This document shows positions 1-64,000 of a stretch of DNA of 64,000 nt, piece after piece; within the stretch, counting starts at the first letter, position 1, and each line of letters opens with the position of its first letter. This stretch comes from Pseudocercospora fijiensis CIRAD86 (Eukaryota > Ascomycota > Dothideomycetes > Mycosphaerellales > Mycosphaerellaceae). The stretch covers positions 464,599-528,598 of the forward strand of contig NW_006921544.1 in NCBI RefSeq assembly GCF_000340215.1, given 5' to 3'. A program made the position numbers and the translations under genes. A model generated the notes under the pieces. That model was given only the letters and a program-made list of their open reading frames with translations. It made no database searches and was not told the origin of the DNA.

Positions 1-322
1 AGCCTACTCTATTATACCCGCTATAGGTGCCGATTATATTTTTAATATTGCCGTACCTACCTATTTTAGCTATACCTACCTTCTTTATTTACTCTAACGT
101 TACTATAAGGTAGGCTTACGCGAAGCTTACTCTATTACCTAGCGATACCGCGATACTACCTCTCTCGCTTTATATAACCTTCGTATCGATACCTATACCT
201 CTACGCTCTATATCTACTATTACCGTAATATCCTCGCTCCGCGCGCGCCTTCGTATACTTTCGTAATATACTTTTTTGTTAATTCGACGACTTTCGTAAT
301 ACCGAGTCTACTCGACTAAGTT

Positions 323-560
323 ACGACGTCTCGTAAGAAAGGACCTACTACTACTACGGGTCGTAATAAGATCGGTACTACTAGAAAGACTATAGTATAT
401 TAACGTAAGAAGGCTACTACTACTACCGCTCGTAGTAGAAAGACCGTTATAGGCAAGACTCTATAGAAGATAACGACTAGCGCTTCTACTACTAGTAGCA
501 ATAATCGTCGCGGCCGTCGATAGCGCCTAGGAAGTAAGTTTTTTCTTCTATAGCCGGTAG
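323..560 (+). pseudogene. Basic Lys/Arg/Thr/Ser-rich ORF remnant, copy 1
   Basis: A RIP-tolerant frame reads TTSRKKGPTTTT, later TTRKTIVYQRKK, then a TTSASTTSSNNRRGRRQR-type tail, ending next to a GCCGGC minisatellite. The same peptide is read on the minus strand of copy 2 (26526-26756), so it belongs to the hAT element. It looks like a short nucleic-acid-binding or disordered basic tail, but no family was recognised. The upstream frame is shifted relative to copy 2, so the start is not defined here. Confidence 0.35.
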
Positions 561-573
561 TGTAGCCGGTATC
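550..573. repeat. GCCGGC minisatellite, short array
   Basis: Two units of TAGCCGGTAG/TGTAGCCGGTA lie directly downstream of the basic ORF remnant. The same TAGCCGGCTA-type unit recurs at many points within both hAT copies. Confidence 0.6.
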
Positions 574-852
574 TTTACTCCTTTTTACTAATCCCTCCTT
601 AGCCGTAGCCCTTCGCGAAATTCGGAATTATTAGAAGCATAATAGACTCCTAGTAGCTAGGGCTTCTTTTAGACGACTTATTCGCGAGATTACCTAAAGC
701 TAGATACGGGACTATCGCTTTTAAGCGTCCGTACTAGACGCCTTTTAAAAGGGTATAGAAGCCTACCTAGTTCGTATCTTCGAATATATATTTCTCTTCT
801 ATCTCTTTTCGAACTATACTAATACTATTTTAGCGGTTAACCTTATAGCTAT

Positions 853-1317
853 CTACGCGAAGCGTATTCTCTAGACTATATTATATACCTGCCTTCGCAA
901 CTCTACCTAATACTCCCTCTAAATATCCTTATACTCTACCTACTAGAAATTTAGCTAGGTATCTAGACCTATAGCTGCTTCTATATCTTTTACTATCTTC
1001 TATAGGTTAAAGGACTCCTCTATAGTAGCCTCTACCTCCTTATATAACACGAAGTTACTGCCTACCCTACCCTTTATATCTACTAAATAACTAAGAGTTC
1101 TAAAGAACGAACTAGTATTCGGCCTTAGTATAGCGAGTAACTAGTAGAACGCCTTATAGAGGTACCTTATAGCTCTTTCGTATACTATACCGATATTAAG
1201 GGAGGAGCTATCCTAGTACTTAATATTAGGGAATAGTTTAGTAAGAAAGTATTAGAACTTCTCGAGGAGAGCTTCGAGAGAAATCGATAAGTTCTGCCTA
1301 GATCTAGATAAAGACAT
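853..1317 (-). pseudogene. hAT-borne ORF starting MSLSRSR, copy 1
   Basis: The frame opens with an intact ATG at 1315-1317 (MSLSRSRQNLSISLEALLEK) and runs 154 codons, with stops only at positions explainable as former Gln or Trp. It includes LYKAFYQLLAILRP and VGSNFVLYKEVEATIEESFN. The product looks helical and soluble, with no membrane segment, and no family was recognised. The same ORF is on the plus strand of copy 2 from 25270, where the ATG has become ATA. In this copy the 3' end is fused to downstream sequence by the internal deletion, giving RIRFA and a stop. Confidence 0.45.
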
Positions 1318-1541
1318 TCTACTAAGTAGTTAGGGAATTGAACCGTAAACTAAAGGATAAAATTTATACCTAAGGAGTATAGTTTCCGAACTAAACTATA
1401 ATGCCTTATATATATATCTATGCTTTTAATTAGTTAGTGTCCTTAGCTAATTGTCTATAGATTTGAGGTTATATAAGTACCTTTATACAACTACGTAGCC
1501 TAAGTAGGATTCGAAAATTCTATAAGTACTAAGGACTAAAA

Positions 1542-1572
1542 ATGCCGGCTACGCTACCGGCTACACTACCGA
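1542..1572. repeat. GCCGGC minisatellite near hAT terminus
   Basis: Tandem units GCCGGCTACGCTACCGGCTA lie about 155 bp inside the element end. The equivalent array in copy 2 is at 25009-25042. Confidence 0.65.
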
Positions 1573-1727
1573 GTCTTACAAAGGGCTAGCTTAAAGCTAC
1601 GTATATATTCCTACACTTCTTAAAAACCGATAAATTATATAGTTCGAACTAGCTACTTATATAGTTGCTTAGCAAACCAACCTAAATCAAACTAGAATTT
1701 CGGCTTAGCAAACTAAACTAAACTAAC

Positions 1728-1747
1728 CCGAACTACTACGGGGTGTA
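1728..1747. repeat. Terminal inverted repeat of hAT copy 1
   Basis: These 20 bases correspond to the reverse complement of TAGACCCCGTAGTAGTTCGG, the terminus at 24826-24845, with one mismatch. They mark the element edge. Confidence 0.85.
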
Positions 1748-1755
1748 CTAAGAGC

Positions 1756-4700
1756 TACCCAAACGGCGTAGATTAGGTTGTTATAGGAGCCTACGCTTCT
1801 AGTATTAGTCCTAAGAACTACACCTTTAACTTTCTCCGGTTATCGATACTTACTAGTGCCTACTAAGCTTAGGATCTTCGTATACTAGTAATATAGCGCG
1901 AGGAGGTCCTCTGTTAAAGGCTGCTTAGGATAGTCGATATTTATCTATATAAGTAGCTAGCGGAGCTCGGACTCCGAGGTAGAGTAGTCTATATATAAAA
2001 GATTAAAGGTAATAGCATCTTAGGAGTTAATACGAAGTCGGGTAGCGTACTTTACAAGTAACTTAATTAGTTTCTCCTTATTTACGGAGAGATCGAAATC
2101 GATATTTAGCTCTATTAGAGCCCTCTAGAGGTAGTACTTAGAAAGATCCTTATAATAGAAGCTAAAGTTTAGTTCGGGCTTGCTAAGGCTTAGTACTATA
2201 GTAGCGGCTTTAAGCGTTAGGGTACTTTAGGCTATAACGCTAATTGTTATATAGTTAGTATAGTTAGGGCAGTTAACGGTACTAGCGCAGCCTTAGCTAC
2301 GAGCTTACTAAGATAGCTTTTAATAGTGCCTACGGCGTTAACGCGGTAATATTTAGGAAAGATTAGCGGGAGGGAAAGAAGAGGATAAGGAGAAGACGTA
2401 GAGGTACGAGATAGCTAGTAAAGGCAGCCTAGCTACTTAACCTATACCGCTAAGAAGGCGATTAGTCTATCTAGAGCAGGATGTCCTACTAGGTCTCGTC
2501 GGCGTAAGACTAGATAGTACTTCCCCGAGCTAAACAACTATTAAAGTGTATCTATACTTACTATAACTCGGGAGCAATCTACTAGCGTTAAATCGCATTT
2601 CTAGGCCTATAGTAAACAACCTTACAATCGCCTAGCCTCTCGAATTTAATATTGCAATCTACTTATTTCGATATAAGGGCCTACTTTTAGCTATACAGTC
2701 CTAAAGTAAGGTAATAAGACCTAAAACCGGGAATAGACCTATCCGCTAAGCCGGCGAGAAGGAGGTATAAACGGTAAATAGGCTACGAAAAGGATACAAT
2801 AGGAACGGATATAAGTATAATTATAGATTTGCTATAGTACTAGGTCGATAAAGTTATTAGTTCCGCGCTATTCCTATACGATCGTCCGCCTAACGTATAA
2901 AGCCTACTATTGTTTCTAAGGAGCAACCGAGATAGCTAATAATAGAACCGAGAATCGTTATTAAAATTCCTAGCGCGACGTCCGTTTTAGTAAGGTAATA
3001 TCCGAAGCGAGCGAGATTATTATTATCGTTATCTCCGCCTAAAGGATAAGCCCCTAAAGCGCTAAGAAAGGCCGTATATCTTAGACTAGACAGTAGCGAG
3101 CTAGCTAGAATGCTTGCTATTCGAGCCCCGGTATTAATAGTAGTATAATAGTAGAAGCTAAACGGTAGAGCGGGAAAGTTGTTAATAGTCTCGGGCAGAT
3201 ACGTACTAGTATCTCGAACTAGAGTAGTAGCGCTACTTACTTATATTAGCGATCCGCTTAACTTAAACGGTTTTATAACCTAATATACTATATCGATTAT
3301 TGTTTGCCGAATAGTACGCGTTTAGTATATAGCACGTAGGAATAGTACTAGCAGAGCTCTTTTAAAACGGCTTTTAAGCAGTCCTTAGGATAATCGATGC
3401 CGTAGAAGGCAAGCAACTAACGGAGGTCGGGCTTAGTAAGTTAGAGCAATGCGTAGTAAGTATCGACGTATAGGAAACACTCGCGTAGATAGATATACGA
3501 CTGTCCCTAATTGCTTATAGCGGATACTTAATAGCCTAGAATCGGTTATAGCTATAGAGCAGTTAGATAGTAGAAGTGTAAATAGCTTAATTCGACCTAT
3601 ACTATTTTCCTATTTAAAGCCGGGTTTAGAGTAGTAACTTGCGTAATAAGAAAGGAGATAAGAAGAAAGGAGAACCGCTTCCGAAGTTCGTATCTCTCTA
3701 ATACGGGCGGTAAAACTAATATAGTATAATCCCGTTATACCTATCCTCCTACTAACTCTATATAAATATTAAGCTAGAATTATAATACGGAGTGCTAATA
3801 TAATCTACTATCTATCGATCTACGATAGCCTTTTACTATCTAGTTTACTCTAATCCTATACTCCTATCTAACTATTCTAAATATTAAGGAAATAATCGCG
3901 AGTGCTCCGTAGAATAAATATAGTATCGCTACTATTCTATCTCTATTGTTCTATAGTAGGAGGTTTCCGTCGCCGTATCTTAGATTAGATAGTAGCGTAG
4001 AGCATTATAGTAACTCGCTTTCTCGAAGTCCCGTAGGGTAATAAGGCCTCTATAGCTATAGGTCGAGATTCCGTCGAAGGTACGCTTTCGGTAGTATCGA
4101 CTATTAGCGCGGTAGCCGAAGTAGAGACAGAGTCGCTATAGTCCCGATCTATAAATACGTGTAAAGGTTAAACCTATACGTTCCTCGTATAAGAATATAG
4201 CTTATTTAACTTCTCCCTATTCTCGCTATCGTTATCTTATCCGTATACCGGATATTAGCTCTAATACTAAGCGGCTAAACGGGAGTTCGGCTTTAAAGCA
4301 TTAGAGCTAGGCGTCTAGTATATCTTAGGAGACTATAGCTATAGAGAATTTCCTATAATCGCTTTAAGGCTAACGCGTACTGGTATCTAGGGTAAGGTTA
4401 CGCCGTTAGCTATAGACCGCGCTAACTATAGAGAAGATAGTTAATTATTAGAGTACAAAGTCGTATAGGTCCGTTTAGTATATATAGCGCTTAGTAGTAG
4501 TAGCGATAGATTAAGCTCCGTAGGACTTTAAGAGATAGGCTATAAGCCGCCGGCTTGTAAGCTTTTAATAATAAGTCTATCGAATATAGCCTAATCTATC
4601 CTATACTACCTAAGCTTAGGTATTAGACAAATAAGTAAAGGTAGTAAAGGTAAAGTAAAGATAGAACACGTAGAAGGGCCTTCGATATAATAACCGTAAA

Positions 4701-6265
4701 CGTATATACTTTAAAGTTTAGGTACTGTACTACTCTATAGCGACCTTGCCTTATTACAAATACTACGAAGTATACTTATCGAGCTGCCTTTAGCGGTAGC
4801 GTATTAAAAAGGACCTACGCGTAGCAATAGTAAGTACGTTTTCTATAGTATGTAAGTAGTATTAACTTCCCTCGGAGAAAGTACTAGTTACGACTAGACG
4901 ATCTCGGCAAAATTTGCCTTAAATAGAAGGCTTTAGACTAAAGCCGTCCTACTTAATATTACTCTTAATACGTTATTCTACTCCTATAAGATTATATTCG
5001 ATTTCTTACCTATATACTAATCTATCTCTATAAGATTATCCTCGTCCGTACTATCGTCTACCTCTATTAGATCTTACTCCGTATTATCGGCTACTCCCTA
5101 TATAAGACCGTCTTTAGTACTACTATTTTTACTTCCTACCCCGGATCTCTCGTCGCTCGAGAATATTAATATAATATCCTATATCGTTTCGTCTTCGATT
5201 AAATTAAGGCCTCTATCTTTATAGATACTTCTAACGCTATCGTCGATCGTAATAATCTATAAAGTTTCCTCTAGATCGTTACTTTCCGCCCCTAGGCTCT
5301 AATATCGCGCGATTATACGTAGCTTCCTCTTACGTAACCTATTACTCCGCGATAAATCGATATTAGCGAGCTGCCCGCTACTAGACCCTATCTCTATAAC
5401 GGCCTTAGTCGGCTCGGACACTTCCCTTCTAGAGCCTAATCTCGGAGTATCTACTCTACTACGCTCTTCTATTAATACCTCGCGAGACATTTCGAACAAT
5501 TTAAAGACTATATTAGTAATTGCGGCGGTAGTCGGCTAGAAATCGCCGCCTACGAAGGATAAAAAGCGCTACTAGAATTTATCTATCCTAAAGGAGGTTC
5601 TAAAGATATTATTATAGCCTATAACCCTCCGAATACGAGCAGTTTTAGTAGACTCTATATTATCTCTATAACGTTTAAGTATAGCGATATATTCGAGAAT
5701 AAGTTCGCGACGTATAGTAGCTATAGCGAGACTACTAGGCTAGCGATGTAGTAGATTCTACTATATGTCTAGTAGTACCTCGTTAGATAGAGATTTGCTA
5801 GCTATGAGCCTATCTCCGCCTAAATCTATTCCTTTAAGTCGGCGGATAATAATACTATCGGTAAAAGTTATATCCTACTACGATTACTTATTTTAACTAT
5901 AGGCGGACGTAGTAGGCGCGTGCCCCTTAATCGGTGCTTCTAGCATATTAAAATTCTCTTGCGGCCTCTTATTCTTCTCGGATAGCGTCTTCTAGAGTTT
6001 AAGAGACTCTCGCTCTAGCTCGTTAAGCTTTGCCTAAACATTCGCCTTCTAGACTTAGTCGTCTTTCGGTCGAACTTTTACTAGTGCGCTACTTCCGCCT
6101 TCGATATACGATTTGTCTTATAGACTTTATTAATCGCCTTTATATATATACTCTAGGCTATTCTAGGGCTAAGGTCGAAATAGTACTTAAGTAGGGCGAT
6201 ATTCTCTTTAATCTTCTAAGTTATTACGAGTACCGGATATAAAACGATGTCGCTATATATATTAG
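1756..6265 (-). pseudogene. Large degraded gene with SAP-like repeats (unknown gene 3)
   Basis: RIP-tolerant minus-strand reading gives a long protein broken by a few frame changes. The N-terminal part (6265-6070) reads KIKENIALLKYYFDLSPRIA. A second frame gives a coiled-coil stretch (LNELERESLKLQKTLSEKNK), then a basic and acidic disordered region that includes the open stretch 5299-5499 (MFEMSREVLIEERSRVDT). Toward the C-terminus three helix-loop-helix units look like SAP or HeH domains: about 3430-3355 (DLRQLLAFYGIDYPKDCLK), 2136-2073 (LIELNIDFDLSVNKEKLIKL) and 1972-1912 (ELRQLLIQINIDYPKQPL). SAP and HeH domains commonly bind DNA; that role here is inference. The 3' end abuts the hAT terminus and may be cut by it. 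Family unknown. Confidence 0.5.
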
Positions 6266-6328
6266 TTAGGACCGTAGAAAGGTAAAAAATATAGAGAAAG
6301 GTAGGGCGCGGTAGCGGTACTTATAGCT

Positions 6329-6402
6329 AGAAATACGAGAGAGATAGACAGATAAATATATAAAACTTATAGCGGGAAATACGAGAGAGATAGACAGATA
6401 AA
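6329..6402. repeat. Short direct repeat in intergenic spacer
   Basis: The sequence GAAATACGAGAGAGATAGAC plus AGATA occurs at about 6330 and again at about 6378. It lies between the end of unknown gene 2 and the start of unknown gene 3. Confidence 0.6.
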
Positions 6403-9400
6403 AAACTAGGTAGATAGATCTACTACTTATATACTATACGCGTACTATTATTTACGAGTCTATACTAGAAGTGCCGATTATAGAGGCTAGAAGAAATACG
6501 ATAAGACTAGTATAGGAAGAATTCTATCGATAGAGAGAATTAGCGCTAAAGATCTAGCTCGCGATTAGGAATTTGCAGTCGTCGTACTACGCTTACGAAG
6601 TTTCCTCGGGTATCGTAACTAAACAATTATACTCGTCTTAAGGCGGCGTAGTACTAGGGTCGTAGAGACTTAGAACATTAGTCGAGCTATAAGTTAAGTT
6701 ATCGTTCCTCGTCGGTAGATAGCCTACCGCTATAGCGGAGATAGAGCCTAGTACGATATACTTCTACTTCTATAAAGATTGCGTTCTCTTCCTTATAGGT
6801 TCTAGTATTAAACGAGTCTTGCGTTATAAGGTCCGCTTTAGCTAAGGACGCCGGAAGAACTTTAGTCGATTCTAATACTCGTATCCGGTAGCTAGAAGAT
6901 TCGGAAATATCTACGGTATAGCGGAGGTCTAGAATAACCTGTTACGCTAGCGTAAAGCATTTATAATCGCGTAGAAGCTATATAAAGGCCGGTAGGGTCT
7001 CTAGACTAACGTATACGGCGATAAGGTTATTGTCGCCGATTACGCGCTAAAAGTACTCGTAGATAAAAAGCAACTTAGTAGACTAGTTATTATATCGATA
7101 TTTCGCGGTTACCTCCTAAATTTGCCGTAGGATAGTGTCTCGATCTATAATAATTAAGGTAGAATTAGAGATAAAGATAGTTGTCTATACTAGTAGAACT
7201 AGATACCTTTCTTAGGAACCGAGGCTAGGTAGCCGAGGGATAGGCTAGGTAGAAATCGACTACCTTCGACCTATTACGGGCTAAGGCTATTAGCTTTACC
7301 CGAATTTCTAACCGCGTTTATTAGTAGCGGATATACAAACTAGGAAGCGTCCTAGGCCTAGGTACGCTACTAGTGATTTAGAGCAGCCTATTAAAAGACA
7401 GTCTCTAAACCCTAAGGTAGTACTTCGTAATCTCCCTACTTCTAGAAGACCGCTATTATATAATATAGTCTATAACTCTATAATCGCAACCTCGACTCGA
7501 TATTACGGGAACTACTACGGAACGAGATCGCCGCTATAGCTCTAAACGAGGTAGCTTACTCGAAGAGTCGCGGATTCTTCTACTACCTACTATTACGCGC
7601 GACCTAGCGAGTCTCTAAGCGAGAGCCGCTAATGCCGGATAGACGCGTTCCGCCTATACCGTAGTAAGCTTCTACGTCTCTCCTATCGTTAGCTCGACTG
7701 TTTTCTAAGCAATAACTTCTATAGTATCTCGTATCTAACTATAATATATATAGACCTCGCGTAGGACTATATAAGTCGCTAGAGCTATCTAGCTAAATCG
7801 TAGCGTAGCCGTTACCTTAAATGCAACCTGCTACTTAATCCTTAGGCTACCTAAATACCCCTAGACACAATTTAATATAGTAGCAGACCTCGATTTAAAC
7901 TTTTCGCTACCTAGAGACCCTTATTAGTACTTATAAAGGCGGCGGCTAACTTCTTCCTCTTGTTAATAACTAAACTTAAAGGCATCGTCTCCCGCTAGAT
8001 ATCTATTAAGCCTAGCAAGCCCTCTAGTCCCAATCCTTATCTTAGGCTAGATTCAATACCCTTTGTTTTCGACTATTCTAAAATTACGAACGTAAATTAA
8101 GCAAAATAGATAGCCTTATAGAAATACCGGTAGGAAGGAATCGAGGTCGTCTATAGTATAATCCTTACTCGGTACCGTTATCCGACTAGCGACGTTAGAT
8201 ATACTTTTAACGCCGCTTATATCCCTATATTAATACCGCGAGGTCCTACGCTAGGAGCCGGTATTCTACTTAGGAGTCTATTAGGACCTACGGAGTATAC
8301 TACTAGTATTAATTATTTGTCCTCTATATTGCTTAAGGATAGAGATTACGATCGAGAAGATACCGAGAAAGAGCCATAAGAAGGAGCAAAACGGAAACGG
8401 AAAGAATAGTAATAGCTATAACTTATAATTAGAGGAGGAGGAAGACTAATTTCGATACTTTAAGTAAGACAATAACGAGCTACTTGTTTCTTAATAGATC
8501 CTTAGAGTATTAATCGTTCCCTTATTCCGCTAATAATCTCTCTTAACGCTCTAGGCGTAAGATCTAATAGTTTAATAGCTTAAACGTCGATTTAGTTCTA
8601 CTATCGAAGTTACCTTCCCTAGTAAATATAGAAGTTACCCGTTATTAGTTAGCTACGAGACTACTAATAGTCTTCGAAGTAGTTTAGTAGGGCGGAGGAG
8701 AAAGGCAAGTGCCTAAGAATCTCCTAGTCGAATTCGTATATCTTATATAATAGATACCGTCTACTAATAGAGTTTTATATAGCGTCGAGGAAAGCTACTA
8801 TAGTCCTAGATCTAAATCCCCTAGCGTAATACGTCTATTAATTGTATCGAGCTAGTTATATAATCGATCTTTATAAAGAAGTACTACGCGTCGGTACTAC
8901 TATCTTTAGAAAGTAAAATTACGTTAGCTCGAGATATACCGAATATAATTTAGCGCTTCCTAGCAAATATAGAGAGAGGTAGCTTCGCTAGGATAGCCTT
9001 TCGCCGGCGAGAGCCCTTTAGCTTTTAAATATCGTAGGTATCGGACGTCTAAATAAGGAACCTATTTCCTTTTACTCTTAGTATATTATCGGCTTCGTAG
9101 GTAAGTAGAATAACGAGGGCAAAGGCATCGCTCTAGGATATACTCGAAGGAATAGTATACGATACTATAGCCGAGTTTCGATATATAATTAAGACTACTA
9201 AATACGAAGACTACGATAGGTACCTTCGTAATAACTAGTATAGTACCGTAGGTCTCCTACTACTTTAGAGCGCTTATAGAGTATAGCTAAGCAAGACATT
9301 TAAAGTATAATAGGTTACCCTAAATAGGTACCTCGAGTAAGATATAAGGCGTCTTCTAGTAGATTATCGGTATTACTACTATAGATACACGTCCTTCCGA

Positions 9401-9884
9401 GTATAGAAGCAAGATCCTATATATATGTCTACCTCCTACTATACTAGAGCGTATAAGATAGCTCGCAGCCTAAAGTAGTACTATCTAAGCTAGTATAATA
9501 TAATTATATCGACGATAATCTCGACTGCTTTATACCCTTGCTACTTTAATTAGGAGTCTAGCTTAAACGAGGTTAGTATAAGGAGTATATCCGGGCGCTT
9601 CTTACGTTAATTTCGTCCTCGCTATCTCTTTAATCCGATAGCTTAAGCATTAGGATCGATCTGCGTACCGATAAGTATAAGGGAATATACCTACCCTAAA
9701 CTTACGCTCTAGACGGTTTCGAGCCGTCTAAGTTAGTACCTAACTCGTACTAGAATAAGCGCTAGTTCTGAAGATATTATTCTACCTCTAACCTTACTAA
9801 TTCAACTTCGCTCTTAATCTTGGTATTAGCGAATTTATCTATACCTACCTTTCTGCTACGAGCTTTATACTCTTTAGCTTCTAT
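6403..9884 (-). pseudogene. Degraded long ORF (unknown gene 2)
   Basis: The frame begins at an ATA (presumed former ATG) at 9882-9884, reading MEAKEYKARSRKVGIDKFAN, then VELVRLEVEQYLQNQRLFQY. A middle section in another phase (about 9150-8780) includes PYLDVRYLRYLKAKGLSPAK. The original phase then resumes to about 6400 with LDLTPRALREIISGIRERLI, LVINKRKKLAAAFISTN and VYVSLETLPAFIQLLRDYK. Stops are almost all TAG or TAA, as expected from RIP of Gln and Trp codons, and the composition is that of a real protein rather than a shadow. The total is roughly 1,100 codons. I do not recognise the family. It lies in tandem with unknown genes 1 and 3 on the same strand, which suggests one multigene element. 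Confidence 0.5.
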
Positions 9885-10439
9885 ACCTTTCGAATAGAAC
9901 AGAAAATAAGAAAATAAGAAAACGAGAAAAGAAGAAAAGAAGACAACTTTATCTATATAAATCTATATAAGATCGAGTATACTAAACACTACTTGCTCTA
10001 GATACAATCCTAAGAATAGTCCTAATTCTAGTTTATAGGCTATAACACAATCGATTAGACTATATCTAAAAAAAACATTAAACTTAGAGGCTAGCGGCGA
10101 AGCTAGAAACTAAGCTATTTACCCGCTTCCGCTCCCGCTAGCTTTTATTATATCTCGAGTAGATTTAAGCATTCTCGCCTCCCGTCCGCCGAAGATATAG
10201 CGAGCACTATACCGCGTTGTACGTACGTAGCCTACTTAAATAAGCAATATTACCGCCTTAATCGTTAATAGTTTTATAAGGAGGATCTAGGGCTTTATAA
10301 ATAATTATAGTATATAGAGATATAATAATAGCTCGGTAGAGGGTCTAGTAGAGTAGAAAAGCTATACTAGAATAACTACGAGGAGCGTAGGAAGGTAGCA
10401 AACTAAGTAGTATAATAGTAATCCGGAGTACTATAGTCG
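9885..10439. other. Spacer between unknown genes 1 and 2
   Basis: No credible frame was seen here. The stretch holds an A/G-rich run near 9903-9945 and several short A/T tracts. It probably carries the 5' region of gene 2 and the 3' end of gene 1. Confidence 0.35.
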
Positions 10440-12410
10440 CTCGGTATACTTTTATCCTACGGGCCGAGGCGCTAATATAGCGTTACTACGAAGCTAGGTA
10501 AATTTATAGGTAGCCTAATTAACTACTTAGAATCGCCTACTTTAGTAGTATACTTAAGCATTATAGCTAGAACGTTTAGTCTACTATAGGTTTGTATTAA
10601 GCTTGTCGTATACGTACTATTACTTATCCCGGACGCTCTAATCTAAAAATGTCTTACGGGGAGGCTTAATCTAAGTCAGGCTCGAAGTAAGTAGTAGTAC
10701 TAATATTATACGATAAAGTGATATAAGCTACTTCTAACATAGGGTTAGAAGCGGCGTCGCTTTTTTAATAACTAAGTTAGAGTACAACGCGAGACTAATA
10801 GCTATAACGGTAAGAAGCTTTAACGTATTATAGTAGAGGAAGGTAGAAGATTAGTCTTCTCTTTATAATACCTAGGTTTATAGTATTATAAGCTGATTTG
10901 CGCTAAGCTTGCGATAATTACTCTTATTAATAATATATACGTTACGAGACACTTCTTAGATACAATTATTTAGATAATCTATAGCCTCCTCTATAGACTT
11001 TCCCTAAATATTAATTTTAGGAACTATATCTTAATAGTTATAGTTCGACCGACTTTCTTCGCGTAGTCTAATAGACTGTCTTTTAATTACCTTAACGTAG
11101 ACCTCTATTACTCGAACCTATTCTATCTCTCTACGCTTCTTCGCCCTAACCGCGACGATTAGCTATAGCTCCGGCGGGAAGTATAGGATCTCCTTATTTA
11201 ATACGTTAATATCTTTATAGCGTATATTAGCTATACGTTCTAACTATCTTAATTAATTTAATATACTAGGGGCCGCGGAGGGCTACTTACGCGGAGCTTT
11301 ATTTAGGAGCAAAGCGCGGTCTACCTTACGCTTAGTAGCTCGGCGTCGAGGTACTACTAGCGTCGAATAGTCCGTATTAAGCTCCTTACCGGAACTTTAG
11401 GGGGGGTATAGTAACAACTTCGTATTCTCTTTTGCAAGTAGTAACTACTTAACTACTACGTCTAAAGTCTTTGTTATATCGTAGACTCTAGAGCCGTTAA
11501 AGTCGGTAAAGCCTTTAAACTAACGTCGAGATTTCTTAAGCAAGACTCCGCTAGATATAGTCGAGCGAACACTCCCCTATGTTTCTATTTACTCTTCTAT
11601 AAGTAGCTCCTTATCTCTAGTATCTATAGTCTTCGTTATATCGTAGATCTCGGGTTCGTTAAAGTCGGCGAAACCTTTAAACTAGCGTCGAGGGTTCTCT
11701 AGTAAGGTTCTACTAGATATAGGCGAATTGTTAGCCTATACTACTTTGCTCTATTACGAGTGCGGCGTTAGATTAGGCGTAGCCGAGAATACTAATAGCC
11801 GTCGCGACGGTTACGGTCGAGGTTATTAGGGTCCGTTTCGTCTTTAGTAGGGTTATCTATACCGTCCGCTTAACTTACTTAGAAAGGTATAGCCGTCGCT
11901 TGCGAGATATACCGGCTATAAGGCAGATTAGTATTAGTATTAGCAGAGTTCTAGTCTATTATATTATTGTTATAGATAGCTTCCTCGTATAATAGAGCGT
12001 AGATTACGCTAGTAGCTATAGCTAAAGCCCGGGTAACGATCGGGTTACGAGGTAGATAGGAGTTCGTAGGGGAGTATATCCCGTCTTTATTATCGGTTAG
12101 ACCGTCGTTATCGATAGCTTAACTATATATCTATACTTAGACCGTCGTCGTAGCTAATACCTATAGAGTAGCCTAGCTACGAGGTAGACTAGAGCTAGTC
12201 TAACTAGAACTCTACGGCTCCGACAAGGCGCGAATACTAGAAGTCCTAAAAGCTTTTATCTAAATTAGAGTTCTATTAACTAGGATATAAATATCGGAGT
12301 TAGAATTGTCTAAAGCAGCCTTAGATCGAGCTATAACTACAATTCTCCTAGTTAAGATTAAAAGAGGTAGAGGTAATAGCGAGAATTAGTAATAATAAGA
12401 GCGATACGAT
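10440..12410 (-). pseudogene. Degraded ORF with an internally duplicated peptide motif (unknown gene 1)
   Basis: Two phases are used. From about 12410 to 11800 the frame is Asn/Ser/Thr-rich (IDNDGLTDNKDGIYSPTNSY, TDPNNLDRNRRDGY). From about 11800 to 10440 a second phase runs on. It contains a duplicated motif, RRQFKGFADFN...YDITKTID at 11727-11632 and RRQFKGFTDFN...YDITKTLD at 11565-11468. These are followed by a helical, charged segment (VRAKKRREIEQVRVIEVYVK; EEAIDYLNNCIQEVSRNVY) and PPRKTFLD. No enzyme motif was recognised. The N-rich start, duplicated linear motif and coiled-coil-like end would fit a structural or binding protein. The phase change near 11800 may be an indel or an intron. 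Confidence 0.5.
11468..11727 (-). repeat. Duplicated coding repeat, about 97 bp, 164-bp spacing
   Basis: The plus-strand strings GTTATATCGTAGA...GTTAAAGTCGG...CCTTTAAACTA occur at 11468-11565 and 11632-11727 in the same reading phase. The peptide (FKGF-DFN-YDITKT) is better conserved than the DNA, so the duplication predates the mutation. Confidence 0.65.
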
Positions 12411-13699
12411 ATTAGGTAGCAGTTCGAATATTATAGAAGTAGATTTTCGCCTTTTCCTATATTTCTATCCTATTATTAAAGGACAATGTGTCTGTCTAGA
12501 GAGTTCTATAGGCTTTAAGTAGTATAAAGAGGAAACTAGAGTAAGATTACAAGGCAGGATATAAGATAGGTATATATATAATAGCGACGACTTACTATTA
12601 GGTTAGGAAAGATTTCTCTTCTAGGCGATAAAGAGTACTATCGGTATAATCTCGCCTTATTAGTGCCTCTAAGAAGCCTCTATTGTATCGCATTTTTATT
12701 TATCTATACTATCCTTCTCTCTAGACTGTCTATACCCCTAGAATTCTATTTCCTCTAGGTAACATTATAGTAATATTGTATTTGCTAGACAATAGCTAAA
12801 TCTATTACTAGGGAGGAACTCTCGATACGGAATACTTCTACTATCCCTATACTCTTAAAGACTATATTCTAGTACAAATTACGACTATATAGTTGCTATC
12901 TGTATATAGTAGATCCGTCTTGCCTAGATATTCTCTAAGGTTGTATTACCTATACTAGATTCCGCTTATTATTATTAAAAGTCGGCTACGATCTCCGTAT
13001 CTTTTAGATCTTCGCCTCTAAACTCTAGATATTAGTGCTGCTAGATTGCAAAGTTTTAAGACTCTCGGAGTTATCCCGGAACTTTAAAGTATACTAAGAG
13101 AGGCAGGAACTAGTAATATAATCGGCAATCTCTAACTCTTTAAGAGCTTTATACTATAAGGCAATATTAGTAGTAAAATTACAGACTTCGTAGCTAGAAA
13201 GAGTACTAGGCTACCGCCGACTATTATAGGTAGTAAAGAGTTTATAGGACCGTAGTTTAGCTTCCTTCCTAAGCGTATCGCTTATACGTACTATCTCCGC
13301 TCGGAGCTTATATATACGGCTCTAGGGTATACCGAGCGTAGTATAGCTATTCTCCTCGTACTTCGCGCTCGACGTAAAGAGGCGTAGGAGCGCCCGATTA
13401 ATCTCTTTCTAGTAACGTTTGATAGCTATTAAACGGTTATTAGTAATAATAATAGCATTACTCTAGGTTTTAACGTCTGTCGCTATAATCTAGTCGAATT
13501 CCGCTCGGAGGTAGTACTAGTACTTCGTAAGAGTAGTATATTTATTAGCAAAGTTAAGGCTTTCCCGGTATAACGTAATAGGGCTAATACTTAGCTATCT
13601 AGGTATCTCGCGTAGTATATCGGTTTGTAGCTTTAGATAGCCGTTATATCTATCTACTTCGGCGAAGTAGCTAGGTAAACTAGGTCGAACGGGCTTCGG
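12411..13699. other. Unassigned RIP-degraded sequence
   Basis: I see the same CpA/TpG depletion as the surroundings and no frame that reads convincingly for more than about 60 codons. It probably belongs to the same mobile element as the flanking degraded genes. Confidence 0.3.
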
Positions 13700-14420
13700 C
13701 GGCGTAACGATATACGGCTATAACGCGACTAGGAAGGGGAGTATAAGTATAATAATCTACTAGTAGGCTACGATATCGCGCTAGAGGCCTTTAATAAAGC
13801 GGATAGTTCTAAGGTCGACGTAGAAGAAGTAACTTAGGGTCTACTATATAATTATTCTAAGTTATAGAACTAGTTCTCCTTAGAGGATGTTCTAAATAAT
13901 TAGAGTAGGCACGTCTCTTAAAGAAGGAAGTTTAATCGATACGGCCTAGCCTACGAACATTATATTAACCTATTCTTCTATAAGCTCGTACTAAAGCGCT
14001 AGTAAGCGTATTAACGATAAGCTTAAGATAGGAAGAGCTAGGCCTAGTTATATAGACTACTTCTATAGCCTTCCGCTAGGGCCTTATATCTTAAGTAGTA
14101 GCCCTTAGCCTCGTTTGCTTACCGACTATATACGTCCTCCTTACTAAGCGCTCTTAAACTTTACGTATCTTTAAAGAAACACTGCTCTATACCTTAGCCT
14201 TAGCCGACTTTAGCGACAGCTAGTACGTTTAAGGTAGGCTTTTAGAGATTTATTATTAGGCTAGTAGCTTAGACTAACCGTACTCTTAGTATCGATATAC
14301 TCGCCGCGATATTCGAGACCTAAATATTATAGAGGCTATTACTTATACCTTCGAATATATTAACGAGTAATAGACAGGCTACTAAGACGCGGTATATGTC
14401 GGCCTCTATCCTTACGATAA
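13700..14420 (+). pseudogene. Plus-strand coding remnant, unknown
   Basis: A single RIP-tolerant frame includes GEYKYNNLLVGYDIALEAFN, KADSSKVDVEEVTQGLL and FNRYGLAYEHYINLFFYKL, followed by a Gln/Arg-rich stretch. All stops are TAG or TAA. The opposite orientation to genes 1-3 suggests a different element or a divergent gene. Family not recognised. Confidence 0.35.
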
Positions 14421-15182
14421 CGCTCTACTAGCTAACAAGTATAGTCTAGCTTCGTCTAATCTTAAGGTCTACTATATAGCGAAGTAATACGGCTAGTAGG
14501 AGAGCAAGCCTAGTCTCGCAATCCTACTATAGCGCTTAAACCCGAATCGGTAGCTCCCTACGAATAATAATCTTCTAGTCCTCCTCCGCCGCTACTAGAT
14601 AGCCTTAAATACTAGGGACGGCTATCGTCCGGTACCTCGAGTAGTCTCTATAGGATCTCTCGCGGATATAGGGACGCGGAGTAGCCGTACGAGTAGCGTC
14701 TATAACTAAACCTTTAGCGGTATTAGTAGTACGGAGGAAGCTAGACAAAGTGCGCTAATCCGCCGTAATTAGGCCTTTAGAGAAGAGAAGGAAGAGGAAA
14801 GATTAGACAATAGAACGCTTAACGTCTACGATAGGCTCGAGTAGCGGATAGAGATACTCGTATATAGTCCTAGCTTTTCCTCCTTTCTTATAGTATCTAA
14901 CGCTTAAGTCTTCGCTCGTCTTCTACTACCTCTCGCGCTACCGCTACTATTATCTATACCTACTTAGATTCTTCCTAGACCTTATACTACGACGTTAGCG
15001 GGCAGCCCGCTTAGCACTTAATATCTAGTAAGTAATAGTCTCGATTTAGTTATTACCGAGGGCCTAGTATTACTCCTAGATATACGAGATATAGGAGCTC
15101 GTAACCGAGGCTAGTAGCCCGTATAGGTAGGCAATCTCGTAGAAATCCTTAGTAGGGGGTTATTGCCTAGTCTTACTACTCG
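14421..15182. other. Unassigned degraded sequence between two plus-strand fragments
   Basis: Several short frames overlap and none is preferred. It may join the coding fragments at 13700-14420 and 15183-15450 into one gene with frameshifts. Confidence 0.3.
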
Positions 15183-15450
15183 CTAGCTAAATCGAGTACA
15201 TTCCTATTATATCTAGAACCGATCCTAAAGACGATTTCGCCTACTCTCTATAACTAGTTTAGGGGTAGCAACCTCGAGGCTATAGTAGAGTAGCTTAAGC
15301 GTAATTACGTTTTAAGAGAACTTATAAAAGTAAAGGATACTATAGAGATATACGTAATAGTCGACCTATAGGCTACCGCTCGTAGGATCGAGAACCTTAA
15401 GAAGGCTAACCTAAAGGGTTATAGTAACGTTACTTAAGAGAAGCGATAAA
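15183..15450 (+). pseudogene. Plus-strand coding fragment, helical
   Basis: The frame reads LAKSSTFLLYLEPILKTISP, then NLEAIVEQLKRNYVLRELIK and TARRIENLKKANLKGYSN. The content is charged and helical, coiled-coil-like. It could be the C-terminal part of the fragment at 13700-14420. No family was recognised. Confidence 0.35.
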
Positions 15451-15837
15451 CCACTTATTTCCGTTTACTTTATATATAATAGGAGGCCTTAGGAGAGATA
15501 TAGTATACTATAGGAAAGCGGAGCGCTATTACGCTATATTGTTAGTACTACGATAGTTATTACTATTATAGTAGTCGAACCTACTTATTACTCTAGACTA
15601 ACGACTATAGAGTATCTAGTGCTAGTAGGAAGCTAAGATAAGGCTAGATAGTAATCCGTGCCCGCTATCCCTAAGATTCTATCGCAAGCTATAGACGGAC
15701 TTTTATATAAATCGTAGTAGATCTGCCTCGATTACGTAAAGGGAAAGGAACCGCTAGAAAGCGGCTCCCTATATATATAAGACACTCTAGACCTCGGTTC
15801 TACTATATAAGCTATTTTAGGTTAGTATATATTACGG
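15451..15837. other. Flank of chromovirus A 3' LTR
   Basis: No gene or repeat relation was seen. It is the pre-insertion neighbour of chromovirus A. The target duplication cannot be tested because the 5' end of A is lost. Confidence 0.35.
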
Positions 15838-16016
15838 GTAAGTAACGCGTACGTAGATACTAGATATAAGACTTAATAGGTTCGATAAAGAGCTAAGTCT
15901 ATCTACGTAAATCCGAATAGTTTTATACGGTGCGCGAAGCTATAAGTAGTAGGTTAGAGTCGCGTAGGCCGAATGCCTAAGGCTAGCGCTTTCTAACTAG
16001 GACGTAGCCCTTTATA
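15838..16016 (-). repeat. 3' LTR of Ty3/Gypsy chromovirus A
   Basis: These 179 bp match, in reverse complement, the LTR of chromovirus C at 46765-46944. Shared landmarks include AAAGCGCTAGCCTTAGGCAT and TATCTACGTACGCGTTACTT. The similarity stops abruptly at both ends, and a polypurine tract lies immediately upstream on the minus strand. Confidence 0.8.
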
Positions 16017-16040
16017 TTACCCCTATCCTCCTCCCCTTCC
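16017..16040 (-). promoter_or_regulatory. Polypurine tract of chromovirus A
   Basis: On the minus strand the bases GGAAGGGGAGGAGGATAGGG plus GTAA directly precede the 3' LTR. That is the expected position of the plus-strand primer for reverse transcription. Confidence 0.7.
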
Positions 16041-16406
16041 TTAGCGGGAATAGAAAGCCCCTCGTAGTTTCTATCGCTATTACTTTATCTATTAGATCTA
16101 CGCTTATCTAAGCTTTCTAAAGTAACGCGCTCGTAGTTTCCTCCTTCGCGACTAGGGTTTCCGCTACTTTCCGTTCGGAGTTGCCGTATCCTAGGTTTTA
16201 AGGACTGTAACTTTCTTCGTAACTACTAAACCGTGCTCTTTTACCTACTTAACGCCTTCTAAAACGCGCCGTAACTGCCCTCTTAAACGCTTTACTTATA
16301 TTAGCGCCTTCCTTTACTTTTAACGACTTTTACTTCCGTATAGCTTTCTAAGAGTATTAATATTTCCCTCTTCTTCCTCTTCTTTTTCTTTTCTTTATAT
16401 ATATCC

Positions 16407-16445
<39 letters not shown>

Positions 16446-17419
16446 TAGTAAGTCCCTCCCCCTCTTCCGCGATTTCCTTCGTAAAATTAACTTGTCCTAG
16501 ATAGCTCGTCGAATCTACTATATTAGTTGCTACAACTCTAGCGAGGACTACGCCGATTAATCTATAAGGTATCCGCCTTATTTATCGTAGGGTTCGCTAA
16601 CTTTTCCTAAGCCCGCTAGCTCGAGGGCCTATACTAATTATACTCGTAAGAGAATCGCTTACGCCCTACTATAAGTTATTACGATTTCCGTACTAAAACC
16701 CTCGCTAACTATTTAGTCCTTAAATAGCCTACGTAGCTTACGCTAGCTATACCCGCGCGACCCGTAGTACGGTCGAAGAGAAGTATACCGACCTTCTTAA
16801 GGTTCTTAAGGTATAGAAAGCCTTAAAGTCTCTCTAGCTATAGGGATTGTTATCTAGGTAAGTTTTCCCGTTTCCTACGATAAAACCCTCGCCAACCTTT
16901 TCTTTTAGCGCTATAGCCTCGGAGGTAACGAATACCGTCGCTAATATCGTAGCTTAATAGACTTAGACGTAAGTTCCTTTCCTATCCGTCGATCTTCTCT
17001 CGCTAATCTCTTTTTCTAGGGGGGTTCTTACCGCTCTTTAGCTCGGGAACAATCGTCTAGGCCTAGAGGAGTTAGCGGCTAATTAATAAGGGTTCCCGTA
17101 GGTTTTCTAATAGGCTCTAGGTAGTTTCGGAGGTATTATTATTTTTCTTTTTCTACCCTAAAAGGACCTCGTAATTTCGGGCGGAGACCCGATACTTACT
17201 TATAAATACCTAAATAAAATCCTGCTTAACTCCTAAACTATATTCTCTTTCTAAATCCTTGAAGTAAACCTAAACAATCTATAAAACTAATAAGTTAGCA
17301 AAACTCTAAAAGTTAGTAAAATCCGTAAAATCTATAAATCCGCCTTATCTTTTTCGCTTTCCTTTCTTTTCCTAGTCTCCTAAAGGTCCCGTCGTTCGTC
17401 TCGATTTGTCTATATTTTG
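16041..17419 (-). other. Chromovirus A region between chromodomain and 3' LTR
   Basis: About 1.4 kb that lies inside the element by position. Short minus-strand frames occur (for example KEKVGEGFIVGNGKTYLDNN), but no family was recognised. It contains a (CTA)n microsatellite at 16407-16445. Confidence 0.4.
16407..16445. repeat. (CTA)n microsatellite
   Basis: About thirteen perfect CTA units. Confidence 0.95.
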
Positions 17420-20048
17420 CCTCGAAATTGTCTAGCGCTATAGTATCTACGATATTGTTAAGGGATCCCTACGTAGGTTTATAGTAACTACTCTATTTTA
17501 CGAGCGCTTCTCGTCCTTTACCTCGTTTCTTCTTTCGGGCGTATAGGATTTCTTCGACTTACTATTCCTCGTACGTCTTGAATAAAATAGGTTCCGACTA
17601 TTCGTCGTCGATTTCCTACCTTAGTAGGGGGTCTCTACTCGCTAGTCTTAGAGGATCGGTATAGAATACCGGGTAAATGTTACTAGGTATTTCCGAGAGT
17701 CGTAGTAATATAGGTAATAATACTTCTTCGACCGTATATTTAGCGTATTTCGCGTCGAGGCTCTTCTTAGGTCTATCGGTTTATTAATTCCTTAGGTCGA
17801 GCTAGACTTTGTCTTCGACGCGATATACCGGCGCCGGTATCCTACTTTTCTTCGCGCTATCCTTCTACTTTTACGCTACTTCCGCTATCTATACCTAGTA
17901 TAGGTCTAAGATCTTCTTAATCTTTTCTATAAATTCCTCCGCTCGTTTTACCGCGGTTAACCTCCGGTCGATCGCTAGGTCCTCTTCTAGCGTAATAGGG
18001 GAAGTAGACTCGTAACCGTAAGTCGCGAAGAAAGAGCTTATTCCTAATCCCGCTTAGTGTCTCTCGTTAAACGCTAGTTCCGCCGTAGGAAGCTATTAGT
18101 TCTAGTCGGACTGTATTTAGTTAATATAGTTCCGAAGGTAAGTCTATATATCTTAATTTACGCGCTCCGGACCTCCGTTAGTTTATAGGTAGTAAGCGGA
18201 ACTTAACTATTGCTTTACGCTAAGTAGTCGATATATCTCCCTCTAGAACGTACTTATCTAATTCGTACCTCTATTACTAGTAGTAGCTCGAGGTAGCCCG
18301 TAATACCTAACCTAGAATTTTAGGAATAAAACCGCGTATTCCTCCGCTTTTATAGAGGGAGTAGCGATAAAGGCAATCTATTTACTAAGGCGGTCCTTAA
18401 TTACCTAAAGATATTGGTTTCCGTCGGACTCCGGTAGGTTAATTATAAAGTCTATCGAGATTTCCTAGAAGAAACGGTCGGGTAACGGTAGTAGTTTTAG
18501 GAGGCCGTATTTGTATTCCCTCTATACTTTATTACGTCCGTAAGAGTTGTAATTCCGTAGGAATTATTATACCTGTTTTAACTATAGCGGCTAGTAGAAG
18601 TCGCGACCTAGTATAGAGGCGGTAGAATCCCGGCCTAGGTAACCGTAGAGCGGTAAGTTATAGATCGACTAGATAATCTTCGTACGTAGTATATCCTACT
18701 ATAGTTCTTCGGTCCCTATATCTTTATATTCGGCCTTCGTCGTAGTAATAGCTCCTAGTACCTAGAGCTTACCGTAGTAGTATAGGAACCCTTTAGGGTC
18801 TATCGTATAATCCCCGATCTAAATCTTTACCCTAATTTCCGGCTATAATATCCTAGATCCCTTACGGACTTTTCGTAATACCGTCTAGTATATCGTATCC
18901 TTCTCGATAATACCCTTCTATATTTCGTTTATTTCCGGGTCCTAGAATAGTTTAGCGCCTTCCGCTAGAGGTTACGCGGGCTCCGTTTCGTTCGCGAGTA
19001 GGGATAACGGGCTCGTCTCGGATATACGTAGGAAGTTTCGAATCGTAGCGCTAGAAATTTATACGTTTTCCGGCTAGTTTAGAGAGAGGTCCGGTTCTAG
19101 AAACCTTCGGAACCTCGAAAGCTTATCGTCTTAGCCTAACTCGTCCTATTCCCTCCTTAAGAAGATATCTAGTAGGATAGCCTCGACTCCCGGCCGGTAG
19201 ACTAAGGTAAACTAATACTTAGCTAGTTCTTCCTACTATCGGATTTATCTCTCGGATAGCTAATAGCCTAACGCTTTACTATAAGGTATTCTCGGTTCTT
19301 ATAGTCTGTCTAAATCGTAAAGGGACTATATAAGTTTAGCTCGGAGTCCTAAAACTTAATACTAGATACGACCGCGAGTATCTCCTTATTATAGATATTA
19401 TAGTTAATCTCCGCTTTATTTAGTTTCTTCGAAAAGAAGCCTACCGGTCGTCGGATCCCGGCTTTTTCTTAGATAAGGGGGCCCCTAATCGCGAACCCGC
19501 TATAGTCTATTTCGAGGAGGATAGATAGGGACAGGTCCTACTAGGTAAGTACCGGGATATAGTAGAGTTTGTCCTTTAGCGTTTTAAACGCTTTATCCTA
19601 CTCTTCTCTCTAGGAGAACGGGGTTCCTTTACCGGTAAGCGCGGTTAATAGCGCGGAGATCTTAGAATAGTTCGGTACGAATATACGGTAATAGTTCGTA
19701 AATCCTAAGAAACGACGAACTTCCTTNNNNNNNNNNNNNNNNNNNNNNNNNNNNNNNNNNNNNNNNNNNNNNNNNNNNNNNNNNNNNNNNNNNNNNNNNN
19801 NNNNNNNNNNNNNNNNNNNNNNNNNNTTCCTCCCTCTACTTTTATACGGCTTCTATCTTTTCGGGGTCGGCTAATATCCTCCCTCCGTCGGCGTAAACGA
19901 TAAATCCTAGGTACTTAATCTTTTTCTAGGCGAATTCGCTCTTTTTTAAATTAAGATAAAGGCCTCCGTCCTAAAACTTCTTAAGAACGGTCCTTATCTT
20001 ACGCAAATAATCTTCCTTTATTCCTCTCGAGTAGATTACTATATTGTT
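17420..20048 (-). pseudogene. Chromovirus A pol: RT C-terminus, RNase H, integrase, chromodomain
   Basis: Reading the minus strand from 20048 downward gives the C-terminal RT and connection region, with LNLKKSEFAWKRIKYLGFIV-like and [12 protein letters not shown] sequences parallel to chromovirus C. RNase H and a long integrase follow. The end (about 17560-17420) is a chromodomain, VEEILYARKKK then EALVKQSSYYKPTQGSLNN, with RIP stops on the conserved Trp positions. Chromodomains at the integrase end define Ty3/Gypsy chromoviruses. The frame is broken many times, always explainable by RIP, and by an assembly gap at 19727-19826. The RT N-terminal part lies beyond the chromovirus B insertion, at 36077-36265. 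Confidence 0.85.
19727..19826. other. Assembly gap (100 N)
   Basis: Exactly 100 N inside chromovirus A RT. Alignment to chromovirus C at about 49590-49625 suggests that only some 10-20 bases are really missing. Confidence 0.95.
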
Positions 20049-20053
20049 TATAT
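20049..20053. repeat. Target site duplication of chromovirus B, left
   Basis: TATAT immediately left of the LTR, matched by TATAT at 36072-36076. Confidence 0.8.
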
Positions 20054-20380
20054 TATTACGGTTACTCGCGACAGATCGTTAGGTAACTTCTTATTACGTG
20101 TAAGCCGAGGCTTCTTTAGAGAGGCTAATATAAGCGGGAGGCTAAGACAGAATAATTAGTATAAAGGTAATTCTAATTAGTAAGTAGGTAATATAAGTTA
20201 AACGCCTCGAGCTATAAGGGTATCTTAGCGTTCCTAAATACAAAGGAGACATCTTGTCTATAGTCGTAAGCGACGTAAGCGATACTATCGCTCCTAGTAA
20301 AGTAGAGCGATAGCTTAGCTCGCTAGTCTTAGCGTCGCTCTAAGATTATATAAGGACTCTAACTAATTAGATCCGTAATA
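20054..20380 (-). repeat. 3' LTR of Ty3/Gypsy chromovirus B
   Basis: A direct repeat of 35726-36071 at high identity. Both copies begin TATTACGGTTACTCGCG and end GATCCGTAA[T/C]A, that is inverted TGTTACGG/CCGTAACA termini after undoing RIP. This copy lacks a 19-bp stretch present in the other. A polypurine tract lies just inside on the minus strand. Confidence 0.9.
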
Positions 20381-20396
20381 CTATCCCCCTCCTTAA
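20381..20396 (-). promoter_or_regulatory. Polypurine tract of chromovirus B
   Basis: The minus-strand bases AAGGAGGGGGATAG directly precede the 3' LTR. Confidence 0.75.
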
Positions 20397-20445
20397 GCGG
20401 AATAGTCCCTTATTCCGGAACTTTCTAATTCCTAACCTCTTTATT

Positions 20446-21030
20446 ATACTAAAGTTATCAAAGGACTTGTCTTCTCGCTAGCGTAAGGAATATATCGTAA
20501 ATAATATCCTCGCCGAATGTTTCGAAATACCGATCCGCTACTTTTATTACGAATAGGCCGGTAAACCCTATAAGGTCGATCTTCGTTCCGGTTACTACTC
20601 CGAGTACGCCCTATATAGCTAGTCCTACAATATACAAGTTACTCGTATAGAGTATAAGAAAATCCGGAAGGCGCGCCTAAAGATAGCTAAAGATCTTAAG
20701 GCAGCCGAAGAGGAGGAGGACCTCCTTACGCGGAAGCTCTTCGAGTATCGCGTAAAGGTCCGTCGCTTACGTAAGTCGCTACGTATAAAAGAAGAACGGG
20801 AGGTATAAGCTCTTAAGGTAGAGGAAGCCTCTATTTAATAGGCGGAGGAGCTCGAAAGAGAGCTAGGTTCTTCGCCTATAGAGCCGATACTATTCTTATT
20901 GCCTACTAACGAGCCGTTTCCCCTAGATAGCCGGTTATAGATATCTCCTTATAACTAGAGTCGTCTAGATAGGATATCCTAGCCTATCTCTAAAATCCCT
21001 AGTAGGAGTGCTAAGAATCTAGTATCCTAA
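20446..21030 (+). pseudogene. Antisense accessory ORF in chromovirus B, coiled-coil
   Basis: This plus-strand frame lies between the pol 3' end and the 3' LTR, antisense to the retroelement. It starts at ATA (former ATG) at 20446 and runs 194 codons, with stops only at positions readable as Gln or Trp. The N-terminal half includes KEYIVNNILAECFEIPIRYF and GKPYKVDLRSGYYSEYALY. The centre is a strongly charged coiled coil (AAEEEEDLLTRKLFEYRVKV, RRLRKSLRIKEEREVQALK), then a Pro/Ser-rich tail. Amino-acid texture and length argue for a real gene rather than a shadow. Function unknown; an antisense regulator or a captured host gene are both possible. Confidence 0.55.
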
Positions 21031-21070
21031 AGGTATATATTCTAAGTATTTCTCGTCTATTTTATATTCT

Positions 21071-21235
21071 AGCTAGTTAGTCTAGTAGTATAATTCTTAG
21101 CTATAAAAGACATAGTTGCTAGATACGCTACTAGAGTCCCCGCTCTTCGAGCTATACTACCCTAGGTATTAAAAACTCTAAGGCGCTATAATCGATAGGG
21201 TCTAAGAGGTCGTAGGTTTAATTCCTATACTAGCT
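21071..21235 (+). tRNA. tRNA-like gene or pseudogene with a ~94-nt anticodon-loop insertion
   Basis: The acceptor stem AGCTAGT (21071-21077) pairs perfectly with ACTAGCT (21229-21235). The anticodon stem CTTAG (21096-21100) pairs with CTAAG (21202-21206). A five-base variable loop follows, then a T arm GTAGG/TTTAATT/CCTAT. The A box (TAGTCTAGTAG) and B box (GGTTTAATTCC) resemble RIP-altered Pol III promoter boxes. A T-run (TTTCTTTTT) just downstream resembles a Pol III terminator. About 101 nt lie between the anticodon-stem halves, consistent with an intron of about 94 nt. The D stem is weak and the isotype cannot be fixed. It sits inside chromovirus B, between the antisense ORF and the end of pol. 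Confidence 0.6.
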
Positions 21236-21249
21236 ATTTCTTTTTATCT

Positions 21250-24200
21250 AGTTTTGGTATTTTTTAATTATCTACTAACAGTTCTATAGGTTTCCTTTTA
21301 GTTCCTAAGTGTTTTCTAAATGTAGGTATCCTTTCTACTTAATAAGGTATTTCTAACCTTGCTAGTCTAGGATTTTCTCGACTTTAAACTCGTTTTCTTC
21401 CTTAGGTTAGAAGTAAAATGTTTCTTAATACGGTGTTTCGGCGTCTATAGGTTCTAGTATAGAGATATAGAATACTAGGTAGATTTTTGCGTCGTCCGGT
21501 AGTTTAAGTCGGTAATTAACTAGTCCTTTAGGCTCGTTAATCAAAAATGGGCCGACTTTAACGTAGTCTAGTTTCTTAGTCGTTCTCCGGGTTCTTAGAT
21601 TCTTTATTAGGAGGTAGACCTTATCCCCCTTTTTTAGCTAAGGTGCTATTTTTCGTTTAGTATTATACGGTCCCGTAATCTTTTCTTAAGACTCGGCAAT
21701 TGCCTTCTGTAATTGTTTATATACCTGCTTTAAGTCTTCTAAAGCGACTATCGCCTTATCCGTATATAGATACTATAAATACTATTCCCCGAACAGCTAC
21801 GGATATTTCCTAAAATTAGCGAAGAATAGTGTTTCTTTCGTAGTCTTAGATTGTTAATTATTTAGTGTAAGTTGTGCTATAGGCAATAGCGATACCTAAT
21901 CGTTTTGCGCGTAGTTAATATAGTGTCGTAAGTATACCTCTAAGGCCTAATTCTTGATTTCCGTTTAGCCGTCTGTCTATAGATAGTATACCGTCAATAG
22001 CTTATGCTTAATTCTAAGTGTCGCTATAAGCGTCTTCTAGTAGTTTAACGTAAAGAGCTTGTCTCTATCCGTAATATAGGTCTTTAGAAATCTATAGTAT
22101 CGTATAAGTCTATCTAGTACGAGGTATCCGAGTTGCTCTACCGTACTTGCTTCGTTAGTAGGAATGAAGTATGTATATTTCGTAAGCCTATTAACTATAA
22201 CAAGTATTATATCGTAGCTATGTCCTATAACTAGATCCTTAGACCTTAGTAGTTTCGTAATAAAGTCTATTATAACTTCGTCCTACGGTATATCTAGTAG
22301 CGTCCTAAATTGGATATGTCTATACTTAGCGTGTCTATTAGCCTTATTACGCTAACATTGTAGATATTTCTTAATATATTCTAGAACTCGTTGTCGTATA
22401 TATAGGAATCCGAGGCTTCGCTTAACTAATTCTATTGTTTTTAAAACTCTAGGGTGTCTATTTTCTAGTCCGTCGTAGTGTTGTCGTATATACTCTATAA
22501 CTCGTTCCTTAGGTACCTAGTATTTCCTATATTCGATTAGGAACTGTTCTTCTATATCCTAAAGAATTCGTATAATATAGTTGAATTCCTTTATATTAGC
22601 ACTAAGGCTTCCGTCTTAGTTTGCCTTTAATATCTGTTACTGCACTAGTTCGTAACCCTCTATATAGTCGCTACGGCGGCTTAGTGCGTCGGCTCGTCCG
22701 TTCTCGCGTCCTAGGGTATAGCGGATTTCGAACTTGTACTATCCTAGTAGCTCCGACTAGCGGGCCTATCTTCGGGTTAGTACTTTAGTCGTAGTAAAGT
22801 AAGTTAGATTCTTATAATTAGAAAGAATCGTAAGACTTAGTACTCCTTCCGCGTATACTCGCTAGTGTTGCAGTAATATAACTATTGCAACTAGCTGCTT
22901 ATTATAGATATCGTAGTCCTGTTCCGCGGGTAATATCTTTCTCGAGTAATAGGCTACCGGGTGTCGTTTCCCGTTATACTCCTATATAAGATATGCTCCT
23001 ATAGCTCTATCTAACGCGTCTGTCTCTATCTAGACCGCCTTATTCCTATCGAATAATCGTAGCGTTAGTATAGAAGCGCATTGCTCCTTTAGTTACTTAA
23101 ACGCTTTATCTTCCTTCGTGCTCTAGTTCTATTTCTTATCTTTCTTTACAAGCTCCGCAAGGGGTGCCGCCGTCTTAGAATAGCCCTCGATAAATTTCCT
23201 ATTATAGTTAGCTAATCCTAGGAATAATTATACGTCCTTGACGTATATTAGCGTTAGCTATTCCTATATTAACTTAGTTTTTTCTAGATCGATCCTAATT
23301 CCTATAGTACTAATAATAAATCCTAGGAACTTAACTTCCTTCTTATAGAATTCGCATTTCTTAGGTATAGTCTTAAATCCTACTTAAGTGAATCGTTTAA
23401 AGACGTCCTATACTATTCGTATATAGTCCGCGAGAGCTCCCTTAGTATAGACTAAGATGTCGTCTATATATACGATAACGTATATATCTAGGAGGTCTCG
23501 GAGGACTTCGTTTATAAGGTCTTAATATAACGCTAGGGCATTCGTAAGTCCTATAGGTATAACTAAGAATTCGTAAAGCCTATATCTTGTTCAGAATGCT
23601 ATTATCTACTCGTATCTAGCTACTATACGTATTGCGTAAAACGTATCGCGTAGGTCTATTTTCGTATACTAGTCTAATCTAGTTAATCGGCCTTGTATTT
23701 CTTTGATATTCGGTAACGGGTACCGATTCTTAATCGTAATGTCGTTAAGTCGTCTAAAATCGACTACTAGCCGTCCTTCGTCTAATCCGGCTTTCGGAAC
23801 GAACATTACTAGTAGGGCTGCCGAGGATATCGACTTCCGTATCTAGCCTTTTTCTAGTTTCTCTTTTAGCTACTTGTCTAGGGTTTTAAGCTCTTTCTTA
23901 GATATTGCGTATAAGGGTCCCTATAGAGGCTCTTTCCTAGGCTATAAGTGTATCTTATAATCCTATAGTTAGTATTTAGGTAAGGCCGCTTTGCCTCTTT
24001 CCTCTTTAAAGAGTCGCTTCTACTTGCTATACTCTTTAGGAATGTCTAGGTCCGAGATTCTAGTTTTATTCTTCGATAGCGTATAACTTCTATCCTTCCT
24101 ATAATCGTTATTATAACCCTCCTAACCTAACGGTAGTGTCGATCCGGGTTAAATATAGTTTTCCGTAATTCCTATCGACGTAAACGTCTTACGAGTCGCC

Positions 24201-24817
24201 CTACGTTTATGAATCTCATCTGTCTACGAACTCTGCTACTATATAGGTTAAATGCCGATTATATAGTCGCATTCCTTAAATGCAAGTACTCCTCTTCTCT
24301 AATCTATAACTAGGTTATACTTCCTTAACTAAGGTATACCTAGTATAATATTATAACTAGCTATATTAGTAACATCTAAAACAATTTCCTCGTAGTACTA
24401 TTAGATAGCTAGTAGCAACGGTATCGTCTCTCGTTCTATACTAGGTAGCGGTAACCTATCTACTACTATAAGTTTATACGCTCCTTCTCTTCTACTTCGG
24501 ATTGCGATCCCTCGGCTTTTAACGAATAATTCGGAGGCAAAGTTCCCGCTCGCTCCGGAATCTATTAATATACTCGTCGGGTGCCCGCTAACGATAACTT
24601 TTATACGGAAGACTGCTGTTAATGCTTAAGCGCTTTCGGTATTAAGGAACTCTCTTAGAACGCTCTAATCTAGAGAGTTAATCCGTTTCCCGACTAGTTA
24701 TTAGCCTAACGTTGTTCTAACTAGCTACGGATCCGTAGTCCTACCGTTCGTACTTCTTCGGTATATAACTTTTCTTCGAGGGTATCGTTGCGTATATCTC
24801 GTCCTTGCGCTACTATA
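21250..24817 (-). pseudogene. Chromovirus B pol: protease, RT, RNase H, integrase, chromodomain
   Basis: Minus-strand order from 24817: retropepsin with the DSG active site (ILIDSGASGNFASELF, about 24577-24540). RT follows with RLVVDFRRLNDITIKNRYPL and the catalytic box YIDDILVY (about 23472-23450). RNase H reads ETDALDRAIGAYL, then RKILPAEQDYDIYNKQLVA and the ALSRRSDYIEG linker. The integrase includes DFITKLLRS, ITDRDKLF and the GQTE stretch. A chromodomain ends the protein (KVEKILDQQG, KYLIKQKGYLHLENTQE, about 21420-21280), with RIP stops on conserved Trp codons. The gag C-terminus and protease are separated from upstream gag by the hAT insertion at 24826. Otherwise the frame is nearly continuous, with only RIP stops. 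Confidence 0.9.
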
Positions 24818-24825
24818 GCCTTTCG
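24818..24825. repeat. hAT target site duplication, left
   Basis: GCCTTTCG, matched exactly by 33958-33965. Eight base pairs is the hAT superfamily rule. Confidence 0.92.
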
Positions 24826-24845
24826 TAGACCCCGTAGTAGTTCGG
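24826..24845. repeat. hAT terminal inverted repeat, left
   Basis: TAGACCCCGTAGTAGTTCGG, exact complement of the right end. Just inside lie imperfect GGTTTAGTTTGG-type motifs (24845-24895), mirrored at the other end as AAACCAAACC, which may be transposase subterminal binding sites. Confidence 0.93.
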
Positions 24846-25008
24846 GTTAGTTTGGTTTAGTTTACTAAGCCGAAACTCTAGTTTGGTTTAGGTTGGTTTG
24901 CTAAGCAACTATATAAGTAGCTGGTTCGAACTATATAATTTATCGGTTTTTAAGAAGTGTAGGAATGTATACGTAGCTTTAAGCAAGCCCTTTATAAGAC
25001 TTAGTAGT

Positions 25009-25042
25009 ATAGCCGGCAGCGTAGCCGGTAGCGTAGCCGGCA
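25009..25042. repeat. GCCGGC minisatellite
   Basis: Three units of AGCCGGCAGCGT/AGCCGGTAGCGT. It corresponds to 1542-1572 of copy 1. Confidence 0.75.
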
Positions 25043-25269
25043 TTTTTAGTCCTTAGTACTTATAGAATTTTCGAATCCTACTTAGGCTACGTAGTTATAT
25101 AAAGGTACTTATATAACCTTAAATCTATAGACAATTAGCTAAGGGCACTAACTAATCAAAAGCATATACATATATATATAAGGCATTATAGTTCAGTTCG
25201 GAAACTGTACTCCTTAGGTATAAATTTAATCCTTTCGTTTACGGTTTAATTCCCTAACTACTTAGTAGA

Positions 25270-25794
25270 ATATCTTTATCTAGATCTAGGTAGAACTTAT
25301 CGATTTCCCTTAAAGCTCTCCTTAAGAAGTTCTAGCACTTTCCTACTAAACTATACTCTAACATTAAGCACTAGGATAGCTCCTCCTTCGATATCGGTAC
25401 TATATACGAAACAGCTATAAGGCAGCTCTATAGGGCGTTCTACTAGTTACTCGCTATACTGCGGCCGAATGCTAGTTCGTTCCTTAGAACTCTAGGTTAT
25501 TTAGTAGATATTAAGGGTAGGGCAGGCAGTAACTTCGTATTATATAAGGAAGTAGAGGCTGCTATAGAGGAGTCCTTTAACCTATAGAAGATAGTAAAAG
25601 ATATAGAGGTAGCTATAGGTCTAGGTACCTAGTTTAATTTCTAGTAGGTAGAGTATAAGGATATTTAGCGGGAGTATTAGGTAGAGTTGCGAAAGCAGGT
25701 ATATAATATAGTCTAGAGAACAGGGATAATGCCTATAACTATAAGTATTAGGTTCTTTAATCTTCTTCCTTTTTTCCTTATTTTCTTTTTATAA
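25270..25794 (+). pseudogene. hAT-borne ORF starting MSLSRSR, copy 2
   Basis: Same ORF as 853-1317 of copy 1. Here the initiating ATG has become ATA (25270) and the frame runs 174 codons to TAA at 25792. The segment RAGSNFVLYKEVEAAIEESF is shared with copy 1. The last 20 codons are Phe/Leu-rich and encoded by a T-rich tract, so the genuine end may be slightly earlier. Function unknown. It reads outward-to-inward from the element end opposite the transposase terminus. Confidence 0.45.
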
Positions 25795-26525
25795 AAATCT
25801 AAACTAATACAAATTAACTAGAATGTCTATCTTCTTTTAGTTCTTAGTAAGACCTAGTAGCGTAGCCGGCAGCGTAGCCGGTAGCGTAGTCGGCCTTTTT
25901 ACTCCTTAGCACTAACGGGTTTTTCGAAGACTTCTATTCTATACGGCTAATAAAGCATACTATACTATATATATATACTTAGAGAGTATTTAGAGTACGG
26001 TATATAGCGCCGTCTAATAGCGGCTTATTTCGTATATAGAAACGTTTATAGATAATACTAAGAATATCCTGCCTACTGGGATATCCATCCTACCTACTAC
26101 TATCTCGAATATAGACATTCTAGCCTTCAAGAATCTAATCGAGCATTTTAAAATCCTTCTATATAATCGTAATACGCTTCGCGTAGATAGCTATAAGGTT
26201 AACCGCTAAAATAGTATTAGTATAGCTCTAAAAGAGGTAGAAGAGAAATATATATTCGAAGATACGAACTAGGTAGGCTTCTATAGCCTCCTAAAAGGCG
26301 TCTAGTACGGACGCTTAAAAGCGATAGTCCGGCATCTAGTATTAGGCAATTTCGCGAACAAGTCGTCTAAAAGGAGCATAGGGTAGAAGGAGTCTACTAT
26401 ACTTCTAATAATTCCGAATCTTACGAAGGGCTCCGGCTAAAGAGGGATTAGCAAAAAGTAGTAAAGATACCGGCTACGCTACCGGCTACGCTGCCGGCTA
26501 CGCTGCCGACTACGCTACCGGCTAT
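25795..26525. other. Spacer between convergent hAT ORFs
   Basis: It contains two GCCGGC minisatellites (25858-25895 and 26467-26525). Copy 1 lacks the 446 bp corresponding to roughly 25730-26175. No convincing frame. Confidence 0.45.
26467..26525. repeat. GCCGGC minisatellite, longest array
   Basis: Five units of ACCGGCTACGCT/GCCGGCTACGCT. It lies at the 3' end of the convergent basic ORF. Confidence 0.8.
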
Positions 26526-26950
26526 AGAAGAAAAAACTTACTTCCTAGGCGCTATCGACGGCCGCTACGATTATTGCTACTAGTAGTAGAAGCGCTAGTC
26601 GTCATCTTCCGCGGAGCCTTATCCGTAACGGTCTTTCTACTACTAGCGGTAGCGGCAGTAGCCTTCTTACGTTAATGTACTATAGTCTTTCTAGTAGTAC
26701 CGATCTTATTGCGACCTATAGTAGTAGTAGGTCCTTTCTTACGAGACGTAGTAACTTAGTCGAGTAAACTCGCTATTACGAAAGTCGTCGAATTAATAAA
26801 AAAGTGCGTTACGAAGGTATATAAAGGCGCGCGCAGAGCGAGGACATTGCGGTAGCAGCAGATATAGAGCGTAGAGGTATAAGTATCGATACGAAGGTAA
26901 CGGAAGGTTAAATAAAGCGAGAGAGATAGTATTACGGTATCGCTAGGCAA
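26526..26950 (-). pseudogene. hAT-borne basic ORF, copy 2
   Basis: The frame 26756-26950 is open and continues, through one RIP stop, into VTTSRKKGPTTTIGRNK, TTRKTIVHQRKKATAATASS and TSASTTSSNNRSGRRQR, ending near 26526. The C-terminal half is Lys/Arg/Thr/Ser-rich and matches 323-560 of copy 1. The N-terminal half is hydrophobic and less certain, and its start would be a TTG. The basic tail could bind nucleic acid. No family recognised. Confidence 0.4.
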
Positions 26951-27865
26951 TAGAGTAAGCTTCGCGTAAGCCTACCTTACAGTAACGTTAGAGCAAACAA
27001 AGATAGTGGGTACGGCTAGGGTAGGTAGGTACGGCAACGTTGAAAATATAGCCGGCACCTATAGCCGGTATAATAGTATAGGCTATACTAAACAAAGTAG
27101 CTATTTTATAGGAAGAAGCTTACTTCCGTCTCTATATACCGCCTACGAGTGCCGGCTCTACCTCTGAATTTAACTCCGCCCTATCTCTAAGGCTAAGGTA
27201 CCGAGTAGAAACCTAGTATCTTATATTCACTCGATTGTTACGGAGCGCTTATAGGTAAGGTATTGAAAAGGTATATAAAAAAAGTACGAGAATAGTATCC
27301 TAAGATATAGGTCGTAAGTAAATAAGAGTAGGACGCCTAGTTATTTGTATAGTACGTTACTCTAAACGACTAAGAGCCTATATTATCTCGTGCTTCGCGC
27401 GTATACTTAACCTTACCTCGCCGCGGAGGTAGAGTGTTAAGATTGCCTATAAGGTACGACCGTCTATTATAGTCGTTAGTAGGACCTACATTTGCTATAC
27501 TTGTTAAGGTAGCTTATACTTCGCGGTTATACTTAACCTTACCTAGCCGCGGAGATAGAGTATTAAGATTGCCTATAAGGTACGACCGTCTATAAGGTAC
27601 GACCGTCTATTATAGTCGTTAGTAGGACCTACATTTGCTATACTTATCGAGGTAGCTTATTAGAAGGAAGCCGTAACCCTTTATACCTTACTTTTTAACG
27701 CTCCGCGAAACCCGGGTAAATATAAGGCGCTAGGTTTTTACTTCGTACCTTAGATTTAGGTACGGCGCGGAGATAGAATAAGTATAGCCGGCACCTATAG
27801 CTAGTAAAAAGATGCGAAAATAGGCCTCTACCTAGGTTAATCTAACGACTAAATACAAATTCTAA
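26951..27865. other. hAT spacer with tandem repeats
   Basis: No gene seen. It holds TAGCCGGCACCTATAGCCGG at 27054-27074, a 127-bp tandem duplication (27393-27660) and a further GCCGGC unit at 27785. Confidence 0.5.
27393..27660. repeat. Tandem duplication, ~127-bp unit
   Basis: Two units start at 27393 and 27519 (CTTCGCG...TATACTTAACC). The second has an extra internal repeat of ATAAGGTACGACCGTCT. The copies differ by few changes. Confidence 0.85.
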
Positions 27866-28498
27866 TTAATACGCTATAAACCGACGCCGAATTTTAGCTA
27901 GAAGCTATATATCTTTATATTAAAGAGTAACCCGCTTCGTATAGATAGTAAGGAGGTTTAAAAGCTTAAACTCGGTTACGAGAAATGCCTCCGTAGCTTC
28001 CTAAAGAGTACTAATCGCCTTAGCCGTAAATCGTATACTAGACTTAAAATCTAATATAATTTCTCGAACGAGTCGCTAGAAGGGAGTCTTAGGGATTAAA
28101 AGCTCGGTCCCTCTTTTTTCTTAGAATAGCCGGATCTCGCGAAGGGCAATAGTACCTAGTTTAAAGCGCCGCTTCTTTATCGTCGAGACCTGCCTTTTAC
28201 CCTTTTTTCTAATAGAAGAATAACTTTTCTTCGCGATAGCCTTCGTCCGCCTACTCTTTTTAGCTAGCTTAGCCTACTTGCTTTTCGGTACTGTTTTCCG
28301 AGGAACCCCCTTCCTTTATATATACTACGGATAGTCCTCTTCTTCCGATATCTCGTTCTCGCTATAGTCTTCCTATACTTAGCTTGCTTTACCCTTGCCC
28401 TTATCTAAGTTCTAAAGGTATTCTTATACGCGTTCGGGCGACGAAGGTATATCGGTAAGACCTAGAAAATTAATAAGCCTATAATCGTAAAGAATCAT
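27866..28498 (-). pseudogene. Divergent histone H3 / CENP-A-like gene carried by the hAT element
   Basis: The frame starts with an intact ATG at 28496-28498 and gives 210 codons. Residues 1-60 are acidic (SENEISEEED). Residues 61-112 are a basic tail with PRKTVPKSKQAKLAKK. Residues 112-210 are a histone H3 fold: KLGTIALREIRLF (alpha-N), ELLIPKTPFQRLVREIILDF (alpha-1), SSIRFTAKAISTLQEATEAF (alpha-2), then TKRVTLQYKDIQLLAKIRR (alpha-3). All twelve in-frame stops read as former Gln. Four fall on glutamines invariant in H3 (RYQ, PFQR, LQEA, DIQL), which excludes chance. The tail is much longer than the ~37 residues of canonical H3, and AFLV plus RVTL recall CENP-A. A role at chromatin or centromeres is inference. 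No introns seen. Confidence 0.9.
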
Positions 28499-28834
28499 TT
28501 ATACTTCTTACCTCCTAAATTAAATAGTCTTCTATTAAACCGTCTTAGTAGGTCCTCGTTAGATTCGTACTTAGGATAGTCGCTAAAGGAAGGGGAGGGG
28601 GCCGACTTAGTAAGGCCCGAAGAGCCGAATCCTTAAGATATATTTATCTTTAAGAATATAGGGAAAGGGAAGAAGGAGAGGAAGAGCGAGAAGAGAATTA
28701 GAAATAGTTAGTAGGTAAGCGGGGTAGGTTGCTATAGCAACTAGTCTGTTTAGGAATTCGAAACATATTCGGGATATATACCGGCTATATTACCTTCTAC
28801 GTAAGCGCTTCGCCTCCTTAAAGCTACTCTAAGC
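28499..28834. other. Spacer between H3-like gene and transposase
   Basis: No frame seen. It contains an A/G-rich run at 28655-28705 and a GCCGGC-like unit (ACCGGCTAT) at 28780. It would hold the promoter of the H3-like gene. Confidence 0.4.
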
Positions 28835-31160
28835 CTATATACGCTTCCGCTTCTCGACCCGGTATCGCCTTCTACCTCCGCCCTCCTCCTCTTCGTTATC
28901 GCTAATTAGGGTTTCGCTTAGACTAAATTTCGTATTCTCTTCGTACTCCTAGATTTCTTCGATCTTAAGGTTTTCTAATTCCTCGATTAAGTCCTTTAGT
29001 ATAATCTTAAGTATCCTACCTTAGCGACTCTAGTAGAGGAGATAGTATCGGAATACTATAATAGATTCGAAGGTAGTAGGCGAGTATATTCGATTAAAGC
29101 GGCCCTAGTAACGAGCGATACTAAAAGACCTCTTATAGCCTATACCTACGCTCGGTATAGCGAGGAGGTCCCGAGCGACCGACGCTATCGTTAGAAACTT
29201 AGGCTCTAACCGCTACTATATCGCGAGAATATCGTCTCCGAATTCGTCTAGAAGACCGGTAAGATCTAGAGATTATTAGCCCTCTTTCCGAGCCTATAGG
29301 TTTAGTACTTACTCGCGCGCCGATAGAGTTCGAACTCTTCTTCGTTTACTTTAGTAGTTGCTTCCTCTTCTACCTCTACTTCCTACCTACGAAATAGGTA
29401 TAATATCGGAGCCTTCTTAGGCTTCTTTTTCTTTATACGAGCTACATTTAGGCTAGTTTCTTTCCGACGCTTATAGAATATCTTTTCTAGAATATTCTAG
29501 TAATGCTTAGGCTATTTATCGTCCCTATTCTATTCCGGCCTCTACTAGTATATATCCTTTTCTACCGGGTTAAGTAAGTACGTAACCCTATAGATATCCC
29601 CGAACGACTAAAAGGTAGCACTGTAATATTTATATAACTTAGTATAGGAGGTGTCTATAGCTTTCGTTATAGCTACTTTCTAGGGAACGCTCTTCCTAGC
29701 TAGCTTAGCTACGGTTTCCTCGAGCTCGTTAAAGAGCTAGTTATAGTACGCGAAGATAAGGTAGATCGTCGGTCCTCGGGTTCTTCTAATCGTAGTAGTA
29801 ACCTTCGCGTAATGCTTGCTAATATCTACGAGATACTCTGCTTAGCGCTATTCGGCGGCGGTAAGCCCGAGCTACTTAATACCCTCGGAATTCTAATAGA
29901 TCTCGAGAGCGGTACGTAAAGTATATTCCCTCCTAACTATATAGAAAGTCGAATCGAACCGGGTCTTTACGTCTTAGGTAAAACAGAGTAGGCGCTAAGG
30001 AGGCCGCTTTTACTATCGCTTATTCTATACGATATTCTAGGTATCGGTTTTAGGGCGCTTAATAAGGTTCTTTTAAATAGCCTCGAATCGGTTATATCTC
30101 TATAAGCTCGAGTTCGTATATATTGCGAGACGACGAAGCTAGAGAAAAAGAGTTAGAACTATACTAGGCTACCGGCTATAGGTACCGGCTACGGACAAAA
30201 GTTATACCTTATATAAAACGAGAGCGAGGCTTTCTACCTTATCCCGTCTTATTACTATAACGAGTTTCTCGACTTTCGACTTTACTTTATCCTTATCTAG
30301 GATCTTCTATTAGTCGTTATTTAATAGTACAATTTTAAGCGTCTTAAAGAGGGCTCGGATCGCGATTTGGACTGTATAAGCGAGGTAGGGAAACTTCTAT
30401 AGGGATATAACTAGTAAGTACGTCGGCTCCGATTCCTCCGATTTAATAGGGCTAGGGCTATTACTAGGGTCCTCTTTATCTTTATTATCGTACGTATCCG
30501 GAATCGTAGCGAGCTTAATATTCGGAAGATTAAGCTAGATAATAGACGTTGTAATCTCCTCTATATACTCGACGCTATCGATACAATTAGCAATTTCAAA
30601 GATATATATAAGTAAATTGTATATATAACGCCTTATACAATGTTCGATTATTACTAGCGTTGTCTATAGTAATCGAGATTAGTTTCGTTGTTACGCTAAC
30701 TCTATCTATTGCCGTATAGATAAGCTTCGCTATATCCTTACTAGTATAGGAACCTAGAATTTTAGGGAATCCGATTATAAGTTCCTAGAGTTTCTAATCC
30801 GAATTAATAAAGTATAGTATAATCGAGAGGAAGGAGGCTCTTATAGTCCGGCTTAACTAGCTATCGATAGTAATAGCTACTCGGCGAGTATTATAGAGGA
30901 TCTCCCGAATATCGTCTAACGTAGCCTCTTTGTTTTTTTCGAATATAGTACGCGAGGTTGTCGCGCCGAGAAATAGGGGGGTAGTTTATAAGATATAGGT
31001 ATATCTTCTATATAGACTCCCTTTCGTAGAAGTCTTCCGGAAGGCCGTTTATAGCTAGCATTTCGTTTGCTAGTTACTTAAAGTCTTCGACGGAGAAATC
31101 GGTAGCCTTTAGTCCTTAAGCTTCCTTTAGCGTAGCCTATAATAATTAGCTAGATCTATA
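28835..31160 (-). pseudogene. hAT transposase
   Basis: Minus-strand order: a helical N-terminal part (LANEMLAINGLPEDFYERES), then the catalytic core start RRVAITIDSWLSRTIRASFL (stop at the Trp), IIGFPKILGSYTSKDIAKLI and ITIDNASNNRTLYKA. The central DVKTR[W]DSTFYIVRR block and helical insertion (YNQLFNELEETVAKLARK; YKYYSATFQSFGDIYRV) follow. Last is the C-terminal dimerisation domain SVARDLLAIPSVGIG, RSFSIARYQGRFNRIYSP, TFESIIVFRYYL. This matches the hAT plan. One 69-nt intron (30139-30207) is supported. At least two single-base frameshifts (near 30960 and 29335) accompany the RIP stops. No BED finger was identified, so the N-terminus may be incomplete. Confidence 0.92.
30139..30207 (-). other. 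Spliceosomal intron in the transposase, containing a GCCGGC unit
   Basis: Minus strand begins GTATAACTTTT and ends TTCTAACTCTTTTTCTCTAG, with a branch-point-like CTAAC and pyrimidine tract. Removing it joins ALVLYK to LRRLAIY in one frame. GCCGGC-type units lie inside it (30167-30195). Confidence 0.7.
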
Positions 31161-31224
31161 CGGTTAATTGTAGTAGCCGGTAGCTATAGCCGGCATTTTA
31201 GAAGACGTACCTCTTTCTAGAACG
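31161..31224. repeat. GCCGGC minisatellite upstream of the transposase
   Basis: GTAGCCGGTAGCTATAGCCGG at 31170-31190 separates the transposase from the next minus-strand ORF. Confidence 0.7.
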
Positions 31225-31870
31225 CTATATCTATATTAACCCTTATATCTCCTTAAGATTCCCGATACCGTTTAGAATAGAGATAGTTAGTAGGCGATGA
31301 ATTCCTATTCCCTAGTTTCGGGTATTTTAAGATTAAACCGTAGAAGTTATAGATAATAACTAGTTAACCTTTTAGTCGAGAACTCGTATAACGGTATAAT
31401 ACCCCCTCCGTAAAGAACTTCTAGAATATATCCGTTCGCTCCTTACTACCCTATCGTATCGAGTACTTCCGTAGTTTACACTCCTTTAAACGTAAGTATA
31501 TAGGGAACTAGATCTTATAGACCTATTAATTAAACTGCTCGGTATACTCGGGTTTCTAAAGATACGCCTAGCTAGCCTTTTCGAAGATATCCGGGTTAAT
31601 ACTCGATATTCTTATATCTCCGAATAACCTTCTACTTAGACTCCGTAAAGGTAAGGACTAGGTAGTAGTACCCTATAATAAATTCCTACTACTAGGATTC
31701 GGAGAGGATAAATCTAGCCCTAATCGTCGTCTAGTACTTAATAGGCTCGAAGGCGAGTATATACCCTCCTCTCGACGTTGTCGCAATCTCGCTCGTATAC
31801 TAGACTATTTCGACTATCGTCTCGTTATTACCCTTCCTAGTATAGCGCCTAGTATATATACAATGTCGGT
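31225..31870 (-). pseudogene. hAT-borne ORF remnant, unknown
   Basis: Minus-strand reading gives LAFEPIKYQTTIRARFILSE, TFTESKQKVIRRYKNIEY and, after a phase change, YTEQFNQQVYKIQFPIYLRL, SSRLKGQLVIIYNFYGLILK. Stops are of RIP type. The order of charged and aromatic residues is protein-like but no family was recognised. It may be an N-terminal exon block of the transposase or an independent cargo gene. Confidence 0.4.
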
Positions 31871-32094
31871 CGGTATGTTTTAAAAGTTTGTATAGTAAGG
31901 TAAGGAGTAGTAGATATATACTAGTAGCTATAGGGAAACACCCTTTCTTTTATAGTATCGTATCGTTAGGAAAAGCTAGGTAGTAGATAGCTAGCTACCT
32001 TCTTTTTATTTCCTAGCTACCCTAGATATCCTAATTACCTTAATTTTTTTCCTAGCTATCCTAGCTATCCTAACTATCTAAATTTTGCCTTCTA
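31871..32094. other. Low-complexity spacer
   Basis: Holds repeated TCCTAGCTACCCTAGATATCC-like units (32018-32085) and no frame. Confidence 0.5.
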
Positions 32095-33070
32095 TATAGC
32101 GGCTCTCTCCTACTAACGGAACCGAGCTACTATACCTAACGAATCTAAGCTCGTTTTTAGTCTTAATCTATCCTCTTTCGGTATAAGACACTCGATAAGC
32201 AAATACTCGGGCCGAGTCTAGCTACGAAACCTAATACTAACTAATAGCTCTATTAACTAATCCTAATCCTCGAACTCCTTCCGCTTCTTAGTAAAGACCT
32301 TAAAGAGCGCCCGAGCTTCGTCCGGTGCCTACGGAGTAGTCGAGATAAAGCCGTATTACTGAAATAGGTAATCCTTCGGAGGCTTATATAGAGATTTAGA
32401 GAATTCTAACGCTAACCTATCCTACTAGCAGCCTAGATTCCGGATACAAGCCCTCTCTACCTTAGTAAAGATTTTATATAGTAGTAGCACTCTACCCTCG
32501 AGAAACGCTTTCTATTTAAGTATTAGTATCTACGGCTACGAACGCCGGCTATATATACCGAGTATAGAATAATTACCTATACCCCTTCCTCGTTAAGTAA
32601 CACTTCCGCCGTCCCTAGATACCTAGCCCCGATTGCATTAATCGTAAGCTACTTTGCCTTTATAGACGTAAAGGCATCGCTCTAGTACTAATAAAGAAAT
32701 TTCTACTCTATATCGAGGATATAAAGACGACTAGTCTCGATTCCGATCCTTGCTAGCTTTTCGTAGTAGCTTTAACGATGATTTTCTAGATTAATAGGAC
32801 TTATACCTTAGCCCTTTACTAGTACCTCGTCTTTTTAACTATACTCGATCTACTCCTAGCGCGTATCGTCTATAGCGTTAGGCCCTAAGACTATACCTAT
32901 TACTAGATCGACGTATAGTATCTCCTCGCTTTTTTTAGTCCCTTTATTCGTAGTATTATACTCTTTCGCGGCATTCTAACCTCTAGTATTATTGTTCTCG
33001 GCTATCTTAATATCTCCGTTACTATCGGTCGTATCGATAGAGGTAGCGGCTATAGGTCTAAATGCTATTA
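32095..33070 (-). pseudogene. hAT-borne ORF remnant, unknown
   Basis: Minus strand from about 33070 reads NAAKEYNTTNKGTKKSEEIL, YYEKLARIGIETSRLYILDI and AIGARYLGTAEVLLNEEG. In a second phase it then reads SLYKPPKDYLFQQYGFIST, APDEARALFKVFTKKRKEFE and RPEYLLIECLIPKEDRLRL. It is soluble, charged and of moderate size (about 320 codons). The function is not recognised. It is separated from its neighbours by GCCGGC units at 33093-33130. Confidence 0.45.
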
Positions 33071-33092
33071 GTTAACGTCTAAAAGAAAAAAA

Positions 33093-33130
33093 ATGCCGGC
33101 TATAGCTACCGGCTATAGCTGCCGGCTACA
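33093..33130. repeat. GCCGGC minisatellite
   Basis: Three units GCCGGCTATAGCTACCGGCT and GCCGGCTACAGC between two minus-strand ORFs. Confidence 0.8.
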
Positions 33131-33136
33131 GCTAAC

Positions 33137-33480
33137 TTACGCTACTAGAACTTTACGCTCGAAAACTAGACGCAATTCCTTCCTCCTCTAAGCCTTCTCT
33201 TAGGTTGTCTTCTTATTCTAACCTTTACTTTTTTCTATAGGCGCTAGCTATCGATAGAATGCCTTATTCCGCGCCTTTCTTCTCTTATCCTTAGCTCTTT
33301 TATCCTTATCTATCTTCTCCTTTCTCTCGCGGTCTCGTACGGAATTCTTCTTCGTAGAGTACTTCTCTTTAGTCTTACGCTTTTTAGTTAGATGCTCTAG
33401 CAAAATAAACTCGCGGTCTTTAGTTCTATCTTCTATTTAGCGCGCGGCGCGCTTCTCTCTTGCTATTATAAGGAAAAGGG
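33137..33480 (-). pseudogene. hAT-borne Lys/Arg-rich ORF remnant
   Basis: The minus-strand frame reads DREFILLEHLTKKRKTKEKY, SVRDRERKEKIDKDKRAKDK, RRKARNKAFYRQLAPIEKSK and ends LVFERKVLVA with TAA at 33137-33139. The very high Lys/Arg/Glu content suggests a single charged helix or nucleic-acid-binding tail. No family recognised. Confidence 0.4.
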
Positions 33481-33613
33481 GCGGGGGCGTAGCGTATAGT
33501 AGTTATTATCGGTATAGGTATAGAGGAAGAAGTTGAAAGATATAAGAATATCGCGAAGCCCTAATTGTTGCCGCCTACGTAACGTTATATAGGTAAGCTT
33601 TCGCAACTACGGC

Positions 33614-33823
33614 AACTACGCCCTAGTAACGGCAATAGAGTGTAGTAAATATAACCTAGTAACTATTATAGCCGGCAATCGTAGCCGGTAGTCGAATAAG
33701 AGTGTCCTTATAGTAAAACTACGCCCTAGTAACGGTAAAAGAGCGTAGTAAATGTAATATAGTTACTAATATAGCCGGCAATCGTAGCCGGCAGTCGAAT
33801 AAGAGTATCCTTATAGTAAAACT
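33614..33823. repeat. Tandem duplication, 103-bp unit, with GCCGGC cores
   Basis: Two units start AACTACGCCCTAGTAACGG at 33614 and 33717. Each contains TATAGCCGGCAATCGTAGCC and ends AGT.TCCTTATAGTAA. It lies just inside the right terminus. Confidence 0.9.
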
Positions 33824-33937
33824 AATATAGTCTCTAGTTTAAACTAGGAATCTATATAGTTCGAAAAAACCAAACCGGAACTAGGGAGCTAGTTCGCCGC
33901 TAAGAAACCAAACTATATACGTTTAATAGTTCGGAAA

Positions 33938-33957
33938 CCGAACTACTACGGGGTCTA
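33938..33957. repeat. hAT terminal inverted repeat, right
   Basis: CCGAACTACTACGGGGTCTA, exact complement of 24826-24845. Confidence 0.93.
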
Positions 33958-33965
33958 GCCTTTCG
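33958..33965. repeat. hAT target site duplication, right
   Basis: GCCTTTCG, identical to 24818-24825. Confidence 0.92.
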
Positions 33966-35690
33966 GTATTGCTAATTTAGTCGCTAGACCGCCTAACGTA
34001 TGTCTTAAGTAATATTCGTCCTCTCGTCGGATAGGACGTATCCGTAGGGCGTAATCATACTTCCTATCGGTACTCGCTCCGTAATAAAGTTGTAGTACGT
34101 ATAGTCTATAGGTATCCGGGGGTAATTCTAGAATTTTACTTGCAAGCTTATCTAGAAATAATTAAATTAGATAGGATTAACCCTTCGTTGTCCGTTAACC
34201 TTTAGAAACATTTCCTCGTACTTGCGTACTAGATATAAGGCGATTGTTCGCGCTACTATAGGTATATCTATCGTAAACGTAAGGATCGTATCGTCGTTAA
34301 TCCCGAATTCGTCTTTACTTTCTTTATTCGTAGTTTCTTCCTCGGTATCTAGACTTTCCTCTAAATCTTCTTGCTATTCCTCCTCTTACTAAGGGGGCTC
34401 CGGTACTTCTAGGATTGCTCCTAACTCCTCCCTAGGAGGGAATAAAGCTTCCGGATCTCGGTTTTCTTCGTCGTCGGTATCTAAGCAAGATTTATTAATC
34501 GTTTCTTCTTCTACCTAGGATTTCGTATCTTCTTATACGAGTCGCCTATTCTAAGGGAAAAATCCTGCATCTATCTTAGCAGAATAATAAATTTAGCATC
34601 GGTCGTCGTAATAGAATCTCTAGTAAAGGGTTCTATATACGGGTTCTTGTCGTCGTGCTATTATATAGATTTGTTGTAGCTCTTTCTTTACGACCTCTGC
34701 GTAGGTCCTCGGCGTACTATTAATAGAGTATAGCCCTTCTACTATTTAGTAGCCTCCTCTACCCGAGTCCCTTCGTTATATTATATTAAACTGTTCGCGT
34801 CGCACTATGTTCTTACCGCGATAGTTCTATACTATATAGCCTTCCTTGCTATACGTATAGCAAGTTAATCTTCCTACTTTCTTAGGCGAACTCTTGCCCT
34901 TTCTTCCTTTAAATGCTCGACCCTTCTAGGTAGCGTCTAGCTCTATTAGTTGCGCGCTATAGTAGTTGTTCCTCTTTAGTTTGTCGTAGGTACTATAGTT
35001 TCGTCTATTATCGTATCTAGGAGTATAACTAGCTTTTCTAGAAGTCTTAGAATTGTAGCGTTGTTCTAAAGCTCGTTAATAGAGCCTATCGTCGAGATCG
35101 ATCGTAACCTTAACTAATGTTCCTATATTATCTATTTTTCTACCGTCGCGTATAAGCTTATCCTTAACGCTATCCTTAAGACCTCGCCGATATATTGTTA
35201 TAAGAGCTTCGTCGTCCTAATCCGTAAGTTAGGCGTATTCCTAGAATTTAGCGGCGTAATCGGTATATAACCCCTTCTAAGTTAAGTATTAGATAACCCT
35301 AACCGCGGTAGCAACCTCGTTAGAAGATCTAAAGACCTTCTTTATCGTACGCTTAAGATGTTCGTAGCTTACGAAGATTCTATTCGAATTGTCGGTTCCG
35401 TTGCTATCTATATAGGTCCTAAGAAATAGTTTAACCTAATACTAAGCCCTACCTCGTATAAACGTTATTGCGAAGACTAGCTTTAAGTTGTCTTAAACCT
35501 AGTTAAATATAAAATATATATCTATCTAGTTAACCTAGGTATCGAACTTGTCCCGGTCGCTATAATAAAAGTCTAGCTTTCCGATCTTAAGGGAATCGTT
35601 TCCGGTATAGGTTCCTAGTATACCGCTAATACTAGAGGTAGTACGTCGAGTATTGCCTATCTCGCTAGGGGCGGGAGTTCCCCTTCCGAC
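33966..35690 (-). pseudogene. Chromovirus B gag
   Basis: The minus-strand frame includes KIGKLDFYYSDRDKFDT, VSYEHLKRTIKKVFRSSNEV and EEALITIYRRGLKDSVKDKL-like capsid sequence. A CX2CX4HX4C zinc knuckle follows (CYTYSKEGYIVQNYRGKN at about 34865-34815; three of the four ligands now Tyr through RIP of TGC/CAC). An acidic C-terminal part ends the segment. Zinc-knuckle Gag packages RNA in Ty3/Gypsy elements. The frame continues, across the hAT insertion, into the protease at 24817. Start codon not fixed. Confidence 0.8.
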
Positions 35691-35725
35691 TTGTAATAAG
35701 GCACTTATCCTAAGGGCGTTTAAAG

Positions 35726-36071
35726 TATTACGGTTACTCGCGACAGATCGTTAGGTAACTTCTTATTACGTACAAGCCGAGGCTTCTTTAGAGAGGCTAA
35801 TACAAGCGGGAGGCTAAGATAGAATAATTAGTATAAAGGTAATTCCAATTAGTAAGTAGGTAATATAAGTTAAACGCCTCGAGCTATAAGGGTATCTTAG
35901 CGTTCCTAAATACAAAGGAGACATCTTGTCTATAGTCGTAAGCGACGTAAGTAACACTATCGCTCTCGACCGCTCCTATCGCTCCTAGTAAAGTAGAGCG
36001 ACAGCTTAGCTCGCTAGTCTTAGCGTCGCTCTAAGATTATATAAGGACTCTAACTAATTAGATCCGTAACA
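35726..36071 (-). repeat. 5' LTR of chromovirus B
   Basis: Direct repeat of 20054-20380, same ends. It has an extra stretch (CTCTCGACCGCTCCTATCG) near 35960. TSD TATAT follows at 36072-36076. Confidence 0.9.
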
Positions 36072-36076
36072 TATAT

Positions 36077-36265
36077 ATACTAACGCGAAATGGTCTAGAT
36101 ACTCCTATAGGAGAGTATTAATATACCGTTAGAACGTTGCCGAGGCTCTAGACAAACCGAACGGGTATACTAGCTACTCGAATAAACCTAGCCTAGTACG
36201 AAAGGCCGTCTTATACTCGTATCCTTTTGCTATCCTTATCTTATAAAAGGCCGAGACTATAGTAG
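36077..36265 (-). pseudogene. Chromovirus A RT, N-terminal fragment
   Basis: Its reverse complement matches chromovirus C at 49200-49390 (GCCTTTTATAAGATAAGGAT; CCCGTTCGGTTTGTC). It reads VYPFGLSRASATF and LNDFALVY-like sequence up to the catalytic box, where chromovirus B is inserted. Continued at 20048. The 5' part of A is missing beyond 36265. Confidence 0.85.
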
Positions 36266-36742
36266 TAGATACTCTTACCTCTATCCGTAGCTAAGATACC
36301 CCGCTTAGGAATAGCCTCCCTATTATAGCTACCGCCGACGTAAACCGGCTCCGAAAGGCCGCTACTAAATAAAGAGAGGCTATAAAGACTAAGGGCTTTC
36401 GGAATATAGTTTAAGGGCTAAGCGTCCGCGAAGCGGAAGAACGGATTCGAAGCTAAGCCTAGAATCGAAGGGTTACCTAAAGGCCCCTAAGCTCGCCGCC
36501 CCTAAGAGCTTAGTTTAAAGAAACAGTTAGCCGTATTACCCCTACTACTAGTCCCTCTAGTACCTACCGATAACTAACTACTAAGTCGGTAAATAGAGAA
36601 GCTAGCCTACCTAAGGATATTAATATAGAAATAGATAACGTACTACTTTCTACTCTAAGACCTGCCCCGAAAGAACTATCGAAGGGGATAAACCCTCCGA
36701 GCCGGTAATAGGCTACGAGGAAGGAGCCTAAAACGACTAATT
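36266..36742 (+). pseudogene. Giant copy A ORF1, first preserved part
   Basis: Matches 53020-53505 of copy B. It has shared peptides such as TKGFRNIVQGLSVREAEE and a Pro/Thr-rich linker. It would be the region between the Gag zinc knuckle and the protease-like domain. It is cut at 36742 by the satellite insertion and resumes at 39973. Confidence 0.75.
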
Positions 36743-39700
36743 AGTAGCTTGCTACTAATCTAAGGACCGCGCCTACGCGCGCGAAATTATAAGTAGTCCG
36801 CTAAGACCGGAATAATTAGCTAGGAATTTTTATAGACCTAATTGTATTATTAAAGTTAAAGTAGAATTTAACTTACCCCGAATTTAAGCGTAGAACGTAA
36901 ATCGAAAGCGCTTAACGAACCCCGGATATAAGCGTAATACGCTAATAAAAATTTAGTAAGAGCTTAACGTATACTAAAGACCTAGATATAGCTATATCCT
37001 ACTAAATGCGAAGCCTATCGACTAGTATAAAGGTCCCCGTAGCGAAAACATTAGTAAGACTACTAATAGTACTATTAATTTTAATAAAGCTATTAGTAGA
37101 GCCACTAGTAACTTTAGACTATTAGACTATTAGGAGGGCTACTAGTAGGCAACTACTAGTAGGACTAGGTATTAAGATAACTATTAACAAACCTATTAAT
37201 TAAACTATTAGGTAAACTACTAGACAGACTATTAGATAAACTATTAGCTAAACTATTAGTAACCTGATAATAGAACTAATAATAAAACTAATAATAAAAC
37301 TAATAATAAAACTAATAATAAAACTAATAATAAAACTAATAATAAAACTAATAATAAAACTAATAATAAAACTAATAATAAAATTAATAATAAAACTAAT
37401 AACTCAAATAGCACTAATAGTAAAACTATTAGTAAAACTACTAATAGGACTATTAATATAACTACTAATAAAACTGTTAATAAAACTACTAGTAAAACTA
37501 CTAGTAAAACTACTAGTAAAACTACTAGTAAAACTACTAAGACTACGAGCTAACCTACGAATAGGACTACTAATTAAAGTACTAAGAATACTAACTAAAC
37601 TAGAAACAAAACTATTAACAAAACTATTAGCAAAACCACTAAGAAAACTATTAATAAAACTACTAATAAAACTATTAAAGAAACTACTAATAAAATACTA
37701 ATTAAAATTTTTGTTAAACTGAAACTAGTAATCGAACTGCTAATTAAACTATTCATTAAATAGTTAACCAAGCTATTTATATAATTACTAATATAACGAC
37801 TAATTCAACTACTAGTTAAGCTACTAGTCAAACTACTAATGAAACTACTAACGAAATTTTAAATCAAACCGTTACGAGCAACTGAAATGCTAATCGAACT
37901 GCTAGCTAAACTACTAATCGAACTGCTAATCGATCTACTAATCGACCTACTAATCGACCTACTACTCGACCTACTAATCGACCTACTAATCGACCTATCT
38001 CTATTTAGAGGTTAGTAACTTAGTACTATATACTTTGAATTATATAATTTATTAGGGGACTAGCTACTAATAAAATACTAGTTAAAACTTCCGTTAGACT
38101 AAAACTAGTAATCGAACTACTAACTAAACTATTAATTAAATAGTTAATTAGACTACTAATTATATTGCTAATTAAACTACTAATTAAACTACTAGTGAAA
38201 CTACTAATTAAACTACTAATTAAACTACTAATTAAACTACTAATTAAACTACTAATTAAACTACTACTTTAAATTTGAATTAAACTACTACTAGTAATTA
38301 AACTACTAACTAAACTACTAATAAAGCTACTAATCAAACTGCTAATCGAACTACTAATCGAACTATTAATTAAACTATTAATCGACCTATCTCTATTTAG
38401 AAGCTAGTATATTAGTATTATATAATTTAAACTATATAATTTATTAGGGGACTAGCTACTACTAAAATACTAATTGAAATTTCCGTTAAACTTAAACTAC
38501 TAATCGAACTACTTATTAAGCTATTAATTAAACTACTAATTATACTATTAATCAAACGGTTAGATAAACTATTAATTAGACTATTAATAAAACTACTAAT
38601 AACGTTTTGAATTAAACTATTACTAGTAATCGAACTTCTATTTAAACTACTAATTAAACTATTAATCAAACTATTAATAAAACTATTAATCAAACTATTA
38701 ATCAAACTATTAATCAAACTATTAATCAAACTATTAATTAAACTATTAATCAAACTATTAATTAAACTATTAATCAAACTATCAATCAAACTATTAATCA
38801 AACTATTAATTAAACTATTAATCAAACTATCAATTGGACTATTAATCAAACTATTAATCAAACTATTAATCAAACTATTAATCAAACTATTAATCAAACT
38901 ATTAATCAAACTATTAATCAAACTATTAATCAAACTATTAATCAAACTATTAATCAAACTATTAATCAAACTATTTACTACACGATTAATCAAACTATTA
39001 ATTAAACTATTAATCAAAGTATTAATTAAACTATTAATCGAACTATTAGTCGAACCGTTAATTAACCTCTACTAATCGAACTATCTCTATTAAGAAGTTA
39101 GTAATTTAGTATTCTATACTTTAAACTATATAATTTATCGGGGGACGAGTAGTAGAAATAACTAGTATAATAGCTAGATAGTATAGCTTAAAGCTATTAA
39201 TCTCTAAGAATTATACTACTAGGCTTACTAGCTAGAGGATAGCTACTAGTAATTAGGGGGTTATATATAATATATCTAGGCCTCTACTAAGATAGTATAT
39301 CTATTCTTTTAGTATATATTGTATATATAGCCTAAATAATTAAGTTTTCTTTATATATTTTAAGCTAAGTTTAATAACTTTTACTACTAGTAAATTTACT
39401 ACTAAAGTCTAAATCGCTATTTTAGTATATAGCTAAAGTCCTATTCTCTCTTACTATAGCAATTAGCTAAGTAGTACTTAGTATTTGCTATAGATATATT
39501 TAATTTTCTAACTAAATATTCAAAGCCTACTAACTAAGAGTCTAAGGGAATTAATAGCGCGCGTCTAGACTAGTAGCGAACTACTACTTAGATACTAGTA
39601 CTTATACTAAGCCCTACTAAACTATATACTATAGCTAGAACAAACTACTATATAACTTAAAAAAGCATAACTATAACTAAGAATTATAAGATTAGTAAAT

Positions 39701-39972
39701 TTTCCTTTATAAACGAGGGCATAGATATATATAAAAACTAAAATTATAATATTCTCTAAAACTAGTATCGTATTCCTAGAACCTTATAAATAGCTACATT
39801 ATATATAATATAAAGATACCTAGGCCTATAGTTATAGAGTCTAAGAGCCTTTAGCTATCGAAGTTTGCTAGCCTCGGTAGTCGAGATATATATACGATTA
39901 GTAATTAAAACAAATACATTGCAAGCTGCTAGTCTTAGAACGCGATAGTAGTCTATAACACTTCCTAGTATT
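36743..39972. repeat. Insertion carrying a 12-bp-period satellite with higher-order blocks
   Basis: Absent from giant copy B. Flanks (36743-37050 and 39150-39972) are A/T-rich and unique here. The core (about 37080-39070) is built of 12-bp units such as AATAATAAAACT, ACTACTAGTAAA, AAACTACTAATT and ATTAATCAAACT. A longer block recurs three times (starting near 37685, 38060 and 38460). Each copy opens with TAAAATACTAATTAAAATTT-like sequence and closes with CCTATCTCTATTTAGAGGTT (near 37995, 38388, 39072). The apparent 196-residue frame at 38427-39017 is only the repeat read through. No TIR or LTR was found at its edges. Confidence 0.85.
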
Positions 39973-41194
39973 CTTAAGAACCTTTAGAAATATTATAAGG
40001 ATCCTAACTTTTAGGTAAAGAAGTTCCTTAGTAGGAATAGTATATAGCTTAGCAATACTAAGGCCCTTGCCTATACTCTATAATACTAAAAACTTGTCGC
40101 TCGTTAGCCTAACGATAACGCTCTTACCTCGAGGATTCGGGAGCTTAAAAAGGATAAAACTAATAAGATTCCCTACTAGATTATAGAAATAGTAGGTAGG
40201 GTAGCGACCTCGGCTATTAGAAGTACTAGGCCTAGGTAGGTAGAAAATTACTCTATTCCTTTTCTTACTTCTACTAGAGAATTCTTTACCGGCCTTAAGG
40301 TAGAGGAAAGCTAGAAGGAGTATAAGGCCGTCTCACGAGGAGGTCGTCCGGANNNNNNNNNNNNNNNNNNNNNNNNNNNNNNNNNNNNNNNNNNNNNNNN
40401 NNNNNNNNNNNNNNNNNNNNNNNNNNNNNNNNNNNNNNNNNNNNNNNNNNNNAAAAAGGGAGGACCCCAAGAAAAGCGAGACGGCAGGCTGTAATTTATG
40501 TGAGCCTTAAGTCGAGGCTTAGGCGTAGATTAACTAGTCCGTAGTATAGGTTATTTCTTCTAGGGTAGACGCCCTTCCTTACGAAATGCTCTATATCGAC
40601 CCTAGCTAGATACGCCTTTTATTAGTCGACGATAAATTCGCCCTTATTCCTAGCCCGTATATTACTATTACTATTAATATATACCTTAAGATCCGCGCTC
40701 TTATTAACAAAGGGTACGAGGGGAATATTCTAAATACGAAGTTCCTATAGCGTACTAGCCTTACTCTTTTAAAAGGCCTTATTCTAAATATACGAAAGTC
40801 TAGAGGGAGAGCTAAATTTATTAGTATTAGTACCTCCGTTCCTATCTCTACCTTTAATATCGAGTACAAACCCGATTTCTTTATTATACCCTCTAGCGAC
40901 GACGACCTTCCTATTATCCTTAGTCGCCTATATGCTCGTAAGAACCGCCTTATTGCCCGAAATATAAAGAACGGCTCCTAGGAAGGGACGATTTCTATAC
41001 GCAGGGGTCGCTCTACTATATTTACTACCCTTGCCGGCTCCGTGAATTGTATCCTAGTTAAGGATCTTCTTAGTCGCAATAAGACCTAGTAGTTAAAAAA
41101 CTAGGAAGCGGACGAGAAACTAGCGTCGAGTCCGCCCTAGTTTCGAAACCGCTAGATAAAGGTATTATATATACTATCGCGGCTTACTATTTAA
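39973..41194 (+). pseudogene. Giant copy A ORF1, protease-like part
   Basis: Continues ORF1 after the satellite, collinear with 53525-54587 of copy B. It includes the protease-like stretch EMLYIDPSQIRLLSVDDKFA, ITINIYLKIRALINKGYEG and ISTSVPISTFNIEYKPDF. The Asp expected in the active-site triad reads Asn in both copies (INKG). Ends at TAATAA (41192). An assembly gap lies within. Confidence 0.7.
40353..40452. other. Assembly gap (100 N)
   Basis: Exactly 100 N in ORF1 of giant copy A. The 54 nt after it (40453-40506) are not found in copy B and look un-RIPed. Confidence 0.95.
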
Positions 41195-41240
41195 TAAGAG
41201 GTATTAGTATAGTAGTATATAGTACTAAATATAGTGCCCG

Positions 41241-41274
41241 CATAGTATACTAGCTAGCTAGCTAGAGTACATTA
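41241..41274 (+). repeat. CTAGCTAGCTAG block between ORF1 and ORF2, copy A
   Basis: CATAGTATACTAG, then CTAGCTAGCTAG, then AGTACATT. Same position as 54636-54667 in copy B. Confidence 0.85.
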
Positions 41275-44200
41275 ATTAGTCCGGTAGCCGGCCCGCTCCC
41301 GCTCCCGCTACCTTTATCGGCCTCGCTTAGACTAGCCCCGGTATTCCCCGGTATTCCCGTATCCCCGTAGCTGCCTTCTAGTAGAACCTACTACAAAGGT
41401 CGCGTAGCGTATACCCCTATCGGAGAACGGGTATATAGCGACGTACTAGTCCTAGCTATATAGCGCTAGTCCTCCCTCGAGAAGCTAGACTATTCTAAGT
41501 AACGCCTAGCGGTTAGCCTTACCCGACTTAGTCGTAACGATACTATCCTCGAATATATAAGCCGCGACGATTAGGTAGCTATACTTTAGTAGTCGGAGCT
41601 AAATCGATTTTACGAGCTATATAAATAGTATTATAGGTTCTAGAGCTTTTAGCGATCCCTATCTAGCTACTCGCTATTAAGAGGATACTTAAAGACAGTA
41701 TTACCTAGAAAGAAGATATAGGCACTAGCAAACCCTATATAGTCGGAGTTTAGAGAATATATAAAAGAAAAACAGATTACGTAAAGCTAGTAGAAGCTAG
41801 TACTATAATAACCGGGAGTATAATAACTAGGGGCGACCCCTATTAGAAGAAGAAACGGCTTACTCGCGAGGCGTTACTTCCCCTAGGAACTAGGCCTTAC
41901 GACTAAAGGTACCTAATTAAGAAGTTCTCGGATATACTACGCGGCTCGCGCTATACGAGGGAAAGGAAAGCGAAACTTCTTATAGGTATAGAGCTCCTTC
42001 CTAAGGAACTAGATCTATTCTACGAAATGCTCTATAACTAAGAAAAAGCCTTTACTTAGAATTCTACTAAAATTAGAAGAGTCGACGCGGACGTAGCGCC
42101 TTCTTAGCGGATCTAAATAATTCCTTATAAGCCTTAGACAAAACTAACGTTTCGCCTTTAGCCTAGCCTAGTAAATATTATCGAAGAGATAATCTAGGAG
42201 CGAATTACGAACAGGGTACTTAAGGTTAGCGAAGGGGTATATAGAAACCCTTAGTTCTTAGTTTAAAAGAAGGGAACTAAAAAGTACCGCCTAATTAACG
42301 CTACTATAGAGCTAAATCGCTATACGATACGGGATAGAAACCTTCCTCCTAATACTAATAGCTTTACTAAGGACTTTACTAACTATACCGTTTCTTCCTT
42401 AATCGATTTCTTTTCCGGATACAACTAGGTCCCGCTTTACGAGGCCGATCGCGATATAACTGCCTTTAATACTCCCCTTAGCCTAGTTCGGATAACTACC
42501 CTCCCGTAAGGAGCGACAAACTCCGTTACCTAGTTCGTCCGGATAGTAATAAGGATCCCTTTTAATTATATTTCTTACCGTATAAGGCCTTTCGTCGACG
42601 ACATTAGCGTTAAGGACCCGAAGATCTAGTATATAGCTTACGGAGGTTCGTAACTAAGTATATTTAATAGATAGATAGTGTTCTTATAGACATTAAACGT
42701 ACTAGATATACTATCTTAGGCCTTAAATCCTAGTTCCTCTACGAAAGACTAAAGTATATCGGTTACGTTATCGATATTTCTAGAAGATACCCTAATACGG
42801 AGAAAGTTATAAAGATTGTCGCCTAGCCTATACCTAAAAACTATTCAGGAGTTCGAGTTTTCCTTAGGGTATATATCTACTACCGTATATAGGTCGAAGG
42901 CTTCGCGATAATAGTAAGACTACTTTTCTACCTCCTAAAGGCTAATATTGATTTTTCCTAGGGGGCTAATTAGCAAGCCGCTATAGACTATTTAAAAGCT
43001 ACTCTTACTATAGTACCTACTCTTATCTCGATCGACTATATAAATAGTACTAGCTTAATTATCCTCCTTTCGGATACAAGTAGATCTAGATATAGTAGTA
43101 GCCTAAACTAATACGAAAGAGCTAGTATAAAGAAGCGTTACCCCGTTCGGTACGAAAGTAGTCTTTAGACCGATAGCGAGGCCCGGTATAATACTAGTAA
43201 AGGAGAATGCCTTATAGTACTTAAACTGCTAAAGAAGTTTAAGAAATATCTCGTTAGGTAGTACTTTCGAATCGAGATCGATACTACTACCCTTATCTAC
43301 TAACTTAATAAGTTAGCCTCGGATCTTCCTAATTTAGTAATAGCCCGATAGGTAGCCTAGATCCGGCTTTTCGATTTCGAAGTTAAGTACGTTCCCGGAA
43401 GAAAGTATTCTATAGCTAATAGACTATCTCGTCGTAATCCTACTAAGGAAGATATCGCCGAGCGAGTCGAATAGATCGACGATAATAATATAATTAATAA
43501 CGACTTCTTTTATAGTATAGTCTAATCTAAGCCTATCGATCCCCTAGCTAAGTCTAGCTTCCTTAACGAAGAAGAATATTTCTCCCGAGAATCCCTACTT
43601 ATTAGATACTTTAAATCTACCCTCCGTTTTCCTTAAGGCGTTTCTCGTACTAAAGCTCGAAGGATTCGCTAAGCTTCTTAGAAGTATATTATTAAAGATC
43701 GACTCCTATTCTACTAGCGGTATCCGAATTGCCCTCTCTAACGAGTAATTAATAGTAAGAAGGTTCGAGAGGAAATAATCTAGTCGCTTTACGAGGATTA
43801 TAGTTATAAAGGCCGGAAGGTAGTATATTACCTAGCGTCTAAGCGATACTTCTAGTATAGTATATAGTCCTAAATCGCTACTTAGGTTCGGTCCTATAGA
43901 GTCTACCGAATACGAGAGGGATATAAAATTACTAGAACGCTTTACCCTACCTATATTCGGGTTATTAGCCGTCGCTAGGTTACCGACGTACTCTATATCG
44001 ATAAGAAAAGATCCGTTACTTTAGCTCGCGAAGTAGTAAGTAGCTAGGTTAAGGGGGGGATGTTTTATTATATAGACAAATCGGTTACTACGAACTAGAT
44101 AGCTAAGTTCCTATACGAGGAGGTCTACTATCGATATAGTTGCCTAGATAAATTCGTTATAGATAATAGTACTAAAAACTAGAAAGATACTAAAGATCTA

Positions 44201-45665
44201 CTCGAGCGAATAGCTACCTACCGAGTCCGAATTTCTCCCTACTACCTAAAAGCGAATAGTTAGATCGAAGCCGGAAATAGACCTATCCTTTCTACGCTTT
44301 CTAAACTTACTAATAGTACTATAGAAGGCTAGAGGTAGCATTTGCCCCCTATACTATAGGCTAATAGAACGATATACCGACGAACAACTAGTAAGACGCC
44401 TATAGAAATAATATATAGAGGGGCCGATATAATCTATCCTATCGAGGCTACCTATCGAACCTTTTAAATAGTCGACTAGGATACGATACGGGATACTAGC
44501 TCGCTGCTTACGTACCGGGCCTAGTAGCTTGCCTATATACCTAACGATAACGAAGAAGCGATACTACGACTAAGAAGAACTCGTAAAGAAAACGCTCGCT
44601 AGTACGATAAAAAGGGAATAGTATCGAACACTCCCCTTAGGGTTAGCTCCCTTATACTTATCGCTAGGGACGAAATTAAGCACTTAAGATCTAGTAAGCT
44701 TGCGTTTTAATAGAAAGGACCCTTTCGTATCGCTAGAATTACTAGCTCCGGGACCTCTTGCTATCTTACCGAGCTCGATAGAGCTAACCTAGCTACTACC
44801 TTCCTATACGACCGACTAAAGGAAGTGCCTCCTTTCTAACCTAACTAGCTATCGGAGGGCGACCCTAGTACTAGAGGTAACGAACCTATTAATAAAGAAG
44901 TCGAGGTAGATAGAGATAGCTAGTCTAAGTCCTCCGGCTCTAAGGGCGATAGTTAGTCTAATACTAGTTCCGGTAAAGAAAGGGATATAGACGTCTATAC
45001 TACTATATCCCTTCTTAGGGAGGAGTAAGGGCGAGCCTTTAAAGCCTATACTATAGCTATATACCGGGTCGATCCTAGAGTTAACCCTATTCCCTAGATT
45101 AATAACCTAACGCGAGATCTTCTTAGCGGTCCCCTCGTCGAGAATTACTTAAATAACTATATCTTCTTTAATAGCTCGGCTAAGCCTAATAGTTTTCTAG
45201 CGTTAAATTACCCTACTCTATATACCTAGGATAGGATAACTTAGCCTTTAGCCTAGTACTACGGATTCGGCTAGATAGTATCTCTCTATAGAAGACGGGA
45301 CCTATATAAGTAAGCTTACTACGTTAGCGCCCTTCCGAGACTTACTTAGGATCCTAGCTTTCGACTAGTACTATAGCGAGACCCTAACTAGTAGGTAGCT
45401 TCGAGAGTCTAGGTCTACGATAAAATAAATATACTAAAGTTCGAATACAACCTATATATCCTTAGGGTCCTTATATAGACTAGTATTACTACTCTAGTAT
45501 ATACTAACCTATATAGACGACGAGGTATTGGATTTCTTACCTAGGAGGCTATAGATAACGTTGTAAGCTAGGGAGATAACGAGTATAGGCTATCCTTAAT
45601 AAGGATACGAGATAGGCTTCGGCTTACCTAGATCGAAAAGGAAGAACTCTATTATACCGATAACT
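41275..45665 (+). pseudogene. Giant copy A ORF2: RT, RNase H, integrase and C-terminal extension
   Basis: A Pro-rich leader is followed by RT (FLVQKKGTKKYRLINATIEL; SLIDFFSGYNQVPLYEADRD; SYRIRPFVDDISV). RNase H follows with an LSRR linker, then integrase (SYKGRKVVYYLASKRYF; FVIDNSTKN; a block like NRPILSTLSKLTNSTIEG). After the integrase, about 45010-45665 encodes an extension (NLTRDLLSGPLVENYLNNYI-like; RIRDRLRLTQIEKEELYYTD) also found in copy B. Interrupted at 45669 by a TIR element, resuming at 46673. All stops are RIP-type. Confidence 0.85.
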
Positions 45666-45823
45666 CTACGTTACGAAAACTTTTTTTCCGATCGCGACGA
45701 TCCTGTCGATAGGATCGCTTAGGATCCTTAGGATCGTACGTTAAAGATCTTATCTAATAGGATCGCTCGGGATCGCGGGATACGATCCTAAGCGATCCTA
45801 TCGATAGGATTATCGCGATCGGA

Positions 45824-45850
45824 AATTTCGGGACGGGCCGTCCCGAAATT
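45824..45850. repeat. 27-bp palindrome inside the TIR element
   Basis: Arms AATTTCGGGACGG and CCGTCCCGAAATT, separated by a single G. It could form a cruciform or hairpin. Confidence 0.9.
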
Positions 45851-46555
45851 CGAGGCCTAGGAACGTAAAGGACGCGGGATAAGTCCCGACTACTTAGGCT
45901 ACTACTACTCCCGGCCGGATACTACTACCGTAACTACTACGAGGTATTTAGGGGTATTACGTACTAATATAGGTCAAATTTAGCGGTTTAGTAGATTTTT
46001 TTAAAAGTAAATTTTTTTCGTTAAGGTTTCGTTAAATGCAGCCGATATTTCGTTAAGGTTTCTTTTAAAAGCCGACGCTTAATAAGCAGAACTTTGGAAA
46101 AAAAGTACACTCGAAACACTCGAGATTCTTTTCTAGATTCTAAGATAACTACTAGGTATTAAGACTTAAAAATTTATAATACTCTTATTAGTAGGTAGAG
46201 CTTCAAGTCCTATTTTTTAGAATTCTAAAAATAGTAAGGTATAGCTTAGAAAAAGCTAAAATACTACATTGCTTATTTCTTTTTCCTAGCTTTAGTTTCT
46301 TAGAAAATCTATAAATTTTATATTTTTTTTCTAAGAGAATACTAAAAAAAAGTACCTTTCTACTATATTACTAAGCTATAAGCCTACTAGAAAAAAAGAT
46401 ACATTAGAAGTAAAATGTCCAGAAAACGATTTTCTTTCCTTTATATCTTTTTATCTAGAAGGTTTACGGCTTAGTAATATAGGACAAAAATGTTCTATTT
46501 TTAGTATAGTACTAGGCAGAAGTCTAACTTTTATAGGTTACCTATTTATCGTTCT

Positions 46556-46640
46556 AGGATAGCTTAGGATCGCTTAGGATCGCTTAGGATCGCTTAGGAT
46601 CGCTCCTAATCGCTCGCGATCGCTAGGATCGATAGGATCG
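46556..46640. repeat. Decamer array GCTTAGGATC in the right TIR
   Basis: Four to five tandem GCTTAGGATC units followed by degenerate GATCG units. Related single units lie in the left TIR (45710-45800). Confidence 0.85.
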
Positions 46641-46764
46641 TCGCGATCGGTATAAAAGTTTCCCTAACGCTAAGGGCCTAGCGTCGAATTTAGATACCTA
46701 CGAAGAACCCTTAGAAGCGGAGTAGGCTATAGAATATAGCGAGAAAGGACTACTACTACCTCGG

Positions 46765-46944
46765 TATAAAGGGTTACGCCCTAGGTAGAAAGCGCTAGCC
46801 TTAGGCATTCGGCCTACGCGACTCTAACCTACTACTTAGCGCTTAGCGCACCGTACAAAACTATTCGGATTTACGTAGATAGACTTAGCTCTTTATCGAA
46901 CCTATTAAGTCTTATATCTAGTATCTACGTACGCGTTACTTACC
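46765..46944 (+). repeat. 5' LTR of chromovirus C
   Basis: Matches the chromovirus A LTR (15838-16016, reverse). It starts TATAAAGGGTTACGCC (TG altered to TA) exactly where similarity to giant copy B stops. The following TTAGGTTCGATTATT (from about 46951) may be the primer-binding site. Confidence 0.75.
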
Positions 46945-49900
46945 TATAATATTAGGTTCGATTATTATTGTAGGAAACGCTAAGGTTTATTAGGAACCTA
47001 AGCAAGATAGCTAGGGGAACGCTACCCCTACTACGCTAGAGATAACTAGGGAGGAGATTTACCGTACCTTCTAGAATCTCTATATTAGGTAATAAACGAT
47101 AGAAGCCGAGCTATTAGCTACGCGCTCCGCTCTCTAATACCCGGGGGCATCTCGCTAAGCCGAGTCTACCGAAACTAATATAATACGGGACTAGTCTACG
47201 AATAATACCCTAAAGGGTCTCTTAAAAACACTCTCGGCTACCGGCTAAACCGTAACGGCGTTACGCGAATAGAAGCTACTATTATAGGACGGGAAGGCTA
47301 AGTTTTTCCGGGATTACCTACTACGACTAAGAAGTTCGTACCGAGTTCGTTCTAGGCTAAAACCGAAGCTCTCCGAAGATTACTACTAAGATACTTTTTA
47401 CGATACCCTACCGGCTAAGGAACGCGCTAGGATACGCTACTTCTAGGAAAAAGGAAACCTTACGAAAGGAAAGGATCCCGAAGCTTTCTTCTAGTAACTC
47501 GAGGACGTCTTCGCGGATAGTAATAAAGCCGCGAAGGCGTTAGAGCAACTCTAAGCCCTAAGGTAGTCTTAGGAATAATCTTAGTACGACTACTAGCTAT
47601 AATTCGACGGCCTTCTACTAAGCGTAGGTAGAGACTATTAGACCGACGATACGAAAATTAGGTACTTAAAGAATACCTTCTCGAACGCGGCTAAGAAGAC
47701 CTATATAGCCGCTATACTAAAGATTAAAGATTACTACCTCTATATAGAGGAAGTCGAGCGAATTATAACGAACCTCGAGACGACGGACTAGTTAAAATAG
47801 GCTACGAAACGGTAGTAAAAAAGGAAGAAAGAGGCCGCTAACCCTATAGTCGTTATCCTACCCTATATAGCTCCTACGGCGAACTTAAAGGTCGACGCCG
47901 ACGGAGATATAGTTATAAACCCTACTTAAACGAATACTCTCTATAGGAAGAACCGCGGAGGCTTATAAAGAATAGTAGGGAAGCCTAGAGCTAAATAGGT
48001 CGACTCTATAGAAAAGGAGAAACGTAAGGAGAAAAGGCTCTACTTCCGCTATAGAGCGAGCGGATACCGTATTTGCGACTAACCGTACGTACCGGCGGTT
48101 TAGCCTACTAAGATTAGTATTACCTCCGTATAACCTATTCTAAAAGATATAGAAGAATAGTCGGACTTAAGTAGTTCCGACTTAGGAAAAGAGTAACTCT
48201 CGCTTATAGTTAGGAGTCGAGAGTAGATAGAGTATAGGTAAAGAAATAGGAAGAAGTTAAAAAGGATATAAATAGGAACCTTATATATACCGATATAGTC
48301 CTCGAAAATAACGTCGGAACTTCTACTCTTATTAACGAAGGATACTAGTACTACGCTATAATTAATACGGGCCTAGCTAAAGGCCTCGGGCTTAGCTATA
48401 TTAGCCGTAAGTCCCGAGAAGTATAGGGAGCGTCTTCTATAATATAGGACGCGAAAATTATTAGAGTCCTCGCCTTCTAGATAGAAATTAATAGATTCCG
48501 CTAGACAGTATACGCTTATATCGCACTAGGATTAGCTTTCCCTCTTATCCTAGGGAACCCGTAGAAGGTATATAATAAGGTTAAGACTACGCCTAAGAAG
48601 CGATAGTACTACTACGAGAGGGCTAAGTACTAGGTTAAAGAAGGGCGCTATTACTATAAATTCGATACGAGCGGGAATATCGCTACGATCGACGCGGTAA
48701 GAAGTATACTTACCGCGACAATCGCCGAGGATATTAAAAAAGCCCTAAAGACGAAGGAATACCCTACGATCGAGGAGCTAAAGAAGAAACTACCTCTAGA
48801 GTTTCGCGATATAGCCGCGCTATTTTATTAAAGGGAAGCCGATAAGTTAGCGCCCTATTGTCCTAGTATCGATTATATAATAGAACTCTATAAGATACTA
48901 GACGGATCCTAGCTATAGCTCCCCTAGGGCCCGCTCTATAGTATATCGAAATAAGAGCTCTTAGTCTTACGAAAGTCGCTTAACGAGCTCTTAAAGAAGG
49001 GGTTTATAAGACCTACGAACTTCGAAGTAGTAGCGCCCGTACTATTTATTAAGAAACCCGGAGGAGGACTCCGATTCTGCTACGACTATAGGGCGCTTAA
49101 CGCTCTTATAGAGTAAGATAGATATCCCTTCCTACTAATCCTAGATACTATAAGGAACCTAACGGAAGCCCGATAGTTAACTAAGGTTAACGTAGTCTCG
49201 GCCTTTTATAAGATAAGGATAGCAAAAGGATACGAGTATAAGACGGCCTTTCGTACGAAGCTAGGTTTATTCGAGTAGCTAGTATACCCGTTCGGTTTGT
49301 CCGGGGCCCCGGTAACGTTCTAACGGTATATTAATAGTCTCCTACGGGAGTACTTAAACGATTTCGCGTTTGCCTATATAGACGACGTAGTAATCTACTC
49401 GAGCGGAATAAGGGAAGATTATTTCCGTAAGGTAAGGACCGTTCTAAAGAAGCTTTAGGACGGAGGCCTTTACCTTAATTTAAAGAAGAGCGAATTCGCT
49501 TAGAAAAGGATTAAGTACTAAGGATTTATCGTTAACGCCGACGGAGGGGGGGTATTAGCCGACCCCGAAAAGGTAGAAGCCGTATAAAAGTAGATAGTAC
49601 CTAGGACCTAAAAGGAAGGTCGTCGTTTTTTAGGATTTACGAACTATTACCGTATATTCGTACCGAACTATTCTAAGATCTCCGCGCTATTAACCGCGCT
49701 TACCGGTAAAGGAACCCCGTTCTCCTAGGGAGAAGAGTAGGATAAAGCGTTCGAGACGCTAAAGGACAAATTCTACTATATCCCGGTACTTACCTAGTAG
49801 GACCCGTCCCTATCTATCTTCCTCGAAATAGACTATAGCGGATTCGCGATTAGGGGCGCCCTTATCTAAGAATAAGCCGGGATCCGACGACCGGAAGGCT

Positions 49901-50107
49901 TCTTTTTAAAGAAACTAAATAAAGCGGAGATTAACTACGATATCTATAATAAGGAGATACTCGCGGTCGTATCTAGTATTAAGTTTTAGAACTCCGAGCT
50001 AAAGTCGTATAGTCCCTTTACGATTTAGATAGACTATAAGAATAGAGAATACCTTATAGTAAAGCGTTAGCTATCTAAGAGACAAATCCGATAGTAGGAA
50101 GAACTAG
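46945..50107 (+). pseudogene. Chromovirus C gag-pol: gag, protease, RT, partial RNase H
   Basis: Gag from about 47040 includes RDYLLRLRSSYRVRSRLK, KDPEAFFQQLEDVFADSNK and a zinc-knuckle remnant (YFRYRASGYRICDQPY, near 48060, Cys ligands RIPed to Tyr). A protease region and RT follow: [40 protein letters not shown], the catalytic AFAYIDDVVIYSSG (about 49380), [16 protein letters not shown]. RNase H begins FLEIDYSGFAIRGALIQE and is cut at 50107 by giant copy B. The integrase and chromodomain lie beyond the window. It is the same family as chromovirus A. Confidence 0.9.
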
Positions 50108-50618
50108 TGTAGTAGGGAAACCCGGCTTGGTACAGGTGTGCCTACTTGTACCTTCTTCCCCTGTTTTTGTACCCTAGAGCACACACAACTACCTTTATAA
50201 TTAGAACATATATACACACAATATAAGGAGACACAGCTACGACAATACACTGCAAGAGAGACATAGGAAATGTACCTAATCTAGCTGCAATATAGCCCTC
50301 CCTACGTCCATTCTCTTCTTTTTAATATTTACATCGCTTTCCCTTCGAAGTATATAATGCTACGCCGACCCCTCGCAGTTTACTAAGTACTAGGCCTATA
50401 GCATACAGTTCCCTATATATGTACCTCTACCTACGACCTACTCGTCCCGCCTACATTTTCTAGAGCCGAAGGTAGGGCTATCTTCATTCATTTAAAGGTG
50501 CAGGTATGTATATAGTTAAGAAGAAACGTTTACAGCCTTCGCCTAGAGCGAGGATTACACTACTAATGTAATACTACCGCCAAAGAGACCTTGGTAGTAT
50601 CGAGACGTCCTACTACTA
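50108..50618 (+). repeat. 5' LTR of giant copy B (3' edge approximate)
   Basis: Starts TGTAGTAGGG. A likely end is CCTACTACTA at 50609-50618 (inverted relative to the start, CA changed to TA), giving about 511 bp. It cannot be confirmed because the 3' LTR is cut by the window. The overlap with 63897-64000 has 9 differences in 104 bp, all transitions. Confidence 0.6.
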
Positions 50619-50625
50619 ATAAACT

Positions 50626-50677
50626 GTTACCGACTTAAAGCAAAAGGAATACCGTTACCGACTTAAAGCAAAAGGAA
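50626..50677. repeat. Tandem 28-bp repeat downstream of the LTR
   Basis: GTTACCGACTTAAAGCAAAA plus GGAA occurs at 50626 and 50654. Confidence 0.9.
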
Positions 50678-51218
50678 ACACTATTTACGAATGTTACGAC
50701 TCCCTACCTGTCTATAGCAGGCGGGACCTTATAAGAAACGACCTATATAGAAAGAAACCTAAGAGCCCGCTATAAGAAACTAGAGATAGGGACACGAAGA
50801 ACCCCGAAAAGTCGACAGCCCCCTATCCCTTCCGCTAATCGGCGCGAGCCTAACTTAAAACCTCCTTCCGGGCTATTACGACCCTTCCGCGGTACCGTAA
50901 TCGGCATACTGCGAGTTAATAGAAATTAATAAGAGAGGAACAAAGGGGGCCTAGAACGGGTATAGTAGGTATGCTAGCTAGCTAGCTAGGTAACATTCGC
51001 CGCCCCCTTTATTCTATATATATACGGACTACCGCCTACCCTCCCCTTGCTTCGAGAACACAGACGCGATACGTACTACAAAGTACGCTATAGCCCGTCT
51101 ACGCTCCCTCCTTACCTTAAGTATAACTAGCAACCTGTCTGATTTTATCGATACTATATCCTTCCTATTTATTCTAATCGTTTATCGTCTTCTATAAATT
51201 GTTTGTTCTATCGACGAA
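50678..51218. other. Leader of giant copy B
   Basis: Untranslated leader between LTR and ORF1. Contains the first CTAGCTAGCTAG block (50958-50997), no frame and no clear primer-binding site. Confidence 0.5.
50958..50997 (+). repeat. CTAGCTAGCTAG block 1 (leader)
   Basis: GGGTATAGTAGGTATG, then CTAGCTAGCTAGCTAGG, then TAACATT. Confidence 0.85.
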
Positions 51219-54200
51219 ATAAGCTCCTAAGAAAACAATAACAACCCTACCCCGGCGGAGCCGCCTTTATAGGCCCCCTCTAATGCCGGTACCTACCGAG
51301 ACCTACTACTAAACTTTATTCGCAACTACCTCGATACTAACTCGGATACCGAGAGGACTACGGCCTCGGGAAGCGATAAGGATACTAGTATAGAAAATAG
51401 AGAAGCGACTTAAGGAGGCACTACCTAGGAGGGTAGTACTCGAGAAGTTCCCTAGCAGCTTGTCTAGGCAACCGGAGGGCTATCCCCTTAACTTCTCTAA
51501 GGTCTTCTTTAGGCCTTCTCGGACTTGAAGCCGTAGATGCCCCTCTTAGGGACCGTTGAAAACCCCCTCTTTACTAGAGAAAACGCTACTAACTTTGTTA
51601 AAAGGTTTTCTACTATCCTTAAGCGATACTATCTAAGGGCCGAAACGGCTACTACGGTAAAGCTCCTTGTAGCCAATTGTAAAACCAGTATCCGACCCTA
51701 AGTTGCTCGGCTCCTAGGCAGTAAGCCTCTTACGTAGGAAGCCTTCTTAAAGAAGTTTAAGCGCGAGTTTGCTAACTAGGATATCGCGGTTCGGCTAAAC
51801 TCCCGCGAGTACCTTAAGTAGCTATGTACTAGACAAACAGCTAAGAGTAATGCCCTTCGCTTTTGCTAAGACTTCTATAGTATCGCTAAAGGGATACTAA
51901 GGAGGCTTCTTAACAATGTTACGAGGAGCCGTCTGTTTCTAAAGGGCTTAGGAGGTTCTATGCCTACTGTTATGCCTCGGATCTACGAAAAATACAGTAT
52001 CTACCCTTACGATAAGGAATCCTATACCGACTTCGAATAGATTTATCGTACTAGGTACGACCTAGCTCGTAGCCGATAGGGCTTCTCGCTCCTTACTAGT
52101 AACGACAGTAGCTATTTAAAAGAGCTGCGAGAGACAGTTAAGAAAAGAATGCTAAGTATACGCCCTACCCTAGATGTCTAGCGATAGGGGGTAGCCCTTA
52201 AGCTAGTTACGGACCCCGGTATCGACGACCTTATTAAGCAGTTCTAAGAACTAAAACTTTACGTCCTCTCCCGAGACAATTAGAGGGGCCCTACTATAGG
52301 TCCGGTTAATACTAATACCGATTCGTATGCCCTATAGCGCCTCTACCCCCTTTAGAGCGACAACACCTCTGCAACTTAGATATATAACAACTAGTTTGCA
52401 TAAGGGCTAACCTTCGACGCCTTTGCCTTTTAATCTATCCCTAGTATAGAGGGTCGCTATTACTATTACGGAGCTAAAGGCTACCTTCGTCTAAACTGTA
52501 GGCCCTACCGGTATATACAAGATCAAGGGTTCTGCTATATTCGGGACCGTACGTAGTACTTCGGGCCCCTAGGTATACTATACGCTACCCTATTCCGCTT
52601 CCGTAACAGCCCTACCCTCCTAAAGCTCGCTATTATACTTCCTCTCCTCGAGGCCTATTACTAGTAGGAGATTGTTTTCCTACCTAAATTTAGAATAGAA
52701 GCCCTTCGAAAACAATTCAACTATCCTTCTTAGCAACTAAGGCGAACTGCAGCCCCTAGTGCTGTAGCTTAACTAGGCCCTCGAGTTCCGACTCCTCGAG
52801 CCCTAGCTCCGATAATTCCTTCTACTCTTCCCCCTCTACCTTTAAGGTCTCCGGGAAATCCCTACGGAGGGATCGCTTTAAACGATGCTCGAAACGGCCT
52901 TCCTGCCCCTACTACTACCCCTACTACTACTAGGCGGGTTATGCTATACTAAAGGCCCTACGATCTAGGTATAGTCGAGGAGGCCGATAAAGAGCTAGAT
53001 TTTAGCGACTACGAGGCGGCTATAGTTGTAGATACCCTTGCCTATACTCGTAGCTAGGATGCACCGCTTAGGAATAGTCTTCCCGTTACCGCTATTGCCG
53101 ATATAAATCGGATCCGGAAAGCTACTACTAAGCAGAAAGGTGCTACGAAGACTAAGGGCATTCGTAACGTAGTTTAAGGGCTTAGCGTTCGCGAGGCAGA
53201 AGAAGCAATTCGTAAACAAACCTAGCCTCGAAGAACTACTTAAAAGTCCCCGAGCCTACTACCTCTAAGAGTAAGAGCTTAGTCTAAGGAAACGGTTGGT
53301 CGTGAAACCCCTACTACTAGCCCTTCTAGTACCTATAGGCAGCCCACTACTAAATCCTTAAATAGTAACGCTAGCCTACCTAAGGATAGTAATTAGGAAA
53401 TAAGTAACGTACTACCGCCTATCCCGAAGCCTGCCGCTAAAGAACTATCGAAGGGGGTAAACCCTCCGAGCCGGTAGAGAGCTACGCGAAAAGAGCCTAA
53501 GACAACCAACATTATAAAGAATCTTTAGAAACACTATAAGGACCCCGACTTTTAGGTAAAGAAATTCCTTAGTAGGAACGGTATGTAGCTTAGTAATACT
53601 AAGGCCCTCGCCTATATTCCGGAGTGTTAAAAGCTCGTTATACGCTAGCTAAACGACAACGCGCTTGCTACAAGGATTCGGGAGCTAGAAAAGGATAAAA
53701 CCGACAAGATCCCCTACTAGATTATAGAAATAGCAGGTAGGGTAGCCACCTTAGCTGCTAGGAAAGGTAGACCTAGGCGGCCTAAAGACTACCCTGTTCT
53801 AGTCCTTACCTCCGCCCGGGAATTCTTTACTAGCCTCGACGAGGAAGAAAGCTACGAGGAATACGAGGCCGCTAACGAAGAGGTTGTCCGGGACCCTAAT
53901 TCGATTAGCCGGAGGAACAGACTTAACTGCTGCGTAGTATAGGTTATTTTATCCGGAGTAGATACTCTACCTAACGAGATGCTCTATATCGACCCTAGCT
54001 AGATTCGCCTCTTATCGGTCGACGACAACTTCGCCCTTATTCCTAGTCCGTATGTTACTATTACTATTAATAGGTGCCTTAAGATCCGCGCTCTTATTAA
54101 TAAAGGCTCCGAGGGGAACATACTAAACGCGAAGTTCCTATAGCGAGCTAGCCTTGCTCTATTAAAGGGTCTTATTCTAAATATGCGAGGAGCTAGAGGA

Positions 54201-54587
54201 AGGGCTAAATTCATCGGCATTAGCACTTCCGTTCCTATCTCTACCTTTAATATCGAGTATAAAACCGACTTCCTTATTACACCCCTAGGGGATAACGACC
54301 TCCCTATTATTCTTAGTCGCCCGTAGGCTCGTAAGAACCGCCTTATCGCTCGAAACATAGACGACGGCTCCTAGGAAGGAACTATTTCTACGCGCGGGGG
54401 CCGCTCTACTACCTTCACTACCCTTGCTAGCTCTAAGAATTGTGTCCTACTTAAGGAGCTCCTTAGTCGCAATAACACCTAGTAGTTAAAAAACTAGGTA
54501 GCGGACGAGAAACTAGCGTCGAGTTCGCCCCTTTTTCGAAACCGCTAGATAGGGATATTATACGTACCGTTGCGACCTATTGTTTAA
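51219..54587 (+). pseudogene. Giant copy B ORF1: Gag with zinc knuckle and protease-like domain
   Basis: A single phase runs from ATA (former ATG) at 51219 to TAATAA at 54585, about 1,122 codons, with RIP-type stops only. Domains: disordered Asn/Pro start (ENNNNPTPAEPP); capsid-like helices at about codons 120-380 (VENPLFTRENATNFVKRFST; EAFLKKFKREFANQDIAVRL). A zinc knuckle follows, RYYYYGAKGYLRLNCR, near 52460 (CX2CX4HX4C with ligands RIPed). Then come a Pro/Ser linker, a basic segment and a protease-like domain (VTITINRCLKIRALINKGSE; NAKFLQRASLALLKGLIL; STSVPISTFNIEYKTDFL). The active-site Asp reads Asn, as in copy A. Frames on the minus strand here (52995-53219, 53999-54358) are shadows. 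Confidence 0.8.
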
Positions 54588-54635
54588 TAAGAAATGTTGT
54601 TGCGGGGCTATATAGCAAAAAGGATAGTAACCCTA

Positions 54636-54667
54636 GGGTATACTAGCTAGCTAGCTAGGGTATATTA
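54636..54667 (+). repeat. CTAGCTAGCTAG block 2 (ORF1/ORF2 boundary)
   Basis: GGGTATACTAG, then CTAGCTAGCTAG, then GGTATATT. It lies 48 nt after the ORF1 stop and immediately before the ORF2 leader. Confidence 0.9.
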
Positions 54668-57600
54668 ATTAGTCCGGTAGCCGGCCCGCCCCCGCTTCCG
54701 CTACCTTTTCCGACCTCGCTTAGACTAGCCCCGGCTTATCCCGGCATTCCCGGCGGCCCCGGCATTCCCGCGTCCCCGCAATTGCCTTCTAGTAGCACCC
54801 TATACAAAAGCCGCTTAGCTAGGTACTACATCTAGGAGCAGGTATACGACGACGTATCGGTCCTAGCTATACAACGCTAGTCCTTTCTCGAAGATTCTTC
54901 CTAGCTATACCCGACGAATAGCCTTGCCTAGCTCGGGCGTACGGAGGCGATTCTCGAGCCTATAACTCGTAACGACTAGGCGACAATCCTTTAATAGTCG
55001 GAGGCGAATAGATTTTATAACTAGTATAAGCGGCACTATAGGTTTTAGAGCTTTCGAAGGTTCCCTATCTAGCTACTATCTATTAAGAGGATGCTTAAGG
55101 AAGATTCGGATACTAGCCGTACGGTCGGAGTTTATAGTATATATAAGAAAAAGGCAGACAAAGTAAGACCTATAGAAGCTAGTACTACGATAACCGGGAG
55201 TGTAACGACCGGTAGTAACCCTTACTAGAAAAAGAAACGGCTTACTCGAGAAGCGTTGCTTCCGCCTAGAACCGGACTATATAACTAGAAGTACCTAATT
55301 AAGAAGTTCTTAGATATACTACGTAGCTCGCGCCTAACTAAGGAAAGGAAAGTAAAGCTTCTTATTAGAATAGAACTTCTTCCTAAGGAGCTAGATCTAT
55401 TCTATAAAATGCTTTATAATAGGGAAAAAGCCCTTACCTAGAGCTTTGCCGAAATTAGAAGAGTCGACGCGGATATAGCACCTCCCTAACGGATCCGAAC
55501 AATTCCTTATAAACCCTAGAGAAAACTAACCTTCCGCCTCTAGCCTAGCCTAGTAAACATTGTAGAAGAAATAATCCGAGAACGAATTGCGAATAGGGTA
55601 CTTGAAGTTAGCGAAGGAGTATACCGGAACCTATAGTTCTTAGTCTAGAAGAAAGGAACTAAGAAATATCGCCTAATTAACGCTACTATAGAGCTAAACC
55701 GCTATACAATGCGGGACGGAAACCTTCCCCCTAATACTAATAGCTTTACCGAGGATTTTGCTAACTATACTATCTCGTCCCTAATCGATTTCTTTTCCGG
55801 ATACGACTAAGTCCCGCTTTACGAGGCCGATCGAGATATAACTGCCTTTAATACCCCGCTTAGCCTTATACGAATAACTACCCTTCCGTAAAGAGCGACA
55901 AACTCCGTTACCTAGTTTGTCCGAGTGGTAATAAGAATCCTTTTTAACTACATTTCCTACCGTACGAGGCCGTTTGTCGACGACATTAGTATTAAGGGCC
56001 CGAAGACCCGATATAATAATAAAGAGGTCGAACCTAGCTTAAGAAGATTCGTTACTAAGCATATTTAATAGATAGATAGTATTCTTACAGACATTGAGCG
56101 TACTAGGTATACTGTTTTAGGTCTAAAATCTCAGTTCCTCTATAAAAAGCTAAAATGTGTCGGCTACGTTGTTGATATTTCCGGAAGATACCCTAATATA
56201 GAGAAAGTTGCAAAGATTGTCGCATAGCTAATACCTAAGAACTAGTCTAGCGTACGGGCCTTCCTTAGGGTTTGTATCTACTACCGTATCTAGATCGAGG
56301 GCTTCGCAATAATAGTAAGACTACTCTTCTACCTCCTAAAGGCCGATATCGAATTCTTATAGGGACCGGATTAGCAAGTCGCTATAGATACCTTAAAGGC
56401 TGCGCTAACTACTACCCCTACTCTTGTCTCGATCGATTATACTAAGGGTACTAGGTTGATTATCCTTCTATTAGACGCGAGTAGATCCGGATATAGTAGT
56501 AGCCTAAACTAGTACGAAAGGGACAATACAAAGAAGCGTTACCCTGTTCGGTACGAAAGCGGCCTTTAGACCGAAAGTAAAGCCCGATATAATGCTAGCA
56601 AACGAGAGTGCCTTGCCGTGCTTAAACTACTAAAGAAGTTCAAGAAGTATCTCGTTAGGTAGTACTTTCGGATCGAAATCGATACTACTACCCTTGTCTA
56701 CTAGCTTAATAAATCCGCCTCGGACCTCCCTAACTCTATAATAGCTCGCTAGGTAGCCTAGATCCGACTATTCGACTTCGAAGTTAAGCATATCCCCGGG
56801 CGAAAACACTCTACGGCTAATAGTCTATCCCGTCGTAACTCTACTAAAGAGGACATCGTCGAACGAGATAACTAGGTCGACGACGATAATATAATCGACA
56901 ACGACTTCTTTTGTAGTATAGTACAGTCTAAGCCTATCGATCCCTTAGCTAAGTCTAGTTTCCTTAACGAGGACGAATACTAGTCTCGAGAATCGCTTCT
57001 TATCGGATACTTTAAATCGACCCTTCGCTTTCCGTAAGGCATCTCTCGAAGCGAAGCCCGAAGGGTTCGACGTGCTACCTAGAAGTATATTGTTAAGGAT
57101 CGGCTCCTTTTCTACTAGCGTTATCCGAATTGTCCCCTTTAACGAGTAATTAATAGCGAAAAGGCTAGGGAGGAAATTATCTAATCGCTTTACGAAGATT
57201 ATAGCTATAAAGGCCGGGAGGCAGTGTACTATCTAGCCTCGAAAAGATACTTCTAGTATAGAATGTGGTCCTAAATCGCTATATAGGTTCGGTCCTATCG
57301 TATATACCGGATACGAGAAGGATATAAGATTGCTAGGACGCTTTACCCTACCTATATTCGAGTTATTAGCCGTCGCTAGGTTGCCGATGTGCTTTATATC
57401 GACAACAAGGGGTCTATTGCCTTAGCGCGTAAGGTTGTTAGCGGCTAGGTAGAGGGGAGGATATTTAACTACTCGGGCAAGTCGGTTAGTATATAGCAAA
57501 TAGCTAAGTTCCTATACGAAGAGGTCTATTACCGATATAGCTGTCCGGATAAATTCGTTATAGACAACGGATCTAAGAATCGGAAGGACACTAAGGAATT

Positions 57601-59139
57601 GCTTAAGCGAATAGCTACGTACCGGGTACGGATTTCCCTATACTACCCGAAGGCAAATAGTTAAATCGAGGTTAGAAACCGACCTATCCTAGCTGCCCTT
57701 TCTAAACTAACGAACGGCACTATAAATAGTTAGAGAAAACACGTCCTACCTGTCCTATAGGCCGACCGAACGATATACCGACGAACGACTAGGAAAACGC
57801 CTACTAAAGTTATATATAGAGGGGCCGACGTTATCCTTCCTATCGAGAATGTCTACCGAACCTTCTAAAAAGTTAATTAGGATACTATACGCGACACTGC
57901 CTCGCTACTTATATACCGTGCTTAACAACTAGTATATATGCCTAACGATAACGAAGAGGCGGCCCTTCGGCTAAAGAGGACTCGCGAGGAGAATGCTCGC
58001 TAGTACGACGAAAAGGGAGCAGTATCTAACGCTCCCCTTAAGATTAGATCCCTTATGCTTGTTACTAGGAGCGAAATCGAGCACTCGAGGTCTAGTAAGC
58101 TTGCCTTTCGCTAGAAGGGCCCTTTTCGTATTGCGGGGATTACTACCTCTAGGACCTCGTACTACCTTACGGAACTCGATAGGGCTAATCTAGCTATTAC
58201 CTTTCTACGCGATCGACTAAAGGAAGTACCTCTATTCCGACCTAACCGGATCTCGGGTAAAAACGCTACTACGACGAATAACGGACCTATTAATAAAGAA
58301 GTCGAGGTAGATAGAGATAGCTAGTCTAAGTCCTCCGAGTCTAGGGACGATAGCTAGTCTAATACTAAGTCTGGTAAAGAAAGGGATGTAGACGTCTATA
58401 CGATTATATCCCTTCCTAGGGAGGAGTAAAGGCGAGCCTTTTAAGCCTATACTATAGCTATATACCGAGTCGACCCTAAAGTTAATCCTATCTCTTAGAT
58501 TAACAACCTAATACGGGACCTTCTTAGCGTACCCCTTATAGAAGATTACTCGAATAACTATCTCTTCTTTAATAGCTCGACCGAACCTAATAGTTTTCTA
58601 GCTTTCAACTACCTAGCCCTATTTACCTAGGGAGGGGTAACCTAGCCTTTAGCTTAATACTATAGATTCGGCTAGATAGCAATTCTATATAGAAGGTAGG
58701 ATCTATACGAACAAGCCTACTACGTTAGCGCTCTTCCGAGGCTTACCTAGGACCCTAGCTTTCGACTAGCACTATAGCGAGACCCTAGCTAGTAGACGAC
58801 CTAAAGAGTCTAGGTCTACGACGAGATAAACATATTGAAGTTCGAATACAACCTATATCTCCTTAAGGCCCTAGTAGAGACTAGCCTTACTACCCTAGTA
58901 TATACTAACCTATACAGGCGGCGAGGCATTAGATTTCTCGCCTAGGAGGCTATAGACAATATTGCGAACTAGGGAGACAACGAATATAGGCTGTCCTTAA
59001 TAAGAATACGAGACAGGCTTCGGCTTACCTAGATCGAACAAGAGGAGCTCCGCGGCACCGCTAACTCTAAGGGCCTAGGCTCAAACCCCGGAGCTTTTAA
59101 CGAACCCTTAGAAGCGGAGTAGGCTATAGAATGTAACAA
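54662..59139 (+). pseudogene. Giant copy B ORF2: RT, RNase H, integrase, conserved C-terminal extension
   Basis: In the -1 phase relative to ORF1. A Pro-rich leader (PPPLPLPFPTSLRLAP) is followed by RT (FLVQKKGTKKYRLINATIEL; LIDFFSGYDQVPLYEADRD; RTRPFVDDISIK), RNase H (LLLDASRSGYSSSLNQYER; FEVKHIPGRKHSTANSLSRR) and integrase. The integrase has a zinc-binding start at GREAVYYLASKRYF, then the RVISRRQVADVLYID and FVIDNGSKNRKDTKELLKRI blocks, and YYPKANSQIEVRNRPILAAL. About 230 further residues (58450-59139; KVNPISQINNLIRDLL, LYEQAYYVSALPRLT) are conserved in copy A but unidentified. The phase stays RIP-open past the third block, so the true stop and start are uncertain. A frame at 57993-58193 is a shadow. 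Confidence 0.85.
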
Positions 59140-59941
59140 AAATGGACCACTACTACCTTAGTAGGCCCGATAAACCTATAACTACTCGCGTATAGCCTCC
59201 CCTTTTGCTCCTATTCACTCGCTTTACACCGAATTTTTCACTCGCTAGTACCCTTATTCGCGCATTTAAACGGATTATCGACGTATACTAGGATCGATTG
59301 TCCCTTTATATATTAGTAGCCGGATAGAGTACTACTACTAGAGCCCTATCGTTGCTTCTTTCCCTTTACACTACTACCGACGAGAGTAGGGGCTTCAGTA
59401 AGGAGCCCCTATCCTTAATAATATCCCTAGACCTACTCCCCGGGGTAGTCTAAGTACCTACCTACCCGTAGAGCGAGTAAATAATTTTAACTCGGCAAAA
59501 AGGGACCTACTAGAAGCTCTACGTCGCGCCTAGCTTACTAAAACCGAAGTCTACCCTACGGAGTAAGCCTAGGAAAACCTTACCTAACCTTAAAAATTTC
59601 CTTTGTTTAAAACCCTTTCCTTTGTATTATTTCTATAGCCTACGCCGGCCGACATATCGAGATTTCTAAGAATCCCGGGAGCTCCCGCCTATAGTAGCTA
59701 GCTAGCTAGGATACATTGCGACTACTACTACTACCCCTATACTACCCGGAGGAGCCCTTATTACTATGCCTTAATACGGTAGGGGTTGAAGCGGGGGGGG
59801 TTAGTGCGCTATATAATGCTTAACTCCCTAGATCTAAGTGCTCTAGTCCTACGCCCTCGAATCTCGCTACTACGCGAATTACCTAGGCCTTTAGAAATGT
59901 CGCCGCTACCCGCTACTAACCCTTCACTTCCTTTAGGACAT
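59140..59941. other. ORF2/ORF3 intergenic region
   Basis: Contains the third block (59689-59717), followed by a (CTA)-rich stretch and a G-run at 59789-59798. The ORF2 phase can be read through most of it (NNFNSAKRDLLEALRRAQLT), so part may be ORF2 C-terminus. The open stretch 59786-60142 begins here at a TTG. Confidence 0.45.
59689..59717 (+). repeat. CTAGCTAGCTAG block 3 (ORF2/ORF3 boundary)
   Basis: CTATAGTAG, then CTAGCTAGCTAGG, then ATACATT. Confidence 0.9.
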
Positions 59942-62900
59942 ATGCCTTACTTTCGGATTTATATACAAACGCGCGTATACGCGCAAGGCAGGTGCCTCCC
60001 GTCCCTTCCCGCGTACCCGCGCCCTTACTACGACAAAAAGGCGATCTTTCTCGCGCCTAAACTTCTTTATAAACAAACACATCTGTACCGCCCTTCCCTC
60101 GACAAAGCGATAGGCGCTTATAGCAAATACTACCCTCCTTAATTAACTATTAAAGACCGACAAACCCCTACCTCCTCTACGCGACCCGATACGCAAAACC
60201 CCCTCTGCCGCCTCGTAAGCGCGTAATAGTAGAAGCCTCTAGTCGAGACCTTATTACGAGCGTAGCCTATAGCGGCATTTCCTACCTTCCTTCCGACTAG
60301 CGACTAAGCAATTACAATACCCTACTCGAATAGGTACAATATCTTTAATCCGCTAACCTATCCCGCTAAACTAAAGTAGATATAATCTACGACAACCTAG
60401 GAAGCGTTAATAACTTTATTGAAGGCACCGAGCTAACCTATTATCGGCTTAAGGAGGCGCTCTTTAAAGGACTACCGAAAGAAATAGGAGATGTTCTTCG
60501 TACCCGAGGATCTACTATAGTATAGGCCCTCGAGTAGTATATAGGTAACGAATTTGCTACCCTATAAGCCGCCGCTGCTCGTAGGAAGGCTACGGAAGAT
60601 CGCCGCAAGAACGATATTACTAATAGTCCTATATTCTTTAGGAACTACCTAGACCTCTACAATGTCCGAGGTAACACCGCGAAGGAAATAGCTCGAGTCT
60701 TTAGGCTATAGAAGGATAGAAAGCTCAACAACTACGCAAACTTTAAGGACGCTAGCTAGGTTTCCGAAATTCAGCTTGTTCTTCGCATCCTAAGTAATTA
60801 CCTATACCGCCGAACGCTTAGGGCGAGACAGGGACGGGTAGATGTTAATACCGTTACTATTACTACTAAGGACTGCGTAGTAGATAAGGAGGACGACACT
60901 CGTAAGGAGGGTAAGAATGAATTCTTCTCTTAGAGATCGGAGGCTAGTAAGGCGAAGCTTAAGGCGGTTAGTATTCGAATTAGCTAATACGAAGGCCCTC
61001 CTATTATTGCTATTACTCCCGACGGGCGCCCTTTTTCGAGACCGCTAGGTAGCTATATTGAAGGCACTGCTTCTAGGACCCTAGGGCTTAATGTCCCTCG
61101 ATCCCGTATAGGCATATATAAGCGAATTAGCACACCTATTAGATTACTAGTTGTATATAACCCGGCTAGCGACCCTCTAGCTAGACAGGACAACTAGTAG
61201 CTGTTACCCGCTCGCCCTACTTAGCCTATCGGCTCTCGCTAAAATACGCCTCTATAACGTAATACGACTCGCCCTAATCTCCTAGTCGAAAACTCTTCTT
61301 CGCTGCCCGATCGGACTAGTAGTAGGAGTGGTAATAACAGCCTTGCTCTAGGGGCTCCGCCTACTCGTCGAATTCGAACTACTACGCCTATCCCCCCTCT
61401 AGGAAGGACCCGCAGATCGAACAGACTTAATAAGCCGAGTAGAGATCTTGCCGCACCCCTCGAGGAGAACCTAACCGACGACCTTAATGCCTTAGGACCT
61501 AAGCGGGGAGGCACTGTATACTACAAGGAACTAACCCCCGATAAGGATACTTAAATTAGAAACAGCCTAGCCTACTACAGCTACAATAGATTCTCGGAAG
61601 CCGACCGTAGTACTTTAATGCAGTACGATAGTAAATCTAATAACGCTACGTAGGGAAGAGCAATTGCCCTTATTATAACTGCCCCTTACCCGCCTTGCTA
61701 TGCTTATACCCGCTACCTGTTTAGGACAGTAGTTGGATTTCGAGGAAAGGTCGGTCGAGAGCAGATAATAGAAACCTTAAGTAGCCCTAGATATAAGTAC
61801 CGGAACGACCTGCTCCGCCTTCGAACTAAGAGACCTAACCTGTTTCGGAAGACTCGCCGTCCTCCTGTCCCTAGCGACTACCTTAGACTATATCGCTTTT
61901 TCCCTAAGGCCTATAGTTACGAGAGTAAGATATACAACCCTTTAACTGTTAAACGCGTTACCTTAGCGATTACTGCTAAGATTCGCAAGGCCTTCTCCCG
62001 TATAGGAGTAATAACAAAGGCTAGCTAGGATGCCTAGGCAAGAGATAGTACTGTTACCTTAGATAGCATTACGAGCGACAAAGGCTCTACTAAACTATAT
62101 AGAGCGGCCGTCTTTAGTTAGTGTAATAATAAGAAAGTCGAAGTCGCCGCGGCCCCTCTACCCTTCGGAAAGATGTCCCTCTCTAACTGGTTTAAGCTAG
62201 AGGCTGTAATGTACCTTTAGCATTAGCGTTTAGTTAACGGAGTCTCGAATAAGGGTTAGCTTCGAACCGCCTTCTATTCTAGGTTCTAGCAGATCTGCCG
62301 AGGAGACCCTGTCTACTAGCTCCTCTACGGCCTTACCCGCCCTAATTACGCTCTTAACCTAATCTCCTACCCGTACTACGCTAAGATAACTTAACCTAGT
62401 AACGGCGGTTCGACCGAGTTTGCCTATATTAACTAGTACCCTCTCGATCTCTAAGAAGGCATTGCTACAAACTAAGTTTAAGGCTCCGTATCCTTCCTCC
62501 CTAAAACGGTAGAGACTACTACGAAGGTCTTCGCTAGGATCTACTAACTAGAAGTCTTTAATAAATAGTGTAAGGAACTTAAGACCCTTCGCTAGGAAAA
62601 GGGCCCTACGTACGCCCCTCGGGGTTACATTCTCTCTATTAACTACAATATATATTACCTAAATACTAAGATAGAGAATACCCTCAATAACTTTATTAAG
62701 AACGAGCTAAAAAGCAAGTATCGAAATGTAGGCTAGGAGCAGCACCCGGTCGGTGCCCTTAGAGTACGCCTAACCCTTCCCTACCTTCCGTACGGCGCTT
62801 AGGCATTACCGAAGAACACTAAGAGGATGACTATACTCCCCTAGTTCTACCGATACGACTTAGTAACTAGAAAGCTCGATTGCGAAGCTAGAGGTACGTT

Positions 62901-63756
62901 TTAGGAACTCGCCGCTGCCTATCGAGACCTTCTTCCTAGCCCTACCTCGCCCTCTAGTCTTGCAAACAAGTACGGTGCCCCTCCGTACGCGTTCCCGGCT
63001 ACAGTGCGCCTACGCAACAATAACCTAATCTCGGAAGCCCTCGTCGGTCGATTAAAGTAGGACGATACTGTAGTATAGTAACATATTCGAAGACTCTTTC
63101 GCAACCTTAACTAAGAAGGCTCCTTATATATACTCGAGAACTATTTAAAGCAGTATCGTAAGGATGTAGCGTCGGCATACTCTAAGATATTAAGTAAGGT
63201 TATTCGCCTCGAGTAGGAACGTTTCGGGGAGAAATCATTCTTTAAGGCCCTTATATAGTCTTTAAAAGACTAGAGTTGCATCCTAAACAATAGCGGAGAT
63301 CGGTATATACGCCTAAACTAGGATAATTTCTACCGATATCAGCCTACGCCTAACGCTAGGGAGGAGTTTAACTAGGGAGGCTAGGGATTTATATACTAAC
63401 AGGAACCTAGTAAGGTAGACCTTCCTACTAACTAGCGGCAGTCTAGCGCCCCTTTAGCGAAACCTGCTACCTACGCTTCGAAGGTCTCTACTCCTAGTAG
63501 AGTACTCCCGAACGTTAACTCCTAGTAGCTTAGTACCCCTAAGAAACAGCCTCCTTAGCTATCTTCTTTAAAGCAGCCTACGAACCCTATAGCCAATCCG
63601 AATAAGCGACAGACCCGCTAGGACACACGGGCTAAGGCGACGCGGACCTAGGCTCTTATCGACTAATTCAACTAGTAGGGGCGAGGAGGCAATTATAGCG
63701 GCTAGGGCTGTAGAGGTAACTATAGTAGACTAGCGACTCGTAGTGGAAAGAAATGA
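59942..63756 (+). pseudogene. Giant copy B ORF3, about 1,270 codons, unknown function
   Basis: Begins at ATG 59942 (MPYFRIYIQTRVYAQGRCLP) or slightly upstream. It changes phase once near 60205 at a C-run (probable 1-bp indel), then stays in one phase to an intact TGA at 63754-63756. Stops are few and RIP-type. The N-terminal part is helical (YYRLKEALFKGLPKEIGDVL; EQYIGNEFATLQAAAARRKA). The middle is basic and Ser/Pro/Thr-rich (61200-61480). A long globular-looking part follows (DYLRLYRFFPKAYSYESKIY; MSLSNWFKLEAVMYLQHQRL; RMTILPQFYRYDLVTRKLD). The C-terminus is Gly/Arg-rich (GRGGNYSGQGCRGNYSR). No membrane segment, so an envelope is unlikely. Possibly a second Gag-like or RNA-binding protein, by inference from the RGG-type tail. 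Confidence 0.7.
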
Positions 63757-63762
63757 GTAATA

Positions 63763-63793
63763 GGGTATAGTAGCTAGCTAGCTAGGATACCGT
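63763..63793 (+). repeat. CTAGCTAGCTAG block 4 (after ORF3)
   Basis: GGGTATAGTAG, then CTAGCTAGCTAGG, then ATACCGTT. It starts 7 nt after the ORF3 stop codon. Confidence 0.9.
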
Positions 63794-63836
63794 TATAGGA
63801 TAGTCGGTTTAGTTTCTTTGCGTGTTTAAGGTTTTT

Positions 63837-63896
63837 TAGTCCGGGAGGTAAGGAAGCGTTAGTCTAAGGGCAGACTTCTTAGTCCGGGAGGGAAAA
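63837..63896 (+). promoter_or_regulatory. Polypurine tract of giant copy B
   Basis: GGGAGGGAAAA (63886-63896) directly precedes the 3' LTR. A near-duplicate TTAGTCCGGGAGGTAAGGAA lies at 63837-63856, possibly a second or ancestral tract. Confidence 0.85.
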
Positions 63897-64000
63897 TGTA
63901 GTAGGGAAACCCGGCTTAGCATAGGTATGTCTACTTGTATCTTCTTCCCCTGTTTTTATACCCTAGAGCACATACAACTACCTTTATAATTAGAACATAC
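63897..64000 (+). repeat. 3' LTR of giant copy B, first 104 bp
   Basis: Aligns without gaps to 50108-50211 with nine transitions and no transversions. Runs off the window. Confidence 0.95.

What the first reader, a model, noticed from the sequence alone, without database searches (positions are those of the whole stretch)
27866..28498. A divergent, long-tailed histone H3 (CENP-A-like) gene is cargo of a hAT transposon
The sequence shows a 210-codon frame with an intact ATG and all H3 helices. Its twelve stops all read as RIP-altered Gln codons, four of them at glutamines invariant in H3. It lies strictly inside the TIRs, beside the transposase. Transposons rarely carry a nucleosome component. 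An H3 variant with a ~110-residue acidic/basic tail could mark element chromatin, target insertion or compete with host CENP-A (inference). I recall, without being able to check, a report of transposon-duplicated histone H3 in Pyrenophora; the family may be related.
Basis: partly seen in the sequence, partly recalled or inferred. Interest (0 to 1): 0.92.

Follow-up and report, generated by a model that had tools for sequence, protein, structure and literature searches.

The report
Dead transposon carrying two histone genes
A dead jumping gene in a fungal genome carries two old, changed histone H3 genes; that such elements carry H3 was published in 2019, but one of the two genes appears to keep introns and both may once have worked for the element, which differs from the published account.

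Summary
The H3-like frame is real: 27869-28498, minus strand, 210 codons, 12 stops. It lies in a complete 9,132-bp element with exact 20-bp inverted repeats and an exact 8-bp target duplication. The genome fits Pseudocercospora fijiensis, where hAT elements carrying RIP-killed H3 copies were described by Dhillon et al. 2019 (PMC6710886), so the core finding is already known. H3A is not CENP-A-like: loop 1 has H3 length, and its fold is closer to host H3 (55-56%) than to host CenH3 (50-52%), although an AU test does not exclude a CenH3 grouping (p 0.146). New against the published account: H3B holds two intron-like stretches, one a codon away from host H3 intron 2 and one, of 48 nt, matching the published '16-residue insertion'; H3B is then no retrocopy. 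Transversion counts, which RIP cannot fake, show selection on the transposase and partial, uneven signals for the H3A fold and H3B. A transition-blind tree groups H3A with H3B at moderate support, lost when third positions are added. Best reading: two old, once-functional resident H3 genes. Function is inferred only.

The parts
24826..33957 (-). Complete hAT-type element, 9,132 bp; 20-bp TIRs at 24826-24845 and 33938-33957; TSD GCCTTTCG at 24818-24825 and 33958-33965
27869..28498 (-). H3A: 210 codons, 114-residue non-canonical tail plus H3 fold, 12 in-frame stops; TAA at 27866-27868
26542..26776 (-). H3B exon 1 (tail; start codon altered, start placed by similarity among copies)
   Evidence: inference for the start
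26437..26541 (-). H3B intron 1, 105 nt here, GTAAGT...GCTAAT...TTTAG, holding 12-nt minisatellite units
26254..26436 (-). H3B exon 2 (start of fold)
26206..26253 (-). H3B intron 2, 48 nt; matches the published 16-residue insertion
   Evidence: PMC6710886
26123..26205 (-). H3B exon 3 (end of fold), TAG at 26120-26122
30975..31094 (-). Transposase block 1
30599..30979 (-). Transposase block 2 (DUF659 at E 0.14, below cut-off)
30238..30576 (-). Transposase block 3
29305..30069 (-). Transposase block 4
28832..29254 (-). Transposase block 5, hAT dimerisation region (Dimer_Tnp_hAT E 0.019, 15.2 bits, cut-off 21.4)

Best explanation
A RIP-inactivated member of a large hAT family of (by all matches) Pseudocercospora fijiensis that carries two histone H3 genes. 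H3A has a 114-residue non-canonical tail and no intron seen; H3B has a tail of about 77 residues with H3-like GKAPRK-type motifs and two intron-like stretches. Likely history: an H3 gene entered an ancestral element as genomic DNA with an intron, long ago; it duplicated inside the element; both copies were kept as working element genes while the transposase was active; RIP then killed the copies. Likeliest working mode: the proteins paired with host H4 and gave element DNA nucleosomes with altered tails (no exact ARKS motif around K9/K27), weakening silencing or helping transposition. Shown: anatomy, intron-like stretches, stops, conservation across copies, transversion bias. Inferred: splicing itself, capture route, single duplication, function.
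For: Both H3s in 21 of 21 elements read, which were chosen by H3A. Intron 1: GTAAGT in 21 of 21, lengths 66-116 nt, 11 of 21 not multiples of 3; removal gives GTVAL in 18 of 21; intron 2: 48 nt in 21 of 21. Spliced H3B of copy L043 matches H3 chains at 3e-40 in one stretch over both joints. Transposase, transversions at codon positions 1+2 v 3: p 4e-5, 3e-4, 0.005. H3A fold positions 1+2 v transposase position 3: p 0.0009 (II-III), 0.022 (I-II); H3B positions 1+2 v 3: p 0.011 (I-II). H3A-H3B K12/K4 0.35-0.48, Fisher p 0.017-0.076. All 4 H3A indels between the complete elements compared are multiples of 3, elsewhere 15 of 40 and 21 of 49. Transition-blind tree, positions 1+2: A+B 91.6/93.
Against: H3A as a whole shows no significant deficit (14/418 v 5/209; 15/406 v 11/203; 20/404 v 15/202). 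Fold tests fail in I-III (H3A p 0.44; H3B p 0.33), H3B II-III p 0.054. Fourfold sites give no support between subfamilies for A (ratios 8.18, 4.25, 0.76) or B I-III (1.19), and host-B_II is 0.78, p 0.41. A+B falls to 24/61 with third positions. AU rejects none of A+CenH3, A+host H3, B+host H3 (p 0.146, 0.13, 0.15). No transcript was examined. RKS persists in 5 of 21 H3B tails.
Confidence: 0.5

Rival explanations
1. Passive passenger (published reading): a host H3 transcript or retrocopy was captured by a hAT, amplified by transposition and pseudogenised by RIP, without doing anything for the element.
For: Published for this species from 784 copies (PMC6710886). No intron seen in H3A. All scored copies but host H3 and CenH3 carry stops: 148 of 150 scored, 772 candidates. 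H3A as a whole shows no significant transversion deficit between subfamilies.
Against: Intron-like stretches in H3B in 21 of 21 copies. Divergence from host H3 is large (fourfold transversions 0.36-0.37 for A) while the fold frame is kept; partial selection signals.
Confidence: 0.35
2. H3A and H3B entered the element separately, from different sources, rather than by one capture and duplication.
For: B has intron-like stretches where none is seen in A. The A-B spacer is highly diverged between subfamilies (transversions 19-35% against II, 6-23% III-I, at about 27,000-27,700), so the two halves may have different histories. All-position transition-blind tree does not support A+B (24/61).
Against: A+B at 91.6/93 on positions 1+2 and the same split at 90/93 in the protein tree, where RIP may mislead.
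Confidence: 0.3
3. H3A is a transposon-borne CENP-A (CenH3) relative that competes with host CenH3.
For: AU test does not reject A+CenH3 (p 0.146). Long divergent tails are common in CenH3s (recalled).
Against: H3-length loop 1, identity 50-52% to host CenH3 against 55-56% to host H3; CenH3s one clade at 99/94 without A; all 60 listed PDB matches are H3, not CenH3.
Confidence: 0.05

Closest known systems
H3-carrying hAT family of Pseudocercospora fijiensis and five relatives (Dhillon et al. 2019, PMC6710886)
   Different: Read there as a captured transcript or retrocopy with no intron and a 16-residue insertion; here the second copy has two intron-like stretches. Subfamilies, transversion tests and a hAT dimerisation region (weak) were not found in the parts read
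H3L of the Pyrenophora tritici-repentis hAT (Manning et al. 2013, PMC3538342)
   Same: hAT with H3-like gene carrying tail insertions, belonging to neither H3 nor CenH3
   Different: 5.6-kb and 2.3-kb elements, nearly identical unmutated copies, one H3 and a central ORF; reported as an independent event with no hAT sequence similarity (PMC6710886). Sequences could not be compared here
Host histone H3 (C6, L001)
   Same: Histone fold, loop-1 length, GTVALR motif, an intron one codon from H3B intron 1
   Different: 54-66% fold identity; canonical tail with ARKS twice; intact; no second H3B-type intron

Membership tests
Histone H3 family | H3-type histone fold by profile and by solved-structure sequences | tested here: met
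   H3A Pfam 3.1e-22, PDB about 1e-26; H3B window copy 2.9e-12, L043 spliced 1.3e-28 and 3e-40
CenH3 / CENP-A | Longer loop 1 and grouping with CenH3s | tested here: not met
   Loop 1 of H3 length, lower identity to host CenH3; CenH3 clade 99/94 without A; AU does not reject A+CenH3, p 0.146
hAT transposons | Short TIRs and 8-bp target duplication | tested here: met
   Window copy exact; of 21 elements both ends were matched in 6: 4 exact TSD, 1 with 7 of 8, 1 (L046, poor left end) none
hAT transposons | hAT transposase domains | tested here: inconclusive
   Dimer_Tnp_hAT E 0.019 and DUF659 E 0.14, both below cut-off; 0.05 for the dimer region and no DUF659 in L043; DUF659 reported in PMC6710886
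Retrocopy (processed gene) | No introns | tested here: not met
   H3B: two intron-like stretches in 21 of 21 copies, no RNA evidence. H3A: none seen, so open for H3A
H3-carrying hAT family of P. fijiensis | About 9.5-kb element, two H3-like copies, RIP, in this genome | tested here: met
   against PMC6710886; organism inferred, genome unnamed
Pyrenophora H3L | Sequence homology of H3 and element | not testable with these tools

The most novel reading that the evidence does not exclude
An old hAT lineage encodes two histone H3 variants as resident, selected genes: transposon-encoded nucleosome parts whose tails lack the ARKS context of K9/K27 and made element chromatin harder to silence. The Pyrenophora H3L element would then be another case of one recurrent strategy rather than an accident.
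Probability: 0.3. Interest if true: 0.82.

Novelty: already known. Interest (0 to 1): 0.42.

Why it matters
That hAT elements carry H3 in this fungus is in print. The correction would matter: if one copy has introns and both were under selection, the histone was not accidental retro-captured ballast but a working gene of the transposon. Whether some eukaryotic transposons bring their own histones to manage silencing then becomes testable in species with unmutated copies, such as P. tritici-repentis.

Tried and rejected
CENP-A reading: rejected on loop 1, identity and tree position, with the AU caveat. A His-to-Tyr change at the H3 four-helix-bundle site (site recalled) seen in A and B was dropped as a shared trait, because it is itself a RIP-type change. 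Protein trees of RIP-damaged rows may mislead, so a transition-blind tree was made. Whether every element copy has H3A: the 21 elements were chosen by H3A, so only H3B in 21 of 21 is informative. Of the first ten of 149 transposase places listed, eight have an H3A place listed or 23 at the expected distance downstream (matched by eye); two are not listed, which the scoring caps leave open. Rfam: 0 matches in the window. Dropped before counts: L048 H3B (frame broken) from fold comparisons and trees; host H3 exon 1 from codon comparisons; in the protein trees 10 of 21 A rows and 10 of 20 usable B rows were used. Pattern searches for the introns missed intron 1 in 4 of 21 and intron 2 in 3 of 21, and intron 2 in all 17 where it was tried; alignment columns replaced them. 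L042 intron 1 reads 102 nt because of an 11-nt duplication at its end and 91 nt; counting 91 would make 12 of 21, not 11, no multiple of 3. The p-values use rounded means typed; tests are small, overlapping and uncorrected. No structure was predicted.

Full report
What is there. The minus strand at 28498-27869 reads as 210 codons with an ATG and 12 in-frame stops, 7 TAG and 5 TAA. Masked with X, it matches the Pfam Histone model at E 3.1e-22 and H3.3/H3 chains of the PDB at about 1e-26 over residues 77-204. The element is depleted in CpA and TpG, as RIP leaves it. The frame lies in a complete element at 24826-33957: 9,132 bp, exact 20-bp TIRs, 8-bp duplication GCCTTTCG.

Where it comes from. 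The window is G000:C13:464599-528598 of a 73.94-Mb genome in 30 contigs. Contig 1 is 11.88 Mb. Of 150 scored histone places (772 candidates) two are free of stops: an H3 gene on contig 6 and a CenH3 gene on contig 5. P. fijiensis has a 74-Mb assembly with a largest scaffold of 11.8 Mb (PMC4981457, passages seen) and its original H3 on scaffold 6 (PMC6710886).

What was already known. Dhillon et al. 2019 (PMC6710886; abstract, Results, first part of the Discussion and Methods read) describe 784 H3-like copies in hAT elements of about 9.5 kb in P. fijiensis, two per full-length element, all but the original killed by RIP, and the same event in five related species. They conclude that a transcript or retrocopy was captured, since no intron was seen, and put a 16-residue difference between the two copies down to a mutation. 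Manning et al. 2013 (PMC3538342; passages and the first part of section 20 read) report H3L in a hAT of P. tritici-repentis. Searches for further work (listings only, with passages of PMC4994206 and PMC8616336) showed no other paper on it; only open-licence PMC papers are held.

The second H3. The same element holds H3B at about 26123-26776, minus strand. H3A and H3B are found in 21 of 21 elements read (window plus 20 fetched, chosen by H3A). H3B is interrupted by two stretches that look like spliceosomal introns. Stretch 1 begins GTAAGT in 21 of 21 copies and has a branch-like CTAAT (CTAGT in L045) shortly before a TTAG end (in L042 an 11-nt duplication follows it). It is 66-116 nt long owing to 12-nt minisatellite units, and in 11 of 21 copies the length is no multiple of 3. 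Taking it out gives GTVAL, the H3 motif, in 18 of 21; the window copy reads GTGAL. It lies one codon downstream of host H3 intron 2: the host gene splits after the first base of Gly, H3B after the first base of Thr. Stretch 2 is 48 nt in 21 of 21; one copy (L043) keeps GTATGT and the others differ from it by RIP-type changes. Without it the fold reads FESVNL against host FEDTNL with no gap. Spliced H3B of L043 matches H3 chains at 3e-40 in one unbroken stretch over both joints. This 48-nt stretch matches the published 16-residue insertion. If spliced, H3B is no retrocopy. No transcript was examined.

Not CENP-A. Loop 1 of H3A has the length of host H3 and is four residues shorter than in host CenH3. 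Fold identity, leaving out X, is 55-56% to H3 and 50-52% to CenH3 for H3A, and 54-66% to H3 and 49-56% to CenH3 for H3B. In the protein tree A (100/99), B (98/96) and CenH3 (99/94) are each one clade, and H3 with CenH3 stands apart from A and B at 90/93. RIP distorts such rows, so a transition-blind (RY) tree was made: A+B against H3+CenH3 has 91.6/93 on codon positions 1+2 but 24/61 with all positions. AU tests reject none of A+CenH3 (0.146), A+host H3 (0.13) and B+host H3 (0.15). The history is leaning, not settled.

Was it a working gene? Transversions alone were counted, since RIP makes transitions. The transposase is a positive control: positions 1+2 against 3 give 47/1348 v 52/674 (III-II, p 4e-5), 44/1342 v 46/670 (I-II, p 3e-4) and 15/1346 v 19/672 (III-I, p 0.005). 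The H3A fold at positions 1+2 changes less than transposase position 3 in II-III (p 0.0009) and I-II (p 0.022), not in I-III (p 0.44); it changes less than its own tail in I-II (p 0.005), with 0.056 in II-III and 0.088 in I-III. H3B, positions 1+2 v 3: I-II p 0.011, II-III p 0.054, I-III p 0.33. H3A against H3B and against host H3 gives K12/K4 of 0.32-0.48, Fisher p 0.009-0.076. Against this: H3A as a whole shows no significant deficit between subfamilies; fourfold sites, with very few changes, give ratios of 8.18, 4.25 and 0.76 for A between subfamilies and 1.19 for B I-III; host against B_II gives 0.78, p 0.41. The four H3A indels between the complete elements compared are all multiples of 3; elsewhere in the element 15 of 40 and 21 of 49 are. 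The tests are small, overlapping and uncorrected.

Likely mechanism. Both H3s keep the H3 fold, so pairing with host H4 is the natural expectation (established for H3 in general; inferred here). Their tails differ: the exact ARKS motif around K9 and K27 is in 0 of 21 A and 0 of 21 B tails, while host H3 has it twice; RKS persists in 5 of 21 B tails, AKKS is in 20 of 21 A tails and GKAPRK in 13 of 21 B tails. A chromatin-altering, anti-silencing role is the boldest reading that fits, and it is inference.

Verdict. Real and complete, but the phenomenon is published for what appears to be this very genome. The intron-bearing second H3 and the RIP-proof signals are not in the parts of the papers read or in the searches named above, and they argue against the passive retrocopy model.

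Noticed in passing
22700-24825 and 33958-36000: Both flanks of the element, minus strand, read like one broken Ty3/gypsy-type retroelement (pol motif left, gag zinc-knuckle-like motif right), so the hAT sits inside it; motifs are recalled, no family search was run.
   Followed up: partly
G000:C13:389002-712628 and C6:339541: The window's subfamily (7 places at 90-100% identity) has 6 of 7 places on contig 13 within about 324 kb, and the two complete copies have different TSDs: a local burst rather than segmental copies.
   Followed up: partly
27000-27700: The spacer between H3A and H3B is far more diverged between subfamilies than its surroundings (transversions 6-35% per 250-bp bin) and holds tandem copies of about 80 bp in the window.
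   Followed up: no
37001-40000: Very AT-rich stretch (GC 0.20-0.27) with strong GC skew and the only ORF of 150 aa or more in the window (38427-39017, minus).
   Followed up: no
G000:C1:8896685-8897057, C2:581713-582085 and others: Five TIR pairs in the listed part of the 345+337 TIR matches lie only about 373-383 bp apart: probably short non-autonomous relatives.
   Followed up: no
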